Of a stretch of DNA of 64,000 nt, positions 1-64,000 are shown piece by piece. This stretch comes from Arthrobacter echini. GTDB lineage: Bacteria > Actinomycetota > Actinomycetes > Actinomycetales > Micrococcaceae. The stretch's first letter is position 1. Each line of letters starts with the position of its first letter. Where the stretch lies: contig NZ_SSWH01000011.1 of NCBI RefSeq assembly GCF_004803505.1, positions 1 through 64,000 of the forward strand. The letters run 5' to 3'. A program made the position numbers and the translations under genes. The notes below the pieces were generated by a model. It did no database searches. It saw only the letters and a list, made by a program, of their open reading frames with translations, and was not told where the DNA came from.

Positions 1-166
1 GAGAAGTGTTCTAGTCGATGCCCTCTTTACCGGAGTTCCGTTGCCTCACCAGCGGCGACACGCCCAACACCGAGCTTCCTTGACCACCCCGCCCTCCGCT
101 TAACTACACGGCATTGGCCCTAGCGCCACCGCACGCCCATACCACCGTCCGAGGAGGACTCCCCAC

Positions 167-2479
167 GTGCTGACACCGACATCGACCTACCGACTGCAGA
201 TCCGCGACGAGTTCGATCTGCATGACGCGGCAGCGCTCGTGCCCTATCTGCACGATCTCGGGGTGGACTGGGTGTACCTCTCGCCGATCCTGACCGCCGA
301 GAAGGGATCGGACCACGGTTACGACATGACCGATCCCTCCGCGGTGGATCCGGCGCGCGGCGGTCCGGACGGCCTCGCCGCACTCAGCGAGGCGGCACGG
401 ACCGCTGGTATGGGCGTGCTCGTGGACATCGTCCCCAATCACATGGGTATCCAGACGCCGAGCGACAATCCGTGGTGGTGGCAGCTCCTGAAGGAGGGCC
501 GAGGTTCACGCATGGCGGAGGCCTTCGACGTCGACTGGGATGCCGGGAGCGGGCGCCTGCGGGTCCCCGTGCTCGGGGACGGTGAGGACGAGCTGGCACA
601 GCTGAGCCTCTCGGACGGCGAGCTGCACTACTACGACAACCGGTACCCGATCGCCGAGGGCACGGCCCACCCCGGGGACTCCGCGGTCGACGTGCACGCA
701 CGGCAACACTACGAACTGGTCAACTGGCGGCGTGCTGACAGCGAGCTGAACTACCGGCGTTTCTTCGGCGTCAACACACTCGCCGGGCTGCGGGTGGAGG
801 TTCCATGGGTGTTCGAGGAGAGCCACTCGGAAGTGAAGCGGTGGTTCGACGACGGGCTCGTCGACGGACTGCGGATCGACCACCCGGACGGTCTCGCCGA
901 TCCGGAGGGCTACCTGGCGCAGCTGCGGACGCTGACCGGTGGCGCCTACGTCCTCGTGGAGAAGATCCTCGAACCCGGGGAGACGCTGCCGGCGGACTGG
1001 GCCACCGCCGGCACCACGGGCTACGACGCCCTCGCGGAGACCGATAGGCTCTTCACGGATCCGGCCGGGGAGCACGCGCTCACCGCGACGGTGCCGGTGG
1101 ACCCGTTCCATGAACTGACGCATCACACCAAGCGTGGCATCGCCGACGGGATCCTCCGCTCCGAGGTGCTGCGCCTCGCCCGTCTCGTCCCTGCCGAGGC
1201 CGGACTCGACGCCGGCATCGCGGCAGACGCGATCGCTGAGCTGCTCACCTGCTTCCCCGTCTACCGCAGCTATCTGCCCGGCGGCGCCGAGTACCTCGCC
1301 GACGCCGTGCGTGATGCGCAGGTCCGACGACCGGATCTCGCCGACGCGGTCTCGACGCTCCACCCCCTCCTGAATCCCCTCCTGGAAGGGCCCGGGGAAA
1401 TGACCGAACTGGCGCGGCGCTTCCAGCAGACCTCGGGAATGGTGATGGCGAAGGGCGTGGAGGACACGGCCTTCTACCGGTACTCCCGGTTGGTCTCCCT
1501 CAACGAGGTGGGAGCTGATCCGAGCATCTTCTCGATCGATCCGCTGGAGCTCCACCGCCGGTTGCTCGAGCGTCAGACCGTGAACCCGCTGGCCATGACC
1601 ACGCTCAGCACCCACGACACCAAGCGCAGCGAGGACACCCGGGCGCGCATCTCCGTCCTGTCCGAACTCGCCGGGGACTGGACGGGGATCCTCGAGCGGC
1701 TCGAGGAGCTCGCGCCCGTCGGGGACGCCACGTTCGCGCCCCTGCTGTGGCAGTCGCTGATCGGCGCGTGGCCGTTGAGCAGGGAGCGGGCGCACGCGTA
1801 CGCCGAGAAGGCATCGCGCGAGGCGGATCTCAGCACGCACTGGACTGCACCCGACGAGGACTTCGAGCGGGGCATGCACGCCGCCGTGGACGCGGCGTTC
1901 GACGACGACGCCGTGGCAGCACTCGTCACGGACACGGTCGAGCGCATCCGGGAGGCCGGCTGGTCCAACTCGCTCGCCCAGAAGCTGCTGCAGCTCTCCA
2001 TGCCGGGCGTGCCGGACGTCTACCAGGGCACGGAGTTCTGGGACACGTCCCTCGTGGATCCGGACAATCGGCGCGAGGTCGACTACGAGGCGCGCCGGCA
2101 GGTGCTGACGGACATCGACTTCGGGGAGCTCCCCGAAGTGGGCGCCGACGCCCACGCCAAGCTGCTCGTCGTCGCGCGTGCCCTGAAGCTGCGCCGGGAC
2201 CGCCCGGAGCTGTTCACGGGTTACACGGCCATCACGGCATCCGGCGACGGCGCGGATCACGTCTTCGCCTTCGACCGCGGGGGTGCCATCACGCTGCTCA
2301 CGCGTCTGCCCCATGGACTCGCCGCGCGCGGCGGCTGGGGTGACACGACGATCGAGCTTCCGGCCGGCACCTACACCTGCGCACTGACCGGCGCCTCCGT
2401 CGGTGGATGTACCGTCCGCGCGGCCGAGGTCTTCGCCACCTTCCCCGTCGCACTACTGGTCCAGGAGGACGCAGCATGA
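167..2479 (+). CDS. treY: Malto-oligosyltrehalose synthase
   Basis: The GH13-family enzyme isomerises the reducing-end alpha-1,4 bond of maltodextrins to alpha-1,1, the first step of the TreYZ route to trehalose in the cytoplasm. The protein has 770 residues, the normal family length. It opens with the typical TPTSTYRLQ motif. Visible catalytic motifs are GLRIDHPDG (nucleophile Asp238), VLVEKIL (acid/base Glu265) and [10 protein letters not shown]. The GTG start is supported by GAGGAGG at 151-157. The stop overlaps the treZ start (ATGA), so the two genes are translationally coupled. treX is not in the window; bases 1-166 hold no recognisable gene. A weak promoter-like pair (TTGACC at 80, TAACTA at 101) has a short 15-bp spacer. 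Confidence 0.97.
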
Positions 2480-4227
2480 GGAATCCATTCGATGTGTGGG
2501 CGCCGCGCGCCGACGCGCTCACCCTGGTGGTGGAGGGTACCGAGTACCCCATGACGCAGCAGGAGGGCGGCTGGTGGCACGCTGTCGGGGCGCCGGCGTC
2601 GTCGTCTGATCTGTCCTACGGCTACCTGGTGAACGGGGCCGACACCCCGGTACCCGATCCACGCTCACGCCGGCAGCCGGATGGAGTCCACGGGCTCTCG
2701 CAAACCTTCGACCCTCTGGAGCACGACTGGCAGGACGGGTCCTGGAGCTCGCCGGGCCTGGACGGCGGGGTCATCTACGAGCTGCACCTGGGCACCTTCA
2801 CACCCGAGGGAACGCTCGATGCCGCGATCGACAGGCTCGGCCACCTCGCGGACCTCGGCGTGCAGTACGTGGAACTGCTCCCCGTCAACGCCTTCAACGG
2901 TACCCACAACTGGGGGTACGACGGCGTGCTCTGGTACGCCGTGCAGGAGAGCTACGGCGGTCCGGCCGCCTACCAGCGCTTCGTCGACGCGGCCCACCGT
3001 CACGGCCTCGGCGTCATCCAGGACGTGGTGTACAACCACCTCGGGCCGAGCGGTAACTACCTGGGTCTCTTCGGCCCGTACCTCACCGAGGGCATGGCCA
3101 ACACCTGGGGCGACTCCCTGAATCTCGACGGCCCGCAGTCGGACGAGGTGCGCGAGTACGTCATCGGGAATCTGCTGATGTGGTTCCGCGACTACCACGT
3201 GGACGGACTCCGCCTGGACGCCGTCCACGCCCTCCACGACGAGCGAGCCGTCCACATCCTCGAGGAGTTCGGCGCCCGCACCGACCAGTGCGCCGCCGAG
3301 CTGGGCAAGCCCCTGTTCCTCATCGCCGAGTCCGACCTCAACGATCCGCGGCTCATCACCTCGCGCGAGAGGGGTGGCTACGGGCTCGCGGGGCAGTGGA
3401 GCGACGACTTCCACCACGCGGTGCACGTGAACCTGACGGGGGAGACGGAGGGCTACTATCACGATTTCAACTCGGTCGGTGCGCTCGCGAAGGTTCTCGA
3501 GGCCGGCTTCTTCCACAACGGGACCTACTCGTCCTTCAGGGAACGCCATCACGGCCGTCCCATCGATGCCGAGCAGGTGAGCCCCCTGCAGCTCGTGGTC
3601 TGCACGCAGAACCACGACCAGATCGGCAACCGGGCAGCGGGGGATCGCCTCAGCGCCACGCTGGAGCCCGCCCAGCTCGCGCAGGCTGCCGTCCTGAACA
3701 TCCTCGGCCCCTTCACACCGATGCTGTTCATGGGCGAGGAGTACGGCGCCTCGACCCCGTGGCCGTTCTTCACCTCCCACCCCGAGCCGGAGCTGGGCAG
3801 GGCGACGGCGGAGGGCCGGCTCAGGGAGTTCGAGCGCATGGGCTGGCGCGCGGAGGATGTTCCGAACCCGCAGGATCCTGGGACCTTCCGCTCGGCGAAG
3901 CTGGACTGGGCGGAGCTGGAGCAGGGGAGCCACGCCGAGCTGCTGTCCACGTACCGGGACCTCATCCGGCTCCGTGCGGAACGCCCCGATCTGCGTGAGG
4001 CGGACTTCGGCAGCATCGCGGTGGAGTTCGACGAGGCGGGCCGCTGGCTCCTGCTGCGGCGCGGCAGCACCGCCGTCGCGCTGAATCTCGGCGACGAAGC
4101 GTCCTCCGTACCCGTGGCGGGCACGGAGGCCGACGTGCTGCTGTCCACGGTGGACGGTGTGGAGTTCCTCGCGGACAAGGTCACGCTGCCACCCCATGGC
4201 GCCCTCGTCGTCGAGCAGGCCCGCTGA
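2476..4227 (+). CDS. treZ: Malto-oligosyltrehalose trehalohydrolase
   Basis: This enzyme releases free trehalose from maltooligosyl-trehalose made by TreY. It has 583 residues, with an N-terminal beta-sandwich (carbohydrate-binding-like) followed by a GH13 barrel. Motifs seen are [12 protein letters not shown] (nucleophile Asp), [12 protein letters not shown] (acid Glu) and [13 protein letters not shown] (transition-state Asp). An in-frame start further upstream exists inside treY, but the ATG at 2476 overlaps the treY stop as ATGA and gives the family N-terminus ([10 protein letters not shown]). The gene meets the minus-strand MFS gene end to end with no spacer, so the two converge. Confidence 0.97.
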
Positions 4228-5559
4228 CTACCGGCGGGAGACCTCGGGCAGCCGGGCGCCGGCGAACACTCCCACCAGTCCCATGAGCGCGAGGAACCCG
4301 AGCGCCCAGACGATACCGAGGATCGCCAGCAGGGAGCTGATCCCGCCGACGACGAGCAGCACGAGTCCCATCGCCGAGTTCGACACCGCCACGTAGGTGG
4401 TGCGCCGATCACCCTCGGCCAGGTCGACGATGTAGGTCTTGCGCGCCACCCGGACACCGGTGTGCATCAGGGTCAGCAGGAGATAGCTGCCGATGAAGAC
4501 CAGCGAACCGGTGGTCGTGTCGCCGGAGAAGCCGGGCAGGGACACGATCACCACCAGCACGATGATGATGCCCGAGGCAGTTCCGGCGCCGGCCGTCATC
4601 AGCGTCCGGCTCGACCTGTCGGCCAGCCGGCCGAAGAGGCGTCCGCCCAGCAGCGCGGCCAGACCGGACGCTATGATGAAGCCGCCCAGACCCGCGAGGC
4701 CGTCGCTGCCCGAATCGACCGACAGCGCCACCACGAAGGGCGGGCTCAGTGCGGAGACCAGCAGGAAGCTGCGCACGACGACGAAGCGCCGGAAGTCACG
4801 GTCCTCACGCAGCAGGGCGATGGTCCGGCCGAACCAGCCCTCTACGTCGCCGGGCTCACGCACGGGTTGTGCCTCACCCGCCGGCTCACGGATACCGCTG
4901 TAGAGAACAGCCACCAGGACCCAGAGCACGGCACCGCCCGCCAGCAGCCAGGCGAGCTGACCGGCGTCCACCTCCTGGTCGCCGAGGAACCGGATGCCCA
5001 GTCCCAGGGTGATCGCCACCAGCCCGGAGGCCGTCGTCGCCAGGCCGTTGATCTGACCGCGATTGCCCTTGGGCACGGTCCGGCCCTGCACGTCCTTGGA
5101 GGAGATGGAGCACAGGCACCTGCCCAGCGAGAACACGGCCAGCAGCGCCACGATGGTGAGCCCGGCAACCAGACCACTGCCGAAGGCAGCTGTTGCCGCC
5201 ATGAGCGCCACCGATACCGCCTGGACGAGCGCTCCGGTGATGAAGACCCCCTTCCGCTGACGGACGCGCAGAACCAGCGGAGTCAGGAAGGCCTGCGGCA
5301 GCATCGACCCGGATTCGCGGATGGGGACGAGCACGCCTGTCAGGGCCGGGGGGACGCCGAGGGCGTCGAAGAGCCATGGCAGCACCGTCGAGGCGTTCAC
5401 CGTCTGGTCGCCGGAGGACTGCAGAGCATTGGCCGCCACCAGACGCAGCCCATTGCGCGGTACATTGCGGCGCACGTCGTCGGGCAGAGTCCGCTCCGCG
5501 TCCGCGTCCCGCTTCAGCAGCAGGGAGTAGAGCTTCTCGGTAGCGTTCACGGCACTCAC
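4228..5559 (-). CDS. MFS transporter of unknown substrate
   Basis: This is a polytopic membrane protein of about 443 residues with roughly 12 hydrophobic segments and the arrangement of a major facilitator. The start is uncertain. The protein family I recall begins near NATEKLYSLLLKRD, which suggests the GTG codons at 5559 or 5550. A longer reading from 5634 adds 25 poorly constrained residues. Its stop directly abuts the treZ stop. Position next to treYZ does not identify the substrate. It is divergent from the baeRF-like gene, sharing about 117 bp of intergenic DNA. Confidence 0.85.
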   Translation of the reverse strand: MSAVNATEKLYSLLLKRDADAERTLPDDVRRNVPRNGLRLVAANALQSSGDQTVNASTVLPWLFDALGVPPALTGVLVPIRESGSMLPQAFLTPLVLRVRQRKGVFITGALVQAVSVALMAATAAFGSGLVAGLTIVALLAVFSLGRCLCSISSKDVQGRTVPKGNRGQINGLATTASGLVAITLGLGIRFLGDQEVDAGQLAWLLAGGAVLWVLVAVLYSGIREPAGEAQPVREPGDVEGWFGRTIALLREDRDFRRFVVVRSFLLVSALSPPFVVALSVDSGSDGLAGLGGFIIASGLAALLGGRLFGRLADRSSRTLMTAGAGTASGIIIVLVVIVSLPGFSGDTTTGSLVFIGSYLLLTLMHTGVRVARKTYIVDLAEGDRRTTYVAVSNSAMGLVLLVVGGISSLLAILGIVWALGFLALMGLVGVFAGARLPEVSRR

Positions 5560-5676
5560 GCTACCGTCGAGGACCAAGGACCTTCTGCTCTGGACGGTGG
5601 CACCGATCCGGGATTGGCTGAGACGTGATGGCAATGCACGCCCGATCGCTGGTTGACCAGCAATGAGGAGACCATA

Positions 5677-6822
5677 GTGGATACGATGACCGGTGCCGAT
5701 CTACCCCTCCTGACAGAGGCTGACCCAGCCGCAGTACAGATTTCGATGTTCATGCCGACCCACCGTTCCGGGGACGAATCCCGCGCTGATCAGCTGCGCT
5801 GGAAGAATCTGCTCAGCGCGGTCCGGGAGAAGCTCTCGGAGCGCATGAGGAGCAGTGACGTCGAAGAGTTGCTCGCACCGGCCCAGGCACTGCAGGACGA
5901 CTCCTGGGCGTGGCAGCACATGCGTGAGGGGGTGGCACTGTTCCTGCGTCCGGGATGGCATCGCAGCTACCGTGTGCCGGCCAGTGTTCCCGAGCTCGCC
6001 ACCATCGGCGACCGCCTGGTGCTCGGACCGGCACTGAGGCTCCTGACGGGCAACGAGCAGTTCCTCCTCCTGGCCCTGAGCCAGCAGAATACCCGCCTGT
6101 TCCGCGCCGACCGCCATTCGATCGACGACGTCGAGCTGGGCGATGTGCCCACGGCGCTGCGCGAGGTCGTGGAGGATCCCGATCCCCGCTCCGACACGAT
6201 GACCCGACCGGCGAGCGCCGGGTCCGGCTCTGCGGTGTTCTTCGGCCATGGAGCCTCGGACAAGGACTACAAGCGGGACGAGATGATCAGTTTCCTGCGA
6301 GAGCTGAACACGGGTCTGCGGGCAGAACTGGGGGACGACGGAACGAAGCTGGTGCTCGCAGGGCTCGAGCCCATCGTGACCGCGTATCGCGGCATCACCG
6401 ACTATCAGCAGGTTCTCGACGAGGCCGTGCTCCGCAACGCCGATCCGCTCTCGAAGGAGGAGCTGCACCAGTTCGCGTGGCCGCTCATCGAGCAGCAGTT
6501 GACCGATGACAGATCCCGACTGGTCGAGCAGTTCCGGGAACTGGTGGGAACGGGACGGGCATCGAGTGAGTTGGACGACGTCCAGGAGGCAGCCGTGAAC
6601 GGCCGGGTCGACACCCTGTTCGTCCAGGCGGATCCGTGGTGCTGGGAGCAGGAGACCGATGATCCACATGCCATCGTGCTGCTGGGGGAGGACCAGCGGT
6701 ACGCCGAGTGCGAGCAGATCGAGGCCGCCGCCGTGGCAACGATGAACAATGGTGGCCTGGTCCACGCGACGTCGGACGGCGCCGACCCCGACAGTAGCGT
6801 CTCCGCCATCTTCCGCTACTGA
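5677..6822 (+). CDS. baeRF-like protein (bacterial/archaeal eRF1-related domain)
   Basis: This soluble protein has 381 residues. It has the layout of the bacterial baeRF families, distant relatives of eRF1/Pelota. The N-terminal half (VQISMFMPTHRSGDESRAD...) precedes a middle segment, and the C-terminal domain (VNGRVDTLFVQAD ... MNNGGLVHAT ... VSAIFRY) has the L7Ae-like fold signature of this group. Computational work has linked such proteins to hibernating or stalled ribosomes, but the molecular role is unproven. The GTG at 5677 is chosen because GAGGAGA lies 5-6 bases upstream. A TTG at 5653 would overlap that ribosome-binding site. It stands alone, with convergent ABC genes downstream. Confidence 0.75.
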   Translation: MDTMTGADLPLLTEADPAAVQISMFMPTHRSGDESRADQLRWKNLLSAVREKLSERMRSSDVEELLAPAQALQDDSWAWQHMREGVALFLRPGWHRSYRVPASVPELATIGDRLVLGPALRLLTGNEQFLLLALSQQNTRLFRADRHSIDDVELGDVPTALREVVEDPDPRSDTMTRPASAGSGSAVFFGHGASDKDYKRDEMISFLRELNTGLRAELGDDGTKLVLAGLEPIVTAYRGITDYQQVLDEAVLRNADPLSKEELHQFAWPLIEQQLTDDRSRLVEQFRELVGTGRASSELDDVQEAAVNGRVDTLFVQADPWCWEQETDDPHAIVLLGEDQRYAECEQIEAAAVATMNNGGLVHATSDGADPDSSVSAIFRY

Positions 6823-6857
6823 GCCAGTCCCTGCTTGTTCGCCCGGTACGACGTGGC

Positions 6858-7694
6858 TCAGGGCCGCAACGTCGTGCGGCGTCCTGGGTCGACCGCATCG
6901 GTGTTCCGGAGTTGGCGGTCCCGGCCGGGAGCGGCGCGGAACACCAGCTGGAAGCCGTCGTCGAGCTCGAGGCGCCGAACGTCGATATGGTAGACCGGTT
7001 CGAGATGTTCTTTGACGAGGACCTCCGACGGCGTTCCTGCGGCGACTACTCGGCCATGGTCCAGAAGTAGGAGCCTGTCGCAATAGGTCGCAGCAAGATT
7101 CAGGTCATGGAGGATCACGGCGACGGCGTGATTGCTGCTTCGGGCCAGGCTCCGCACGAGGTCCAGGACCTCGTGCTGATAGCGCACGTCGAGGTGATTG
7201 GTCGGTTCGTCCAGAAGAAGGTGGGTCGTCTGCTGGGCCAGGGCCCGGGCAATCAGTACTCTTTGTCGCTCTCCACCGGAGAGCTCGTCGAAGCCCTTTG
7301 TCGCTGATGCCAGCATTCCGACCCGCTCGAGAGCATCAGCGGCGATCTCTTCGTCGCTCTCCGCACTCCGGCCCGAGGTTCTCCTGTACGGCGTCCTGCC
7401 CAGGAGGACCATGTCGGACACCAGCAGAGGAAGATCGCCGGGAGTCTCCTGCACGACGACCGAGACGGTCTGTGCTACCTGTCGAGCGGTCAGCTCCTGC
7501 AGGGTGGACGCGTCCAGGTACACGGTCCCGGTTGTCGGAACCAATGAACCGTACAGGGTCCGCAGGAGCGTGGTCTTGCCGCTGCCGTTGGGACCCACGA
7601 GCCCCAGCACTTCTCCGTGCCGGACGCTCACATCCACACTGTCGAGAACCGTCCGGCTCCCGTAGGCGAAGGATATCGCGGAGCCGGATATCAC
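6858..7694 (-). CDS. FecE/BtuD-type ABC transporter ATP-binding protein
   Basis: This is the cytoplasmic ATPase of a metal-chelate or cobalamin importer, with 278 residues. Walker A is GPNGSGKT (about residues 34-41), the signature is LSGGERQR, Walker B is LLLDEPTNHLD, and the H-loop is ILHDLNLAATYCDR, as in FecE/BtuD. The GTG start overlaps the stop of the binding-protein gene (GTGA). The C-terminus carries about 30 charged residues beyond the usual end. It forms one operon with the permease and the lipoprotein, transcribed permease, binding protein, ATPase. The substrate cannot be read from the ATPase. It could be a ferric siderophore, heme, cobalamin or a nickel chelate. Confidence 0.93.
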   Translation of the reverse strand: MISGSAISFAYGSRTVLDSVDVSVRHGEVLGLVGPNGSGKTTLLRTLYGSLVPTTGTVYLDASTLQELTARQVAQTVSVVVQETPGDLPLLVSDMVLLGRTPYRRTSGRSAESDEEIAADALERVGMLASATKGFDELSGGERQRVLIARALAQQTTHLLLDEPTNHLDVRYQHEVLDLVRSLARSSNHAVAVILHDLNLAATYCDRLLLLDHGRVVAAGTPSEVLVKEHLEPVYHIDVRRLELDDGFQLVFRAAPGRDRQLRNTDAVDPGRRTTLRP

Positions 7695-8680
7695 TGCTCG
7701 AATCGTTCGATGATGTGTTCCAGACCAAGGATGGACAGCGGAGAGGCCGGCTCGGTGAAATTGAACAATTGAACCATCACGTCGTCATTCGCAACCGCCG
7801 TGATGGACTGCGCGCCCCTCAGGGAGGTGATGGCGCTGGAGATCTCTGTCGGGTCTCCTGCCGAGTGCAGAAGGATCAGCACATCAGGGTCCCGGCCGAT
7901 CAGCTCTTCCCTGCTGACCTCGAAGACTCGCTGGTCCTCGTCGGCGAAGACGTTGGTGAATCCCGCCGCTTCCAGCTGAGGGTGAGCCATCGATCCGGTG
8001 CCGTAGGCATAGGTCACGCCGCCGCCGACGGTCGGGTAGAGCACGGCGGCGGTCCGCTTCTCGCCCTCGGGGACCGAGAGGGAGATCTCCTGTACGCGGT
8101 CGTCGAGTTCCTGTGCCAGCTCGATTCCTCGCTCCTCCATCCCGAAGGCTCGCGCATAGGTTTCCATCTGGTCGCCGATGTCGGCGAAGTCGGCATCGCT
8201 CGGAGGATCGGGACAGAAGGAAGGCTCCTCCAACAGGGGAATACCGGAGGCTGCGAGCGTCTCGCGGTTCATGCCCTCAGCCGTGCCCAGGACCAGGTCC
8301 GGTTCCTGGGCCATCACGACCTCCTGGGAGATCTGCAGGTGGCCGGAGGTGTCCAGTTTGTCGGTCAGTAGTGGAATGCGATCGATCTCGGCCTGGGTGT
8401 CGGCATCGTAGTACTCGGAAGGGTAGGTACCGGCCCGGGCCACGACCCTGTCCATGACATCGAGAAGATGCAGGAAGGTGACGGGTGAGCTGTCGAGCAG
8501 GACGACCCGTTCCGGAGGCGCAGCCAGGATGACCTCCTTGCCGCAGTTCATGATGGTCAGCGGGTATTCCCCTGATTCATCAGTGGCAGCTTCGTCAGGG
8601 CCTGCGGCGCTCGAGCATCCCGCAAGTGCCAGCGACAGAGTGCTCGCGAGGGCGAGCGAAAGGACAGAGAACTTCTTCAC
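7691..8680 (-). CDS. Metal-chelate/cobalamin ABC transporter substrate-binding lipoprotein
   Basis: This is an extracytoplasmic receptor of the FecB/BtuF type with 329 residues. A lipoprotein signal peptide (KKFSVLSLALASTLSLALAGC, cut before Cys22) anchors it outside the membrane. The mature protein starts with an acidic linker and then LTIMNCGKEV, APPERVVLL and EVVMAQEPDLVLG, typical of class III binding proteins. The GTG at 8680 is preferred because TAGGAG sits just upstream and the signal peptide then begins at residue 2. A start at 8722 would prepend 14 unrelated residues. Ligand unknown. The urease operon nearby makes nickel or cobalt chelates worth considering, but this is only context. 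Confidence 0.92.
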   Translation of the reverse strand: MKKFSVLSLALASTLSLALAGCSSAAGPDEAATDESGEYPLTIMNCGKEVILAAPPERVVLLDSSPVTFLHLLDVMDRVVARAGTYPSEYYDADTQAEIDRIPLLTDKLDTSGHLQISQEVVMAQEPDLVLGTAEGMNRETLAASGIPLLEEPSFCPDPPSDADFADIGDQMETYARAFGMEERGIELAQELDDRVQEISLSVPEGEKRTAAVLYPTVGGGVTYAYGTGSMAHPQLEAAGFTNVFADEDQRVFEVSREELIGRDPDVLILLHSAGDPTEISSAITSLRGAQSITAVANDDVMVQLFNFTEPASPLSILGLEHIIERFEQ

Positions 8681-8729
8681 GGTACTCCTAGGTCGGTGGA
8701 TCTGGTCGTGTTCGTGGTTCATGCGGTCG

Positions 8730-9830
8730 TCAGGACCCCGGATGCATGCGACGGATCAGGTAGAGCAGGAAGGGTGCACCGATGAAAGCGGTGATTATCC
8801 CGATGGGCAGCTCCTGTGGCTGTAGCAGGGTTCTGGCAACGAGGTCAGCCCACACCAGGAAGATGCCACCCAGGAGGCCCGATACCGGAACGGCCCACAC
8901 GTGGGCCGCGCCTACGAGACGGCGGGCGAGGTGTGGGACCACCAGGCCCACGAAGCCGATACTGCCGGAGGCGGCGACCACCACGCCGATGCACAGTGAA
9001 ACGACCACCAGCAGCTGGGTGCGGAACCGGGCCGGAGAGATACCCAGGATGTGTGCTGTCTCGTCCCCGATGGCCAGGGCATCGAGCCGACGTCCCCACC
9101 AGCTCAGAAGTGCTCCGGTGAACAGGACCACGACCACCACCACCCCCAGTGGGCTTCCCCACTTGGCCAGGGCGAGGGAACCGAGGAGCCAGAACATGAC
9201 GGACCGGGCTCCTTCGGTGGAGCCCGAGGCGAAGATCAAGAAGCTCGTGACGGCTGTCAGGGCGTAGCCGATCGCCACTCCTGCGAGGAGCAGTCTCATG
9301 GAGGTCACTCGTCCGGCAGAGCGCGCCACGAGATATACGAGCAGGGATGCAACCAGGGCGCCGGCGAAAGCACTCACGGACAGAGCATGTTCGCCGACGC
9401 CCAGCCCGACCCCGAAGAGGATCATGGCTGCAGCGCCACTGGACGCTCCCGAATTGATCCCCAACAGGTAGGGATCCGCCAGCATGTTCCGGACCATCGC
9501 CTGGAGCGCCGCGCCACACATGGCCAGACCCGCACCAACAGCGGCACCCAGGAGCGCCCGCGGCAGTCGGACATCCCACACGATGGCCGACGCCGTCGAG
9601 TCCAGTGTCTCCCTGCGGGGAAGCCGACCCAGGTGGGAGAGCAGCAGTTCGGCGACAGTCCCAGGGGCGACCGTGACCGGCCCCAGGGCAACGGCCAGGA
9701 CCAGACTCACCATGAGCAGCAGGCAGAGGGCCGATACCCAGGCCGTGTTCCTGCCGCGACGGCGGGACCGCCCGAGCGGATCAGCGCGACGTTGCCCGGC
9801 CGGCCGTGCGTCGAATCCGGTGCTTCTCAT
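8730..9830 (-). CDS. FecCD-family ABC transporter permease
   Basis: This is the membrane subunit of a BtuC/FecCD-type importer, with 366 residues and about ten transmembrane segments. Family motifs are visible: VRLPRALLGAAVGAGLAMCG, MLADPYLLGINSGAS, and near the end SIGFVGLVVPHLARR, which contacts the ATPase. The N-terminus has about 30 basic residues before the first helix. One permease gene serves the operon, so it probably acts as a homodimer. It is the first gene of the minus-strand operon, and 251 bp separate it from the next gene upstream. That interval contains a palindrome and a weak cobalamin-riboswitch-like core. Confidence 0.94.
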   Translation of the reverse strand: MRSTGFDARPAGQRRADPLGRSRRRGRNTAWVSALCLLLMVSLVLAVALGPVTVAPGTVAELLLSHLGRLPRRETLDSTASAIVWDVRLPRALLGAAVGAGLAMCGAALQAMVRNMLADPYLLGINSGASSGAAAMILFGVGLGVGEHALSVSAFAGALVASLLVYLVARSAGRVTSMRLLLAGVAIGYALTAVTSFLIFASGSTEGARSVMFWLLGSLALAKWGSPLGVVVVVVLFTGALLSWWGRRLDALAIGDETAHILGISPARFRTQLLVVVSLCIGVVVAASGSIGFVGLVVPHLARRLVGAAHVWAVPVSGLLGGIFLVWADLVARTLLQPQELPIGIITAFIGAPFLLYLIRRMHPGS

Positions 9831-9924
9831 CGGTGGACTGCTTTCTCGAACGGGCTCGCACAGGGATGACTGACATCACCCGGTCCGGGCCCCGATGCCG
9901 GCCTTCAGCGCTCTCGTTCCCGGT

Positions 9925-10050
9925 GACGGATGGGCCCGAACAAGGATGCCGGCCCGTCCGAGCGACAGTGTCGTTGCAGGGCAGCACCGTGGCCGGTGAC
10001 CAAGTCCTCACTGCTGTGGTGTCATGACCACCTTCGTCCCGCACCGATCC
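9925..10050 (-). promoter_or_regulatory. Leader of the FecCD-type operon: palindrome and weak cobalamin-riboswitch resemblance
   Basis: On the minus strand the segment reads through GGTGGTCATGAC, GCAGTGAGGAC, GGTGCTGCCCTGC and ACACTGTC. These are in the order of the conserved core of cobalamin riboswitches (GAGGAA, GGTG, GCTG-CCC-GC, ACTGT). Several near-invariant positions differ, and I see no clear B12 box. The same place holds a perfect 11-bp palindrome, CGACAGTGTCG, at 9963-9973, which could be an operator. Either reading is tentative. Confidence 0.22.
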
Positions 10051-10081
10051 TCACGACGTCGACCCTGCGGCCCCCGGTGCA

Positions 10082-10546
10082 TCACTCCGGAACATAGGGC
10101 CGGTATTGGTCGAGTGTTCCGTCGAGCACGGGCACGAGCAGATCCGTCGTGTCGTCGCTCGTAGCGACGGTGATGGTCGTGTTCGCGCCCGGAGCGTCGT
10201 CGGCGGTGTCGATGATCGTCTCGTTGTGCAGCAGGGAGAGCTGCTCGTCGGGCTCGACAGTGATGACTACTTCGTCGTCGTCGTCGGTGATCGTGACCTC
10301 GACGGATTGATCCGATTCGTTCTCCAGAGTTCCCAGGAGGCGGGCAGGCTCCCCTTCAGCAGCGGCGACGAGGAGCACGCCGAGGAGATTGACGGAGCCC
10401 ACCGCTCCGTTCTCCCCGACGGCGATCGCGCCGGTCCGGTCCTCGTCGGACGAGGAACAGGAGGTGAGGGTTGACATGAGGAGGAGCGACGAGGCTACGG
10501 TACCCACGATCACTCGTCTCCCGTGCGTCATTCGTGTCGACGACAT
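10082..10546 (-). CDS. Small acidic lipoprotein of unknown function
   Basis: The protein has 154 residues. A signal peptide with lipobox LTSC places the lipidated cysteine at position 30, so the protein should be anchored on the outer face of the membrane. The mature part begins SSSDEDRTG and contains a single domain with GAIAVGENGAVGSVNLLGVLLVA and an acidic stretch (TDDDDEVV). The shape recalls the short DNA-linked actinobacterial lipoproteins annotated only as hypothetical. I do not recognise a function. The ATG at 10546 has AAGGAC about six bases upstream. It is monocistronic, downstream of a divergent small gene and upstream of the transporter operon. Confidence 0.75.
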   Translation of the reverse strand: MSSTRMTHGRRVIVGTVASSLLLMSTLTSCSSSDEDRTGAIAVGENGAVGSVNLLGVLLVAAAEGEPARLLGTLENESDQSVEVTITDDDDEVVITVEPDEQLSLLHNETIIDTADDAPGANTTITVATSDDTTDLLVPVLDGTLDQYRPYVPE

Positions 10547-10694
10547 TCAAGTCCTTCTTAAGCGTTGGATGGGCCCGTAACGGCGGTTCCGGCAGGGCAT
10601 GCCAAGACTAATCGATCGAGATCACCGAGGTCGGGTCGGGAAGGACGCTACGGCCGTCCTTGCTGCAGTACAGGTGCACCTCTAGCATGGAAGC

Positions 10695-10826
10695 ATGGAG
10701 AACAAGGATCAGGACGCCACCGCCCCCGTGCCGGAGAAGCAGATCCACAGGTGGAAGGACGACGGCGGCCCGGTGATCGTGGAACCGGACGACGAGCCCG
10801 AGCAGGAGGCGTCGGACAAGAACTGA
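10695..10826 (+). CDS. Very small acidic protein of unknown function
   Basis: This is a 43-residue reading frame starting at an ATG, too short for usual gene filters. The sequence is charged, with a central IHRWKDDGG motif between two acidic, proline-containing flanks and no hydrophobic segment, so it should be cytosolic. I recall similar tiny proteins with a VHxWKDDGG-like core being common in Arthrobacter relatives, but no role is known. It converges on ureD, with 26 bases between the two stops. A 7-bp inverted repeat covers that gap. Confidence 0.5.
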   Translation: MENKDQDATAPVPEKQIHRWKDDGGPVIVEPDDEPEQEASDKN

Positions 10827-10853
10827 CGACCGATGACGGGTCGGCGGTCGTTC
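10825..10853. terminator. Short inverted repeat between convergent genes
   Basis: ACGACCG (10826-10832) pairs with CGGTCGT (10845-10851) across a 12-nt loop, between the stops of the 43-residue gene and ureD. There is no real T-run, so if it terminates transcription it does so weakly. It may serve both directions. Confidence 0.3.
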
Positions 10854-11647
10854 TACGCATCTGCCAGGAGTCCGTTGAACGCGGCATCGAGTCTTCTGCC
10901 GAGTTCGATGGCGTCGGGTGCAAGGCTGGAGATCAGAGTCGCTTCGTCCGACAGTTCCATGACTGCAGTATCCGCCACCATCGCCTGACTCTGAGGTAGC
11001 GCTGCTCTCTGCGGATCGACAATGACGATCGTGCCGAGCGAACGACGGTTTCCGGTCACTGCCGCGCTGTTCCAGCCGGGTGCCCCTGAGCCGATGGCGA
11101 GTTCCTGGTCGTAGACAGGTTTTCCGTCACGGATCACCCGCATTCGCTGGCGGAACCGTCCAGGCTCCTCGCCGAACCGTCCCAGCGCGATCTCCTCCCT
11201 TGCATACAGCCGGGCTCCGGCCGCGAGATCGATGGTGCTGAGCGTCGTGTGATGACAGTTCCGGGCCGCGATCTGCAGACCGGGGTTCCAGATCAGCGTT
11301 CCGCCCTCCGCTACCGTGATGGACACGTCGCTGCGCGACTGCTCACCATGCACGCCCGGTAGGACGAGATTCGCAGCAGCCGCTCCGAGCATCAGGAACG
11401 CGCCCTTGCCGACCGTGACCTCCAGGCGAAGCTGATCCCCACCCAGAGGCCCGGCTGCGCCTGCAACGATCCTGACCATGACCGGTTTGGTCCCGGGAAC
11501 GTTCCACTGCGCCGACCAGCCGGGCAGGACCTCCTTGGTGGGACGGAGAACCAGTGCACCCTGCGAGCGCATACGCTCGATGATCGAACGGGTCACGCCC
11601 TGCGTGGTCTGCGAACTACCGATATCGAGAACAGCGTGTGAGCGCAT
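10853..11647 (-). CDS. ureD: Urease accessory protein UreD
   Basis: UreD (UreH) is the scaffold that binds apo-urease and, with UreF and UreG, delivers nickel to the active site. The protein has 264 residues. Recognisable elements are the TQGVTRSIIERMRSQGALVLRPT-type entry, GPLGGDQLRLEVTVGKGA, WNPGLQIAARNCHHTT and the LYAREEIALGR segment. It is the last gene of the urease operon, and its ATG overlaps the ureG stop as TGATG. UreD is often at one end of such operons. The product is cytosolic. Confidence 0.93.
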   Translation of the reverse strand: MRSHAVLDIGSSQTTQGVTRSIIERMRSQGALVLRPTKEVLPGWSAQWNVPGTKPVMVRIVAGAAGPLGGDQLRLEVTVGKGAFLMLGAAAANLVLPGVHGEQSRSDVSITVAEGGTLIWNPGLQIAARNCHHTTLSTIDLAAGARLYAREEIALGRFGEEPGRFRQRMRVIRDGKPVYDQELAIGSGAPGWNSAAVTGNRRSLGTIVIVDPQRAALPQSQAMVADTAVMELSDEATLISSLAPDAIELGRRLDAAFNGLLADA

Positions 11648-12405
11648 CAGTGAGTGTGTTCGCTGAGTTTCTCCTTCACCCAGGCTGCCACCGAGGTTGC
11701 GGCCGGGTCCTGCGTGAGAGAGGTGAAGAGCACGGGGAGGTCTCCGCGCTTGGCCTTCGCGTCGCGATCCATAACGTCCAGATCTGCGTTGACGTGAGAG
11801 GCGAGGTCCGTCTTGTTGATGACCAGGAGGTCCGACGTCGTCACCCCGGGACCACCCTTACGCGGAACCTTGTCACCGCCGGCTACGTCGATGACGAAGA
11901 TCTGCTGGTGGATCAGGCCCCGGCTGAACGTCGCCGTCAGGTTGTCCCCGCCACTTTCCACCAGAATGAGATCCAGTGGAGGCAGCTTCTCCTCCAGCTC
12001 CTCGATGGCCTCGAGATTCGTGGAGATGTCATCACGGATCGCCGTGTGGGGGCAGGCGCCGGTTTCCACGGCCGTGACGCGGTCTGCAGGGAGCACGCCG
12101 TGCCGCAGGAGGAAGTCCGCGTCTTCCGTCGTGTAGATGTCGTTGGTCACCACCGCCAGCGCCAGGTCCTTGCTCAGGGTCTTGCAGAGCGCGGCCACGA
12201 GGGCTGTCTTTCCGGAGCCCACAGGGCCGCCGATGCCGATCCGCAGGGCCTGCTTCGGCTGTCGGGTGATCGGCTCCTCCTCGTCGACGTGGATGTGTGC
12301 TGGAGTGGCCTGAAGTGTGTTCGCGCCTTCGTGGCTGGGTTCGAGCAGGTGTGAGATGTCGTGATCGTGATCGTGGTTGTGGACGTGGGGCTGATTAGCT
12401 TGCAA
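11647..12405 (-). CDS. ureG: Urease accessory GTPase UreG with histidine-rich N-terminus
   Basis: UreG is the SIMIBI-class GTPase that provides energy for nickel insertion into urease. The P-loop is [10 protein letters not shown]. Also visible are the Cys-Pro-His nickel motif in [13 protein letters not shown], the [10 protein letters not shown] segment, and the guanine motif NKTDLA. The length is 252 residues, about 45 longer than standalone UreG, because of a leader with [11 protein letters not shown] and a second cluster HIHVDEEE. The TTG start at 12405 is chosen because GGGAGG lies about eight bases upstream and the frame then overlaps the ureF stop by 11 bp. The His-rich leader may store or bind nickel in place of the absent ureE; that is inference. 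Confidence 0.93.
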
Positions 12406-13207
12406 AGAGTCGTACCTCCCAGGTTGCGTGTACTTCTGCGGATATGTCGATGAGATAGCCGGCGCTGGCCGGTAGGTCTGCGGGCGACGAGGATGCGGCG
12501 GCGAACCCACCTGCGCCGACGGTGGCGACGTCGTCGGCCAGTCTCGCCAGCAATGCATTCACCTCGAAGGGGTCCAGCCCCAGCAGCCGCACCGAAGCGG
12601 TTGCAGGGCCTGTGATGGATTCCTGCGCGGCCGCCGTCGCCGCGAGAACGGGGGGTTGGCCTGCAGCGCCCGCCACGACCCCGAAGGCAATGGGCTGGTG
12701 CACTCCCTGGCCGGGTAGGCGAGCCAGTTCCTCCACCAGCGGGTGCGGCCAGATACGTCGCCCGGCTCGGACCAACTGCCTGCCCAGACGACGGGACACC
12801 ACTCTCAGGACAGGGGAGGGTGTGCGCGCGTCGAACTCGGCGTCCAGGGCGGCGAGGCTCTCGGAGAATGCGGCGTGGCCGATCTCGTCGCTCATGCGTG
12901 CCGCGCGACCGAAGGAGAGGCAGGATGAGCCGGCGAACGCTGCCGCGACGAGCCCGGTGGTGTGCAGCCGACCCAGGAGGAACTGCTCCATGGAGGCTAT
13001 GTCGGTGACCTTCTCATTGGCTGCAGCTGCCTCGAATCCCCCGGAGTGTGCATGACCACCAGCGGGGAACCGACCGTCGATCAACAGCATGAGCGCCGAC
13101 ATGCTCCTGAGCGATGCGATCGACTCCCACGCCTCTCCGCCGGCGTCCGCCGTCATCGACGGGTCGGACGGAAGCGTGCGTGGGCTGTCATTGAGAGTGT
13201 CCGACAT
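12395..13207 (-). CDS. ureF: Urease accessory protein UreF
   Basis: UreF is the helical partner of UreD in the urease activation complex and regulates UreG GTPase activity. The protein has 270 residues. The signature [21 protein letters not shown] near residue 40 marks the family, followed by all-helical sequence. The first 35 residues are polar and probably disordered. Its ATG overlaps the ureC stop (TGATG), and its 3' end overlaps ureG, so translation of C, F, G and D is coupled in sequence. Confidence 0.93.
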
Positions 13208-14916
13208 CAGAACAGGAAGTACCGCTGTGTCATGGGCAGCTTCTCCGCAGGCTCGTGCTCGATGAGCTCGCCGTCGACTTTCACACCGTACGTGTCGGGG
13301 TTCACCTCGATATGTGGCATCGCCGTGTTCTCCGGCAGATCCTCCTTGGTGCGCCCCCGGGTGTTCTGTATGGCCACGAGCTGCCGCTGGATGTTCAGTC
13401 TGTCCGCCAGCTTGTCCTCGATGGCGATGTCCGACACGAAGGCGACACTTGTTGCCGCTGCAGCCGGGCTGTGCGAGTTGAAACCCAGGCGCTCCAGTAC
13501 TGGTTGCGGGGTCGGAATGGAAGCGTTCGGATCTCCCAGCGCCGCAACAGCTGCTACGCCGCCCTTGAAGACAGCTGTCGGCCTCACCCCGAAGAGGGCC
13601 GGCTGCCAGAGTACGAAGTCTGCCATCTTACCCGCCTCGATGGATCCGATCTCATGGTCCAGACCATGCGCCACAGCCGGGCAGATCGTGTATTTGGCGA
13701 CGTAACGCCTGGCCCGATGATTGTCGGCCTTGCCGTCTCCGGGGAGTGAACCGCGGAGCTTCTTCATCTGGTGAGCGGTCTGCCAGGTCCGGATGACCAC
13801 TTCCCCGATGCGACCCATGGCCTGGGCATCGGAGGACATGATGGACAGCGCCCCCAGATCCTGGAGGACATCCTCCGCCGCGATCGTTCCGGCGCGCACC
13901 CTGCTCTCGGCGAAGGCGAGGTCGTTGGGAACCTGGGGGTTGAGATGGTGGGCCACCATCACCATGTCCAGGTGCTCGTCGACAGTGTTGACAGTGAACG
14001 GCCTGGTCGGATTCGTGGACGCCGGCAGGACGTTGCGCTCACCGGCAATGCGGATGATGTCGGGGGCGTGGCCGCCACCGGCTCCCTCCGTGTGGTACGA
14101 GTGGAAGGTCCGTCCGTTCACAGCCCGGAGCATGTCCTCGACGAAACCCGCCTCGTTGAGGGTGTCGGAGTGGATGGCCACCTGGACGCCGCTCTCATCG
14201 GCCACCTTCAGGGCCGCATCGATCACGGATGGCGTTGCGCCCCAGTCCTCGTGGATCTTGAACCCGCCGACGCCGCCGCGCAACTGCTCCCACATCGCTT
14301 CCCTGGACACGGTGTTGCCGCGTCCGAGGAACAGGACGTTGACCGGCCACGGATCGAAGCCCTCGAGCATGCGTTCCATCCACCAGGAGCCAGGAGTGGC
14401 CAGCGTTGCTTTCGATCCCTCGGTGGGTCCGGTTCCACCGCCGACGACGGTCGTGGTGCCGGCTGCCAGTCCCACTTCCAGCATGTCGGGCCCGACGAAG
14501 TGCACATGCGTGTCGATGGTGCCCGCTGTCATGATCAACCCGTTGCCCGACATGACCTCCGTCGAGGGGCCGATGACGAGATCCGGGTGGACACCATCCA
14601 TGGTCTCGGGGTTGCCGGCCTTTCCGAGGGCGACGAAGCGACCGTCCCGGATGCCGACATCGGCTTTGATGATGCCCCAGTGATCGAGGATCACGGCGCC
14701 CGTGATGATCAGGTCGGGTGTTCCCTCGGCGCGCGTGGCGCGGGACTGACCCATCGACTCGCGGATCGACTTGCCTCCACCGAAGACGACCTCGTCTCCG
14801 CCCGAGCAGCGGTCCTCCTCGACCTCGATCAGGAGATTCGTATCGGCGAGCCGGATGCAATCCCCGGTCGTGGGCCCGTAGGACGCCACATACTCGGCTC
14901 TATCGATCCTGGTCAT
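13207..14916 (-). CDS. ureC: Urease alpha subunit UreC
   Basis: This is the catalytic subunit, which hydrolyses urea to ammonia and carbamate at a dinickel centre. It has 569 residues, the normal length. All ligands are present with a constant +3 offset from Klebsiella numbering: His137 and His139 (DTHVHF), carbamylated Lys220 ([10 protein letters not shown]), His249, His275 and Asp363 ([10 protein letters not shown]). The flap reads VAHHLN, so His323 is kept while the usual flap cysteine is alanine. The ATG at 14916 has GGAGGG seven bases upstream, preferred to the GTG at 14931. It overlaps ureB by 17 bp. Confidence 0.98.
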
Positions 14917-15460
14917 CGAGTTTCCCTCCACATAGCCCGCGCAGTCCGTAAATGATGCGGTCTCCCCTGATAGGGACGAGTTCTACTTCCTCGGCTGCGC
15001 CGGGTTCGAATCTCATCGCACCTCCCGAAAGAACATTGAGCCTCTTTCCCCAGGCCGCGTCCCTGTCGAATTCCAGACCCGTGTTCACTTCGGCGAAATG
15101 GAAGTGAGATCCGATCTGCACTGGGCGATCGGCAACATTTTCCACACGGATGGTTGTCACCTCGAGGCCGACGTTGATATCGATATCGCCGTCTGCGAGG
15201 AAGAGCTCACCTGGGACCACCGGTTCCTGCGGATCGCCGGGCGGCGGCGTTTTACGCCTTGGTGCCTGGCGTTCGTTGGTCCCCGGGCGTCGCGGCTCGC
15301 TGGGACTCGAGGAACCGCTCCGTCGTTTTCCGACCTTCTTCCCGGAGTCGGAATCCCCGGAGTAGTCCTTGCCCGGATGATCGGAGGGGTGCCCGGTCGT
15401 CGAGAGTTCTGTCTCGGAGAGATCGGGATTGAAGAAGGGATTGCTGGACTTGTCACTCAT
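14900..15460 (-). CDS. ureB: Urease beta subunit UreB with long disordered N-terminal extension
   Basis: The beta subunit is a structural part of the urease trimer. The conserved domain runs from about residue 80 to 186 ([50 protein letters not shown]). Residues 1-78 form an extension rich in Ser, Pro, Gly, Lys and Arg (for example [18 protein letters not shown]), with no predicted structure. Ordinary UreB is about 100-125 residues. The frame is continuous and its ATG overlaps the ureA stop as ATGA, so the extension is part of the gene as read. An internal start near residue 78 could still give a normal UreB. Confidence 0.94.
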
Positions 15461-15759
15461 TGAATAGGGTCCGTAACTGTCACGAGCTTGGTTCCATCCG
15501 GAAAGGTCGCCTCGACCTGGACCTGCGCGATCATCTCAGGAATACCTTCCATGACGTCCGCGCGGGAGAGCACATGGCGGCCGGAGTCCATCAGATCCGC
15601 CACCGATTCACCGTCCCTCGCTCCCTCCAGGAGATAGGAAGTGATGATTGCCGTCGCTTCCGGAAGATTCAGGAGGACACCCCTGGCTTTCCGTTCCAGG
15701 GCGAGTTTTCCCGCGGTGAAGATCATCAATCGTTCCTGCTCGTGGATGCTCAGAAACAT
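15457..15759 (-). CDS. ureA: Urease gamma subunit UreA
   Basis: This is the structural gamma subunit of urease, with 100 residues, the exact family length. Motifs include [31 protein letters not shown] and the ending [18 protein letters not shown]. It is the first gene of the operon ureA-ureB-ureC-ureF-ureG-ureD, in which every junction overlaps. A promoter-like pair and a leader hairpin lie upstream. The gene is divergent from the aldo/keto reductase. Confidence 0.97.
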
Positions 15760-15799
15760 GTAATGCTCCAGGTTCTACTACAACGACGGAAGCGCTGGG

Positions 15800-15821
15800 T
15801 CCTCGACTTTTCGGTCGAGGA
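15800..15821 (-). promoter_or_regulatory. Hairpin in the ureA leader
   Basis: TCCTCGAC (15800-15807) and GTCGAGGA (15814-15821) form a perfect 8-bp inverted repeat with a 6-nt loop. It can be lengthened by GGG/CCC pairing with a bulge. It lies 41-62 bp upstream of the ureA ATG, inside the likely 5' untranslated leader. It could be an operator or an RNA stem. No match to a known nickel or nitrogen regulator site is claimed. Confidence 0.4.
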
Positions 15822-15842
15822 ACGGACCCTGCATGTGCTGGA

Positions 15843-15871
15843 AACGTAACATCACCACTTACCCCGGTCAA
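15843..15871 (-). promoter_or_regulatory. Candidate urease operon promoter
   Basis: On the minus strand TTGACC (15871-15866) and TACGTT (15848-15843) are separated by 17 bp. The -35 is good and the -10 is moderate. Transcription would begin near 15836, giving a leader of about 75 nt that contains the 15800-15821 hairpin. Confidence 0.4.
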
Positions 15872-15974
15872 AGAGCTTCCTCAGCGAGGACGCGGGTTGT
15901 CAGGAACCCGATAGCGTGAGTCTGATCTTGCCCGACCACGGAAGACAACCCCTGGCTCTGCCTAGGATGAGCAG

Positions 15975-17021
15975 ATGACCTATCACCCCGCAGAGAATCG
16001 CTATGAGCAGATGTCGTACCGGCGGGTGGGAAGCAGCGGTCTTCAGCTACCGGCCATCTCGCTGGGACTGTGGCACAACTTCGGGGACGACAGAGCCTTC
16101 GCGACGCAGCGTGGGATCCTCCGCCGGGCGTTCGACCTCGGGGTGACGCATTTCGATCTCGCGAATAACTACGGGCCTCCCTACGGCAGCGCGGAGACGA
16201 ACTTCGGGCGCCACCTCCGGGAGGATTTCCGGCCCTTCCGGGATGAACTCGTCATCTCCACCAAGGCCGGCCACGACATGTGGCCCGGACCGTACGGGAA
16301 TTTCGGCTCCCGCAAGTACCTGCTGGCCAGCCTCGATCAGTCCCTGGAGCGTCTCGGGCTGGACTACGTCGACATCTTCTACAGTCACCGACCGGATCCC
16401 GGCACACCCCTCGAGGAGACGATGGGCGCACTCGACACGGCGGTGCGGTCCGGACGCGCACTGTACGCCGGGATCTCGTCCTACTCACCCGAAAGCACCC
16501 TGCAGGCGGCGGCCATCCTCGCGGATCTCGGCACACCTCTGCTGATCCATCAGCCGTCCTACTCGATGCTCAACCGCTGGACCGAGAACGGGGAGCCGAA
16601 CCTGTTCGAGGCACTCGAGAGCGTCGGCGCCGGGTCCATAGCCTTCTCACCGCTGGCCCAGGGTCTGCTCACCGACAAGTACCTTCACGGCGTACCGGCT
16701 GATTCGCGTGCTGCCGCCGGCAAATCCCTCTCCACGGACCAGCTGTCGCAGGACAATCTCGATCGCGTCCGAGGGTTGAACCGCATTGCGCAGGAGCGGG
16801 GTCAGAGCCTCGCGCAGCTGGCCCTCGCCTGGGTGCTGCGGGATCAGCTGAAGGGCACACCGGTGACGTCGGCGCTCATCGGTGCCTCGAGTGTCCGTCA
16901 GCTCGAGGACAGCGTGGCCGCCACGCAGAATCTAATTTTCACGCCGGAGGAACTACGCAGCATCGACGAGTTCGCCGTCGAGTCCGACAGCCCCCTCAGG
17001 TCCGGTGCCCCGGAGGAGTGA
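15975..17021 (+). CDS. Aldo/keto reductase, YghZ-like
   Basis: This is an NADPH-dependent reductase of the AKR14/YghZ type (L-glyceraldehyde 3-phosphate reductase in E. coli), a cytosolic TIM barrel. It has 348 residues. The catalytic tetrad is complete: Asp61 and Tyr66 (HFDLANNYGPP), Lys97 (STKAGHDM) and His138 (YSHRPDPG). The cofactor end (ALIGASSVRQLEDSVAA) is also seen. The start MTYHPAENRYEQMSYRRVG is typical for the subfamily. Its role is probably detoxification of aldehydes such as methylglyoxal. It stands alone between the divergent urease operon and a convergent cupin gene. Confidence 0.93.
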   Translation: MTYHPAENRYEQMSYRRVGSSGLQLPAISLGLWHNFGDDRAFATQRGILRRAFDLGVTHFDLANNYGPPYGSAETNFGRHLREDFRPFRDELVISTKAGHDMWPGPYGNFGSRKYLLASLDQSLERLGLDYVDIFYSHRPDPGTPLEETMGALDTAVRSGRALYAGISSYSPESTLQAAAILADLGTPLLIHQPSYSMLNRWTENGEPNLFEALESVGAGSIAFSPLAQGLLTDKYLHGVPADSRAAAGKSLSTDQLSQDNLDRVRGLNRIAQERGQSLAQLALAWVLRDQLKGTPVTSALIGASSVRQLEDSVAATQNLIFTPEELRSIDEFAVESDSPLRSGAPEE

Positions 17022-17047
17022 AGCCGTTCTGCGTGCGTTGGCGGAGC

Positions 17048-17380
17048 CTACGAGCGCTTGGCCACCGACAGCAGGACCACCGAGTCCTCGTCGGCCTCCA
17101 GGGAGTGCCGGCGTTCCGGCACGATCAGGAAGTCTCCGGCCGAGCCTTCCCACTCGTCCTGTCCCGCGACGAGACGTACCCGTCCGCTGAGCACCTGCAC
17201 GGTGGCATCGCCGGGATTCTCGTGCTCGTTAAGCGAGGATCCGGCGCGCAGGGCGATCATCGTCTGGCGCAGGACATGTTCGTGCCCGCCGTACACCGTG
17301 CTCGCACTGCGACCGCTCGTACTCTCACGCGCGGTGTCGAGGTGGCGCCGCGCGAGCGCTGTCAGGGACATCTTCTGCAT
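17048..17380 (-). CDS. Small cupin-domain protein
   Basis: This 110-residue protein is mostly a single cupin barrel. Motif 1 is approximated by LNEHENPGDATVQVLSGRVRLVAG and motif 2 by GDFLIVPERRHSLEADEDS. Only part of the usual metal-binding set (one His and Glu in motif 1, one His in motif 2) is kept. The ATG at 17380 gives the natural N-terminus MQKMSLTALARRH. The reading frame stays open far upstream through the antisense of alr and tsaE, but that part is not coding. Function is not known; such proteins are often annotated as LuxR-type regulators or sensor cupins without evidence. Confidence 0.8.
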   Translation of the reverse strand: MQKMSLTALARRHLDTARESTSGRSASTVYGGHEHVLRQTMIALRAGSSLNEHENPGDATVQVLSGRVRLVAGQDEWEGSAGDFLIVPERRHSLEADEDSVVLLSVAKRS

Positions 17381-17503
17381 GGCACTACTCTCTTCCTCGG
17401 ACGTCGAATCCGACAGTAGCGCACGTGGGCGGTTGTCAGCCGCGTAGCGCGGCCCAGCCCGTGCGGATAGCGGTTCTGCGGGGGTTCCAACCGAGCTGGC
17501 AGA

Positions 17504-18745
17504 ATGGGGCGGGTGACCTTTCCCGAGCGCTCCGTGGAGATCGACCTCGATGCCCTTCGGCACAATGTCGGGCATCTCCGCGACATCGCCCACCCTGCGC
17601 GCGTCATGGCCGTCGTCAAGGCCGATGCCTATGGCCACGGAGCCGTACCGGTGGCCCGGGCTGCGCTCGAAGCAGGAGCAGCCTGGCTCGGTGTCGCCCA
17701 TATCAGCGAGGGCGTGGAGCTGCGCAGGGCGGGCATCGAAGCCCCGATCCTCTCCTGGCTCCACACGCCGCACTCGGACTTCGTCGCCGGAGTGGAGAAC
17801 GGCCTGGACCTCGGCATTTCCGGCTGGGAGCTCGATCACGTGGTGGCCGCAGCGCGCGAACTGGAGCGCCCGGCGATCGTGCACCTGAAGATCGACACCG
17901 GGCTGGGGCGCAACGGCTGCCCGGCGGAGAAGTGGGACGAGCTGCTCAGCCGTGCCGTGGGCTACCAGGACGAGGGCGTGATCCGCGTCGTCGGCGTCTT
18001 CTCCCATCTCGCGGTGGCCGACGAACCCACCCGCCCGGAGACCGACCGGCAGCTCGAGCTGTTCCGCGAGGCCGTCGCTGCCGCCGAGAACGCGGGGATC
18101 GACGTCGAGATCCGCCACCTGGCCAACACGCCCGCCACCTTCTCCCGGCCCGACTGCCACTTCGATCTCGTGCGCGTGGGCCTCGGGATCTACGGTCTCT
18201 CGCCGTTCGCGGACCAGGGGTCCGCCGATCTCGGTCTGAAGCCCGTCATGACGTTCAGCACCGTGATCTCCACGTGCAAGGAAGTGCCGAAGGGGCAGGG
18301 CGTCTCCTACGGGCACGCCTATCGCACGCAGGAGGCCACCACACTCGGGCTCATTCCCGTCGGGTACGGCGACGGCGTGCCCCGCATCGCGACCGGCGCG
18401 CCCGTCCTCGTGGGGGAGCGGATCTATCCGGTGGTGGGGCGGATCGCCATGGACCAGCTCGTCATCGATCTCGGCACCCCAGGGCTGGTCGATTCCTCCG
18501 AGAGCCCGCTGGGCAAGCGGGCGGTGCTGTTCGGTGGAGGGCGGGCTCCGGCCGTGGAGGACTGGGCCGCCGCCGCGCAGACCATCAACTACGAGATCGT
18601 CACGCGGATCAGCGGACGCGTGGAGCGCGTGCATCTCCATGTCGACGGCGCGGACGACGCCGGAAACGATACGGCCGGCATCGGCTCCCCTTCCGGGGCC
18701 AGTGCACCCGACGATGCCGGAGCGGGCGATGACGAGCTCGCCTGA
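17504..18745 (+). CDS. alr: Alanine racemase
   Basis: This PLP enzyme interconverts L- and D-alanine for peptidoglycan. It has 413 residues. The PLP lysine is Lys39 in MAVVKADAYGHG. The opposite-face tyrosine lies in GVSYGHAY, and the phosphate-binding arginine region is DLVRVGLGIYG. The C-terminus adds about 40 acidic residues (DGADDAGNDTAG) beyond the family end. The ATG at 17504 is used; a GTG three codons later (VTFPERSVEIDL) is equally plausible. The gene heads a run with tsaE, tsaB, rimI and tsaD, and its stop lies 17 bp inside tsaE. Confidence 0.97.
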   Translation: MGRVTFPERSVEIDLDALRHNVGHLRDIAHPARVMAVVKADAYGHGAVPVARAALEAGAAWLGVAHISEGVELRRAGIEAPILSWLHTPHSDFVAGVENGLDLGISGWELDHVVAAARELERPAIVHLKIDTGLGRNGCPAEKWDELLSRAVGYQDEGVIRVVGVFSHLAVADEPTRPETDRQLELFREAVAAAENAGIDVEIRHLANTPATFSRPDCHFDLVRVGLGIYGLSPFADQGSADLGLKPVMTFSTVISTCKEVPKGQGVSYGHAYRTQEATTLGLIPVGYGDGVPRIATGAPVLVGERIYPVVGRIAMDQLVIDLGTPGLVDSSESPLGKRAVLFGGGRAPAVEDWAAAAQTINYEIVTRISGRVERVHLHVDGADDAGNDTAGIGSPSGASAPDDAGAGDDELA

Positions 18746-19289
18746 GTGGTCCCAGGTGCGCCAGATCGGCTCGGCTGACGAGCTGAAGACCTTCGCCGCG
18801 CGTCTGGCACCAGCCCTCCGGCCCGGTGACCTCCTGGTCCTGGCGGGGGACCTCGGCGCCGGCAAGACCACCTTCACACAGGGGCTGGGGCTCGGCCTGG
18901 GGGTGGTGGACCGCATCATCTCGCCCACCTTCGTCCTCGTCCGCCAGCACTCCTCCACCGGTCGAGGACCGGGCCTCATCCACGTGGACGCGTATCGCCT
19001 CGAGAGCGCCGCGGCCGTCGACGACCTCGATCTCGAGGCGACCATGCCCGGCAACGTCACGGTGGTCGAGTGGGGCACCGATCGCGTGGAGCACTTGAGC
19101 GGTAGCAGGCTGCACATCGATATCGCCCGCCCACGAGGTACCGGCGGAACCGGGCCTGCCGGACCGGCAGATGCAGCGGAGCCGGTCACCGAGTTCAGCG
19201 ACGACGGCGAGGACGAGGTGCGCAGCATCACCCTCGCAGGCTTCGGCGAGCGCTGGCGCGGAGGGCCGCCTGCATTGCCACTCGACTAG
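18729..19289 (+). CDS. tsaE: tRNA t6A biosynthesis ATPase TsaE
   Basis: TsaE is the ATPase that, with TsaB and TsaD, supports threonylcarbamoyl transfer to A37 of ANN-decoding tRNAs. It has 186 residues. The P-loop is GDLGAGKT (residues 40-47). The family motifs SPTFVLVRQH, HVDAYRL and TVVEWGTD follow. The C-terminus has a Gly/Pro- and Asp/Glu-rich stretch. The ATG at 18729 overlaps the alr end by 17 bp. Nine bases separate its stop from the tsaB start, so the genes form one operon. Confidence 0.94.
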   Translation: MTSSPEWSQVRQIGSADELKTFAARLAPALRPGDLLVLAGDLGAGKTTFTQGLGLGLGVVDRIISPTFVLVRQHSSTGRGPGLIHVDAYRLESAAAVDDLDLEATMPGNVTVVEWGTDRVEHLSGSRLHIDIARPRGTGGTGPAGPADAAEPVTEFSDDGEDEVRSITLAGFGERWRGGPPALPLD

Positions 19290-19298
19290 AATTGCCGG

Positions 19299-19979
19299 GT
19301 GCTTCTCCTCGCCCTCGACACCTCCGCCGCGGCCACCGTTGCGCTCCTGCAGGACGACGTCGTCGTCGGCCGGTTCGCCAGCGCCGACACGCGCTCGCAC
19401 GCCGAGGTCCTCGCTCCCGCCGTGCGGCGGATCCTCGCCGACGCCGGGGTGGCGGGCACCGACCTCGACGCGATCATCGCAGGTGTGGGTCCGGGGCCCT
19501 TCACCGGGTTGCGTGCCGGGCTGATGACTGCGCGGACGCTCGGCTTCGCCTGGGGCGTGAGACTGCACGGTGTGATGAGCCTGGACGCGCTGGCCTTCGA
19601 CGCGGTGACGCGCGGCGCCACGGAACCTGCCTCGGAGTTCCTCGTCGGGACGGATGCGCGCCGCGGCGAGATCTACTGGGCCGCATATCGCGCGCCCGCG
19701 GAGGGCGCCGTGCTGCCGGAGCTCCTGGACGGCCCGCACGTCGGTCCGGCCGCGGGACTGCCGTCTGGCCGTCCCGTCGTCGGGCGTTCGGCGAGCCTGT
19801 ACCCGGAGGATCTCGCCGGCGTGCCCGGCTTCACGACGTCGGACCCCGATGCCGCCTCCCTGGGGCGCGTCGCCCACGCCCGGCTGCTCGCGGGTCGGGC
19901 ATTGCTGGACACCTCGCCGCTGTATCTGCGGGAGTCCGACGCGCAGGTACCGGGTCCGCGGAAGCGGGCGACGGCGTGA
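19299..19979 (+). CDS. tsaB: tRNA t6A biosynthesis protein TsaB
   Basis: TsaB is the inactive ASKHA-fold partner that dimerises with TsaD in the t6A complex. It has 226 residues. The opening [19 protein letters not shown] and the [22 protein letters not shown] motif define the family. The GTG start at 19299 gives the expected N-terminus. Its TGA overlaps the rimI GTG (GTGA), so the two are translationally coupled. Confidence 0.95.
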
Positions 19980-20443
19980 GTTTCGTCCTGCGGGACCTCG
20001 CCTACGAGGACATCGAGACCATCGGGACGCTGGAGAACGAGCTGTTCCCCACCGACGCCTGGCCGCTGGAGCTGTTCTACTCCGAATTCTTCCAGCCGGA
20101 CACCAGACGCTACATCGTGGTGGAGGTCGACGGCCGGATCGTGGGCTACGCCGGTCTCATGGTCATCGATACGACGGCGGACATCCAGACCATCGGAGTG
20201 CTGCCGCGCTTCGAGGGGCAGGGCATGGGCCGCGCCATGCTCACAGAGCTGCTCGGGGAGGCGCGCCGCAGGGGAGCAGCCTCTGTGATGCTCGAGGTGC
20301 GGGCCGACAATCCCCGGGCGCAGGAACTCTATACGCGCTACGGCTTCAGGAAGATCCACATCAGGAAGAAGTACTACCGCGACGGCGTCGATGCCTGGGT
20401 CATGCAACTGGTGCTGTCGGCGGAGTCAGGAGAGGTATCGTGA
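19976..20443 (+). CDS. rimI: Ribosomal protein S18 alanine N-acetyltransferase RimI
   Basis: This GNAT-fold enzyme acetylates the N-terminal alanine of ribosomal protein S18. It has 155 residues. The acetyl-CoA loop is [12 protein letters not shown] (Q/RxxGxG/A), preceded by the DIQTIGVLP strand. The ending [19 protein letters not shown] is the RimI signature. The GTG start overlaps the tsaB stop, and its TGA overlaps the tsaD GTG. This placement between tsaB and tsaD is standard in actinobacteria. Confidence 0.95.
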
Positions 20444-21525
20444 CCGCAACAGAACCGCTGATCCTTGGGATCGAGTCCTCGTGCGACGAGACCGGCGTCG
20501 GCGTCGTGCGTGGAACGCAGCTGCTGACCAACACCGTGTCCTCGTCGATGGACGAGCACGTGCGATTCGGCGGCGTGATCCCCGAGATCGCCTCGCGCGC
20601 GCACCTCGAGGCATTCGTACCGACACTGCAGGCAGCGCTCGCGGAGGCCGATGTCTCTCTCGAGGACGTCGACGCCATCGCGGTCACGGCAGGTCCGGGA
20701 CTCTCCGGCGCGCTCATGGTCGGCGTGGCCGCCGCGAAGGCGCTCGCCGTCGCGACGGGGAAGCCGCTGTTCGCGATCAATCATCTCGTGGCGCACGTGG
20801 GGGTCGGACTGATCGGACGAGCGCCCGCCGACGGGCTTCCTCCGGCGCTCGGCGCACTGCTGGTCTCCGGCGGCCACACCGAGATCCTGCGTGTCGTGGA
20901 CATCGCGGGCGACGTCGAACTGCTGGGTTCCACGATCGACGACGCCGCCGGTGAGGCCTACGACAAGACGGCGCGCATCCTCGGTCTCGGATACCCCGGT
21001 GGCCCGGCGATCGACCGCGTCGCGGCCGACGGTGATCCGAAGGCCATCCGGTTCCCCCGCGGGCTCTCGCAGCCGAAGTACATGGGTACGGCGGAGGAAC
21101 CGGGGCCGCACCGCTACGACTGGTCCTTCAGCGGACTCAAGACGGCGGTGGCCCGCTCCGTGGAGCAGTACGAGGCGGCGGGCCGCGAGGTGCCGGTGGC
21201 GGACATCGCGGCCTCGTTCCAGGAAGCGGTGGTCGACGTGGTCACGTCCAAGGCCGTCCTCGCCTGCCAGGAGCACGGCATCACCGATCTGCTGCTCGGC
21301 GGCGGTGTGGCGGCGAACCGGCGGCTGCGCGAGCTGGCGCAGGAGCGGTGCGCCGCGGCGGGGATCACACTGACCGTGCCGCCGATCTCGCTGTGCACGG
21401 ACAACGGCGCGATGGTCGCGGCGCTCGGCGCGCAGCTCGTGCGCAGTGGCCGGAGCCCGAGCGGGATCGCCTTCGGGACGAACCCGTCGCTGCCGGTCAC
21501 GAGTGTGGTCCTGCCGGAGGTCTGA
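20440..21525 (+). CDS. tsaD: tRNA N6-adenosine threonylcarbamoyltransferase TsaD
   Basis: TsaD is the catalytic subunit that transfers threonylcarbamoyl to tRNA A37. It has 361 residues. It starts [13 protein letters not shown]. The metal pair is His115 and His119 (INHLVAHV), with the late aspartate in LCTDNGAM. Also present are [33 protein letters not shown] and the [14 protein letters not shown] motif. The GTG start overlaps the rimI stop. A very short GC stem follows the stop (21527-21541) and may be a weak terminator. Confidence 0.97.
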
Positions 21526-21699
21526 GGCCCTTCGCCCGGGCTTCTTCGGCGGCGTTCCCGTGAGCCACGAGTGCTACGACGCCCTCAGGCGTTTCAGCAA
21601 TGACCGTCGGGATTGACCACGACCAACCATAGGCGTGTCCCGTTCTACCTGGCCGTTACAACGTCGTCGCTGACTACCGCGATATGCCAGGCTGATCGA

Positions 21700-22050
21700 A
21701 TGGATTATGACACCATTCGGGCGGCAGAAGAGGAGCTACTGACATCAGCAGTTCGCCATGATCCGACCAGAGTAGAAGAACTCCTGCATCCAGACTTTGT
21801 CGAGATCGGCCGTTCTGGCAATCGGTGGACGCGTAGCGAGATCGTCGCCGCCCTCGCAGACGAAGCAGAGCACGACGTACCGGTCGCGGACGAATGGACG
21901 TTCTACCCCTTGGGACAGGACCTCGCCCTCGTCACGTATCTCATCCGAGAAGCGGGCAGAGAGAGCCGCCACTCCTCGATATGGGCGGAAGGCGAAAGGG
22001 GACCCGTGATGCGCTTTCACCAGGGAACTACAATTGCTACTTCCGAATGA
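21700..22050 (+). CDS. DUF4440 / NTF2-like small protein
   Basis: This 116-residue protein has the cone-shaped NTF2/SnoaL-type fold used by DUF4440 proteins. Typical motifs are IRAAEEELLTSAVRHDP, LLHPDFVEIGRSGNRWTRSEIV and the terminal MRFHQGT. The ATG at 21700 is the family start (MDYDTIRAAE); an upstream in-frame start at 21613 would add unrelated residues. Base composition here and in the next 1.5 kb looks lower in GC than the flanking genes. The substrate is unknown. Confidence 0.8.
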   Translation: MDYDTIRAAEEELLTSAVRHDPTRVEELLHPDFVEIGRSGNRWTRSEIVAALADEAEHDVPVADEWTFYPLGQDLALVTYLIREAGRESRHSSIWAEGERGPVMRFHQGTTIATSE

Positions 22051-22340
22051 ATCCTTCTGCGGTGAGCCTTCGTCGCGTCGGCGCAAGCACGGAGTATGGA
22101 AAAGCGGGGGAGTTGTACGTCCGCATTGCGGTTTCGCGCCTCAGACGAAGTCGCACCACCGTGAGCCGCGGAAATTCCCGTCGGTCACGTTAACCGGGTA
22201 CCGATCAGCCCGCGGACCGGAACGGAGGGAAACAGCTTCGGCGATGTCCCGCTCCGCCTCGTTGATCGATGCCATGCTGCTACGCAGGAACATACTCGCC
22301 ACCCACACAGGCCGATGCGTCAGGGCCCTAGGCTGAAAGG
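22051..22340. other. Intergenic stretch with no convincing gene
   Basis: These 290 bp contain short overlapping frames on both strands. The most protein-like is a minus-strand 50-codon frame (22141-22293) ending in NFRGSRWCDFV, which might be the tail of a lost gene. There is no start-proximal domain or ribosome-binding site. The region borders a broken GT87 gene and may be decayed DNA. Confidence 0.3.
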
Positions 22341-23639
22341 ATGTCCTTTCGGTTCCCGTTGCTTCATTCTCGTTTGACCCTTGTCCTCGTGGTGGCGGCA
22401 TGTGCTCTGGTGTGGTGGATCTCCTTCATCCACAGCCTCGACTTCAACGTGTACAGGGCTGGTGCCGGGGCGTACCTCGGGCTCGAGGGATCGACCGGAC
22501 TCTACGACCGGGAGCTCTGGCATGTCGCTGGTTCCTCGTGGCTGCCGTTCACCTATCCGCCGTTCGCGGTGCTGTTCTTTCTCCCGTATGCGGTAATCCC
22601 AGCCGGAGTCGGAGCAGTTCTTCATACGGGTGTACTGATCGTGTCCATGTTGGTCGTCGGGCATCTCGTCATCACCAGGACACCGCGGCTGAACGCCTTC
22701 CTGCGTCAACAATCCTCATGGCGCCACGCGGCGCTCGTAGGAGCGATGGTCTTCCTCGTCGGCTTCTCCGGTCCATGGCGAGAAGGCATATCCTTCGGGC
22801 AGATCAACGCGGTCCTGATGGCTGTCATCCTCCTGGACCTGCTTCGCACCACTGGACGCATTCTTCCTTGAGGTCTGCTGACAGGACTGGTGGCGGGTAT
22901 AAAACTCACTCCCCTGGCAATGGGATTGTTCTTCCTGGCCCAACGCGACTGGAAAGCACTGATCTGGATGGCCACGGGCTTCGCCGCGACCGTAGCAACA
23001 GGGTTCCTCATCACGGTGGAAGGCTCCAGGTACTTCTGGACCGAGGGCCTTTTCAGCACCAGCAGGGTCGGCAATGACGAGGACATGTACTCGGTGACAC
23101 TGAGGGCTTTCAGCCAGCGCCTGGGCTTGGCCGACGACGGCGCAACCCTCGTGTGGATCGTCTTGTCAGTAGGAACGATCCTTTGCGGCTACGTCGCTAC
23201 ACGCAGGCTCCTGGCATCGAGCGAGACCGTGGCGGCCATAGGAGTTGTTTCAACAGTCATGCTGATGATTTCACCGATCAGTTGGTTCCACCACTGGGTG
23301 TGGTTCATTCTCCTCCTGCCCTCGCTGGCCCTTCCCCCACACCCAACACCGGCGCACGTTACGCGTCGGATGCGACAAGGAGCCGTAGCGCTGTACGTGC
23401 TCTTCCTGGTGTCCTCGCTGACGATGAGCCTCCTGTATTACGGCACGATCCAGGGTCAGGGCCCCTGGTGGATGGAACTGCTCTCGTCAGTCTGGATAGT
23501 CGCCGCCGTAGCGGCCATCGCCGCTATCACGAAGACCGCGAAGAAATCCTCACCCGTTACGCCCGTAGGACCGTCGGATCAGGGGCGGAAGGCGATGACG
23601 ACGAGCGCTCCGGTTCCGTGCCCTGCCGGTTCGCCCTGA
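22341..23639 (+). pseudogene. GT87-type polyprenol-phosphate mannosyltransferase-like gene split by an in-frame stop
   Basis: Two frame-identical pieces form one polytopic glycosyltransferase of the GT87 (DUF2029) type. The first piece runs 22341-22871 and ends GRILP-stop. After the TGA at 22869-22871 the same frame continues GLLTGLVAGIKLTPLAMGL through the rest of the family to 23639. The joined protein would have 432 residues and about ten hydrophobic helices. It has the early LDFNVYRAGAGAYL and FTYPPFAVLFFLPYA motifs and the later SPISWFHHWVW. One substitution at a probable arginine codon (CGA to TGA) explains the break. The 3' end overlaps the convergent methyltransferase by 61 bp. A sequencing error or readthrough remains possible. 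Confidence 0.8.
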
Positions 23640-24307
23640 TATCCGCCGAAGATGTTCTCGACCTCCAGCCCCGCGTCCTCGAGCATGAGGCGGAGGTGAC
23701 CCTCGGACCTGAACCGCAGTGGCTGACACTCGACCTGCTCATGCCCGTCAGGAGTGATGTCGTGGGCACAGAAGTCCACCACGCCGGCTTCCTCATCGAC
23801 GTGCGTGGTCCGGTACCAGTGTTCCTCTTCGCCCTCGGGCAGGTTCACGATGCGATGGCTGCGCTCTTTGGTCCAGGCCTCCCAGCCGCGAGCTTCGGGA
23901 TCGCGTGAATCGAAGGCAAGGCGACCGCCGGGGGCGAGGTGAGAGGCGATATCGCTGAAGGTCCGGGCGAGTTCGGCGTCGTCGAGCATTTCCTGGGCGA
24001 CATTGGAGGACATGATCGCGGCATCGAAACGGGCATCGGGAGGAATCATTCGGGATGTTCCATCGACCCACCGCACCCGATCGGCGCCGGGTTTGGCTCG
24101 AGCAGCGCGGAGGGAGGTCGGGTTGGGATCGACGCCCATCACCTGGCACCCGGCCTCAGCCGCAGCGAGTGTTATGCGACCTGTTCCACAACCGAGGTCC
24201 AGCACGCGCGCGCCAGGCGTCATGGTGAGGAGCTCGAGGAAAAAGTCACCGATCGGACCCCAGCTATTGACGGCGTCATACAGGTCCGAACTGTGATTCT
24301 CACTCAT
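23579..24307 (-). CDS. Class I SAM-dependent methyltransferase
   Basis: This 242-residue cytosolic methyltransferase has motif I VLDLGCGTGRITLAAAEAG, the acidic ribose contact GVDPNP, and the later LAPGGRLAFDSRDPEARGWEAW. The C-terminal half (PEGEEEHWYRTTHVDEEAGVVDF) forms a small beta domain seen in proteins of this subfamily. The substrate is not predictable. The ATG at 24307 starts the natural MSENHSSDLYDAVNSW; the frame is open further upstream but only as an antisense artefact. It forms a minus-strand group with the next small genes. Confidence 0.88.
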   Translation of the reverse strand: MSENHSSDLYDAVNSWGPIGDFFLELLTMTPGARVLDLGCGTGRITLAAAEAGCQVMGVDPNPTSLRAARAKPGADRVRWVDGTSRMIPPDARFDAAIMSSNVAQEMLDDAELARTFSDIASHLAPGGRLAFDSRDPEARGWEAWTKERSHRIVNLPEGEEEHWYRTTHVDEEAGVVDFCAHDITPDGHEQVECQPLRFRSEGHLRLMLEDAGLEVENIFGGYQGEPAGHGTGALVVIAFRP

Positions 24308-24351
24308 CGAACCCAATGTAGCCGACCTGAGCATCTGGCACGGGAACACAC

Positions 24352-24753
24352 TCAGGAGGGCAGGTCGCCGACGTCGGTGTAGCGACGGCGCCAGTCGGCG
24401 CCTTCCTCGCCGCCGTACAGGGTCCAGTACTCGCGCCCCGAGGTGATGACGCCGTCGATTACCGTCCAGAGGGACACGACGCGGAAGATCCCCACATCCT
24501 CCTGCGGCACCTGGACCTCGGAGATCACCACGTCGCCGGCGTCGTAGGCGTTCAGGACGTCGATGCTCCACCCATTGGGGTACTGGGAGTTCACCGCGAC
24601 CATGTTGTCGCGTCCCCGGATGATTTCCCGGGTCACGGGCCAGAAGACCTCGACGTCGTCGGCGAGTGTCCGCCCCACGCCGTCCCAGTCCCTGCTCCAT
24701 ACCGACGACCAGTAGCGCCGGACCACCTCGACTGCTTCAGTACGCGCGTCCAT
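24352..24753 (-). CDS. SnoaL/NTF2-like protein
   Basis: The protein has 133 residues, with a single NTF2-like cone fold: helix VEVVRRYWSSVWSRDWDG, then DDVEVFWPVTREIIRGRDNM, then beta strands ending GVITSGREYWTLYGGEE. Proteins of this shape are polyketide cyclases, isomerases or binding proteins. Active-site residues are not assignable here. It lies 44 bp upstream of the methyltransferase start on the same strand. Confidence 0.8.
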   Translation of the reverse strand: MDARTEAVEVVRRYWSSVWSRDWDGVGRTLADDVEVFWPVTREIIRGRDNMVAVNSQYPNGWSIDVLNAYDAGDVVISEVQVPQEDVGIFRVVSLWTVIDGVITSGREYWTLYGGEEGADWRRRYTDVGDLPS

Positions 24754-24790
24754 AGGGCGATGCTACCGGCGTACCGGCGCACGGTACCGG

Positions 24791-25087
24791 TCAGGTACCC
24801 GGGGCGGAGTTGGGGATCTCGCGCCGGGTGCACTGATCGGCGCGGACCCAGGCTTCCCGGGCGATCGAGAACTCGATCCACTGCGCGAGCACAGCGGTCC
24901 TGGTCCATGCCATGGCGAAGCCGCGCACTCTCTGCCGGGAACCGTTCGGGTACTCCAGCTCGACCCACAGGGCCGGCGCGGGGGCGACGGACTCGGTGAC
25001 GCCCTCGGTCGGAGCCGGGAGCTGCACGGGCGGGACGAACTCGTGGGCCGTCGGGGGCAGTCCGTGCCACCCGGCCGCGCTAGGCAT
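24791..25087 (-). CDS. Unknown small protein, paralogue A of a tandem pair
   Basis: This 98-residue protein belongs to an unnamed family. Its core reads ALWVELEYPNGS, GFAMAWTRTAVLAQWIE and AREAWVRADQC. It is close to the protein encoded 102 bp upstream (25189-25473), with the shared frame WHG-PP, VPP-QL and GFAMAWT-TAVLAQWIE. The two therefore arose by tandem duplication. The ATG at 25087 is chosen because both copies then begin a few residues before the conserved GWHG. No signal peptide or known domain is seen. I recall similar hypothetical proteins in Arthrobacter. Confidence 0.7.
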   Translation of the reverse strand: MPSAAGWHGLPPTAHEFVPPVQLPAPTEGVTESVAPAPALWVELEYPNGSRQRVRGFAMAWTRTAVLAQWIEFSIAREAWVRADQCTRREIPNSAPGT

Positions 25088-25188
25088 GCGTACCCGGAAC
25101 CGCGTGCTCAGTCGATTGGTCCATCCCGCCACTGTACGAGGGCGGGCGTAGTCGCGTCCCGTCGGAGGGAGGATGGTCAGCGGTGCGC

Positions 25189-25473
25189 TCAGGCAGGCGT
25201 CGCCAGCACGCGACGGCGGCAGGCCGAGGCAGCCACCCATGCCTCACGGGCCCGCGAGTACTCGATCCACTGCGCCAGGACGGCGGTGGCGGTCCAGGCC
25301 ATCGCGAAGCCCTTCATGGTGCGAGTCGATCCGTCCGGGTAGTGGAGCTCCACCCACAGCGCGGGGGAGCGCTGCGGCAGGATGACCCGGCGCGTGGGAA
25401 CGTCGAGCTGCAGCGGAGGGACGTACCTGTCGGTGCTGGGTGGGATGCCGTGCCAGCCCGGTCGTTCTGCCAT
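25189..25473 (-). CDS. Unknown small protein, paralogue B of a tandem pair
   Basis: This 94-residue protein is homologous over its whole length to the neighbouring product (24791-25087). Conserved segments are PGWHGIPPS, YVPPLQLDVP, ALWVELHYPDGS, GFAMAWTATAVLAQWIEYS and AREAWVAAS. The alternating tryptophans and the basic exposed strands suggest a small folded, perhaps nucleic-acid- or protein-binding, domain. No function is known. The ATG at 25473 matches the paralogue's start position. It is divergent from the maltokinase-cap gene. Confidence 0.7.
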   Translation of the reverse strand: MAERPGWHGIPPSTDRYVPPLQLDVPTRRVILPQRSPALWVELHYPDGSTRTMKGFAMAWTATAVLAQWIEYSRAREAWVAASACRRRVLATPA

Positions 25474-25561
25474 GGGGCGAGGGTATGTGCGCGGGCCGAC
25501 ATTCAGCTGGACGTGCTTCCGCCCCACGACGTGCGGGCCCGTTGCGCCTAGGCTGGGCAGC

Positions 25562-26173
25562 ATGGCCTTCATCTACGACGTAGCCCTGAGCCCCTCCAAA
25601 GTGGACGTGCTCCTGCCCTGGCTGCCGGGTCAGCCCTGGGCCAGGGGTGTCAGCGCCCCGGAGCAGATCGCGGCGTATCGCTTCGATGATCCTGCCGGGG
25701 AGGTGGGAGTGGAGACCCTGCTGCTCAGGGACGGCGAGACCCTCCTGCAGGTGCCCCTGGCCTACCGCGGTGAGCCGGTCGCCGAGCTGGAGGAGTACCT
25801 GATCGGGACCATCGATCATCCTGTGCTCGGTCAGCGGTGGGTCTACGACGCCGTCGCCGATCCGGTGTACCTGGCGGCCATCGGGGATGCGGTCCTGACC
25901 GGTGCAGGGCAGGCCGAGCAGTTCCACGAGGTGGACGACGAGATCGTGCGGATCGAACCGACCCTCACGCTCGAGTGGAGCGCGGGGGATCACGGCCGCG
26001 CGCCCGCGGTCGCCGGGACCGACGTCGTCGAGCTCGACACACCCAGGGAGCCTGTGCTGCTCTTCCGGCGCCCCGATCCGCGCGCGGACGTCCTCGGCCG
26101 GGACGCGCTGCTCGCCGTCGTCGGTGATTTGAGGCTGCAGCTGGCCGCTGCGGGTCAGGCCCGGCGCAAGTAG
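25562..26173 (+). CDS. Maltokinase N-terminal cap-like domain protein
   Basis: This 203-residue protein resembles the N-terminal cap domain of actinobacterial maltokinase (Mak/Pep2) but has no kinase domain. It has LSPSKVDVLLPWLPGQPWARG, ETLLLRDGETLLQVPLAYRG and LIGTIDHPVLGQRWVYDA. Full maltokinases have a cap of about 200 residues followed by about 250 residues of kinase. Here the frame stops at the cap boundary without sign of decay, so this seems to be a genuine single-domain family. A role in trehalose/glucan metabolism is only suggested by homology and by treYZ 20 kb away. Confidence 0.65.
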   Translation: MAFIYDVALSPSKVDVLLPWLPGQPWARGVSAPEQIAAYRFDDPAGEVGVETLLLRDGETLLQVPLAYRGEPVAELEEYLIGTIDHPVLGQRWVYDAVADPVYLAAIGDAVLTGAGQAEQFHEVDDEIVRIEPTLTLEWSAGDHGRAPAVAGTDVVELDTPREPVLLFRRPDPRADVLGRDALLAVVGDLRLQLAAAGQARRK

Positions 26174-26198
26174 CTCTGGCGCCGGCTGGTTCTGGCGG

Positions 26199-27875
26199 TT
26201 ACAGGCCGAGTGTGTCGAGGATCGGCAGTTCGGCGCGGGTGCGTGCCCGGGCCTCGGTAGCTGTCGGTGCGGCGAGTGCGATGCCTGCGATCCGCTGGGC
26301 GTCGGCGAGTGTCACGCTGTTCAGCACGGCACCCACCGCGGCCAGCGCGCGCGGGGTCATGGACAGGGTCGAGATCCCGAGGCCGACGAGCACGACGGCG
26401 AGGGCCGGGTCCGCGGCCGCTTCGCCGCAGACACCCACGGGTTTGGCGTGGCCCTCGGCGGTGGAGCCCTCGACCGTGAGGTGCACCATGCGCAGGAGAG
26501 CGGGTTGCCACGAGTTGTTGAGGGCGGCCAGGGAGCCGAGCTGACGGTCGGCGGCCATGGTGTACTGCGTGAGGTCGTTGGTGCCCAGGCTCGCGAAGGA
26601 GACCTCACCGAGGATCGCCTCCGCGGTCAGGGCGGCCGAGGGCACCTCCACCATGACGCCGGGAGTGCGCAGGCCGGCGGCGGCGCACAGCGCGGCGAAG
26701 TCCGCAGCCTCCTGGGCGGTGGAGATCATGGGCGCCATGACCCAGACGTCGGCGCTGGCCTGCGCGGCGGCGTCGGCGATGGCCGCCAGCTGGCGCTCGA
26801 GGACGCCCGGTGAGGTGAGATCGGTGCGGTACCCGCGGACGCCGAGGGCGGGGTTGGGTTCGGTGGTGTCGGTGAGGAACGGCAGGGGCTTGTCCGCGCC
26901 GGCGTCCAGGGTGCGCACCACGACCTTCTGGCCGGGGAACGCGTCGAAGACCCCCCGGTAGGCCTCGACCTGTTCCTCGGCGGTCGGCTCGGTGTCGCGT
27001 CCGAGGAAGCAGAACTCCGTGCGCAGCAGGCCCACACCCTGCGCGTTCGCCTCGGCGGCCTGCACGGCGTCCCTGGCTCCGCCGACGTTGGCGAGGAGTG
27101 GGACCTTGTGCCCGTCGGCCGTGACGCCGTCGCCGTCGAACACCGTGAGTGCCGCCGCTGCCGCCCGGTACGCCGCTGCTGCGGCTTCCTCGTCGGCGCC
27201 CGGATCGAGGGAGATGGTGCCGGCGGCGCCGTCGACGAAGACGGAGGTGCCCTCCTCGATCCGCTCCACGCCGGACGCTGCGACGACGGCGGGCAGCCCC
27301 AGGGAGCGGGCGATGATCGCCGTGTGGGACTGCGGCCCGCCACCGGAGGTGACGAGGGCGAGGACCAGGGCGGGGTCGAGGGTCGCCGTGTCGGCGGGAG
27401 CCAGATCCTCGGCGACGAGGACGAACGGCGTATCGGAGGACGGGATGCCGGGGGCGGGCAGCCCGCGCAGCTCTGCCACGATCCGGGAGCGCACATCGAG
27501 GACATCGGCGGTGCGCTCGGCCATGTAGCCGCCGAGATTGTGCAGCATCTCGGCGACGGAGGCCCCTGCCTCCCACGCGGCTCGTTCCGCCGAGGCACCC
27601 CTGTCGATGAGCTTCTTCGCGGACTTCAGCAGCATGGGGTCCGCGGCCATGAGGGAGGTGGCCTGCAGAACCGCTTTGGCGTTGCCCGTGGCGGCACCGG
27701 CCCTGCGCTCGAGCTCTTCCTGGACAGTCTTCGACGCCGCCAGGAGGGCGTCGTTCGCTGCCTCCGGAGAGTCGTTGCGTTCGTCGGCGGGAGGTTCACC
27801 GACTGCTTTCGGCATGTGTCGGACGGGGCCGATCACGCGTCCGGGGCTGACTCCGACCCCTGCAAGATTCTCCAT
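26199..27875 (-). CDS. ptsI: PTS enzyme I (phosphoenolpyruvate-protein phosphotransferase)
   Basis: Enzyme I takes phosphate from PEP and passes it to HPr in the sugar phosphotransferase system. It has 558 residues. The phosphorylated histidine is His184 in GGGPQSHTAIIARSLG. The PEP-binding barrel contains GVGLLRTEFCFLGRD, GIRTLDAGADKP-like (VVRTLDAGADKPLPFL), FASLGTNDLTQYT and the active Cys in PVGVCGEAAADP. The ATG at 27875 has GAGGAC upstream. The frame is open 250 bases further upstream, but that part overlaps the divergent BLUF promoter. HPr is not in the window. An EIIA lies at 53358. Confidence 0.97.
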   Translation of the reverse strand: MENLAGVGVSPGRVIGPVRHMPKAVGEPPADERNDSPEAANDALLAASKTVQEELERRAGAATGNAKAVLQATSLMAADPMLLKSAKKLIDRGASAERAAWEAGASVAEMLHNLGGYMAERTADVLDVRSRIVAELRGLPAPGIPSSDTPFVLVAEDLAPADTATLDPALVLALVTSGGGPQSHTAIIARSLGLPAVVAASGVERIEEGTSVFVDGAAGTISLDPGADEEAAAAAYRAAAAALTVFDGDGVTADGHKVPLLANVGGARDAVQAAEANAQGVGLLRTEFCFLGRDTEPTAEEQVEAYRGVFDAFPGQKVVVRTLDAGADKPLPFLTDTTEPNPALGVRGYRTDLTSPGVLERQLAAIADAAAQASADVWVMAPMISTAQEAADFAALCAAAGLRTPGVMVEVPSAALTAEAILGEVSFASLGTNDLTQYTMAADRQLGSLAALNNSWQPALLRMVHLTVEGSTAEGHAKPVGVCGEAAADPALAVVLVGLGISTLSMTPRALAAVGAVLNSVTLADAQRIAGIALAAPTATEARARTRAELPILDTLGL

Positions 27876-28017
27876 CGAACGTCCTCGTCTCGTTGCCGGT
27901 TCCGCCAGGTCCACCACCATTGTGCCGTGCAGGGAGTGCTTCGGTGCCATCCCGTTGCGTGCTGGTCCGGCAGAACAAGCTGTCCCTGGTCCTGCCCACG
28001 GTCGGTACATTGGGCGT

Positions 28018-28467
28018 GTGAGCACCTTTTCCCGGGACCTGCTGTCGATCGTGTACGCGAGCAGTGCGGCCCACCCGTTCGGCGACGGGGAACTCGGTGA
28101 CCTGCTGGCACTGAGCCGGAGGAACAACGCCGACGCCGACCTGACCGGCGTGCTGCTCTACCGCAGCGGACAGTTCCTCCAGGTCATCGAGGGCCCGAGC
28201 GACGTCCTGCGCGAACGCATGTCGATCATTGCAGCCGATCCGAGGCACCTCGACGTGCGCATCCTCTTCCAGGAGACGATCGACGAGCGCCACTTCCCCG
28301 ACTGGACCATGGCGTTCGAGCCGGCCTCCGACGTGAGCATCGACGAGATCCCCGGCTTCCGCACCTCACTGTCCGACATCGAGGGCGACGACGACGCACA
28401 GCGATCCATCACGACCCTGCGCGAGCTCATCCACTGGTTCCGGGACAGGACCTCCCAGCGCAGCTGA
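28018..28467 (+). CDS. BLUF-domain blue-light sensor protein
   Basis: This 149-residue protein is essentially one BLUF domain, which binds FAD and senses blue light. The photocycle residues sit at the spacing found in AppA (Tyr21, Asn45, Gln63): Tyr13 (SIVYAS), Asn37 (SRRNNADADLTG) and Gln55 (GQFLQVIEGP). The RHLDVRILFQETIDERHFPDWTMAF part completes the fold. About 45 residues follow the core, enough for the two C-terminal helices of short BLUF proteins. There is no output domain, so it must act on a partner. The GTG at 28018 gives the family N-terminus. It is divergent from ptsI (143 bp apart). Confidence 0.92.
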   Translation: MSTFSRDLLSIVYASSAAHPFGDGELGDLLALSRRNNADADLTGVLLYRSGQFLQVIEGPSDVLRERMSIIAADPRHLDVRILFQETIDERHFPDWTMAFEPASDVSIDEIPGFRTSLSDIEGDDDAQRSITTLRELIHWFRDRTSQRS

Positions 28468-28516
28468 TCTGCGCCTGACGACCTGCGATGCGCTGTGTCC
28501 TGCGTGGGCTGACTGG

Positions 28517-29245
28517 TCAGGGAAGCGTACGGGAGAGGAACTCCACCGTCCGCGACCAGGCTGCCGCCGAGGCAGTCGCGTGATGGAACTGCGGGTGGGG
28601 ATTGTCGAAGGCGTGATCGGCGCCGGGATAGGTGTGGAATTCCGTCTTCCCTCCAGCCGTCACAGCTTCCTCGATCGCTGCGACCTGATCAGCGGCGATG
28701 TAGCTGTCCGACTCACCGAAGTGATGCAGCTGAGGACACCGGACCCGATCCGCCAGCCCGAGCAGCCCCGGCAGCGCCGAACCGTAATAGCTGACCAGCG
28801 TCGAGGGATCGCCCTCGGCGGCGATGGCGAACGCCAACCCACCACCGAAACAGAAACCGATCAGGCCGGGGTTCCCCACGACGTCGTCCTGGCCGCTCAA
28901 CCACTCCAGCGCCGCAACGCCCTCGCCGACCGCCGTTTCCCAGTCCACCTCACCGGCCAGGGCCAGGGCCTGCTGCAGGAAGTCGTCGCGAGTCTCGTCC
29001 ACGCTCTGCGCTGGAAGGCGGTGGTAGAACTCCGGTGCCAGAACCACATAGCCCAGATCTGCCAGGTCGGCCGCGCGATCCCGGATGTACTCGCTGACCC
29101 CGAAGATCTCCTGGCACAGCACCAGCCCCGGGCCGTGCCCCGAATCCGGGAGCCACAGGTAGCCGGGTAGCGAACCCTCGGCCATTTCGATGCTCACCGT
29201 TCGCGGCTGCGTTTTCTGCGTGGACTCGTCGTCAATGCTGGTCAC
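28517..29245 (-). CDS. Dienelactone hydrolase family protein
   Basis: This cytosolic alpha/beta hydrolase of 242 residues has the DLH catalytic triad: Cys132 in GFCFGGGLAFA, Asp180 in GESDSYI and His211 in GADHAFDNP. The EIFGVSEYIRDRAADLADLGYVVLAPE stretch is typical of carboxymethylenebutenolidase relatives. No catechol-pathway genes are nearby, so the real substrate may be another ester or lactone. It converges with the BLUF gene. Confidence 0.92.
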   Translation of the reverse strand: MTSIDDESTQKTQPRTVSIEMAEGSLPGYLWLPDSGHGPGLVLCQEIFGVSEYIRDRAADLADLGYVVLAPEFYHRLPAQSVDETRDDFLQQALALAGEVDWETAVGEGVAALEWLSGQDDVVGNPGLIGFCFGGGLAFAIAAEGDPSTLVSYYGSALPGLLGLADRVRCPQLHHFGESDSYIAADQVAAIEEAVTAGGKTEFHTYPGADHAFDNPHPQFHHATASAAAWSRTVEFLSRTLP

Positions 29246-29326
29246 AGCTCATGCTTGCACACGCCGCGACCCCGACCAAGGAGCGCACCACTGGCGCAGG
29301 GTTCTCCTGATTACTAGTCTCGGTGG

Positions 29327-29452
29327 ATGCCCGACTACCCGCAGTTCCTCCACACGGTCCTGGATACCACCGACGTGCGAGGGCTGGCCGAGGAACCGCT
29401 GTACGTCCATGCGGATCCGGCCGGTCACCCGTTCTGCATCTTCGTTGCCTAG
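29327..29452 (+). pseudogene. VOC/glyoxalase-family gene reduced by an internal deletion
   Basis: A 41-codon frame joins the two ends of a vicinal-oxygen-chelate protein. It begins PDYPQFLHTVLDTTDVRGLAE, the usual entry of these small proteins, and passes directly to EPLYVHADPAGHPFCIF, the usual exit. About 80 central residues, including the metal ligands, are missing, and the joint is in frame. The product would not fold as a VOC domain. It precedes the MFS gene by 71 bp. Confidence 0.7.
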
Positions 29453-29523
29453 AACCTTCAGGCACCGGCCCACCGCCACTGAACTCACTACCATCCAGTC
29501 CGTACCGACGATGAGGTCGACCG

Positions 29524-30765
29524 ATGAGTTCCACCACGTCCGCCTGGCGAAACGTCTGGGGAAACCGGGCCCTCGCACCTCTGGCGATCTCGACGACAGC
29601 TGCGGGGCTGAGCTTCTACGTCCCGGTCAGCGCACTGTTCCTCATGGACCGAGGCCAGTCGTTGTCGGACATCTTCATCTTCGAGAGCATCCTCGTCGCG
29701 ACCATCATGCTCACGGAGATACCGGCCGGCCTCGTCGCGGACCGGATCGACCGCCGCTTCGTGATCATCGCCGGGTTCGTCCTGAACGCGGTAGCCGAAA
29801 TACTGTTCGCGTCCAGTGGTTCGTTCGTCGGATTCGCAGTTTCCTTCGCGATCAGCGGCGCCGGCATCGCCATGCTCACCGGCGTGCAGGAGGCGTACAT
29901 TTATGACTCCCTCGGCCCCGATGCCGACAGAGCATCGGTCGGTGTCTACGGACAGCTGAGCTCGCTCGACCTGATCGCGGGGGTAGGCGCCGCCGTCGTC
30001 GGCGGGCTTCTGGCAGAGATCGATATCGGCTGGCCGGCAGTAGCTGCTGCAACGGCCGCAGTCCTCGCCGCCGCCGCTGCCTGCTTCCTGCCGTCCCAGC
30101 TGCCGGAGCCCGAGGACGCCGAGCAGGAACTGGAGTCTGCTCTCACACACCTTGCGACGGGTATCCGCGTTCTGTTCACCACGCCGATACTCCTCTACGT
30201 CGCGGTGGCGTCGAGCGCCTCGTTCGTGCTCTTCAACGCGGTGTTCACACTGAATCAGCCACTTTTCTCGCAGGCTGAAATACCCGTTGCGGTCTGGGGC
30301 GTCATCGGAGGCGGGGCTCAACTCGTGGCCGCGCTTTACAACCACCATGCCGGCAGGATCGAGCATGCCCTCGGGCGGAAGTACGCCCTGTTCGTCGCCA
30401 TGAGCTTCGGCGTTGTCGGCTTCATCCTCATGGCGACGCCGCAGGCGCCGCTGGTGATCCTCGGTTTCGTCCTCGTGGTGCTCGGCATGAATGCACGCGG
30501 GCCGATCACCACAGCTGTCGCCAACCGGGTGATTCCCAGAGGTCGCCGGGCCACCGTGCTGAACGTCGCGAGTTCCATCGGAAGCCTCGTGGGAATCGCT
30601 GCCAACCCGGTGATCGGGGCTGGTGCGGATGCGAGCACCACTCTCACTGTCGTTGCCATCGGAGGGGTGCTGCTCGTCGTCGCCGTCACGTGGATCCTGG
30701 TGGCGAACAGGTACCTGGACGAGCCGTCAGCGGAGGAAGAGAGTACGCCGGCTACGACAGTGTGA
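29524..30765 (+). CDS. MFS transporter
   Basis: This 413-residue protein has about twelve transmembrane helices. The helix 2-3 loop motif is GLVADRIDRRFVI (MFS motif A, GxLaDrxGrk). It has an acidic C-terminal tail (DEPSAEEESTPATTV). It resembles drug or metabolite exporters, but no substrate signature is visible. The ATG at 29524 has a weak GATGAGG upstream. It is convergent with the glutamate-cysteine ligase-like gene, 15 bp between stops. Confidence 0.88.
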   Translation: MSSTTSAWRNVWGNRALAPLAISTTAAGLSFYVPVSALFLMDRGQSLSDIFIFESILVATIMLTEIPAGLVADRIDRRFVIIAGFVLNAVAEILFASSGSFVGFAVSFAISGAGIAMLTGVQEAYIYDSLGPDADRASVGVYGQLSSLDLIAGVGAAVVGGLLAEIDIGWPAVAAATAAVLAAAAACFLPSQLPEPEDAEQELESALTHLATGIRVLFTTPILLYVAVASSASFVLFNAVFTLNQPLFSQAEIPVAVWGVIGGGAQLVAALYNHHAGRIEHALGRKYALFVAMSFGVVGFILMATPQAPLVILGFVLVVLGMNARGPITTAVANRVIPRGRRATVLNVASSIGSLVGIAANPVIGAGADASTTLTVVAIGGVLLVVAVTWILVANRYLDEPSAEEESTPATTV

Positions 30766-30780
30766 GATGACTGTGAACAA

Positions 30781-31920
30781 CTAGGCGCGCAGCTGCTGCA
30801 CCATGTCGAGCACGACGGCGCGGAGGTCGCCGTCGTTCTCCTCCGCGACGCGACGCTGGCGCTGATACCCGGCGCCGCGCTGCATGATCGCCTCGACGTC
30901 CGCGAGCTCCCTGCTGCAGCCGAGCCTGCGGGCAATGGGCTCCAGCCGGGTGAGGACCTCGGCGAGGTGGTCGGTGACGAGCTGTTCGTTACCGGCGGCG
31001 TCGAGGATGATGATTGCGTCGAGGCCGTACCGCGCGGCCCGCCACTTGTTCTCCTGGATGTGCCAGGGCTGCATGGTGGGGATCACCCCGCCGGCGTCGA
31101 GCGTGTCGGAGAACTCCTGGACCAGGCACTGGGTCAGGGCGGCCACCGCACCCACGTCCTGCAGTGTCGAGAGACCGTCGCACACCCGCATCTCCACCGT
31201 GCCGAGATTCGGGACCGGCCGGATGTCCCAGCGGATCTCGCTGACGGAGTCGATCACCCCGGTGGTGGACATGTCCTGCACGTAGGACTCGTAGCCGGCC
31301 CAGTCGTCGAAGTGGAAGGGAAGACCGGCGGTGGGCAACTGCTGGAACATGAGGGCCCGCTGCGAGGCGTAGCCGGTGTCCTCACCGCCCCAGAACGGCG
31401 ACGACGCCGAGAGCGCCTGGAAGTGCGGCACGTAGTTCAGCAGACCGTCGACCACCGGCAGCGCCTTGTCGCGCCGGTCGAGACCCACGTGGACGTGCAC
31501 GCCGTAGATGACCATCTGCTTCCCCCACCACTGCGTGCGGTCGATCAGTTTCGCGTAGCGTTCGCGATTCGTCACCTGCTGGGCGCGCGGCGCGCTGAAG
31601 GGGTGCGAACCCGCGCAGAACAGCTCCACTCCCATCGGATCGGTGACCTCACGGACTGCGGCGAGCGAGCGGGCGAGATCCTCCTTGGCCTCACCGACCG
31701 TGGTGCAGACGCCGGTGACGAGTTCCACGGTGTTCAGCAGGAGTTCCTGCTTGATGTGCGGGTGTTCCTCGTCCTCCTGCATTTCCGGATGGTTCGCGCT
31801 GACTCCGCGGAGCACCTGGTCCGCAACGGAGACCAGTTCTCCGTTGTAACGGTCCACCAGGGCGAGTTCCCATTCGACACCGAGGGTCGACTGGGCAGAC
31901 TGCGCGAAATCAATGGTCAC
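30781..31920 (-). CDS. YbdK-type glutamate-cysteine ligase (carboxylate-amine ligase)
   Basis: This 379-residue enzyme of the GCS2 family activates a carboxylate with ATP and joins it to an amine; E. coli YbdK has weak glutamate-cysteine ligase activity. Motifs are TLGVEWELALVDR, GSHPFSAPRAQQV, YGVHVHVGLDRRD and the metal site EIRWDIRPVPNLGTVEMRVCD. Actinomycetes often use such enzymes in thiol or ergothioneine metabolism, but no egt or msh genes are adjacent. The start overlaps no neighbour. The upstream 170 bp separate it from the divergent shikimate dehydrogenase-like gene. Confidence 0.9.
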   Translation of the reverse strand: MTIDFAQSAQSTLGVEWELALVDRYNGELVSVADQVLRGVSANHPEMQEDEEHPHIKQELLLNTVELVTGVCTTVGEAKEDLARSLAAVREVTDPMGVELFCAGSHPFSAPRAQQVTNRERYAKLIDRTQWWGKQMVIYGVHVHVGLDRRDKALPVVDGLLNYVPHFQALSASSPFWGGEDTGYASQRALMFQQLPTAGLPFHFDDWAGYESYVQDMSTTGVIDSVSEIRWDIRPVPNLGTVEMRVCDGLSTLQDVGAVAALTQCLVQEFSDTLDAGGVIPTMQPWHIQENKWRAARYGLDAIIILDAAGNEQLVTDHLAEVLTRLEPIARRLGCSRELADVEAIMQRGAGYQRQRRVAEENDGDLRAVVLDMVQQLRA

Positions 31921-32092
31921 CGGTGTACTCCTGGACTGTACGGACGGAAGGATAAGGCCTCTGGAGTGCGCCGTCGCGGGGGAGGACCGAGGTCAAGTGT
32001 AGTGAGGCCCTGCGGTCATGAGGGTCCTGCGTCGCCCGGATGTCACAGGGTCACGGCGATGCACGAATACAGTGTCAGGGCAGAATGGGCGC

Positions 32093-32905
32093 GTGCCCAT
32101 TCTGAACAAAGACATGACCCTGTGCATCTCCCTGGCCGCGCGGCCGACCGACATCGGCACGCGCTTCCACAACTATCTCTACGAGGAGCTGGGCCTGAAC
32201 TACATCTACAAGGCCTTCACCACCACGGACCTGCCGGCGGCCATCACCGGTGTGCGCGGGCTCGGTATCCGTGGCTGCGCCATCTCGATGCCGTTCAAGG
32301 AGGACGTGATCGCCCTGGTGGACCGCCTGGATCCGTCCGCGCAGGCCATCGACTCCGTCAACACCATCGTGAACGACGACGGCGTCCTCACCGCCTACAA
32401 CACCGACTACCTCGCGGTGGCACGCCTGCTGCGTGGGCACGCCGTTCCGGCCACGCATTCGGTGCTCGTCCGCGGCTCCGGGGGGATGGCCAAGGCCGTC
32501 GTCGCAGCACTGCGCGATGCCGGCTTCGATCGGGTCCGGATCGTTGCCCGCAACGAGCGCACCGGCCGCGCGCTCGCCGGGCAGTACGGCTTTGCGTGGC
32601 AGGCGGAGGTGGAGGAGCCGGCGGCGGATCTGCTCATCAACGTGACGCCGCTGGGCATGACGGGTGACGACGCCGACGTCGTCGCCTTCCCGCAGCACGC
32701 CATTGACGCCGCCCGCGTGGTGTTCGACGTCGTCGCCTCCCCCTCGGAGACGCCGCTCGTCATCGCGGCGCGGGAGACAGGGAAACCGGTGATCACGGGT
32801 GCGGAGGTGGTAGCCCTGCAGGCCGAGGAGCAGTTCGTCCTCTACACGAGCATCAGGCCCACGCCCGAGCAGGTCCGGGCAGCGGGGAAGTTCTCGCGCC
32901 GGTAG
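32093..32905 (+). CDS. Shikimate dehydrogenase-like protein (SdhL/HI0607 type)
   Basis: This 270-residue NAD(P)-dependent enzyme is of the AroE fold but belongs to the SdhL branch, first described in Haemophilus HI0607. The catalytic Lys69 (SMPFKED) and Asp105 (YNTDYLA) are present, as is the LVRGSGGMAKAVVAAL nucleotide loop. Members have very low shikimate activity, so the true substrate is unknown. The GTG at 32093 gives the conserved N-terminus PILNKDMTLCISLAARPTDIG; upstream in-frame codons add unconserved residues. Confidence 0.88.
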   Translation: MPILNKDMTLCISLAARPTDIGTRFHNYLYEELGLNYIYKAFTTTDLPAAITGVRGLGIRGCAISMPFKEDVIALVDRLDPSAQAIDSVNTIVNDDGVLTAYNTDYLAVARLLRGHAVPATHSVLVRGSGGMAKAVVAALRDAGFDRVRIVARNERTGRALAGQYGFAWQAEVEEPAADLLINVTPLGMTGDDADVVAFPQHAIDAARVVFDVVASPSETPLVIAARETGKPVITGAEVVALQAEEQFVLYTSIRPTPEQVRAAGKFSRR

Positions 32906-32996
32906 CGGACCTGCCGATCGGCACATACCGAGGTAGCTCTCTTGCCAAGCGGGCCGAACGGGTCCACAGTGTGGTGGAAACCCAGGGAGGGACAGC

Positions 32997-34466
32997 ATGA
33001 GCACTTCCGCCGAACGGGCGTCCGACGCACCGACCACCACCGCTCAACCGGAGCTCAAACGGGTCCTGGGACCGAAGCTGCTGCTGCTGTTCATCGTCGG
33101 GGACATCCTCGGAGCAGGGGTGTACGCCGTCACCGGGACCATGGCGGGGACGGTCGGAGGGATCGTCTGGCTCCCGTTCCTGCTCGCGTTCATCGTGGCG
33201 ACCATGACGGCGCTGTCCTATCTGGAACTCGTCACGCAGTACCCCCAGGCCGCCGGCGCCGCGCTGTACACGCACAAGGCATTCGGCATCCACTTCGTCA
33301 CGTTCCTGGTCGCGTTCGCCGTGGTGTGCTCCGGGATCACCAGCGCGTCCACGTCGGCGAACGTCCTGGCCCAGAACTTCTTCGGCGGGCTCGAGGTCAA
33401 CGGCTGGCTGGACGCGCCCGGGCAGGGCGTGATCACCCTTGTGGCGCTGGGTTTCATGCTGCTGCTCGCCGTCATCAATCTGCGCGGCGTCGGGGAGAGC
33501 GTCAAGTTCAACGTGGTGCTGACGCTGGTCGAGATGACGGCACTGTGCATCGTGATCGGTGTCGGCTTCTACGCGATGGCGCAGGGCAACGGCAACATCG
33601 GCGAGATCTTCGTGTTCTCGGACCAACAGGACAAGGGCCTGTTCCTCGCGGTGACCGCCGCGACCTCCATCGCCTTCTTCGCGATGGTCGGCTTCGAGGA
33701 CTCGGTCAACATGGTGGAGGAGACCCAGAACCCCGAGCGGATCTTCCCACGCACCATGCTGACGGGACTCGGGATCGCCGTCGTCTTCTACATGCTGGTC
33801 GCCATCTCCGTGGTCACGGTGCTGAGCCCCACCGAGCTGGAGAGCATCCGTGAGTCCGAGGGTGCCGCACTGCTCGAGGTGGTGCAGAAGGGCTCCCCGG
33901 GCTTCCCGATCGAGCGGATCTTCCCGTTCCTGGCGGTCTTCGCCGTGGCCAACACGGCCCTGATCAATATGCTCATGGCCAGCCGGCTGATCTACGGGAT
34001 GGCCCGGCAGGGGATCCTGCCCCGCCCGCTCGGGAGGGTCCTGCCGGTGCGGCTGACACCCTGGGCCGGCATCGCCTTCTCCACCGTGCTCGCCCTCGGC
34101 CTGATCATCTACGTCACGAGCGATCCGGACAGCAACATCGTGGCCAATCTCTCGGGTACCACGGCCTTTTTGCTCCTGTGCGTCTTCACGGTGGTGAACA
34201 TCGCCTGCGTGGTGCTGCGGCGCAAGCGCGACCCGAACAGGAAGGTCTTCTTCACCTCGCCAGGGCCCATGCCGATCGTCGCTGCCATCCTGTGCGCGTT
34301 CCTCGCCGGACCCTGGGTGGGACGCGACGTCATCCAGTACCAGATTGCCGGCGGCCTCATGCTCATCGGCGTGGTGCTCTGGTTCATCACATGGCTGATC
34401 AACCGGAGGACCAATACCAGGCCCGGAGATCCGGCCCTGCTGGAGAGCTCCGGACCTGCGGACTGA
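32997..34466 (+). CDS. APC-family amino acid permease
   Basis: This 489-residue membrane protein has about twelve helices. The unwound helix 1 signature is FIVGDILGAGVYAVTG. It has SYLELVTQYPQAAGAALYTHKAFG in helix 3 and FFAMVGFEDSVNMVEETQNPERIFPR in the helix 6-7 loop, typical of APC transporters. It could import or exchange amino acids or polyamines. A GGGAGGGAC ribosome-binding site precedes the ATG. The phzF-like gene follows after 18 bp, so they may share a transcript. Confidence 0.92.
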   Translation: MSTSAERASDAPTTTAQPELKRVLGPKLLLLFIVGDILGAGVYAVTGTMAGTVGGIVWLPFLLAFIVATMTALSYLELVTQYPQAAGAALYTHKAFGIHFVTFLVAFAVVCSGITSASTSANVLAQNFFGGLEVNGWLDAPGQGVITLVALGFMLLLAVINLRGVGESVKFNVVLTLVEMTALCIVIGVGFYAMAQGNGNIGEIFVFSDQQDKGLFLAVTAATSIAFFAMVGFEDSVNMVEETQNPERIFPRTMLTGLGIAVVFYMLVAISVVTVLSPTELESIRESEGAALLEVVQKGSPGFPIERIFPFLAVFAVANTALINMLMASRLIYGMARQGILPRPLGRVLPVRLTPWAGIAFSTVLALGLIIYVTSDPDSNIVANLSGTTAFLLLCVFTVVNIACVVLRRKRDPNRKVFFTSPGPMPIVAAILCAFLAGPWVGRDVIQYQIAGGLMLIGVVLWFITWLINRRTNTRPGDPALLESSGPAD

Positions 34467-34484
34467 CGCCGGTAGCATCTCCGC

Positions 34485-35351
34485 ATGGAGATCCTCCTCT
34501 ACACAGCGTTCACCGACACCCCCGACGGCGGCAACCCCGCCGGTGTGGTCCTCGACGCCGGACCGCTCACGCCGGCCCGGATGCAGGCCATCGCCGCCGA
34601 TCTCGGGTACGCCGAGAGTGCGTTCCTCACCGACCGGAGTCCCGGCCACGCCTCGGTCCGCTATTTCGCACCCGAATCCGAGATTCCGTTCTGCGGGCAC
34701 GCCACCATCGCCACCGGCGTCGCGCTCGCCGAACGCGAGGGGCCCGGGACCCTTATCCTGGCCACACCGGCGGGGCAGCTCGAGCTCACGACGGAGCGGA
34801 TCGGGGACGGTCTGGTCGCCTCGCTCGTCACGGTCGAGCCGTGGGTGGGGGAGATCGACGACGCCGTCCGGGCCGACCTGCTCAGGCACCTGCGGCTGGA
34901 CGAAGCAGACCTGTCCACCGGACTGCCGGTGATGCTCGCCTTCGCCGGCAATGTCCATCCGATCGTGCCCGTGCAGAGCTCCGCCGTGCTTCACGCCCTC
35001 GACTACGACTACGACGGGCTCAAGACTTTCATGGCCGAGCAGGGCTGGGGCGCGACCATCGCCGTCGTCCACCGGCTCGCGCCGGAGGTCTTCGAGGCTC
35101 GCAATCCGTTCCCGCCCGGTGGTGTCCGCGAGGATCCCGCGACCGGATCCGCCGCGGCAGCCCTCGGGGCGTACCTCCGGGACCGCGGCGAGCTCACGTC
35201 ACCCGCGGTGCTCACGGTGCACCAGGGGTCCGACGTCGGGCGGCCCTCGGTCATCACCGTGGCGATCCCCGAAGCCGGTGGAGTGACCGTCTCGGGCCGG
35301 GCCGTGCAGATCGGCGACTCCTGGCGCGAGGATCCTTCAGCGCCCGGGTAG
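34485..35351 (+). CDS. PhzF-family isomerase/epimerase-like protein
   Basis: This 288-residue protein has the diaminopimelate-epimerase fold of PhzF. The general base Glu44 sits in LGYAESAFL. The anion loop EIPFCGHATIAT and the second GGVREDPATGSAAAALGAYL are intact. Outside phenazine clusters such proteins are of unknown substrate, and no phz genes are present. It lies close behind the APC permease and converges with a GNAT gene 12 bp away. Confidence 0.92.
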   Translation: MEILLYTAFTDTPDGGNPAGVVLDAGPLTPARMQAIAADLGYAESAFLTDRSPGHASVRYFAPESEIPFCGHATIATGVALAEREGPGTLILATPAGQLELTTERIGDGLVASLVTVEPWVGEIDDAVRADLLRHLRLDEADLSTGLPVMLAFAGNVHPIVPVQSSAVLHALDYDYDGLKTFMAEQGWGATIAVVHRLAPEVFEARNPFPPGGVREDPATGSAAAALGAYLRDRGELTSPAVLTVHQGSDVGRPSVITVAIPEAGGVTVSGRAVQIGDSWREDPSAPG

Positions 35352-35363
35352 TACCGTGCAGCG

Positions 35364-35786
35364 TCAGGGCCGGTAGCCGAAAGCGGCCAGTCCCAGCTCC
35401 GGGTGGGGACTGAAGCCCAGGGACCGATAGAACGGGTGGGACAGGGCGGCATCGGCCGTCGAGTCGGCATCGGTGCTCAGGGCGATGAACATGCAGTGGC
35501 GGTAGCGCTCCTGCACATGGAGGACCAGCGCCCGGCCCACGCCGCGGCGCCTGGCGTCGGGGTGCACGAGGATGTCCTGGAGGTAGCAGACGGACTCGTC
35601 GTCGGAGACCGTCCTCGCCAGCCCCAGCAGTGAGCCGTCGTCGTCGCGCACCGTCAGCACGAGATGCGAGCCGGCGAGGCTGCGCTGGAGACGACCCGGA
35701 TCGCGCGTGTAGGCGCTCCAGCCGACGGCGTCGTAGAGCGCGAGGGCTTCGGCGAGCGGTGGGAGGGTCCCTTCGGTGAGCTTCAC
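35364..35786 (-). CDS. GNAT N-acetyltransferase
   Basis: This 140-residue acetyltransferase has a strand DILVHPDARRRGVGRALV carrying the RRGVGRAL acetyl-CoA loop, and an ending HPFYRSLGFSPHPELGLAAFGY. The substrate is unknown. Two GTG starts three codons apart (35786 and 35795) are possible; GGGGTAGG lies just before the outer one. The frame continues upstream to 35927, overlapping ybaK antisense-free coding, which I reject. It follows ybaK on the same strand by 31 bp. Confidence 0.85.
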   Translation of the reverse strand: MKLTEGTLPPLAEALALYDAVGWSAYTRDPGRLQRSLAGSHLVLTVRDDDGSLLGLARTVSDDESVCYLQDILVHPDARRRGVGRALVLHVQERYRHCMFIALSTDADSTADAALSHPFYRSLGFSPHPELGLAAFGYRP

Positions 35787-35817
35787 GCCGGTCACCCTAC
35801 CCCGCGGCCCGCGCCCG

Positions 35818-36312
35818 CTATGGACCGGCGATCGCCGCGAGCCGCGCACCGGTGACGGCGAGCAGATCCGTGGGTGCGAGTTCGATGTCCAGGCCCCGCC
35901 GGCCGCCGGAGACGAGGACCGTGGCATGGTCGAGGACGGACACGTCGACGACGACGGGGGAGCGCTGGCGCTGCCCGATGGGGGAGATCCCGCCGAGCAC
36001 GTAGCCCGTCCGACGCTCGGCCACCGCGGGATCGGCCAGCGCGGCCTTCCGTCCGCCGAGCACGGCGGCGAGGGCCTTCAGGTCGAGCGACCCGTCGACG
36101 GGCACGACGGCGCACGCCAGTGCTCCGTCCACGCTGGTCATCAGGGTCTTGAAGACGCGGACAGGGTCGACGCCGAGCGCCGCGGCGGCTTCGAGACCGT
36201 AGGACGGCGCACCCTCCTCGTGCGTATACGGCCGTTCGGTGAAGGGCACCTGCGCCGCGGTCAGCGCGGCGAGGGCCGGTGTGCCGCGTGATCCGGTCTG
36301 TTTCCTGCCCAT
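35818..36312 (-). CDS. ybaK: YbaK/EbsC-type Cys-tRNA(Pro) deacylase
   Basis: This 164-residue editing protein hydrolyses Cys-tRNA(Pro) misacylated by ProRS. It has the family TPALAALTAAQVPFTERPYTH entry, the VFKTLMTSVDG strand with the catalytic lysine, VPVDGSLDLKALAAVLGGRKA, and the GYVLGGISPIGQRQRSPVVVD loop. It is a standalone bacterial form, not fused to ProRS. It lies ahead of the GNAT gene and 96 bp downstream of the HAD gene. Confidence 0.9.
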   Translation of the reverse strand: MGRKQTGSRGTPALAALTAAQVPFTERPYTHEEGAPSYGLEAAAALGVDPVRVFKTLMTSVDGALACAVVPVDGSLDLKALAAVLGGRKAALADPAVAERRTGYVLGGISPIGQRQRSPVVVDVSVLDHATVLVSGGRRGLDIELAPTDLLAVTGARLAAIAGP

Positions 36313-36408
36313 CGACCCGCCCGGCTCCTGCTTCTCGCGTTGACTACCGACTGCGCATGCTGCTGCTCGTGCCGACTGCTGATTGTGCAGATTGCCGCTC
36401 GTGCCGGG

Positions 36409-37119
36409 TCAGGCGGCTTCGCTCGGGGACGTCAGTGCGTGCAGGGCGCCGTCGTCGAACCCGTCGAGCAGAGCCCGGATGTCCTTGTACACCTCGACGG
36501 CGCCGGCGTCACGGAGCTCGGCCTCACTCGTTCCACCGGAGGCGAGCGCGATGGTCGGGATGCCGAGCTCGGAGGCGGCGATGACGTCCCAGACCGCATC
36601 GCCGACGAAGACGACGTTCGCCGCGTCCAGTCCGCCGGCGTCGAGCGCGGCCTGGAGGATGTCGGGTGCGGGCTTGCTGTTCTCGGCGTCGTCGGTGGTG
36701 GTGGCGGCGGTGATGGCCTCGTCGGCGTCGATGACGGCGCGATTCGCGTCGAGGTCGTCCTGGGAGGCCGAGGAGGCGAGGACGACGACGAGGCCGTCGT
36801 CGGCGCAGCGGCGCACGAGCTCGGTGGCGCCCTCGAAAGCACGCAGGGAAGGCCAGAACGAGGAGAAGATGGCCCCGTGCGTGGAGTCGATCTCGGCGTC
36901 CTGGTCGGCATCCCGGTCCTCGCCCAGCAGGTGCGCCACGAGCTTGTCCCCGCCCATGCCGATGGCCCGGTGGATCTCGGCCATCGCGACGTCGTGACCG
37001 AACCGGCGGAAGGACTGCCACCACGCGATCGTGTGCAGATAGTTGGAATCGACGAGTGTGCCGTCGACGTCGAAGAGGACGCCGTGCCGCGCTGTCGTGT
37101 CCTTCGTGGTGTCCGCCAT
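36409..37119 (-). CDS. HAD-superfamily phosphatase
   Basis: This 236-residue hydrolase has motif I FDVDGTLVDSN (nucleophile Asp17, general acid Asp19), motif II VLASSAS, the motif III lysine in NSKPAPDIL, and motif IV VFVGDAVWDV. The cap inserted after motif I is the C1, helix-only type of the phosphoglycolate/beta-phosphoglucomutase-like subfamily. The substrate is unknown. The start codon ATG at 37119 begins a short polar leader (ADTTKDTTARHG). Confidence 0.9.
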   Translation of the reverse strand: MADTTKDTTARHGVLFDVDGTLVDSNYLHTIAWWQSFRRFGHDVAMAEIHRAIGMGGDKLVAHLLGEDRDADQDAEIDSTHGAIFSSFWPSLRAFEGATELVRRCADDGLVVVLASSASQDDLDANRAVIDADEAITAATTTDDAENSKPAPDILQAALDAGGLDAANVVFVGDAVWDVIAASELGIPTIALASGGTSEAELRDAGAVEVYKDIRALLDGFDDGALHALTSPSEAA

Positions 37120-37233
37120 GGACCTGCCTTCCGTTGATCTGATCCCTGCGTGTCTGCTTCGAGTCTACGAACAGGCTTGCAGGAGCCGCACATCGACCCC
37201 GCGTGTTGCGGGCTCTGCGAATGTGTGGCCCGG

Positions 37234-37267
37234 CGACCCAGCAGGCCGGGCGACCCAGCAGGCCGGG
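37234..37267. repeat. Perfect 17-bp tandem duplication at a stop codon
   Basis: The 17-mer CGACCCAGCAGGCCGGG occurs twice without interruption (37234-37250 and 37251-37267). The second copy ends exactly at the base before the stop codon of the minus-strand methyltransferase (37268-37270). It lies outside both neighbouring genes. It looks like a slippage product. Confidence 0.9.
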
Positions 37268-38482
37268 CTAATCGGCAGGAACGGGCTCGACCACGATCGC
37301 GAGCCGCTCGTCCCCCACTCGGGTCAGCACGAGTGTGGCCCTCCTTCGGCCCTTGCCCGGTCCCGCCAGGAGTTTGCCCCGCACCTCCTCCGGCGTGAGC
37401 GGGATGCCGCGCTTCTTGATGTCGAGGACCCCGACCCCTTGTGCGCGGACCCACGCCTTCAGGGCCTTGAGGTTGAAGGGGCGCACCTCGAGGATCCTGT
37501 AGGCACGGGCGAACGGAGTAGCCGTGTACGAGGGTGCGCAGATGTAGGCGATCCTCGGGTCCAGCAGGTGTCCGTCGAGCTGCGCCGCGAGATCGGCGAC
37601 GAGTTCGGCGCGGATGACGGCGCCGTCGGGCTCGTAGAGATAGCCCTCCGGTTCGCCGATCGCCGCCGTCGGGCCGTCTCCGAAGTCGGCGGACGACACC
37701 ATCTCCGCCGCGCCCGGGGGGCCGAGTACCAGGGCGGCGCGGCGGACGCCCTCGCGGCGCAGGGCGTTGAACCACAGCGCCACCTCGGTGACGACACCGT
37801 CCACCGAGACCCACTGCGCCTCGCAGTCCGCGGGGATCGACTCGTGCGGCGTGCCCGGACCCAGCTTCACGCCCACGGGTGTGCCGGTACCGGCCAGCTC
37901 CTGCACGAAGGACAGCGGCGGCGAGAAGGCCTCGGGGTCGAAGAGGCGGGAGGTGCCCGACGACGTCGTCCTCCGCCGTGCCGGGTCCAGCCATACGCCG
38001 TCGTACTCGGACACGTCCACCGCGCCGGCGTCGGCGTTCACCACGCGCGCGTTGGGGAAGGGCAGCAGATTCAGGGTCGCCGCCGCGGCCGTCGTCTCGT
38101 CGAGTTCGACGGCGGTGACCTCGCGGTCGAGAGTGGCCAGGGCCATGCTGTCGGCGCCGAGGCCGCAGCCCAGATCGGCGATCCGCAGGAGCCCGGCGTC
38201 GACGAAGCGACGCGCATGACGGGCGGCCACCTGGAGCCGGGTGGCCTGCTCCAGGCCCGCTTCGGTGAACACCATCCGTTCGGCTAACGGGCCGAACTTG
38301 GCCGCCGCCTTCGCCCGGAGCCGTGACTGGGTGAGGGCTGCGGCGATGACCTCGGGTGCGTGCCCGGCCTTCCGGAGCTGTTCGGTGAGTCGCAGGCTGC
38401 CGGACTCGTCGTACGGCCCGAGTGAGTTCAGCAGCGCCCAGCCCTCGGGGCTGAGGACGGCCGCGATGTTCTCCGATGACAT
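37268..38482 (-). CDS. THUMP-like class I SAM methyltransferase
   Basis: This 404-residue protein has a central Rossmann methyltransferase (IADLGCGLGADSMALA, then AVELDETTAAAATLNL, and the WLDPARR motif) and a C-terminal THUMP-like domain of about 100 residues (RPFNLKALKAWVRAQGVGVLDIKKRG). The N-terminal 90 residues are helical. The DPARR motif resembles the DPPY/NPPY site of nucleic-acid methyltransferases, so RNA is the likely target. The gene lies close to groES in related genomes, as here. The actual modification is not known. Confidence 0.85.
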   Translation of the reverse strand: MSSENIAAVLSPEGWALLNSLGPYDESGSLRLTEQLRKAGHAPEVIAAALTQSRLRAKAAAKFGPLAERMVFTEAGLEQATRLQVAARHARRFVDAGLLRIADLGCGLGADSMALATLDREVTAVELDETTAAAATLNLLPFPNARVVNADAGAVDVSEYDGVWLDPARRRTTSSGTSRLFDPEAFSPPLSFVQELAGTGTPVGVKLGPGTPHESIPADCEAQWVSVDGVVTEVALWFNALRREGVRRAALVLGPPGAAEMVSSADFGDGPTAAIGEPEGYLYEPDGAVIRAELVADLAAQLDGHLLDPRIAYICAPSYTATPFARAYRILEVRPFNLKALKAWVRAQGVGVLDIKKRGIPLTPEEVRGKLLAGPGKGRRRATLVLTRVGDERLAIVVEPVPAD

Positions 38483-38491
38483 CGGGCCAGC

Positions 38492-39250
38492 CTAGGCGAA
38501 GTAGACACCGATCCGGTTGCCGCGGATCTGCTCCACCTGGATGTCGACGTCGTAGATGTCGTGGAGCACCTCCGGCGTCATGATCTGCTCCGGCGTGCCC
38601 TGGTGGATCAGTGCGCCCTCGCGCATGGCCAGGATCTCGTCGGAGTAGCAGGAGGCGAAGTTCACGTCGTGGATCACGAGCACCACGGTCTTCCCGAGGT
38701 CGTCCGCCAGGCCCCGCAGCAGGCGCATCATGTCCACGGAATGCCTCATATCGAGATTGTTCAGTGGCTCGTCGAGCAGGATGTAGTCGGTGTCCTGCGC
38801 GAGGACCATGGCGATGAACGCCCGCTGCCGCTGGCCGCCGGAGAGCTCGTCGACGAACCGGTCGCCGAGGTCGGTCAGGTCCAGGTAGTCCAGCGAGCGC
38901 TCGATGTGGTCGCGGTCCTCGGGTGTGGGGCGGCCGTTGTTGTGCGGGAAGCGGCCGAACCCGACGAGGTCCCGCACGGAGAGACGGATGGTGAGCTGGT
39001 TCTCCTGCCGCAGGATCGACAGGGTCCTCGCCAGTTTCTGGCCGGCGGTGGTGCCGACATCGAGTCCTGCCACCTCGATGCGCCCTGCATCCGGGAGAAG
39101 GAGCCTGCTCATCATCGACAGGAGCGTCGACTTGCCCGCACCGTTGGGCCCGATGATCGAGGTCACACCACCACCGGGCAGGCGGCAGCTGACGTCGTCG
39201 ACCACCGTGGTGGCTCCGTAGCGTTTGGTGACATGGTCGATGCTGATCAT
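38492..39250 (-). CDS. Siderophore ABC transporter ATP-binding protein
   Basis: This 252-residue ATPase has Walker A GPNGAGKST, signature LSGGQRQRAFIAM, Walker B ILLDEPLNNLDM and switch VIHDVNFASCYSD. It resembles the ATPase of the Bacillus YclNOPQ petrobactin importer and its actinobacterial relatives. Its ATG overlaps the stop of the upstream permease as ATGA. It is the last gene of a four-gene minus-strand operon (binding protein, permease, permease, ATPase). Confidence 0.94.
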   Translation of the reverse strand: MISIDHVTKRYGATTVVDDVSCRLPGGGVTSIIGPNGAGKSTLLSMMSRLLLPDAGRIEVAGLDVGTTAGQKLARTLSILRQENQLTIRLSVRDLVGFGRFPHNNGRPTPEDRDHIERSLDYLDLTDLGDRFVDELSGGQRQRAFIAMVLAQDTDYILLDEPLNNLDMRHSVDMMRLLRGLADDLGKTVVLVIHDVNFASCYSDEILAMREGALIHQGTPEQIMTPEVLHDIYDVDIQVEQIRGNRIGVYFA

Positions 39251-40260
39251 CGGACACGGCCTTTCAGGAGGAGGACGAGGAAGACGATGCCACCGACGAA
39301 CTCGATGACGATGCTCAGCGCGGTATCGAACTCGAAGACCTGTTCGAGGACGAGCTGGCCGCCGACGAGCGCGACGATGCCCAGGAGCACCGCGATGGGA
39401 AGGACGGCCGCGTGGTGGAACCGGTTGCAGAGCTGGTACGCCAGGGCGGAGACCAGGAGCCCGAAGAAGGTCACGGGTCCTACCAGTGCGGTCGAGACGG
39501 CCACCAGGACCGAGCAGATCACGAGGACGAGGGTGACCGTGCGCCGGTAGTCGATGCCGAGACTCACCGCGGAGTCGCGGCCCAGTGCCAGCACGTCGAG
39601 GCGGTGCCGCAGTCGCCACGCCGGTATGCACAGCCCTGCGACCACGACGGCCGAGAGGAGCAGCAGTGTCGGGTCCACGCGGTTGAAGCTCGCGAAGAAC
39701 AGGCCCTGCAGAATGATGAATTCGCTCGGGTCCATGAGGCGCTGCAGCAGCGTGGAGACCCCGCGGAAGAACACCCCGAACACGATGCCCACCAACAGGA
39801 GCAGGTGCAGGCTGCGGCCGCTTCCCAGGAACAGCCACCTGTAGAGCAGCCAGGAGAAGCCGATCATGAGGGCTACCTCGATGACGAACCGCAGGGGAGA
39901 TCCCAGGGAGAGCAGCGCCTGGCCCCCGAGAAGGAAGACCAGGGCGGTCTGGATCAGGATGTAGAGCGCATCGAGTCCCATGATCGACGGCGTGAGGATC
40001 CGGTTTCCCGTCACCGTCTGGAAGAGGATCGTGGAGACGGCAACCGCGATCGCGACGAGCACCATGGCCCCGACGCGATTCAGGCGCCTGGGCAGCACGT
40101 AGGCGGGACTTCCCTCGATGCCGACGACCATGAAGGCGATGATCAGCGCGAGTGCGGCTACTCCGAGGATCACCAGCCAGACCGACGGCGGGACGGACCT
40201 TACCGGTTTCCTCACGGACTGCGTGAGTGCCATGGGCAGGGTGCTGGATCTACTGCGCAC
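39247..40260 (-). CDS. FecCD-type siderophore permease (second subunit)
   Basis: This 337-residue permease has about nine to ten helices, similar to YclO/FatC. Seen are RLNRVGAMVLVAIAVAVSTILFQTVTGNRILTPSIMGLDALY, a substitute for the usual LGI motif, and near the end GPVTFFGLLVSALAYQL, the ATPase contact. The GTG start overlaps the stop of the other permease by 11 bp; an internal ATG at 40233 is possible. Two different permeases imply a heterodimer. Confidence 0.93.
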   Translation of the reverse strand: MRSRSSTLPMALTQSVRKPVRSVPPSVWLVILGVAALALIIAFMVVGIEGSPAYVLPRRLNRVGAMVLVAIAVAVSTILFQTVTGNRILTPSIMGLDALYILIQTALVFLLGGQALLSLGSPLRFVIEVALMIGFSWLLYRWLFLGSGRSLHLLLLVGIVFGVFFRGVSTLLQRLMDPSEFIILQGLFFASFNRVDPTLLLLSAVVVAGLCIPAWRLRHRLDVLALGRDSAVSLGIDYRRTVTLVLVICSVLVAVSTALVGPVTFFGLLVSALAYQLCNRFHHAAVLPIAVLLGIVALVGGQLVLEQVFEFDTALSIVIEFVGGIVFLVLLLKGRVR

Positions 40261-41263
40261 CGGCGTTCCTCCGTACGAGCAGGGTGATGAACAGCGCGCT
40301 GCCCACGACGGAGACGATCACGCCGACCGGTACCTCGAAGGGGAAACGGATGACGCGGCCGATGATGTCGCAGGCCAGGACGAACCCGGCGCCGACGACG
40401 GCGATCCAGGGAACGGCCCGGCGTACGTTGTCGCCGATGAGCAGCGACACCAGATTGGGAATGATCAGTCCGAGGAAGGGGATGGCGCCCACCACCACGA
40501 CGACGACGGCGCTGATGAGGCTCACGAGCACCAGGCCCAGGTTCATGGTGTTCCGGTAGCTCAGACCGAGATTGGTGGTGAACTCCTCACCCATGCCTGC
40601 GACGGTGAAGCGGTCGGCGGAGATGTAGCCGACCACGGCCAGCACCGCCACGATCCAGAGCAGCTCGTACCTGCCGCGGATCAGACCGGAGAAGTCGCCG
40701 ATCATCCACGTGTTGAGGGTCTGCAGCAGATCGAAGCGGTAGGCGAAGAACGTGGTCACCGCCGCGATGACGCCACCGAGCATGATGCCCACGAGCGGGA
40801 CGAGCAGGGTGGTGCGCAGCGGGATACGGCGCAGGACGGTCAGGAAGAGGGACGTGCCGAGCATCGCGAAGACCGCGGCGATGAGCATCTTGACCACGAT
40901 CGGGGCGCCGGGCAGGAACAGCGTCGCCACGAGGATGCCCGCCGTCGCGGACTCCACCGTCCCGACCGTCGAGGGTTCGACGAACCGGTTGCGGGCCATG
41001 AGCTGCATGATGAACCCGGCGATACTCAGGGCGACGCCGGCGAGGACGACCGCGACCGTACGCGGGACCCGGCTCACCAGGAGGGTCGTCCAGGCGTCCC
41101 GGTCACCGGAGAACAGGTCAGCCGGAGAGACGGCGGAGACGCCGATGAACAGGCTGACGACGGCGAGCAGCAGCACCGCGCCGCCCGCCAGCCACAGGGC
41201 GGCCGGTCGGTTGGCGCGGTGGTGCTGCAGTGACCGCTGCGGTCGGTGGAGGAGAGCTGGCAT
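40250..41263 (-). CDS. FecCD-type siderophore permease (first subunit)
   Basis: This 337-residue membrane protein is homologous to YclN/FatD. Motifs are VSRVPRTVAVVLAGVALSIAGFIMQLMARNRFVEPSTVGTVESA and GAIPFLGLIIPNLVSLLIG. The N-terminus has about 20 basic residues. It forms a pair with the next permease. It begins 35 bp downstream of the binding-protein gene. Confidence 0.94.
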   Translation of the reverse strand: MPALLHRPQRSLQHHRANRPAALWLAGGAVLLLAVVSLFIGVSAVSPADLFSGDRDAWTTLLVSRVPRTVAVVLAGVALSIAGFIMQLMARNRFVEPSTVGTVESATAGILVATLFLPGAPIVVKMLIAAVFAMLGTSLFLTVLRRIPLRTTLLVPLVGIMLGGVIAAVTTFFAYRFDLLQTLNTWMIGDFSGLIRGRYELLWIVAVLAVVGYISADRFTVAGMGEEFTTNLGLSYRNTMNLGLVLVSLISAVVVVVVGAIPFLGLIIPNLVSLLIGDNVRRAVPWIAVVGAGFVLACDIIGRVIRFPFEVPVGVIVSVVGSALFITLLVRRNAGAQ

Positions 41264-41298
41264 GACGATCCCGGCAGCCGGTTGTCCGCCGTGGCGGA

Positions 41299-42252
41299 CT
41301 ACGCCGCGACGGCCTCGTCGACGGCGGAGATCATCGCGTCCAGGTTGTTGAGGCCGTAGCCGATCAGGTACCAGCTCGCCGCGTCGAGGTACGTCACGGC
41401 GTCGTTCTGTGCAGCTTCGGTGCCGTTGACGAGGTCGTTGTCGAGGACGGCGGAGGCTGCGGCGCCGGCGTCGCCGATGGCGGCGTCGCGGTCGATCACG
41501 AACAGGTGGGCCGGGTCGACGTCCGCGATGTACTCGAAGGACACGGCCTCGCCGTGAGGACCCTCGGATGCGATGTCGGCCGCGGGGGTGACCCCGAGGA
41601 CATCGTGGATCAGACCGAAGCGGGAACCCGCTCCATACGCGGTGACCTCGCCGGCGCTCGTCAATACGATGAGAGCATCCCCGGCCGAGGCGGCGTCCTC
41701 CCTGGTGGCTTCGATCTTGCTCTCGAGCGCTGCGAGGCGGTCCGTCACCTCGTCCTCGACGCCGAAGATGCGACCGAGCGACTCGGTGTTGTCCTCGAAG
41801 CTCTCCATCGGGGCAGCGGGGTCCACGCTCAGATCGATCGTCGGGGCGATGTCGGAGAGCTCGTCGTAGGAGTCCGCGACGCGGCCGGAGATGATGATCA
41901 GATCTGGTTCCGCTGCGGCGATGGCCTCGAAGTCGGGTTCCAGCATGGAGCCGATATTGGTGATGTCGCCGCCGTCGTAGTCCGAGAGCTGATCGGGAAG
42001 GGTGCCCTGCGGGACGCCGGTGACCTCCACGCCGAGCGCATCGAGGGTGTCGAGGGCTCCGAGGTCGAAGGTGAAGACCGTCTCGGGTTCCGTCGGTACC
42101 TCCGTGGTGCCCTGGGCGTGTTCGACACTGACGGTCGCCGCGGAGGCGGTGCCGGCAGCGTCGTCGGCGGTATCCGCGCCGGCACCGCAGGCGGACAGGG
42201 CCAGGGTTGCAGCGGCTGCGGTGGCAAGGACGGTGGGGCGCAGATGGGCCAT
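41299..42252 (-). CDS. Siderophore-binding lipoprotein
   Basis: This 317-residue extracytoplasmic receptor has a signal peptide with lipobox LSAC (Cys22) and then an acidic linker. The domain has TTEVPTEPETVFTFDLGALDTLDALGVEVTGVP and EPDLIIISGRVADSYDELSDIAPT, typical of the YclQ/FatB petrobactin-type group. These proteins bind catecholate or mixed siderophores; the real ligand is unknown. It is the first gene of the operon, with a promoter at 42319-42347 and a candidate iron box over the likely transcription start. Confidence 0.93.
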   Translation of the reverse strand: MAHLRPTVLATAAAATLALSACGAGADTADDAAGTASAATVSVEHAQGTTEVPTEPETVFTFDLGALDTLDALGVEVTGVPQGTLPDQLSDYDGGDITNIGSMLEPDFEAIAAAEPDLIIISGRVADSYDELSDIAPTIDLSVDPAAPMESFEDNTESLGRIFGVEDEVTDRLAALESKIEATREDAASAGDALIVLTSAGEVTAYGAGSRFGLIHDVLGVTPAADIASEGPHGEAVSFEYIADVDPAHLFVIDRDAAIGDAGAAASAVLDNDLVNGTEAAQNDAVTYLDAASWYLIGYGLNNLDAMISAVDEAVAA

Positions 42253-42293
42253 GGGAGGACTCCAGGGAGAAGGGCCGGAGAGGCCGGTGGTCG

Positions 42294-42313
42294 AGGTAAG
42301 GGGATCCTTACTT
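42294..42313 (-). promoter_or_regulatory. Candidate DtxR/IdeR-type iron box
   Basis: AGGTAAGG (42294-42301) and CCTTACTT (42306-42313) form an inverted repeat (7 of 8 bases) around a 4-bp centre. Iron boxes of actinobacteria are built on AGGTWAGS half sites. It lies 42-61 bp upstream of the binding-protein start and just downstream of the predicted -10. That position fits iron-dependent repression of the siderophore importer. Confidence 0.5.
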
Positions 42314-42318
42314 CTTCG

Positions 42319-42347
42319 AACCTAGAGGCGCGCGGTGGAATACGCAA
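42319..42347 (-). promoter_or_regulatory. Promoter of the siderophore importer operon
   Basis: On the minus strand TTGCGT (42347-42342) and TAGGTT (42324-42319) are separated by exactly 17 bp. Transcription would begin within the adjacent iron-box-like palindrome. Confidence 0.5.
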
Positions 42348-42407
42348 ACGAATCATGACGTATTTCGCCGCGGTGGCCTGGTGCGCCGTCGTCGGGCCTG
42401 ATGGCGG

Positions 42408-42434
42408 TTGGCACTCACCTTGACCGAGTGCCAG
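42408..42434. promoter_or_regulatory. CIRCE operator 1
   Basis: TTGGCACTC, nine bases, GAGTGCCAG: an almost exact match to the CIRCE consensus (TTAGCACTC-N9-GAGTGCTAA) with symmetric A-to-G changes. HrcA binds this site. It overlaps the -35 box of the groES promoter (42420-42425). Confidence 0.93.
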
Positions 42435-42448
42435 CCGTTGCATACAGT
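42420..42448 (+). promoter_or_regulatory. groES promoter
   Basis: TTGACC (42420-42425) and TACAGT (42443-42448) are separated by 17 bp. The promoter is bracketed by two CIRCE elements, so HrcA should block both polymerase binding and escape. Confidence 0.75.
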
Positions 42449-42453
42449 CGGAG

Positions 42454-42480
42454 TTGGCACTCGCTCCGTGTGGGTGCCAG
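42454..42480. promoter_or_regulatory. CIRCE operator 2
   Basis: TTGGCACTC, nine bases, GGGTGCCAG. One base of the right arm differs from operator 1. It begins six bases after the -10 box, at the expected transcription start of groES. Confidence 0.85.
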
Positions 42481-42575
42481 CCTGCGAGGGACGCGTTCAC
42501 CGGCACCGCGACGACGGTATGCGCCCAGCCCGAAGGCCTTCAATCCATTGGAATCGAACGCAAAGGAGAGCCCGA

Positions 42576-42872
42576 GTGTCGGTCTCTATCAAGCCCCTTG
42601 AGGATCGCATTGTGGTCCGCCCCCTCGAAGCCGAGCAGACCACTGCTTCAGGTCTCGTCATCCCGGACACGGCCAAGGAGAAGCCCCAGGAGGGCGAGGT
42701 CGTAGCCGTGGGACCGGGCCGCATCGATGACAACGGCAACCGCGTTCCCATCGACGTCTCCGAGGGCGACGTCGTCATCTACTCGAAGTACGGCGGAACC
42801 GAGGTCAAGAACGGCGGCGAGGAGTACCTCGTGCTCTCCGCCCGCGACGTTCTCGCCGTCGTCGTCAAGTAG
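42576..42872 (+). CDS. groES: Co-chaperonin GroES
   Basis: GroES caps the GroEL folding chamber. The 98-residue protein is of normal length. The sequence [46 protein letters not shown] is diagnostic, and the mobile loop is the [11 protein letters not shown] part. The GTG start has AAAGGAGAG upstream. It is controlled by two CIRCE operators. A strong terminator-like hairpin follows before groEL. Confidence 0.98.
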
Positions 42873-42887
42873 TACCCATGAGGAAAG

Positions 42888-42913
42888 CCCCGGCCGCAGT
42901 GGCCGGGGTTTTT
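42888..42913 (+). terminator. Intrinsic terminator between groES and groEL
   Basis: CCCCGGCC (42888-42895), loop GCAGT, GGCCGGGG (42901-42908) and TTTTT form a textbook terminator, 16 bases after the groES stop. I see no clear second promoter in the 30 bases left before groEL. It probably attenuates rather than fully stops transcription, giving more groES than groEL. Confidence 0.85.
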
Positions 42914-42931
42914 CTTGCTGCACAAGCCTGA

Positions 42932-44557
<1,626 letters not shown>

Positions 44558-44592
44558 GACGCCCGGGTTCGTCCCGCGTAGTTAGATCCAGG

Positions 44593-44628
44593 CAGCACCC
44601 CGGTTCCTCGGAGCCGGGGTGCTGTTGT
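44593..44628 (+). terminator. Terminator of groEL
   Basis: CAGCACCCCGG (44593-44603) and CCGGGGTGCTG (44614-44624) form a perfect 11-bp stem with a 10-nt loop, followed by TTGT. It ends the groES-groEL transcript 36 bp after the groEL stop. Confidence 0.8.
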
Positions 44629-44661
44629 CTTCAGGGCCGTCTTCAGCGAGCTCCTGGCCGA

Positions 44662-45668
44662 TCCCACTGGTAGCGGCCGAGTCGTGGGAGCGGAGGGGAT
44701 CTGCTGGCCGGCGTCGTCGTCGATCCCAATGACGCTGTCCGAATAGTGGGAGCGGGGCGGATCAGCGGGTCCGCGTCGTCGCCGATCCCAGTGGTGGTGC
44801 TCGAGTCGTGGGAGGGGGGCGGTCCTGCCCACTGTTGGGGCCCGAGTAGTGGGAGCGGGGCGGATCAGCGGGTCGGTGTCGTCGTCGATCCCACTGGTGG
44901 TGCTCGAGTAGTGGGAGCGGAGGGGATCTGCTGGCCGGCGGCGTCGTCGATCCCAATGGGTGGTCCTCGAGTAGTGGGAGGGGCCGGTCCTGCCCACTCC
45001 TGGTATTTAGGTAGTGGGATTGTCGGGACCGGTTCCCTTGCGTGAATGCCGAGCTGCGGGCGTCGAGGCAGGACGTTCAGGACGAGTGGTGCAGCACCGT
45101 GCCCGTCGTCGTCGGAGCTGCGCTTGATCCCCGTGGTGATGCCGACCGGTGGGAAGGGGCCGCGTACTGGTGACTTCCAGGCTTCATCGACGCCTGGTTG
45201 AGGGGTCGGTCGTGGGATGACGCATAGTGGTGGCGTTGTGCTCGCGCCGATCCCACTGGTGGTGCTCGAGTCGTGGGAGCGGGGCAAATCAGCGCGTCCG
45301 CGTTGTCGTCGATCCCACTGGTGGTGCTCGAGTCGTGGGAGCGGAGGGGATCTGCGTGCCGATGTCGTCGTCGATCCCAATGACGCTGTCCGAATAGTGG
45401 GAGGGGCCGGTCCTGCCCACTGTTGGGGCTTGAGTAGTGGGATCGCAGGGACGGGTGCCACGGTGTGGACGCTGGGCTTGGGCGTCGAAGCACGATGTCG
45501 AGGGTGAGGGATGTCTGGACCACGTCCGTCGGCGCCGATCCCACTGGTGGTGCTCGAGTCGTGGGAGCGGAGGGGATCTGCGTGCCGGTGTCGTCGTCGA
45601 TCCCAATGACGCTGTCCGAATAGTGGGAGGGGCCGGTCCTGCCCACTGTTGGGGCCCGAGGTGTGGGA
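44662..45668. repeat. Mosaic array of 15 palindromic hairpin units (BIME-like)
   Basis: This 1-kb non-coding interval lies between the convergent genes groEL and vanW. It holds 15 units of about 28 bp, each TCCCAC (or GCCCAC, or TCCCAA/TCCCAG), about 16 bp, then GTGGGA. Starts: 44662, 44724, 44786, 44827, 44889, 44951, 44992, 45128 (degenerate), 45251, 45313, 45375, 45415, 45539, 45601, 45641. Successive phases are 62, 62, 41, 62, 62, 41, then after a gap 62, 62, 40, and after another gap 62, 40. Units beginning GCCCAC always follow the short phase. Loop sequences fall into a few types (TGGTGGTGCTCGAGTC, TGACGCTGTCCGAATA, TGTTGGGGCCCGAGTA). Frames on both strands are low-complexity artefacts. 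The nearest analogue is a REP/BIME element. Its function is unknown. Confidence 0.9.
45312..45443. repeat. Large direct repeat, copy 1 (three hairpins)
   Basis: This segment with hairpins starting at 45313, 45375 and 45415 is nearly identical to 45538-45669. It is followed by an inter-block spacer that also resembles the spacer after 45019 (45058-45112 versus 45479-45533, both beginning GGGCGTCGA). The array therefore grew by duplication of blocks, not of single units. Confidence 0.85.
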
Positions 45669-45669
45669 T
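45538..45669. repeat. Large direct repeat, copy 2 (three hairpins)
   Basis: Second copy of the three-hairpin block, 226 bp after the first, with only a handful of differences. It ends 39 bp before the vanW stop codon. Confidence 0.85.
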
Positions 45670-45707
45670 CGACGACGCGCTGCCCAGACCGAGGCCCGGA
45701 CCCGGAG

Positions 45708-46565
45708 TCAGGAGACCGGCGTGCTCTCCGGCCTCGCGGGGAGGATCTCAGCACGGACCAGGGACCGGTCGTAGGCGATCCGCCCCTCGTTCTCCATGAT
45801 CATGGTCTCCGCAACCTCCTCGCCGGTCCGCTTGTCGCGCTCGATACGGTACACACGATTGTGGCGGAACACCTCGCCGTCCTTCTCGTAGAAGTAGGCG
45901 TCACGCTCCCGGATGTGGAACTTCATGGGTAACTCGGCGTCGGCCCGCAGCTCCCCGCGGAGATGCTCGTCCGTGGTCCAGGTCCGGAACTGGAAGGTGT
46001 ACGGCGTTCGATTCTCCACCTGGTAGTCGAGGTAGTTGAAGGCGATCGAGGTGCCGGTTCCCCAGGGAATCTGACGATTGAAGTCCGGGAACAGATCGAG
46101 ACCGTTGTGGTGGTGATGCTCCACCACGGTGAGCGGACTGTGCAGCACCATCCAGTGCAGCAGGTTGGTGAACTGACACATCCCTCCGCCCACTCCGCGC
46201 GCCGGCTTACCGTTGCTGATCGTCATACCCTCCCGGTACCCCTCCCTGACGGAGCACCGGCCGGCCAGGTGCCAGAAGGAGAAGCGTTCTCCGGGAGCGA
46301 TGACGATCCCGTCGATCTTCGGTGCCGTCAGCCCCAGACTGACGGCTTTGTTGTCCTGCAGCTCCGTGTCCACGTTGCCGAGCTTGCGCCGGATCAGCGA
46401 CGTGTGCCGATACACCGTGACAGGCAGTGGCTCGGGCAAGCGGCGGCTGGAGAGCTGCTTCCCGCGCCGGAGGTTCCTCAGATGCCGCAGCAGGATCATC
46501 CGTTCCATGGCGATCCGATAGGTCAGCGGCGAGATCTCACCGAAGAGCCGTCGAGCCATTGACAT
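45708..46565 (-). CDS. VanW family protein
   Basis: This 285-residue protein has the VanW domain: LQDNKAVSLGLTAPKIDGIVIAPGERFSFWHL, the central GVGGGMCQFTNLLHWMVLHSPLTVVEHHHHN and the beta-rich end YFYEKDGEVFRHNRVYRIERD. It lacks a signal peptide, with only a short basic helical N-terminus. VanW domains occur outside resistance clusters, and no vanHAX genes are nearby, so vancomycin resistance should not be inferred. The conserved Cys and His cluster suggests a metal or catalytic site. It converges on the hairpin array. Confidence 0.9.
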   Translation of the reverse strand: MSMARRLFGEISPLTYRIAMERMILLRHLRNLRRGKQLSSRRLPEPLPVTVYRHTSLIRRKLGNVDTELQDNKAVSLGLTAPKIDGIVIAPGERFSFWHLAGRCSVREGYREGMTISNGKPARGVGGGMCQFTNLLHWMVLHSPLTVVEHHHHNGLDLFPDFNRQIPWGTGTSIAFNYLDYQVENRTPYTFQFRTWTTDEHLRGELRADAELPMKFHIRERDAYFYEKDGEVFRHNRVYRIERDKRTGEEVAETMIMENEGRIAYDRSLVRAEILPARPESTPVS

Positions 46566-46629
46566 ACCCCCGTATCCAGCTGATCGACCGGCGCCGGCGA
46601 AGGGGCGCGGACGTGTCCTCGGAAGAACA

Positions 46630-46668
46630 GTACTACCGGTGCTCCTCGATGAGGGGCACCGGTAGTAC
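46630..46668 (-). terminator. Long near-perfect hairpin after rnj
   Basis: GTACTACCGGTGC (46630-46642) pairs with GCACCGGTAGTAC (46656-46668). The stem continues inward through one T-G pair and CCTC/GAGG to a 3-nt GAT loop, 18 pairs in all. On the minus strand it lies 24 bp after the rnj stop and is followed by TGTTCTT, so it probably terminates rnj and insulates vanW. Confidence 0.7.
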
Positions 46669-46691
46669 GGGCGTTCAGGGGGATCCGGGGG

Positions 46692-48380
46692 TCAGGCGTC
46701 GACGACGATCGCCGTGACCACCGGCTGGCGATTGTAGAACCGGCGCATCCAGGTGGCCGTGGCCCGCTCGATGATCTCCTCCGGATCCTGCTTGCGGCCG
46801 CCCTGGCGATTCGAGGACGCATCCCGCAGCGCCTTCTCGACGGCGGCACCGGCCTTATCCAGATCCTCGTTCGAGCAGGAGAAGCCCTTGGTGAAGAACT
46901 CGGGCGGCTCGACGATGTCCCCGTTGTCAGGATCGATGATCGCCAGGACCGTGACCACGCCCTCCTCCGCCAGGCGGCGGCGCTCGCGCAGATCCTCCTC
47001 GGTGATGCCACCCACGCTGTCGCCGTCGACGAACACGAGACCGGCATCCACCTTGCCCGAGAGCGTCGCGCGCCCGCGGGCCAGATCCACGGTCACGCCG
47101 TCCTGGGCGATGACCACGTTGCGCGGATCGACGCCGGTGGAGACGGCGATCTCCGAGTTGGCGCGCAGGTGCCGCCACTCGCCGTGCACGGGCATCACGT
47201 TGCGGGGCTTGACGATGTTGTAGCAGTATGCAAGCTCGCCAGCGCTGGCATGCCCGGAGACGTGCACCTTCGCGTTGCCCTTGTGCACCACGTTCGCACC
47301 GATCTCGGTCAGCGCATTGATGATGCCGTAGATGGCATTCTCGTTGCCGGGGATCAGCGAACTGGCCAGCAGCACCGTGTCGCCCTCGGCGATCCGGATG
47401 GCATGGTCCTTGTTCGCCATCCGGGACAGGGCTGCCATCGGCTCACCCTGCGAGCCGGTGCAGATGAGGACCACCTTGTGGTCGTCGCTGCGCTCGAGCT
47501 TCCTGAAATCGACGAGGAGTCCCTGCGGGATGTTCAGGTAGCCCAGGTCCGCGGCGATGGTCATGTTGCGCACCATCGACCGCCCCACGAACGCGACCTT
47601 GCGCTTGTGCCGGTGCGCGGTGTCGATGATCTGCTGGATGCGGTGGATGTGGCTCGCGAAGCTCGAGACGATGATGCGGCGCGGAGCCGTACGGAACACG
47701 GCGTCGATGGCCGGGGCCAGGTCCTTCTCCGAGGTGGTGAAACCCGGGACATCCGCGTTCGTCGAGTCCGTGAGGAACAGGTCCACACCCTCTGCGCCGA
47801 GACGTGCGAAGGCACCGAGGTCGGTGATGCGCCGGTCCAGGGGGAACTGGTCCATCTTGAAGTCGCCCGTGTGCAGCACCATGCCGGCCGCGGTGCGGAT
47901 GGCGACGGCGAGGCTGTCGGGGATGGAGTGGTTGACGGCGACGAACTCCAGGTCGAAGCCCTCGATGGTGCGCCGGTCGCCCTCCTTGACCTGGATGGTC
48001 TTCGGCGTGATGCGGTGCTCCTTGAGCTTCGCCTCGATGAACGCCAGCGTGAGCCGCGATCCGATCAGGGGGATGTCCGCGCGTTCCCTCAGGAGATAGG
48101 GGATGCCCCCGATGTGATCCTCGTGACCGTGGGTCAGGACCACGGCGACGACGTCGTCGAGGCGCTCGCGGATGTAGGAGAAATCGGGGAGGATGACGTT
48201 GATGCCGGGCTGGTGGTCCTCGGGGAACAGGACGCCGCAATCGACGATCAGCAATTTGCCGTCGAATTCGAAGACGGTCATGTTTCTGCCGATCTCACCG
48301 ATCCCACCGAGTGCGACGATGCGCATGGCTCCCTTGGCCAGTTCCCGTGGTGCTTTCAGTGCAGCAGGTCGTTTATTCAC
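46692..48380 (-). CDS. rnj: Ribonuclease J
   Basis: RNase J is a beta-CASP metallo-beta-lactamase enzyme with endo- and 5'-exonuclease activity for mRNA decay and rRNA processing. It has 562 residues. The zinc site is LTHGHEDHIGG (His84, His86, Asp88, His89). The beta-CASP motifs LTDSTNADVPGFTTSEK, VSSFASHIHRIQQ, CTGSQGEPMAALSRM and HVSGHAS are all present. The C-terminal domain ends EEIIERATATWMRRFYNRQPVV. The GTG at 48380 begins NKRPAALKAPRELAKGAMRIV, as in actinobacterial homologues. It is divergent from guaB, 292 bp apart. Confidence 0.96.
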   Translation of the reverse strand: MNKRPAALKAPRELAKGAMRIVALGGIGEIGRNMTVFEFDGKLLIVDCGVLFPEDHQPGINVILPDFSYIRERLDDVVAVVLTHGHEDHIGGIPYLLRERADIPLIGSRLTLAFIEAKLKEHRITPKTIQVKEGDRRTIEGFDLEFVAVNHSIPDSLAVAIRTAAGMVLHTGDFKMDQFPLDRRITDLGAFARLGAEGVDLFLTDSTNADVPGFTTSEKDLAPAIDAVFRTAPRRIIVSSFASHIHRIQQIIDTAHRHKRKVAFVGRSMVRNMTIAADLGYLNIPQGLLVDFRKLERSDDHKVVLICTGSQGEPMAALSRMANKDHAIRIAEGDTVLLASSLIPGNENAIYGIINALTEIGANVVHKGNAKVHVSGHASAGELAYCYNIVKPRNVMPVHGEWRHLRANSEIAVSTGVDPRNVVIAQDGVTVDLARGRATLSGKVDAGLVFVDGDSVGGITEEDLRERRRLAEEGVVTVLAIIDPDNGDIVEPPEFFTKGFSCSNEDLDKAGAAVEKALRDASSNRQGGRKQDPEEIIERATATWMRRFYNRQPVVTAIVVDA

Positions 48381-48552
48381 AGATCAGAATTCTCTCGTTG
48401 GTGAGCCGACGCGGGCCAGGGGCTCTCGAGCGGTGTGGCGTCGAGGCCGGCGGACCCGGCGATCGGGCTCGGATGGTCCCGGGTATCCGCCGGGAGATAC
48501 TCCTCTCTAGAGTACGTGGTTCTGCGGGGGCACGGAGGACCGGCGGAAATAG

Positions 48553-50199
<1,647 letters not shown>

Positions 50200-50247
50200 T
50201 CATCCCCGCACGCTCGTGAGACACGTCCTCGTACAAGGAGGTGTGCC

Positions 50248-52077
50248 ATGAGCGGACTCACCCAACCCGAGGCCACCGCCCGCCGCAAGCTCCGGCTCCG
50301 CCCGTACGCACACGCCGTCGGGCAGGTGCTCTCGGTCAGCGCCAAGGCGTCGCCGGGCGCGGTCGCCATGAAGATCGGCGGCTCCCTCATCTCCGCGGTG
50401 CTGCCCCTGGTGACCACGTACTTCGCGGCCCTCACGACGACGGCGCTCGCGAACGCCTATGCGGGTGAGGCCGACGCCGGACGGTCGGCCATCGTCTACG
50501 TGGTCATCACCGTGGTCCTGGGACTGCTGTGGGGAGCCTTCACGAGCGTGGACCGCTACATCCAGCAGGTGCTGAGCTTCCGGGTCGGCGCCATCGTCGG
50601 GGACCGCATGTACGAGCGCTTCCTGGCGCTGGAGTTCTGGCGCTACGACGACAAGGAGACCGTTGATCTCTACGACCGCGCGCGCCGCTTCTCGGACTCC
50701 TACGCGCGGGTGCTGGATCGGATCGCGGCGATCTTCACGCAACTGGTGTCCGTGGTCCTCGCGATCGGAGCCCTGCTCCTGGTCAGCTGGTGGATCGCGC
50801 TGATCGTCCTGGTGGCGATCATCCCCAGCGTCTACCTGCAGTTCAAGCTCTCCCGCGAGCAGATAGCGCACTGGAACACCCAGGTCGATTCCCGCAGGCA
50901 GCGGCGCATGATCGAGGCGAATCTCATGAAGCCGCAGAACATCGCCGAGATGCGCCTCTACGGGATCGTCCGGTATCTGATGAATCTGCGCTCCAAGCTG
51001 CGCGACGTCGACGAGAAGCGCCGGCTCGACTTCCAGAAGCGCTACATCCCCAAGCAGCTCCTGGCCGACGCACTGCAGTACGGCGCCCAGCTGCTCGCTC
51101 TCGTGTGGGTCGTGGGCCAGATCGTCGCGCGGGCGCAACCGGTGGGCCAGTTCCTCTACATCCAGCAGATCGTCAGCCGGGCGCTGACCACGGCGAACAG
51201 TCTCGTCTCGTCCCTGAGCTCCATCGACGAGGACCTGGCCAATCTCAAGGACTACGAGCAGTTCATGGAATTCCCGCTGTCCACCACCGCCACGGGCCGG
51301 CTGGACGGCGCGCCGTCCGCCGTCGAGCTCCGTGACATCCACTTCACCTACACCGGTTCCGAGGCGGAAGTGCTCAAGGGGATCTCGATGGCGTTCGAGC
51401 GGGGCACGCACGTGGCGATCGTCGGGGAGAACGGCGCGGGGAAGTCCACCCTCGTGCGGATCCTCGCGGGGCTCTACCAGCCCAGCGAGGGAGCGGTGCT
51501 GCTCGACGGCCGCGATCTGCGCGGGATCCGCATCGACGACTGGCACGAGCACCTGGCGGTGATGTCCCAGGACTTCCTGCGCTACGAGTTCGCGACCGCC
51601 GCGAACAACATCTACTTCGGCGACGTGCACGGGCCCCGCGACGACGACCGCATCCGCGAGGCCGCCCGGAATGCGGAGGCCGCCGAGTTCATCGAGAAGC
51701 TGCCCAGCGGGTTCGAGAACTACGTCAGCAACTGGATGGAGGATCCGCGCGGCCGGAAGGGCAGCGGGCTCTCCGGCGGGCAGTGGCAGCGCCTGGCCAT
51801 GGCACGGAACCTCTACCGGAATGCGCCGTTCATCGTCATGGACGAGCCGACGTCGGCCATCGACGCCCTTGCGGAGAACCGGATCTTCTCGCAGCTCTTC
51901 GCGGACCGCTCGAGGACCATCGTCGCGATCAGTCACCGGCTCGCCACGATCGAGAAGGCGGACATCGTGTACATGCTGGAGAACGGCAGGATCGTCGAAT
52001 CGGGTACGCACCGCGAGCTCGTCGCACTGCGGGGACGGTACTACCGCATGTTCGAGAGCCAGTTGCCGGAGGCCTGA
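50248..52077 (+). CDS. ABC exporter half-transporter (fused permease and ATPase)
   Basis: This 609-residue protein has a six-helix membrane domain (to about residue 330) and a nucleotide-binding domain. Walker A is GENGAGKST, the signature LSGGQWQR, Walker B FIVMDEPTSAID and the H-loop ISHRL. It should act as a homodimer. The membrane domain resembles the group that exports lipids or peptides, but the cargo is unknown. AAGGAGGTG precedes the ATG. It follows guaB by 48 bp on the same strand. Confidence 0.93.
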   Translation: MSGLTQPEATARRKLRLRPYAHAVGQVLSVSAKASPGAVAMKIGGSLISAVLPLVTTYFAALTTTALANAYAGEADAGRSAIVYVVITVVLGLLWGAFTSVDRYIQQVLSFRVGAIVGDRMYERFLALEFWRYDDKETVDLYDRARRFSDSYARVLDRIAAIFTQLVSVVLAIGALLLVSWWIALIVLVAIIPSVYLQFKLSREQIAHWNTQVDSRRQRRMIEANLMKPQNIAEMRLYGIVRYLMNLRSKLRDVDEKRRLDFQKRYIPKQLLADALQYGAQLLALVWVVGQIVARAQPVGQFLYIQQIVSRALTTANSLVSSLSSIDEDLANLKDYEQFMEFPLSTTATGRLDGAPSAVELRDIHFTYTGSEAEVLKGISMAFERGTHVAIVGENGAGKSTLVRILAGLYQPSEGAVLLDGRDLRGIRIDDWHEHLAVMSQDFLRYEFATAANNIYFGDVHGPRDDDRIREAARNAEAAEFIEKLPSGFENYVSNWMEDPRGRKGSGLSGGQWQRLAMARNLYRNAPFIVMDEPTSAIDALAENRIFSQLFADRSRTIVAISHRLATIEKADIVYMLENGRIVESGTHRELVALRGRYYRMFESQLPEA

Positions 52078-52162
52078 GCGGGATCGGGCCGGTAAGCCGG
52101 GCCCGCTGCCTCCACCGCAGCCGCCGCCGATGCGGCACCCGGCGCTGGGCTAATCTGGAGCA

Positions 52163-53302
52163 GTGACTTACGAGATCGAGATCGGCCTGGCCAAGCGCGG
52201 GCGCAGGGCATATTCGCTGGACGACGTGGCGGTGGTCCCGTCCCGGCGCACCCGCGATCCGCGCGACGTCTCGGTGTCCTGGCAGATCGACGCCTACCAG
52301 TTCGAGATGCCGGTCATTGCAGCTCCCATGGATTCGGTGATGTCCCCGGCCACGGCGATCGCCCTGGGCAGGCTCGGGGGGCTGGGTGTGCTGAATCTCG
52401 AGGGGCTGTGGACCCGCTACGAGGACCCCCAGCCCGTCCTGGACGAGATCGCGGACCTGGGTACCGAGAACTTCAGCCCGGCGGCGACGCGTCGCCTGCA
52501 GGAGATCTACGAGGCGCCCATCCGGGCCGAGCTCATCACGAGCCGCCTCGCGGAGATCCGCGAGGCCGGAGTGACGGTCGCCGGCTCGCTCACCCCGCAG
52601 CGCACCCAGCAGTTCTACCGCACGGTCCTCGCCGCCGGCGTGGACATCTTCGTGATCCGCGGCACCACTGTCTCCGCGGAGCACGTGTCCAGGAACGAGG
52701 AGCCCCTGGACCTGAAGACGTTCATCTACGAGCTCGACGTCCCCGTGATCGTCGGCGGGGCCGCCGGATACACGCCCGCACTGCACCTGATGCGCACGGG
52801 CGCGGCCGGCGTCCTTGTCGGGTTCGGGGGAGGAGCGACGACGACGACCCGCAGGGCGCTCGGCATCCACTCGCCACTGGCCTCGGCCATCGCCGACGTC
52901 GCAGGAGCCCGCCGGGACTACCTGGACGAATCCGGGGGGCGCTACGTCCATGTCATCGCCGACGGCGGCATGGGCGCCAGTGGGGACATCGTCAAAGCCA
53001 TCGCCATGGGCGCCGACGCCGTCATGCTCGGCTCGGCCCTGGCGCGCGCCGAGGAGGCGCCCGGCAGGGGCTGGCACTGGGGCCAGGAGGCCCACCACGG
53101 GGAGCTGCCGCGCGGCGACCGCGTCGATGTCGGTTCGGTCGGTCCGCTGCAGGAGGTCCTCTGGGGTCCGTCCCACCACACCAACGGCACCTCCAATCTC
53201 GTCGGAGCACTCCGCCGTGCGATGGCCACCGCTGGCTACTCCGACCTCAAGGAGTTCCAGCGGGTCGAAGTGGTCCTCTCGCCCTACGCCTCGCTCGACT
53301 GA
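52163..53302 (+). CDS. guaB3: GuaB3-family IMP dehydrogenase-related protein
   Basis: This 379-residue TIM barrel is related to IMP dehydrogenase but without CBS domains. The start MTYEIEIGLAKRGRRAYSLDDVAVVPSRRTRDP is typical of actinobacterial GuaB3. The usual catalytic-loop motif GPGSICTTR is here VGFGGGATTTTRRALG, so the catalytic cysteine is absent. The phosphate-binding end VIADGGMGASGDIVKAIAMGADAVMLGSAL is intact, suggesting it still binds a nucleotide. Work on a cyanobacterial GuaB3 has reported IMP dehydrogenase activity; here catalysis would need a different mechanism. Confidence 0.93.
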   Translation: MTYEIEIGLAKRGRRAYSLDDVAVVPSRRTRDPRDVSVSWQIDAYQFEMPVIAAPMDSVMSPATAIALGRLGGLGVLNLEGLWTRYEDPQPVLDEIADLGTENFSPAATRRLQEIYEAPIRAELITSRLAEIREAGVTVAGSLTPQRTQQFYRTVLAAGVDIFVIRGTTVSAEHVSRNEEPLDLKTFIYELDVPVIVGGAAGYTPALHLMRTGAAGVLVGFGGGATTTTRRALGIHSPLASAIADVAGARRDYLDESGGRYVHVIADGGMGASGDIVKAIAMGADAVMLGSALARAEEAPGRGWHWGQEAHHGELPRGDRVDVGSVGPLQEVLWGPSHHTNGTSNLVGALRRAMATAGYSDLKEFQRVEVVLSPYASLD

Positions 53303-53357
53303 CCGGCCGGCCGAATCAGCTCGAGGGACCCGAGGAACCTGCTTCGAAAGGTACACA

Positions 53358-53849
53358 GTGAGTGATTCGTTCCCCGAGCGTTACGACGTCGAGATCACCA
53401 CCCCGGATCTCGTGATCCTGGAGATGGAGGCGGACTCCAGGAAGGACGCCGCCGCCCAGCTCGCGGGGCGACTCCACCGGGCCGGGCGTATCTCCGACCT
53501 CGACGGGTTCCTCGGCCAGGTCAACGCACGCGAGCACCAGCTGGCCACGGGACTGCCCGGGGGCGTCGGTCTGCCGCACGCGCGCAGCGAGTACGTGAAC
53601 CGGACCTCGATCGCCGTGGGGGTGACCCGCTTCGGCTACAGCATCGACTTCGGCGCCGTGGACGGACCGGCCACCCTCGTGCTCCTGATGGCCACGCCGG
53701 CCCAGTCCTTCTCCGAGCACCTCGAAGTGCTGGCCACCACCGCCCGCAGCCTCTTCAAGGAGAACTTCCGCGAGTCCCTGCGCCGGGCGCACGACGCCGA
53801 GGTGATCGCCGAGCTGATCAATTCCTCCCTGGTGTTCTTCGACCACTAG
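53358..53849 (+). CDS. PTS fructose-type EIIA domain protein
   Basis: This 163-residue protein is an EIIA of the fructose/mannitol/nitrogen class. The phosphorylated histidine is His74 in GGVGLPHARSEYV. LVLLMATPAQSFSEHLEVLATTARSL completes the fold. The GTG at 53358 has AAAGG upstream. There is no EIIB/EIIC gene beside it, so it may be part of a regulatory or incomplete PTS using the enzyme I encoded at 26199. It converges with the ABC exporter pair. Confidence 0.9.
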   Translation: MSDSFPERYDVEITTPDLVILEMEADSRKDAAAQLAGRLHRAGRISDLDGFLGQVNAREHQLATGLPGGVGLPHARSEYVNRTSIAVGVTRFGYSIDFGAVDGPATLVLLMATPAQSFSEHLEVLATTARSLFKENFRESLRRAHDAEVIAELINSSLVFFDH

Positions 53850-53853
53850 ACCA

Positions 53854-53870
53854 CTGGACCGGTAGTCCAG
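53854..53870. terminator. Small inverted repeat between convergent genes
   Basis: CTGGAC (53854-53859) and GTCCAG (53865-53870) with a 5-nt loop lie directly after the EIIA stop and 46 bp from the ABC stop. There is no T-run. Possible weak bidirectional terminator. Confidence 0.35.
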
Positions 53871-53916
53871 CGGCGCTGCAGCCCGGCGGGGAGTTCACTC
53901 GGTCAGTTGCCTGCGT

Positions 53917-55662
53917 TCACTCGCTCCGCCACGAGTTCCACAGCGAGGCGTACGCTCCGTCCAGAAGGATCAGCTCCTCGTGGGAGCCGAGTTCGATGAT
54001 GCGGCCGTGCTCCACGACGGCCACCCGGTCGGCGTCGTGCGCCGTGTGCAGGCGGTGGGCGATCGCGACGACGGTCCGGCCCTCCAGCACCGCGTTCAGC
54101 GAACGCTCGAGGTCCCGGGCGGCCTGCGGATCGATCAGGGACGTGGCCTCGTCGAGCACCAGCGTGTGCGGATCGGCGAGGATCAGCCGTGCCAGGGCGA
54201 GCTCCTGGGCCTGGGCAGGGGTCAGTTCGTGGGCGCCGGAGCCGACCTCCGTCCCCATCCCCTCGGGCAGCTGCTTGACCCAGTCGAGCGCACCGACGCT
54301 GCGCAGCGCATCCTCGATCTCGGCGTCGGCCGCATCGGCGCGGCCCAGGCGTACGTTGTCCGAGACCGATCCCACGAACACGTGGTGCTCCTGCGTGACG
54401 AGAGCCACCTCGCGGCGCAGGTCGTCGAGCGGGCGGTCCACGAGGGGCACGCCTCCCACCGTGACGGTGCCCGACGTCGGCGGGTGGATCCCCGCGATCA
54501 GGCGCCCCAGTGTGGACTTCCCGGCACCCGAGGGGCCGACGACGGCGAGGCGTTCCCCGCGCACCAGGGTCAGATCGACGCCGTGCAGCACAGTGTGACC
54601 CGGGCGGTAGGCGTAGCTGGCGCCGGCGACCACGATGTCGTCGTCGGCCGGCTCCGCCGCCGTGGCCGTGCGGTCCGGTTCCACGTCCTTGATGCCGACG
54701 ATCCTGGCGAGTGACGCGGCACCGACCTGGATCTCGTCGGTCCACATGATGAGCAGATCCACCGGATCGATCAGTCGCACTGCGAACAGTGCCACGGTGG
54801 CGACCGCACCCGGGGTGACGATGCCCTGGCCCGCGAGCCACCCGCCCCACAGCAGCACTCCGGCAGCGGGCAGCCAGAAGGCGATGTCCGCAGCCGGGAA
54901 GAGGATGGACCGCAGCCACAGCGTGTAGCGCTCCGCCTGGAAACTCTTGGTGAGGGCGGCGTCGATCTCCTCGCGGCGCAGCGCACCGAGGCCGAGCGCA
55001 TCCACGGTCCGCGCACCCTCGATGGTCTCGGTGATGGCTCCGTTGACCACGGCGTACGTCTCGCGCTCGCGCATGTAGCCCCGGGCGCTGCGCGCGAGGT
55101 ACCAGCGCGTCACCGCCCACAGCAGCGGAAGGCCCACGAGCAGGGCCAGGGACAGGACGGGAGAGGTGACGACGGCGATCCCCAGGGTGAGGAGGATGGT
55201 CACCACCGACACGACGACCTGCGGGACGCCGAAGCGCACGGTGTGGGACACGGCGTCGATGTCGTTCGTGGTGCGGGCCACGAGATCGCCCGTCCCGGCC
55301 TTCTCCACGGTGGACAGCGGAAGCGCCGTCACGTCCCGCATGAAGTCCTCGCGCAGTTGCGCGAAGACGCGCTCACCGAAGACCATGCCCGAACGGACCG
55401 CGTAGCGCCGGAGCACCGCCTGCACCAGGAGGAAGCCGAGCATGCCCAGCGACACGAGCGCGACGAACGTCATGGTGGTGCCCGCGGAGAGGGCGTCGAT
55501 GAGGGTTCCGAGCAGCAGCGGACCGGCGAGCCCCGCCACGGCCGAGCCGATGTACAGGGCGATGACGACGCCGAGGCCGCGCCGGTGATGGCGGATCAGC
55601 CGGGCGGCCTCGCCGCGCACCGATCGCGCGTCCGCGACGGGAAGCGCGGTGGTACTACTCAC
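53917..55662 (-). CDS. ABC exporter subunit with intact Walker motifs but degenerate signature
   Basis: This 581-residue half-transporter has six membrane helices and a nucleotide-binding domain. Walker A GPSGAGKS (376-383), Walker B LVLDE (501-505) and the AHRL switch are normal. The signature that should read LSGGQ is LTPAQ (480-484, in HELTPAQAQELALAR). It overlaps the partner gene (55655-57373) by 8 bp and must form a heterodimer with it. In that dimer its Walker motifs pair with the partner's intact FSGGQ. Cargo unknown. The GTG start at 55662 begins SSTTALPVADARSV. Confidence 0.92.
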   Translation of the reverse strand: MSSTTALPVADARSVRGEAARLIRHHRRGLGVVIALYIGSAVAGLAGPLLLGTLIDALSAGTTMTFVALVSLGMLGFLLVQAVLRRYAVRSGMVFGERVFAQLREDFMRDVTALPLSTVEKAGTGDLVARTTNDIDAVSHTVRFGVPQVVVSVVTILLTLGIAVVTSPVLSLALLVGLPLLWAVTRWYLARSARGYMRERETYAVVNGAITETIEGARTVDALGLGALRREEIDAALTKSFQAERYTLWLRSILFPAADIAFWLPAAGVLLWGGWLAGQGIVTPGAVATVALFAVRLIDPVDLLIMWTDEIQVGAASLARIVGIKDVEPDRTATAAEPADDDIVVAGASYAYRPGHTVLHGVDLTLVRGERLAVVGPSGAGKSTLGRLIAGIHPPTSGTVTVGGVPLVDRPLDDLRREVALVTQEHHVFVGSVSDNVRLGRADAADAEIEDALRSVGALDWVKQLPEGMGTEVGSGAHELTPAQAQELALARLILADPHTLVLDEATSLIDPQAARDLERSLNAVLEGRTVVAIAHRLHTAHDADRVAVVEHGRIIELGSHEELILLDGAYASLWNSWRSE

Positions 55663-57373
55663 TGCGGATCACCACGTCCCGGTAGGCGGCACTGCTTTCC
55701 ATGAGCTCCTGATGACTGCCCTGGGCGCTCACCAGTCCGTCCTCGAGGAACACCACGGTGTCCATGGTCCTCAGGAGCAGGGGGCTCGCCGTGACGATCG
55801 CGGTGGTCAGCCCCGGGCGCGTCCGCACGGAGGGCAGACGGGAGGCGATGCGCTGTTCGGTGTGCGCGTCGACGGCACTGGTCGGTTCGACCAGGAGGAG
55901 ATTCTCCGCGTCCGTGAGATAGGCACGGGCCAGGACGAGGCGCTGGCGCTGGCCGCCCGAGAAGCTCCTCCCGCGCTCGGTGGCCTCGTGGTCGAGGCCG
56001 CCCTCCAGGCCGTCCAGGATGTCCAGGGCGCTGGCCGCGTCGAGGGCTGCGAGGATCGCGCCGTCGTCGTGCTGCGCGTGCGGGTCGAGCTGGCGCCGCA
56101 GTGGGCCGCTGAAGAGCTGCGGGGCCGCCTCGCTCACCACGATGCGGTCGCGGATGTCGGCCAGGGACACGTGGCGCAGGTCCGCAGACCCCCAGCGGAC
56201 CGCGGGCGCACCGGGTCCGTCCTCGAAGCGGCCGAGACGCGTGAGGACCTCGGCCGATTCCGCGGGTTCGCCGGAGACCACCGCGGTCAGGAGTCCGGGT
56301 CCGACAACGAGGCCGGAGCGTTCGTCGACCAGCGGAGAGCCGATCGGCGGAGCGGGGACCGGAGCCGTGCTCTCCGCGACGTTCGCGTCGACGGAGAGGA
56401 CCGCGATGACCTTGCGGGCGCCGACATGGGCGCGGATGAAGCGAGCCACCGAGTCCGCGGCCGCCCGGATGGGCGTCATGAGGAAGATGGAGAAGCCGTA
56501 CAGGGCCACGAGCTCACCGGGTGTGATCTCCTCCGCGATGACCAGCGAGGCTCCCACCCAGGTGAACACCACACTGAAGGTCCCGGCGACGAAGACCTGC
56601 GAGGCCTCCAGATCGGCGAGGGAGCGTGCCACCCGCATGCCGGAGTCGCGTGTCGCCGCGGACTTCACGCGATAGCGGTCCACGAAGATGTGCTCCCCGC
56701 CGATGCCGCGCAGCACGCGCAGCCCGGCCACGGTGTCAGCGCCGACCGCCGTCATGGTCCCTGCGGCCTCGCGCTGCTCGCGCTGGCGCGTCTGCAGGGG
56801 CCGCACCACGAAGAGCAGGAGGGCACAGCACACGGGGACGCCGATGAGCACCACGACGCCGAGCACGGGCGAGGTCTGCCAGATGAGCACCGTCACCACG
56901 CCCCATGCGACCGCAGCTCCGGCCAGGCGTGTCAGGACCTCGTAGACCTCCCCGATCCGGAACGCATCCGACGCCGCCGTGGAGACCACCTCGCCCGTGG
57001 AAAGGGCCGTGGGCAGCGCGTCCCCGGTCCTGCTGATCTTGTGGCCCACGAGCCGGACGGAGCGGAAGGCGGCCTGCAGCCAGCTGCTCACCCCCGCCCG
57101 GTGCGTGGCGGTGTCGGAGGCCGCCTGCACGATCATGAGTCCGAGCAGGGCGAGGGTCCAGGCGAGCAGGGCGGGGAAGTCCTGGCCGATGACGCCGTCG
57201 TCGATGGCCCGTCCCAGCACGAAGGGCATGACGGCCTGGGAGGCCATCCAGACGGAACCGAGCACGATTCCCGCCACGAGCGTCGCCTTCTGCAGGCTCC
57301 CGAGCCACACCAGATAGCGCGCCGGGGACCGCAGGTCCGGCGCGCTGATGAGGGGGTACGGAAAGGAACGCAC
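55655..57373 (-). CDS. ABC exporter subunit with intact signature but lost Walker A and B
   Basis: This is the partner half-transporter, about 572 residues. The membrane domain (first 330 residues) is typical. The place of Walker A reads VVSGEPAESAEVL, without the GxxGxGK(S/T) loop. Walker B reads LLLVEPTSAVD, with Asp replaced by Val. The signature RSFSGGQRQRLVLARA is complete. The site made by its own Walker motifs and the partner's LTPAQ cannot bind ATP normally, so only one composite site is left. The GTG at 57373 is used; a TTG at 57382 adds three residues. Confidence 0.92.
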   Translation of the reverse strand: MRSFPYPLISAPDLRSPARYLVWLGSLQKATLVAGIVLGSVWMASQAVMPFVLGRAIDDGVIGQDFPALLAWTLALLGLMIVQAASDTATHRAGVSSWLQAAFRSVRLVGHKISRTGDALPTALSTGEVVSTAASDAFRIGEVYEVLTRLAGAAVAWGVVTVLIWQTSPVLGVVVLIGVPVCCALLLFVVRPLQTRQREQREAAGTMTAVGADTVAGLRVLRGIGGEHIFVDRYRVKSAATRDSGMRVARSLADLEASQVFVAGTFSVVFTWVGASLVIAEEITPGELVALYGFSIFLMTPIRAAADSVARFIRAHVGARKVIAVLSVDANVAESTAPVPAPPIGSPLVDERSGLVVGPGLLTAVVSGEPAESAEVLTRLGRFEDGPGAPAVRWGSADLRHVSLADIRDRIVVSEAAPQLFSGPLRRQLDPHAQHDDGAILAALDAASALDILDGLEGGLDHEATERGRSFSGGQRQRLVLARAYLTDAENLLLVEPTSAVDAHTEQRIASRLPSVRTRPGLTTAIVTASPLLLRTMDTVVFLEDGLVSAQGSHQELMESSAAYRDVVIRSE

Positions 57374-57435
57374 GAGGACCAATCGTAGACCTCCGCCATT
57401 CGCTGTTCTACAGCCGCACGAAGTACCGTTGAAGG

Positions 57436-58377
57436 GTGCTGAAGACCGCGATCAAGCCCCGATGGATCCTCACGCTGATCCTCGCGATGGCGATCGCCTC
57501 GGTCTTCGTGCTCCTGAGCCGGTGGCAGTTCGACTCGTCGAGTGATTCCGCGCCTCCTGCTCCGAGCACCACCGAGACCGTCCGTCCGCTGACCGAGGTC
57601 CTCCAGCCGCTCACCCCGCTGCTGGCCACCGGGGCGGACCAGCTGGTCGCCGTCGACGGCGCCTTCGTCCCGGGCTCGCGCATCCTCGTCCAGGACCGCC
57701 TGCACGACGGCGACGAGGGCCTGTGGGTCGTCCAGGGTTTCGCCGTCGACGGCTCGGCCGTCGACCCGGCCGCAGACCCGGATGCCGGCACAGCTGATGC
57801 GGTCATCCCGGTGGTTCTCGGCTGGGTGGAGACCGCCCGGACTGCGAGGGCGCTGCCCGAGCAGTCGGGCGACTCGACCGTCGTCGGTCGTCTCCTGCCA
57901 CCTGAGGGACCCCGGGTGCAGCGGCCCGTCGACGGGCAGGTCCCCACCCTGTCCACCGCAGCGCTGTCCAACCTGTGGGACCGGACCGCGTACGCGGCCT
58001 TCATCGTGGCGTCCGAGGTGACCCGCGACGGAGTCGAGATCCCCTTCGCCAGTGGGATGGAGCAGGTGGTCGTCGGACCGCAGCCCCAGGAGACACCGAT
58101 CAACTGGCTGAACATCTTCTACGCCATCGAGTGGGTGGTCTTCGCCGGATTCGCGTTCTTCCTGTGGTGGCGCCTCGTCGCGGACGATCACCGCCGTTCC
58201 CTCGAGGACGCGGCCGACGCCGAGGAGGCCCGCTCCGCGGGCGACGACGTGGATCCCGGCGAGGTTCCTGTCACGGCCCCCGCCGCACCCAGCCCCGAAG
58301 CTCCCATGAGATCCAGCAGGACGGCCTTCACGAGATCCGGCCCTGCCCCAGACAGTGAAAGCGGTACCCTCCCGTGA
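57436..58377 (+). CDS. SURF1 family protein
   Basis: This 313-residue protein has two membrane helices, one at the start (WILTLILAMAIASVFVLLSRWQF) and one near residue 240 (NIFYAIEWVVFAGFAFFLWWRL), with the soluble SURF1 loop between them. SURF1 helps insert heme in cytochrome c oxidase. The ending with a long acidic/Ser/Pro tail is cytosolic. The GTG at 57436 starts it. The DUF3817 gene overlaps its stop (GTGA). No cox genes are in the window. Confidence 0.9.
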   Translation: MLKTAIKPRWILTLILAMAIASVFVLLSRWQFDSSSDSAPPAPSTTETVRPLTEVLQPLTPLLATGADQLVAVDGAFVPGSRILVQDRLHDGDEGLWVVQGFAVDGSAVDPAADPDAGTADAVIPVVLGWVETARTARALPEQSGDSTVVGRLLPPEGPRVQRPVDGQVPTLSTAALSNLWDRTAYAAFIVASEVTRDGVEIPFASGMEQVVVGPQPQETPINWLNIFYAIEWVVFAGFAFFLWWRLVADDHRRSLEDAADAEEARSAGDDVDPGEVPVTAPAAPSPEAPMRSSRTAFTRSGPAPDSESGTLP

Positions 58378-58856
58378 CAGAGCCAGCACTCGATCCCGCA
58401 GGCCGGAACCACCAGCCCAAGGCCGGCCCGAAACGGCGCTTCGGTGGCACCCACGCCCAGATTCGCTCCGCGCTGTCCTTCTACCGCGTCCTGGCCTATC
58501 TCACCGGGGTCATGCTGCTGCTCGTCGTCGTCGAGATGGTGGCCAAGTACGGCTTCGACTCCGAGATCGTGGCGGGCGGCGGAGCATTCATCCAGTTCCT
58601 GCCCGAGGTCGTTGCGGACACCGCGGGAGGCTTCAACCTCTCGACGGCCGTGCTGATCGTCCACGGCTGGCTCTACGTGCTCTACCTCATCGCCGACTTC
58701 CGGCTCTGGCAGTTCATGCGCTGGCCGTTCGGCAGGTTCATCCTGATCGCGCTCGGCGGGGTGGTACCCCTGCTCTCGTTCTTCGTGGAGAAGCGGATCC
58801 ACCGGCAGGCCGAGGAGGATCTCCGGGCGCACCCGGAGTCGCTGCAGCGCTACTGA
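58374..58856 (+). CDS. DUF3817 membrane protein
   Basis: This 160-residue protein has three or four helices (FYRVLAYLTGVMLLLVVVEMV, then VLIVHGWLYVLYLIADFRLW, then RFILIALGGVVPLLSFF). The 35-residue N-terminus is basic. DUF3817 proteins are often next to guaA in actinobacteria, as here (52 bp upstream), but their role is unknown. Its start overlaps the SURF1 stop. Confidence 0.9.
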   Translation: MTEPALDPAGRNHQPKAGPKRRFGGTHAQIRSALSFYRVLAYLTGVMLLLVVVEMVAKYGFDSEIVAGGGAFIQFLPEVVADTAGGFNLSTAVLIVHGWLYVLYLIADFRLWQFMRWPFGRFILIALGGVVPLLSFFVEKRIHRQAEEDLRAHPESLQRY

Positions 58857-58908
58857 GCGTACCGCGGAGGCGGCGGTATCCGATACGCGGTACGACTACT
58901 ATTGAGCC

Positions 58909-60495
58909 GTGAGAACCCCCGAGAATGCTTCCGAACACCGCCCTGTCCTCGTGGTGGACTACGGCGCGCAGTACGCGCAGCTGATCGCACGCCGGGTGCG
59001 CGAGGCGGACGTCTACTCCGAGATCGTCCCGCACACGCTCAGTACGCAGGACATCCTGGCGAAGAACCCGGCGGCCATCATCCTCTCCGGGGGTCCCTCC
59101 AGCGTCTACGCCGACGGCGCCCCCTCGATCGACGCCGACCTCTTCGACGCCGGAGTCCCCGTTCTCGGGATCTGTTACGGCTTCCAGGCCATGGCCCGGG
59201 CCCTGGGCGGAACCGTGGCGCAGACCGGGCTGCGCGAGTACGGTTCCACCGAGGTCCGCTCGGAGGGAGAGTCCCGGTCCATCCTCACGGGTACGCCGAG
59301 CAGCCAGGCCAGCTGGATGAGTCACGGCGACAGCGTCCAGACCGCGCCCGCGGGCTTCGACGTGCTCGCGCGGAGCGCCGGCGCCCCGGTAGCCGCTTTC
59401 GCCGACGAGCAGAAGGGCCTCTACGGCGTGCAGTGGCACCCCGAGGTCAAGCACTCCCAGTACGGCCAGGCGGTCCTGGAGAATTTTCTCTTCCGGGGTG
59501 CCGGGCTGGCTCCGAACTGGAGCACGGGGGACATCCTCGAGGAGCAGGTGGAACGGATCCGTGAGCAGATCGGCGACGCCCGGGTCATCTGCGGGCTCTC
59601 CGGCGGTGTCGACTCCGCCGTCGCCGCGGCCCTCGTGCAGCGCGCGGTCGGCGATCAGCTCACCTGCGTCTTCGTGGACCACGGACTGCTCCGCGAGGGC
59701 GAGGCCGAGCAGGTGGAGCGCGATTTCGTCGCTGCCACCGGGGTCAGGCTCCATGTGGCCGACGAGCAGGACCGCTTCCTCGACGCGCTCGCCGGTGTCT
59801 CGGACCCGGAGGACAAACGCAAGATCATCGGCCGCGAATTCATCCGTGCGTTCGAGGAGGCGGAGCGCGCCATCATGCGTGAGGCGGCGGCGGAGGGTGA
59901 GCCGATCCGCTTCCTCGTCCAGGGCACGCTGTACCCGGACGTCGTCGAGTCCGGCGGCGGCGAGGGCGCGGCGAACATCAAGAGCCACCACAATGTGGGC
60001 GGGTTGCCCGAGGACCTGAGGTTCGAACTCGTCGAACCCCTGCGCGCCCTGTTCAAGGACGAGGTCCGGGCCGTCGGCGCTCAGCTGGGCCTGCCCGCGG
60101 AGATCGTGGGCCGCCAGCCCTTCCCCGGTCCTGGGCTGGGCATCAGGATCGTCGGCGAGGTCACCCGGGATCGCCTCGGTCTGCTGCGCCGGGCCGACGC
60201 CATCGCCCGCGCCGAGCTGACGGCGGCAGGACTGGACAGTGCTGTCTGGCAGATGCCGGTGGTCCTGCTGGCCGAGGTACGCAGCGTCGGTGTGCAGGGG
60301 GACGGACGGACGTACGGTCACCCGATCGTCCTCCGCCCGGTGTCGAGCGAGGACGCCATGACCGCGGACTGGTCGCGTCTGCCCTACGATCTGCTCGCCA
60401 GGATCTCGAACCGCATCACGAACGAGGTGGACGGCGTGAACCGCGTGGTGCTCGACGTGACGAGCAAGCCGCCGGGAACCATCGAGTGGGAGTAG
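58909..60495 (+). CDS. guaA: GMP synthase (glutamine-hydrolysing)
   Basis: This enzyme converts XMP to GMP with glutamine and ATP. It has 528 residues. The glutamine amidotransferase domain has the nucleophile Cys in [17 protein letters not shown] and the His/Glu in [10 protein letters not shown]. The ATP pyrophosphatase P-loop is [15 protein letters not shown]. The C-terminal dimerisation domain ends [18 protein letters not shown]. The GTG at 58909 gives the normal N-terminus. It completes the GTP branch with guaB ten kilobases upstream. Confidence 0.98.
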
Positions 60496-60639
60496 GCCGC
60501 GTCGGGGAAGGAGACGAAACCGCCCCGGAGCCATCCGGTCATGTTGCTATCCGCAGGGCCAGGACGCTTTTCGGATAGCTTGGAGACCATGCCCAGCTGA
60601 TCGAGATCAGCCCGTGACAACGCAGGAAAGAAGGCGATC

Positions 60640-63600
60640 GTGCCGGAGCAGGACCAGAGCGACGCGGCAGGGCGTTCCACCGACGCACCGCGGACGGCGG
60701 CGCGCCGGACCCGGCCCGAGGCCCCGGAGCCGGCTCGACCGGCCGTGGATGCAGCAGCCGCAGAGGCACTTCTTCCCTGGCTCGAGCGCCTGGGGCCGCA
60801 GTCCTCAGGGGACACGCTGCTGCACTTCAGGCCCTCGTCCGGCACGACGATCGAGCTGACCCACGCACACCCCTCCGGCCTCGCGCAGCTGCTGGCCGGT
60901 CGGCGTACCCGCCTGTCCACCCTCCTGCGCGATCCTGCACAATACGCCGAGGCGAGGACCGCCGCCCGCGCACTGCGGGCGAAGATCTTCGAGCTCGGTA
61001 CCGAGCGTGGCATCGACGCCGGGTACCTGGCTGCCGGAACGGCGTCGTGGCGGGCGGTCGACGCCGCGGGGCGCACCGACACGCTGAGTGCTCCGGTGCT
61101 CCTGAGTCCCGTCTCCCTGACGGTCCACGCCTCGCAGGACGACTACGAGCTGCAGCTCACCGAGCGGGCACGCCTGAACCCGGCGCTCGTGCGCCATCTG
61201 CGCTCCCGCCAGGGCCTGGCCGTGGATCCCGAGCGGATCGTCCGGCTGGCCTACGGGACGGCGCGGCTGGATCCCCAGCCCGTCCTCGAGCACGTACGGG
61301 CGCTCGGTGCCGATGTCCGTGACCTGTCGGTGGAGCACAACCTGGTGATGTCCACGTTCGCGGATCTGACCGGTATCACCGACGATCCGGCACTCCGTGA
61401 CGACCATCCGGTCCTCTCGGCACTCATGGCGGCGGACGGGAACGACGCACAACGGCCCTCCGACCTCGCCGCTGCGGCGGACGGCCTGAGTTTCCCTGCG
61501 GCCGATGAGCGTGATCCCCAGGACGAGATCCTGGTCCTGGATGCCGACCGCGCACAGCAGGACGTCCTGGATCTGGTGGCGGCAGGTGTCAGTGTCGCCG
61601 TGGCGGCCCCTCCCGGGACGGGTCAGACGCAGACCGCGCTCAACATCGCCGCGAGTTCTGCGCCGGGAGGGTCCATGCTGCTCCTTGCAGCCGAGCGCCG
61701 CAGTACGCTCGACGAGCTCGTCCGCGATCTCGCCTGGTTCGATCTGGACTCACTGGTGCTGCAGGGTACTGGCCTCACCGGTGCTGCCCAGCTTCGCGAG
61801 GCGGTCATCCGTGCCATCGTGCGCAACGAGAAGGCCGAGGAGCCGGATCTCGAGGAGGTCCACTCGACGCTGACGGGTCGTCGCCATCAGCTCATCGACC
61901 ATGTGAACAGCCTCCACGACGTGCGTAGCCGCTGGTCCTCCTCGCCCTACCGGGCCATGCAGTCCCTCGCGGGCCTCACGGCGCTCGATCCCGCGCCGTC
62001 CACCGCCGTCCGCCTCAAGCGCAGCGTACTCGATGCCATCGCCGATCGTGGGGAACTCACCGAGCGACTCGAGCGCGCTGCGGAACTGGGGAGTTTCAGC
62101 AGAGCGTCCACCGAGAGCCCCTGGTACGGGGCGCCCCTGCTGAACCGGAGGGAGACGGAGCATGCGCACGCGCTGGCGGACCAGCTCAGCGGCGAGATCG
62201 CCGACCTGCGCAGCCGGATGCGCGCCGTGGCGGAGCATGCGCAGATCCGGCTCGGGGAGACGTTCAGCCAGTGGGGTGACCAGCTGGACCTCGTCGTCGC
62301 CGTCGAGGGGAGTCTGGAGAAGTTCACCCCTGATCTCTTCGACCGCCCCGTCTCCGATCTGATCTCGGCGACGGCACCCTCGTCGTGGCGCAGGGAACGC
62401 GAGATCGAGATGAGCTCCATGACGAGGTCGCGACTGCGGCGCGTGGCCAGGGAGTACATCAGGCCCGGGGTGCACATCTCCGATCTCCATGCCTCGCTGC
62501 TCGATGTCCAGGAGCAGCGCACGCTCTGGAGCCGTCATGCTCTCTCCGAGCGCCAGCCCGCGGTGCCGGGGGGACTCGCCGAGCTCCACGCCCGGTACGG
62601 GGAGGTCGCCGAGCGGCTGGAGGAGCTGACCGCGATCCTCCGGCCGACCGACAGGCACCCGGAGCTCGCGGACCTCGGACTCGACGAGCTGGAGGAACTG
62701 CTGGGCGAACTTGCGGGGGACAGGCCTGCACTGGAGACACTGCCGGAGCGGACGCTGCTGCTCGACGAGATGCGCGAGCAGGGTCTGGGCGAGCTGATCG
62801 CCGATCTGGCCTCCCGTGAAGTACCGGCCGAGCGTGTGGCCGCCGAACTGGAACTGGCATGGTGGCAGTCGGTGCTCGAGGCCATGATCAGCGGTGACGA
62901 CTATCTGGCCATGTCCGACGGCGACAGCCTGCGCACGCTCGAGGCGGAATACCGCGAGGCGGACAAGGCCCACATCGATTCGGGTCCGGCGCGCATCCGC
63001 TGGGCCCTCGCCGAGCGCTGGCGAGCCGCGGTCCAGGACCACCCCGACGACGCCGGTCGCCTCCGCCAGGAGCTCAAGGACAGGACGCTGACGCTGGAGG
63101 TCCTCACGAGCCTGCATCGTGATCTCGTCTCGGCACTGCTCCCCGTGTGGATCGTGAGCCCGTTCAGCGTCAGGGGAGCCGTCCCGGAGGGATTCTCCTT
63201 CGACACGGCAGTGCTCCTGGACGGCGAGTCGATGTCCGTACAGAGCGCGATTCCCTGCGTGGCACGCTCCGGGCAGGTGGTGATCTTCGGCGATGATCGG
63301 CTCGCCGGGCCCACCCGCTTCAGCGTCGAGGCGCAGGGCGCGGATCGGACAGCGGTGTTCGAGCCGCTGCCGAGCGCCTTCGACGCACTGCGGAACGTGC
63401 TGCCCGTGCGCGGCCTCACGGAGGTGTACCGCGGGGTGGACCGCAGCCTCAGCACCCTGCTGAGCGAGTCGTTCTACGACGGCAAGCTCTCGCGGCTGCC
63501 GCAGGCCTCCGAGGTGACGGGGGATCCCCGCGGGCTGACCCTCGAGTATCTGCCCGACGGAACGGGAGTGCCGACCTCGGAGCACGACGGCGTGGAGAGC

Positions 63601-64000
63601 GTCGCTGCGGAGGTGCGGCGTGTGGTCGAGCTCGTCTTCGACCACGTCCGGCAGCGTCCCACCTCCTCCCTGGCCGTGGTCACGGCCAGCACCCTGCATG
63701 CTGCGCGGGTGGGTCAGGCGATCCGTGAGCGGCTGGGCGAGTCCCCGTGGGCTGCCGGCTTCTTCGCTCCGGGCAGGGAAGCATTCAGGGTGGTGCCTGT
63801 CGAGCGGGCCGGGGGCCTGATCCGTGACGACATCATCTTCTCGCTCGGATACGGCAGGGTCCCCCACGGACGTACCGTGCACTCCTTCGGCTCGCTGTCC
63901 GGTCCCAACGGCCGGCGGAACTTCGTCATGGCGATGACGAGGGCACGGCATCGCCTGCACGTGGTGACCTGCTTCCAGCCGTCGGATCTCGATCCCGAGC
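60640..64000 (+). CDS. Large SF1 helicase-like DUF4011 protein, 3' end outside the window
   Basis: The frame stays open from the GTG at 60640 to the edge of the window, 1120 codons. A polar leader (about 55 residues) is followed by the DUF4011-type region (RARLNPALVRHLRSRQGLAVDP). Next comes a P-loop-like APPGTGQTQTALN, in which Gln329 replaces the Walker A lysine. Helical coiled sequence covers residues 420-780. The Walker B-like LLDGESMS has Gly862 where the DE-box has Glu. VVIFGDDRLAGP and the late motif VMAMTRARHRLHVVT follow, with DDIIFSLGYGRVPHGRTVH before it. The family looks like a DNA/RNA helicase or anti-phage/repair ATPase. Loss of two ATPase residues argues for an inactive or altered enzyme. 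GAAAGAAGG precedes the start. Confidence 0.85.
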   Translation, partial: MPEQDQSDAAGRSTDAPRTAARRTRPEAPEPARPAVDAAAAEALLPWLERLGPQSSGDTLLHFRPSSGTTIELTHAHPSGLAQLLAGRRTRLSTLLRDPAQYAEARTAARALRAKIFELGTERGIDAGYLAAGTASWRAVDAAGRTDTLSAPVLLSPVSLTVHASQDDYELQLTERARLNPALVRHLRSRQGLAVDPERIVRLAYGTARLDPQPVLEHVRALGADVRDLSVEHNLVMSTFADLTGITDDPALRDDHPVLSALMAADGNDAQRPSDLAAAADGLSFPAADERDPQDEILVLDADRAQQDVLDLVAAGVSVAVAAPPGTGQTQTALNIAASSAPGGSMLLLAAERRSTLDELVRDLAWFDLDSLVLQGTGLTGAAQLREAVIRAIVRNEKAEEPDLEEVHSTLTGRRHQLIDHVNSLHDVRSRWSSSPYRAMQSLAGLTALDPAPSTAVRLKRSVLDAIADRGELTERLERAAELGSFSRASTESPWYGAPLLNRRETEHAHALADQLSGEIADLRSRMRAVAEHAQIRLGETFSQWGDQLDLVVAVEGSLEKFTPDLFDRPVSDLISATAPSSWRREREIEMSSMTRSRLRRVAREYIRPGVHISDLHASLLDVQEQRTLWSRHALSERQPAVPGGLAELHARYGEVAERLEELTAILRPTDRHPELADLGLDELEELLGELAGDRPALETLPERTLLLDEMREQGLGELIADLASREVPAERVAAELELAWWQSVLEAMISGDDYLAMSDGDSLRTLEAEYREADKAHIDSGPARIRWALAERWRAAVQDHPDDAGRLRQELKDRTLTLEVLTSLHRDLVSALLPVWIVSPFSVRGAVPEGFSFDTAVLLDGESMSVQSAIPCVARSGQVVIFGDDRLAGPTRFSVEAQGADRTAVFEPLPSAFDALRNVLPVRGLTEVYRGVDRSLSTLLSESFYDGKLSRLPQASEVTGDPRGLTLEYLPDGTGVPTSEHDGVESVAAEVRRVVELVFDHVRQRPTSSLAVVTASTLHAARVGQAIRERLGESPWAAGFFAPGREAFRVVPVERAGGLIRDDIIFSLGYGRVPHGRTVHSFGSLSGPNGRRNFVMAMTRARHRLHVVTCFQPSDLDPE

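Follow-up and report, generated by a model that had tools for sequence, protein, structure and literature searches.

Palindrome array between groEL and a VanW-like gene

The window analyzed here is the whole 64,000-nucleotide stretch of Arthrobacter echini DNA. Between positions 44662 and 45668 it carries 15 dyad units of the form TCCCAC-N16-GTGGGA. The site is convergent, being flanked by the 3' ends of groEL (+) and of a VanW-like open reading frame (-). The features are as follows.

42944..44557, + strand: left neighbor, a 537-aa ORF of the ORF list that we take from its sequence to be groEL, 3' end facing the array
44593..44624, + strand: hairpin after groEL with 15-bp arms, outside the array (inverted-repeat search)
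44662..45668: whole array, about 15 dyad units TCCCAC-N16-GTGGGA
44662..44689: unit 1, exact arms
44724..44751: unit 2, TCCCAA arm
44786..44813: unit 3, first half of a doublet, step 41
44827..44854: unit 4, second half of the doublet, GCCCAC arm
44889..44916: unit 5, exact arms
44951..44979: unit 6, 29-mer (one inserted base), first half of a doublet
44992..45019: unit 7, second half of the doublet, GCCCAC arm
45128..45154: unit 8, decayed 27-mer
45251..45278: unit 9, exact arms
45313..45340: unit 10, exact arms
45375..45402: unit 11, first half of a doublet, step 40
45415..45442: unit 12, second half of the doublet, GCCCAC arm
45539..45566: unit 13, exact arms
45601..45628: unit 14, first half of a doublet, step 40
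45641..45668: unit 15, second half of the doublet, GCCCAC arm
45708..46565, - strand: right neighbor, a 285-aa ORF of the ORF list that we presume to be VanW-like, 3' end facing the array

The array of palindromes between convergent genes that an earlier note on this DNA had described was confirmed. With a tightened consensus, 13 matches were obtained in the window, compared to a mean of 0.04 and a maximum of 1 in shuffled sequences; allowing up to two mismatches gave 15 matches, 13 of them inside the array (shuffles: mean 4.8, maximum 13). Thirteen units are 28-mers with at most one arm mismatch, accompanied by a 29-mer and a decayed 27-mer. The common 28-bp TCCCAC/GTGGGA stem claimed for every unit thus holds for these 13, but not to the letter, since both arms are exact in five units (44662, 44889, 45251, 45313, and 45539), the remaining 28-mers differ in the first or sixth base of an arm (GCCCAC, TCCCAA, TCCCAG), and two units have other lengths. 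Similarly, the steps among the 13 units do measure 62 and 40 to 41 bp, but besides these two phases, said to be fixed, steps of 103, 124 (2 x 62), and 259 bp occur. In this array, all four short steps lead to a unit starting with GCCCAC (44827, 44992, 45415, and 45641); the "always" attached to this rule does not extend to the other arrays of the genome. Finally, the region was said to lack a reading frame. Mechanical ORFs of 105 to 225 aa (minimum, 100 aa) do cross it, but a filter on GC by codon position keeps none of them.

At gathering thresholds, no Rfam family matched the array, and a terminator/promoter scan of the region returned no consensus sites and nothing terminator-like. CGTC-rich stretches are visible upstream of many units. 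The hairpin at 44593 to 44624, which the scan did not return, is probably the groEL terminator. The last 150 aa of groEL gave 97 to 100% matches at four of seven related Arthrobacter loci, and the seven closest relatives of the VanW-like ORF all belong to Arthrobacter (83 to 94% identity). At one Arthrobacter ruber locus (L047), the groEL match lies on the opposite side of the VanW-like gene compared with the window. Elsewhere in the window, positions 14473 to 14763 (+) matched the Rfam family 5_ureB_sRNA at 51.3 bits (gathering score, 40); this family is unexpected in an actinobacterium, and the match possibly reflects urease-gene similarity alone.

Dispersal of the element in the genome, the genus, and the family

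The exact pattern TCCCAC-N16-GTGGGA occurs 49 times in the genome to which the window belongs (G000), compared to once for a reversed-pattern control. In the stretches examined, the copies fall into 17 clusters. Two of them, at G000:C5:1-624 (L028) and G000:C39:205281-205568 (L038), lie at contig ends and share identical array units; because they are probably a single array split by the assembly, we speak of 16 to 17 arrays rather than 17. Across the genus, 26 of 38 genomes, with G000 among them, carry the exact pattern 1 to 49 times (reversed-pattern controls, 0 to 3), and most congeners have 0 to 9 exact sites. In a 295-genome sample, the other genera of the family had 0 to 2 copies; one genus (g27) stood apart, with genomes that reach 10, 23, and 25 copies.

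Of 81 clusters, 6 overlap a predicted ORF. Once 10 clusters that reach a contig end or overlap a predicted ORF had been removed, 71 could be classified by orientation: 35 are convergent, 31 tandem, and 5 divergent. These data support a dispersed, intergenic, doublet-built family that is REP/BIME-like, and the likening to BIMEs in the earlier note was borne out in its dispersal, intergenic placement, doublets, and mostly convergent or tandem sites.

Doublet anatomy and helical phasing

The minimal element is a doublet of two 28-bp dyads; g27 and sister species have it by itself. It is 68 bp long, the dyads starting 40 bp apart with a 12-bp center between them. At the loci read in G147, 15 of 15 doublet steps measured 41 bp, whereas in other species 22 of 25 measured 40 bp. 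In sister species, the center is often TGTCTAGACA, itself palindromic. The corresponding pattern GGG-N2-TGTYYRRACA-N2-CCC was found in 14 of 38 genomes at 1 to 7 copies each (control, zero in all) and had no match in the array-rich genomes G000, G034, and G010. In these three, the outer 6-bp arms are best kept. Inner positions of their 40-bp doublets pair in 3 to 73% of copies depending on position and genome, and those of the 35 such doublets of G000 pair in 3 to 60% (raw percentages, with no chance test).

Spacings are quantized at 40, 49 to 52, 60 to 63, and 71 to 72 bp. Among 95 spacings of 36 to 46 bp in the three array-rich genomes, 93 were exactly 40 bp, one was 41 bp, and one was 44 bp. 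We set these 40-bp-class steps aside and counted each of the other spacings once per array. The 111 spacings below 200 bp then gave a best period of 10.35 bp with a mean resultant (R) of 0.776, the maximum in 500 random sets being 0.30, and 88 of the 95 spacings of 42 to 105 bp fell inside 4-bp bands spanning 37.5% of that range. At 10.5 bp, R was 0.87 in G000, 0.80 in G034, and 0.52 in G010; G010 alone was fitted better by 12.55 bp (R of 0.72), with 10.5 bp still significant. The three genomes have most array loci in common, and their spacings are therefore not independent. The phasing is established statistically, and with its period of about 10.4 bp it suggests that the units are phased sites on double-stranded DNA.

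Spacers of 22 to 34 bp were 0.29 to 0.46 identical between arrays (shuffled, 0.24 to 0.34), and 12-bp spacers were 0.48 to 0.56 identical (shuffled, 0.26 to 0.27). Inside one array, identity reached 0.52 to 0.94. Given the quantized steps and the modest identity between arrays, spacer length is kept more strictly than spacer sequence.

Arrays at matching loci in related species

For 15 of the 17 clusters of G000, the corresponding locus in G034 and/or G010 also carries an array; this count includes the cluster at a contig end (L028), matched by one flank only. The flanks of the matched loci are 75 to 94% identical, unit numbers differ, and the array alignments are partial. Over 12 aligned array pairs, identity amounted to 404/437 in the arms, 409/579 in the insides, and 522/698 in the spacers, a comparison that somewhat favors the arms, since the unit definitions come from G000 alone and the best local match was taken for every pair. 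We saw no sign of recent transposition between G000 and G034 or G010, where arrays occupy the same loci. The array positions are thus old and their content turns over in place, which fits maintained binding sites and argues against recent transposition.

A gene family bracketed by the element

In many genomes, the TCCCAC element brackets a gene of about 270 codons for a protein that combines an AbiEi_4 wHTH domain with a REase_MTES_1575 domain. The copy of the A. echini genome lies outside the window, on another contig, and has arrays on both sides.

G000:C11:26935-27744: AbiEi-REase gene

The C-terminal domain matches PF18741, and the N terminus matches the AbiEi models of PADLOC. Over 26 diverse members, Pfam returned the MTES_1575 domain in 25 and AbiEi_4 in 20, and the conserved residues include E210, H217, D226, and R229. 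Matches in the PDB were weak, namely, a mobile intron protein (3r3p, E = 0.032), which we take to be linked to EDxHD homing endonucleases, and an endonuclease-like protein (3hrl, E = 0.034). PMC3710099 describes the MTES_1575_REase domain as having a Vsr REase fold.

There are 21 loci of what we call the high clade of this family in the genus. Sixteen share one place, three (G028, G033, and G014) share a second place that is used in other genera too, and two are left over. We take the main place to be between TetR-like and PaaZ-like genes. The adjacent ORFs, which we presume to be TetR-, PaaZ-, ferredoxin/DapC-, and TypA-like, do not look like AbiEii. Split copies were found in G005, G008, G019, and G024, and one in G017. 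The gene is nearly absent from plasmids (two weak matches) and phages (one weak match), and viral contigs contained one distant partial relative.

We found no Y1_Tnp domain (PF01797) in G000 or in 21 of the 22 genomes searched. The sole genome with a match, in two adjoining pieces, is G175 (L181 and L182), which also has 10 TCCCAC sites and 6 AbiEi-REase profile matches.

Pairing of the gene family with the element

We looked up to 400 bp to either side of the gene for a TGTYYRRACA center or a unit with no more than one arm mismatch. Of 20 high-clade loci, 14 had one on both sides, 3 on a single side, and 3 on neither (L195, at a contig edge, was left out). For both sides, the same test gave 0 of 9 for paralog loci and 2 of 19 for other genera. 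With exact patterns only, 5 of the 20 high-clade loci were bracketed within 400 bp and 8 within 1,000 bp. Bracketed members of the AbiEi-REase family come from two genera and occupy different chromosomal loci. Other genes bracketed by arrays are an epimerase gene (L123) and a formate-dehydrogenase-like ORF (L126). An oxidoreductase gene has arrays on both sides in G000 (G000:C39:53044-54060; L037:2545-3561) and G034 (L124:2658-3755).

A comparison of left and right flanks that is independent of any motif gave scores above 14.3 for 39 of 47 family loci and 2 of 76 control genes (Mann-Whitney P = 1.2e-15), the cutoff, just above all but two controls, having been chosen after looking at the data. 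By group, 15 of 20 high-clade loci, 8 of 8 low-clade loci, and 16 of 19 loci of other genera exceeded it; L195 (contig edge) and L206 (run of N) were left out. The two control genes with matching flanks are both VanW-like (scores of 25.8 and 93.0), and no family locus exceeded the control maximum. The top outlier is the A. ruber VanW-like gene (L047:4001-4867; score of 93), which has long matching flank repeats.

We then scored dispersed elements as at least two TCCCAC units or one center outside the locus of the best gene copy, a rule set after looking. They were present in 18 of 21 genomes with the gene, whether whole or broken, and in 4 of 17 without it (Fisher P = 1.5e-4, an optimistic value since the species are related and the rule was set afterwards). 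The four genomes with elements and no high-clade gene are G021, G026, G037, and the 83%-complete G029. G005, G023, and G024 have the gene without dispersed elements; it is broken in G005 and G024, and no palindromes are recognizable at the G023 copy. The pairing is, like the phasing, shown on statistical grounds.

A paralogous clade with a palindrome of its own

Paralog loci had been meant as a negative control for flank matching, and as such they failed, since their flanks match too, by way of another palindrome. For the TCCCAC element, they are a clean control (see above). The failed control led to a second pairing test. The flanks of the paralogous clade, most members of which score about 170 to 216 bits, carry hairpins of the GTGTCG type. 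The pattern GCGTGTC-N7-GACACGC, derived from some of these flanks and then searched across the genus, was found in 28 of 38 genomes at 1 to 9 copies (control: 0 in 37 genomes, 1 in one). Among the seven copies of G000, two flank the paralog gene and five lie elsewhere; a third copy lies 1.8 kb downstream of the bracketed paralog locus (G000:C41:105369-108103; L232).

The palindrome was present on both sides of the paralog gene in 8 of 16 genomes, on one side in 3, and on neither side in 5. These 16 are the genomes with listed places and the gene; adding G008 and G010, which have a paralog match and no palindrome, gives 8 of 18 for both sides. The palindrome occurs in 26 of 30 genomes with the paralog (partial matches included) compared to 2 of 8 without it (P = 0.0017, flanking copies included). 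Across 51 loci scanned, neither exact TCCCAC units nor TGTYYRRACA centers ever occurred at the gene of the GCGTGTC type, nor did the reverse occur. In the tree, palindrome types follow protein clades, an agreement that outside the genus is confounded with genus. The proteins of G147 and G131 branch with those of their own genus, apart from the TCCCAC clade of the genus of the window.

AbiEi-REase genes of other Micrococcaceae genera (L231, L223, L228, L221, L217 to L220, L224, and L225) have further palindromes on one or both sides, of the types GTGCGCCAC, GTGGTGCA, TGTGCA, CCACCAGGTCCC, and GGACAT. Genome-wide counts were made for the TGCCRCC type. TGCCRCC-N11-GGYGGCA, guessed from g10 and g25 flanks, gave 0 to 5 copies per genome in 23 genomes (control, 0 to 8) and hence no dispersal above control.

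A nuclease-like partner as the candidate binder

The reading that we prefer, with a probability of roughly 0.6, is that the arrays belong to a REP/BIME-like dyad family recognized by an unrelated, nuclease-like partner encoded in the same genome. Helical phasing argues for side-by-side binding on double-stranded DNA, and the gene pairing makes the AbiEi-REase protein the first candidate binder. In such a mechanism, the wHTH domain would bind the TCCCAC/GTGGGA arms on double-stranded DNA, and protein units would line up next to each other along the array, all on the same face of the helix. The REase domain may act, or may once have acted, at the central palindrome of the doublet, and cutting or nicking there could lead to spread to new sites and to fast homogenization within arrays. 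The array-rich clade would have gained its extra dyads one helical turn at a time. Dispersal, phasing, arm constraint, bracketing, co-occurrence, and the second gene with its palindrome are shown by the data above, whereas binding by this protein, nuclease activity, and propagation are inferred. Going further, we suggest tentatively, as a possibility more doubtful than probable, that each AbiEi-wHTH/Vsr-REase lineage carries, recognizes, and spreads its own palindromic doublet, the nuclease cutting the center and the phased arrays serving as docking platforms. Such systems, selfish or domesticated, may form an undescribed actinobacterial class, a transposase-free counterpart of RAYT/REP.

Any protein that binds double-stranded DNA would suffice for the phasing, the arm constraint, and the stable loci. 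The arrays could thus be phased sites for another nucleoid or regulatory protein, with the AbiEi-REase gene as a mere frequent neighbor or one more target, in line with the few other bracketed genes and with the four genomes that have elements without the gene. We consider this unlikely, because a single gene family is bracketed in two genera at different chromosomal loci, the presence of the gene predicts dispersed elements, and the paralog has its own dispersed palindrome with zero cross-occurrence in 51 loci. An AbiEi-type N terminus next to a putative Vsr-fold REase domain, together with many sites per genome in array-rich species, would also suit a toxin/antidote-like arrangement in which arrays titrate a self-toxic or defense nuclease that is released upon damage or infection. 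Yet most congeners have just 0 to 9 exact sites, the gene occupies one locus in 16 of 21 cases and a second in 3, and its plasmid (two) and phage (one) matches are few and weak, all of which makes this arrangement improbable.

A role at the RNA level was among the options of the earlier note and is now disfavored; in it, 3'-end hairpins would stabilize, terminate, or titrate RNA. The mostly convergent or tandem sites are what it would predict, and folding gave z scores below -2 against shuffles for two of five window units and for two of four units of other genomes. The other window units folded, three of the five, reached -1.5 or weaker, the array region contains no terminator-like site, inner pairing in the 35 G000 doublets stays at the 3 to 60% given above (with no chance test), and a period of about 10.4 bp, with spacing that follows the helix, is a property of double-stranded DNA; we regard this role as quite improbable. 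Mobilization by a RAYT (Y1 tyrosine transposase), as for a classical REP/BIME, was likewise proposed before. The anatomy is the same, with palindrome doublets, intergenic dispersal, and one bracketed gene, but the absence of Y1_Tnp from this genome and from 21 of 22 genomes, motif-rich ones included, makes it very improbable, and it would remain only as action in trans from an extinct source. Finally, the array might be a functionless, decayed tandem duplication. Local duplication does occur, as the similar spacers within arrays tell (0.52 to 0.94), but the motif is neither local nor freely spaced: it is found genome-wide and in 26 of 38 genomes of the genus, with quantized spacing and conserved arms, which leaves this explanation a negligible probability. 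Among the options raised earlier, a putative protein-binding array is the best supported.

The REP-like family described here has a candidate partner other than a transposase, and the pairing was met twice in one genus, each time between a different gene and a different palindrome. Because they are phased, the arrays offer a direct test bed for repeats as double-stranded protein-binding platforms. If the reading is true, it would assign a role to a gene family of which nothing but the AbiEi-like and REase domains had been known.

Comparison with known systems

CRISPR was ruled out by the pattern, as repeat interiors vary, spacers within an array are alike, and there are several step lengths. 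Among the open-licence PMC papers listed by our searches (in several of them, the best 8 to 15), none mentioned palindromic repeats paired with the AbiEi-REase family in its title or at the start of its abstract. RepRanger (PMC12306157) tables one Arthrobacter genome and, in the excerpt seen, names no partner gene there.

With the AbiE type IV toxin-antitoxin systems, the protein shares the N-terminal AbiEi wHTH domain; unlike in these, its C terminus is a REase domain, and the neighboring ORFs, by the names that we assume for them, do not look like AbiEii. The C-terminal PF18741 match and the weak 3r3p and 3hrl matches suggest a likeness to REase_MTES_1575/Vsr-fold nucleases and EDxHD homing endonucleases, but here this domain is fused to an AbiEi wHTH domain, the gene is bracketed by palindromes, and no intron context was noticed.

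CGTC-tagged REPs, according to parts of Di Nocera et al. (PMC3733652), "apparently lack a dedicated transposase"; they come from other phyla and have 8- to 9-bp stems with 4- to 5-nt loops. The likeness lies in the lack of a RAYT and in the CGTC-rich stretches before many window units, which were seen in the sequence alone, whereas hairpin size differs, the units here being 28-bp dyads.

The closest parallel is the REP/BIME family with its RAYT, described in parts of the same paper (Di Nocera et al. 2013, PMC3733652) as palindromes in doublets or clusters, intergenic, at mostly convergent or tandem sites, with one bracketed gene. Dispersed intergenic doublets and clusters of short palindromes, their mostly convergent or tandem placement, and one bracketed gene are shared. 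In contrast, the candidate partner here combines an AbiEi wHTH and a putative Vsr-fold REase domain where theirs is a Y1 HUH transposase, the steps follow the helical repeat, and no GTAG tag was noticed by eye. Because the defining RAYT is absent, we do not file the array family as a member of the REP/BIME class, but it works like one.
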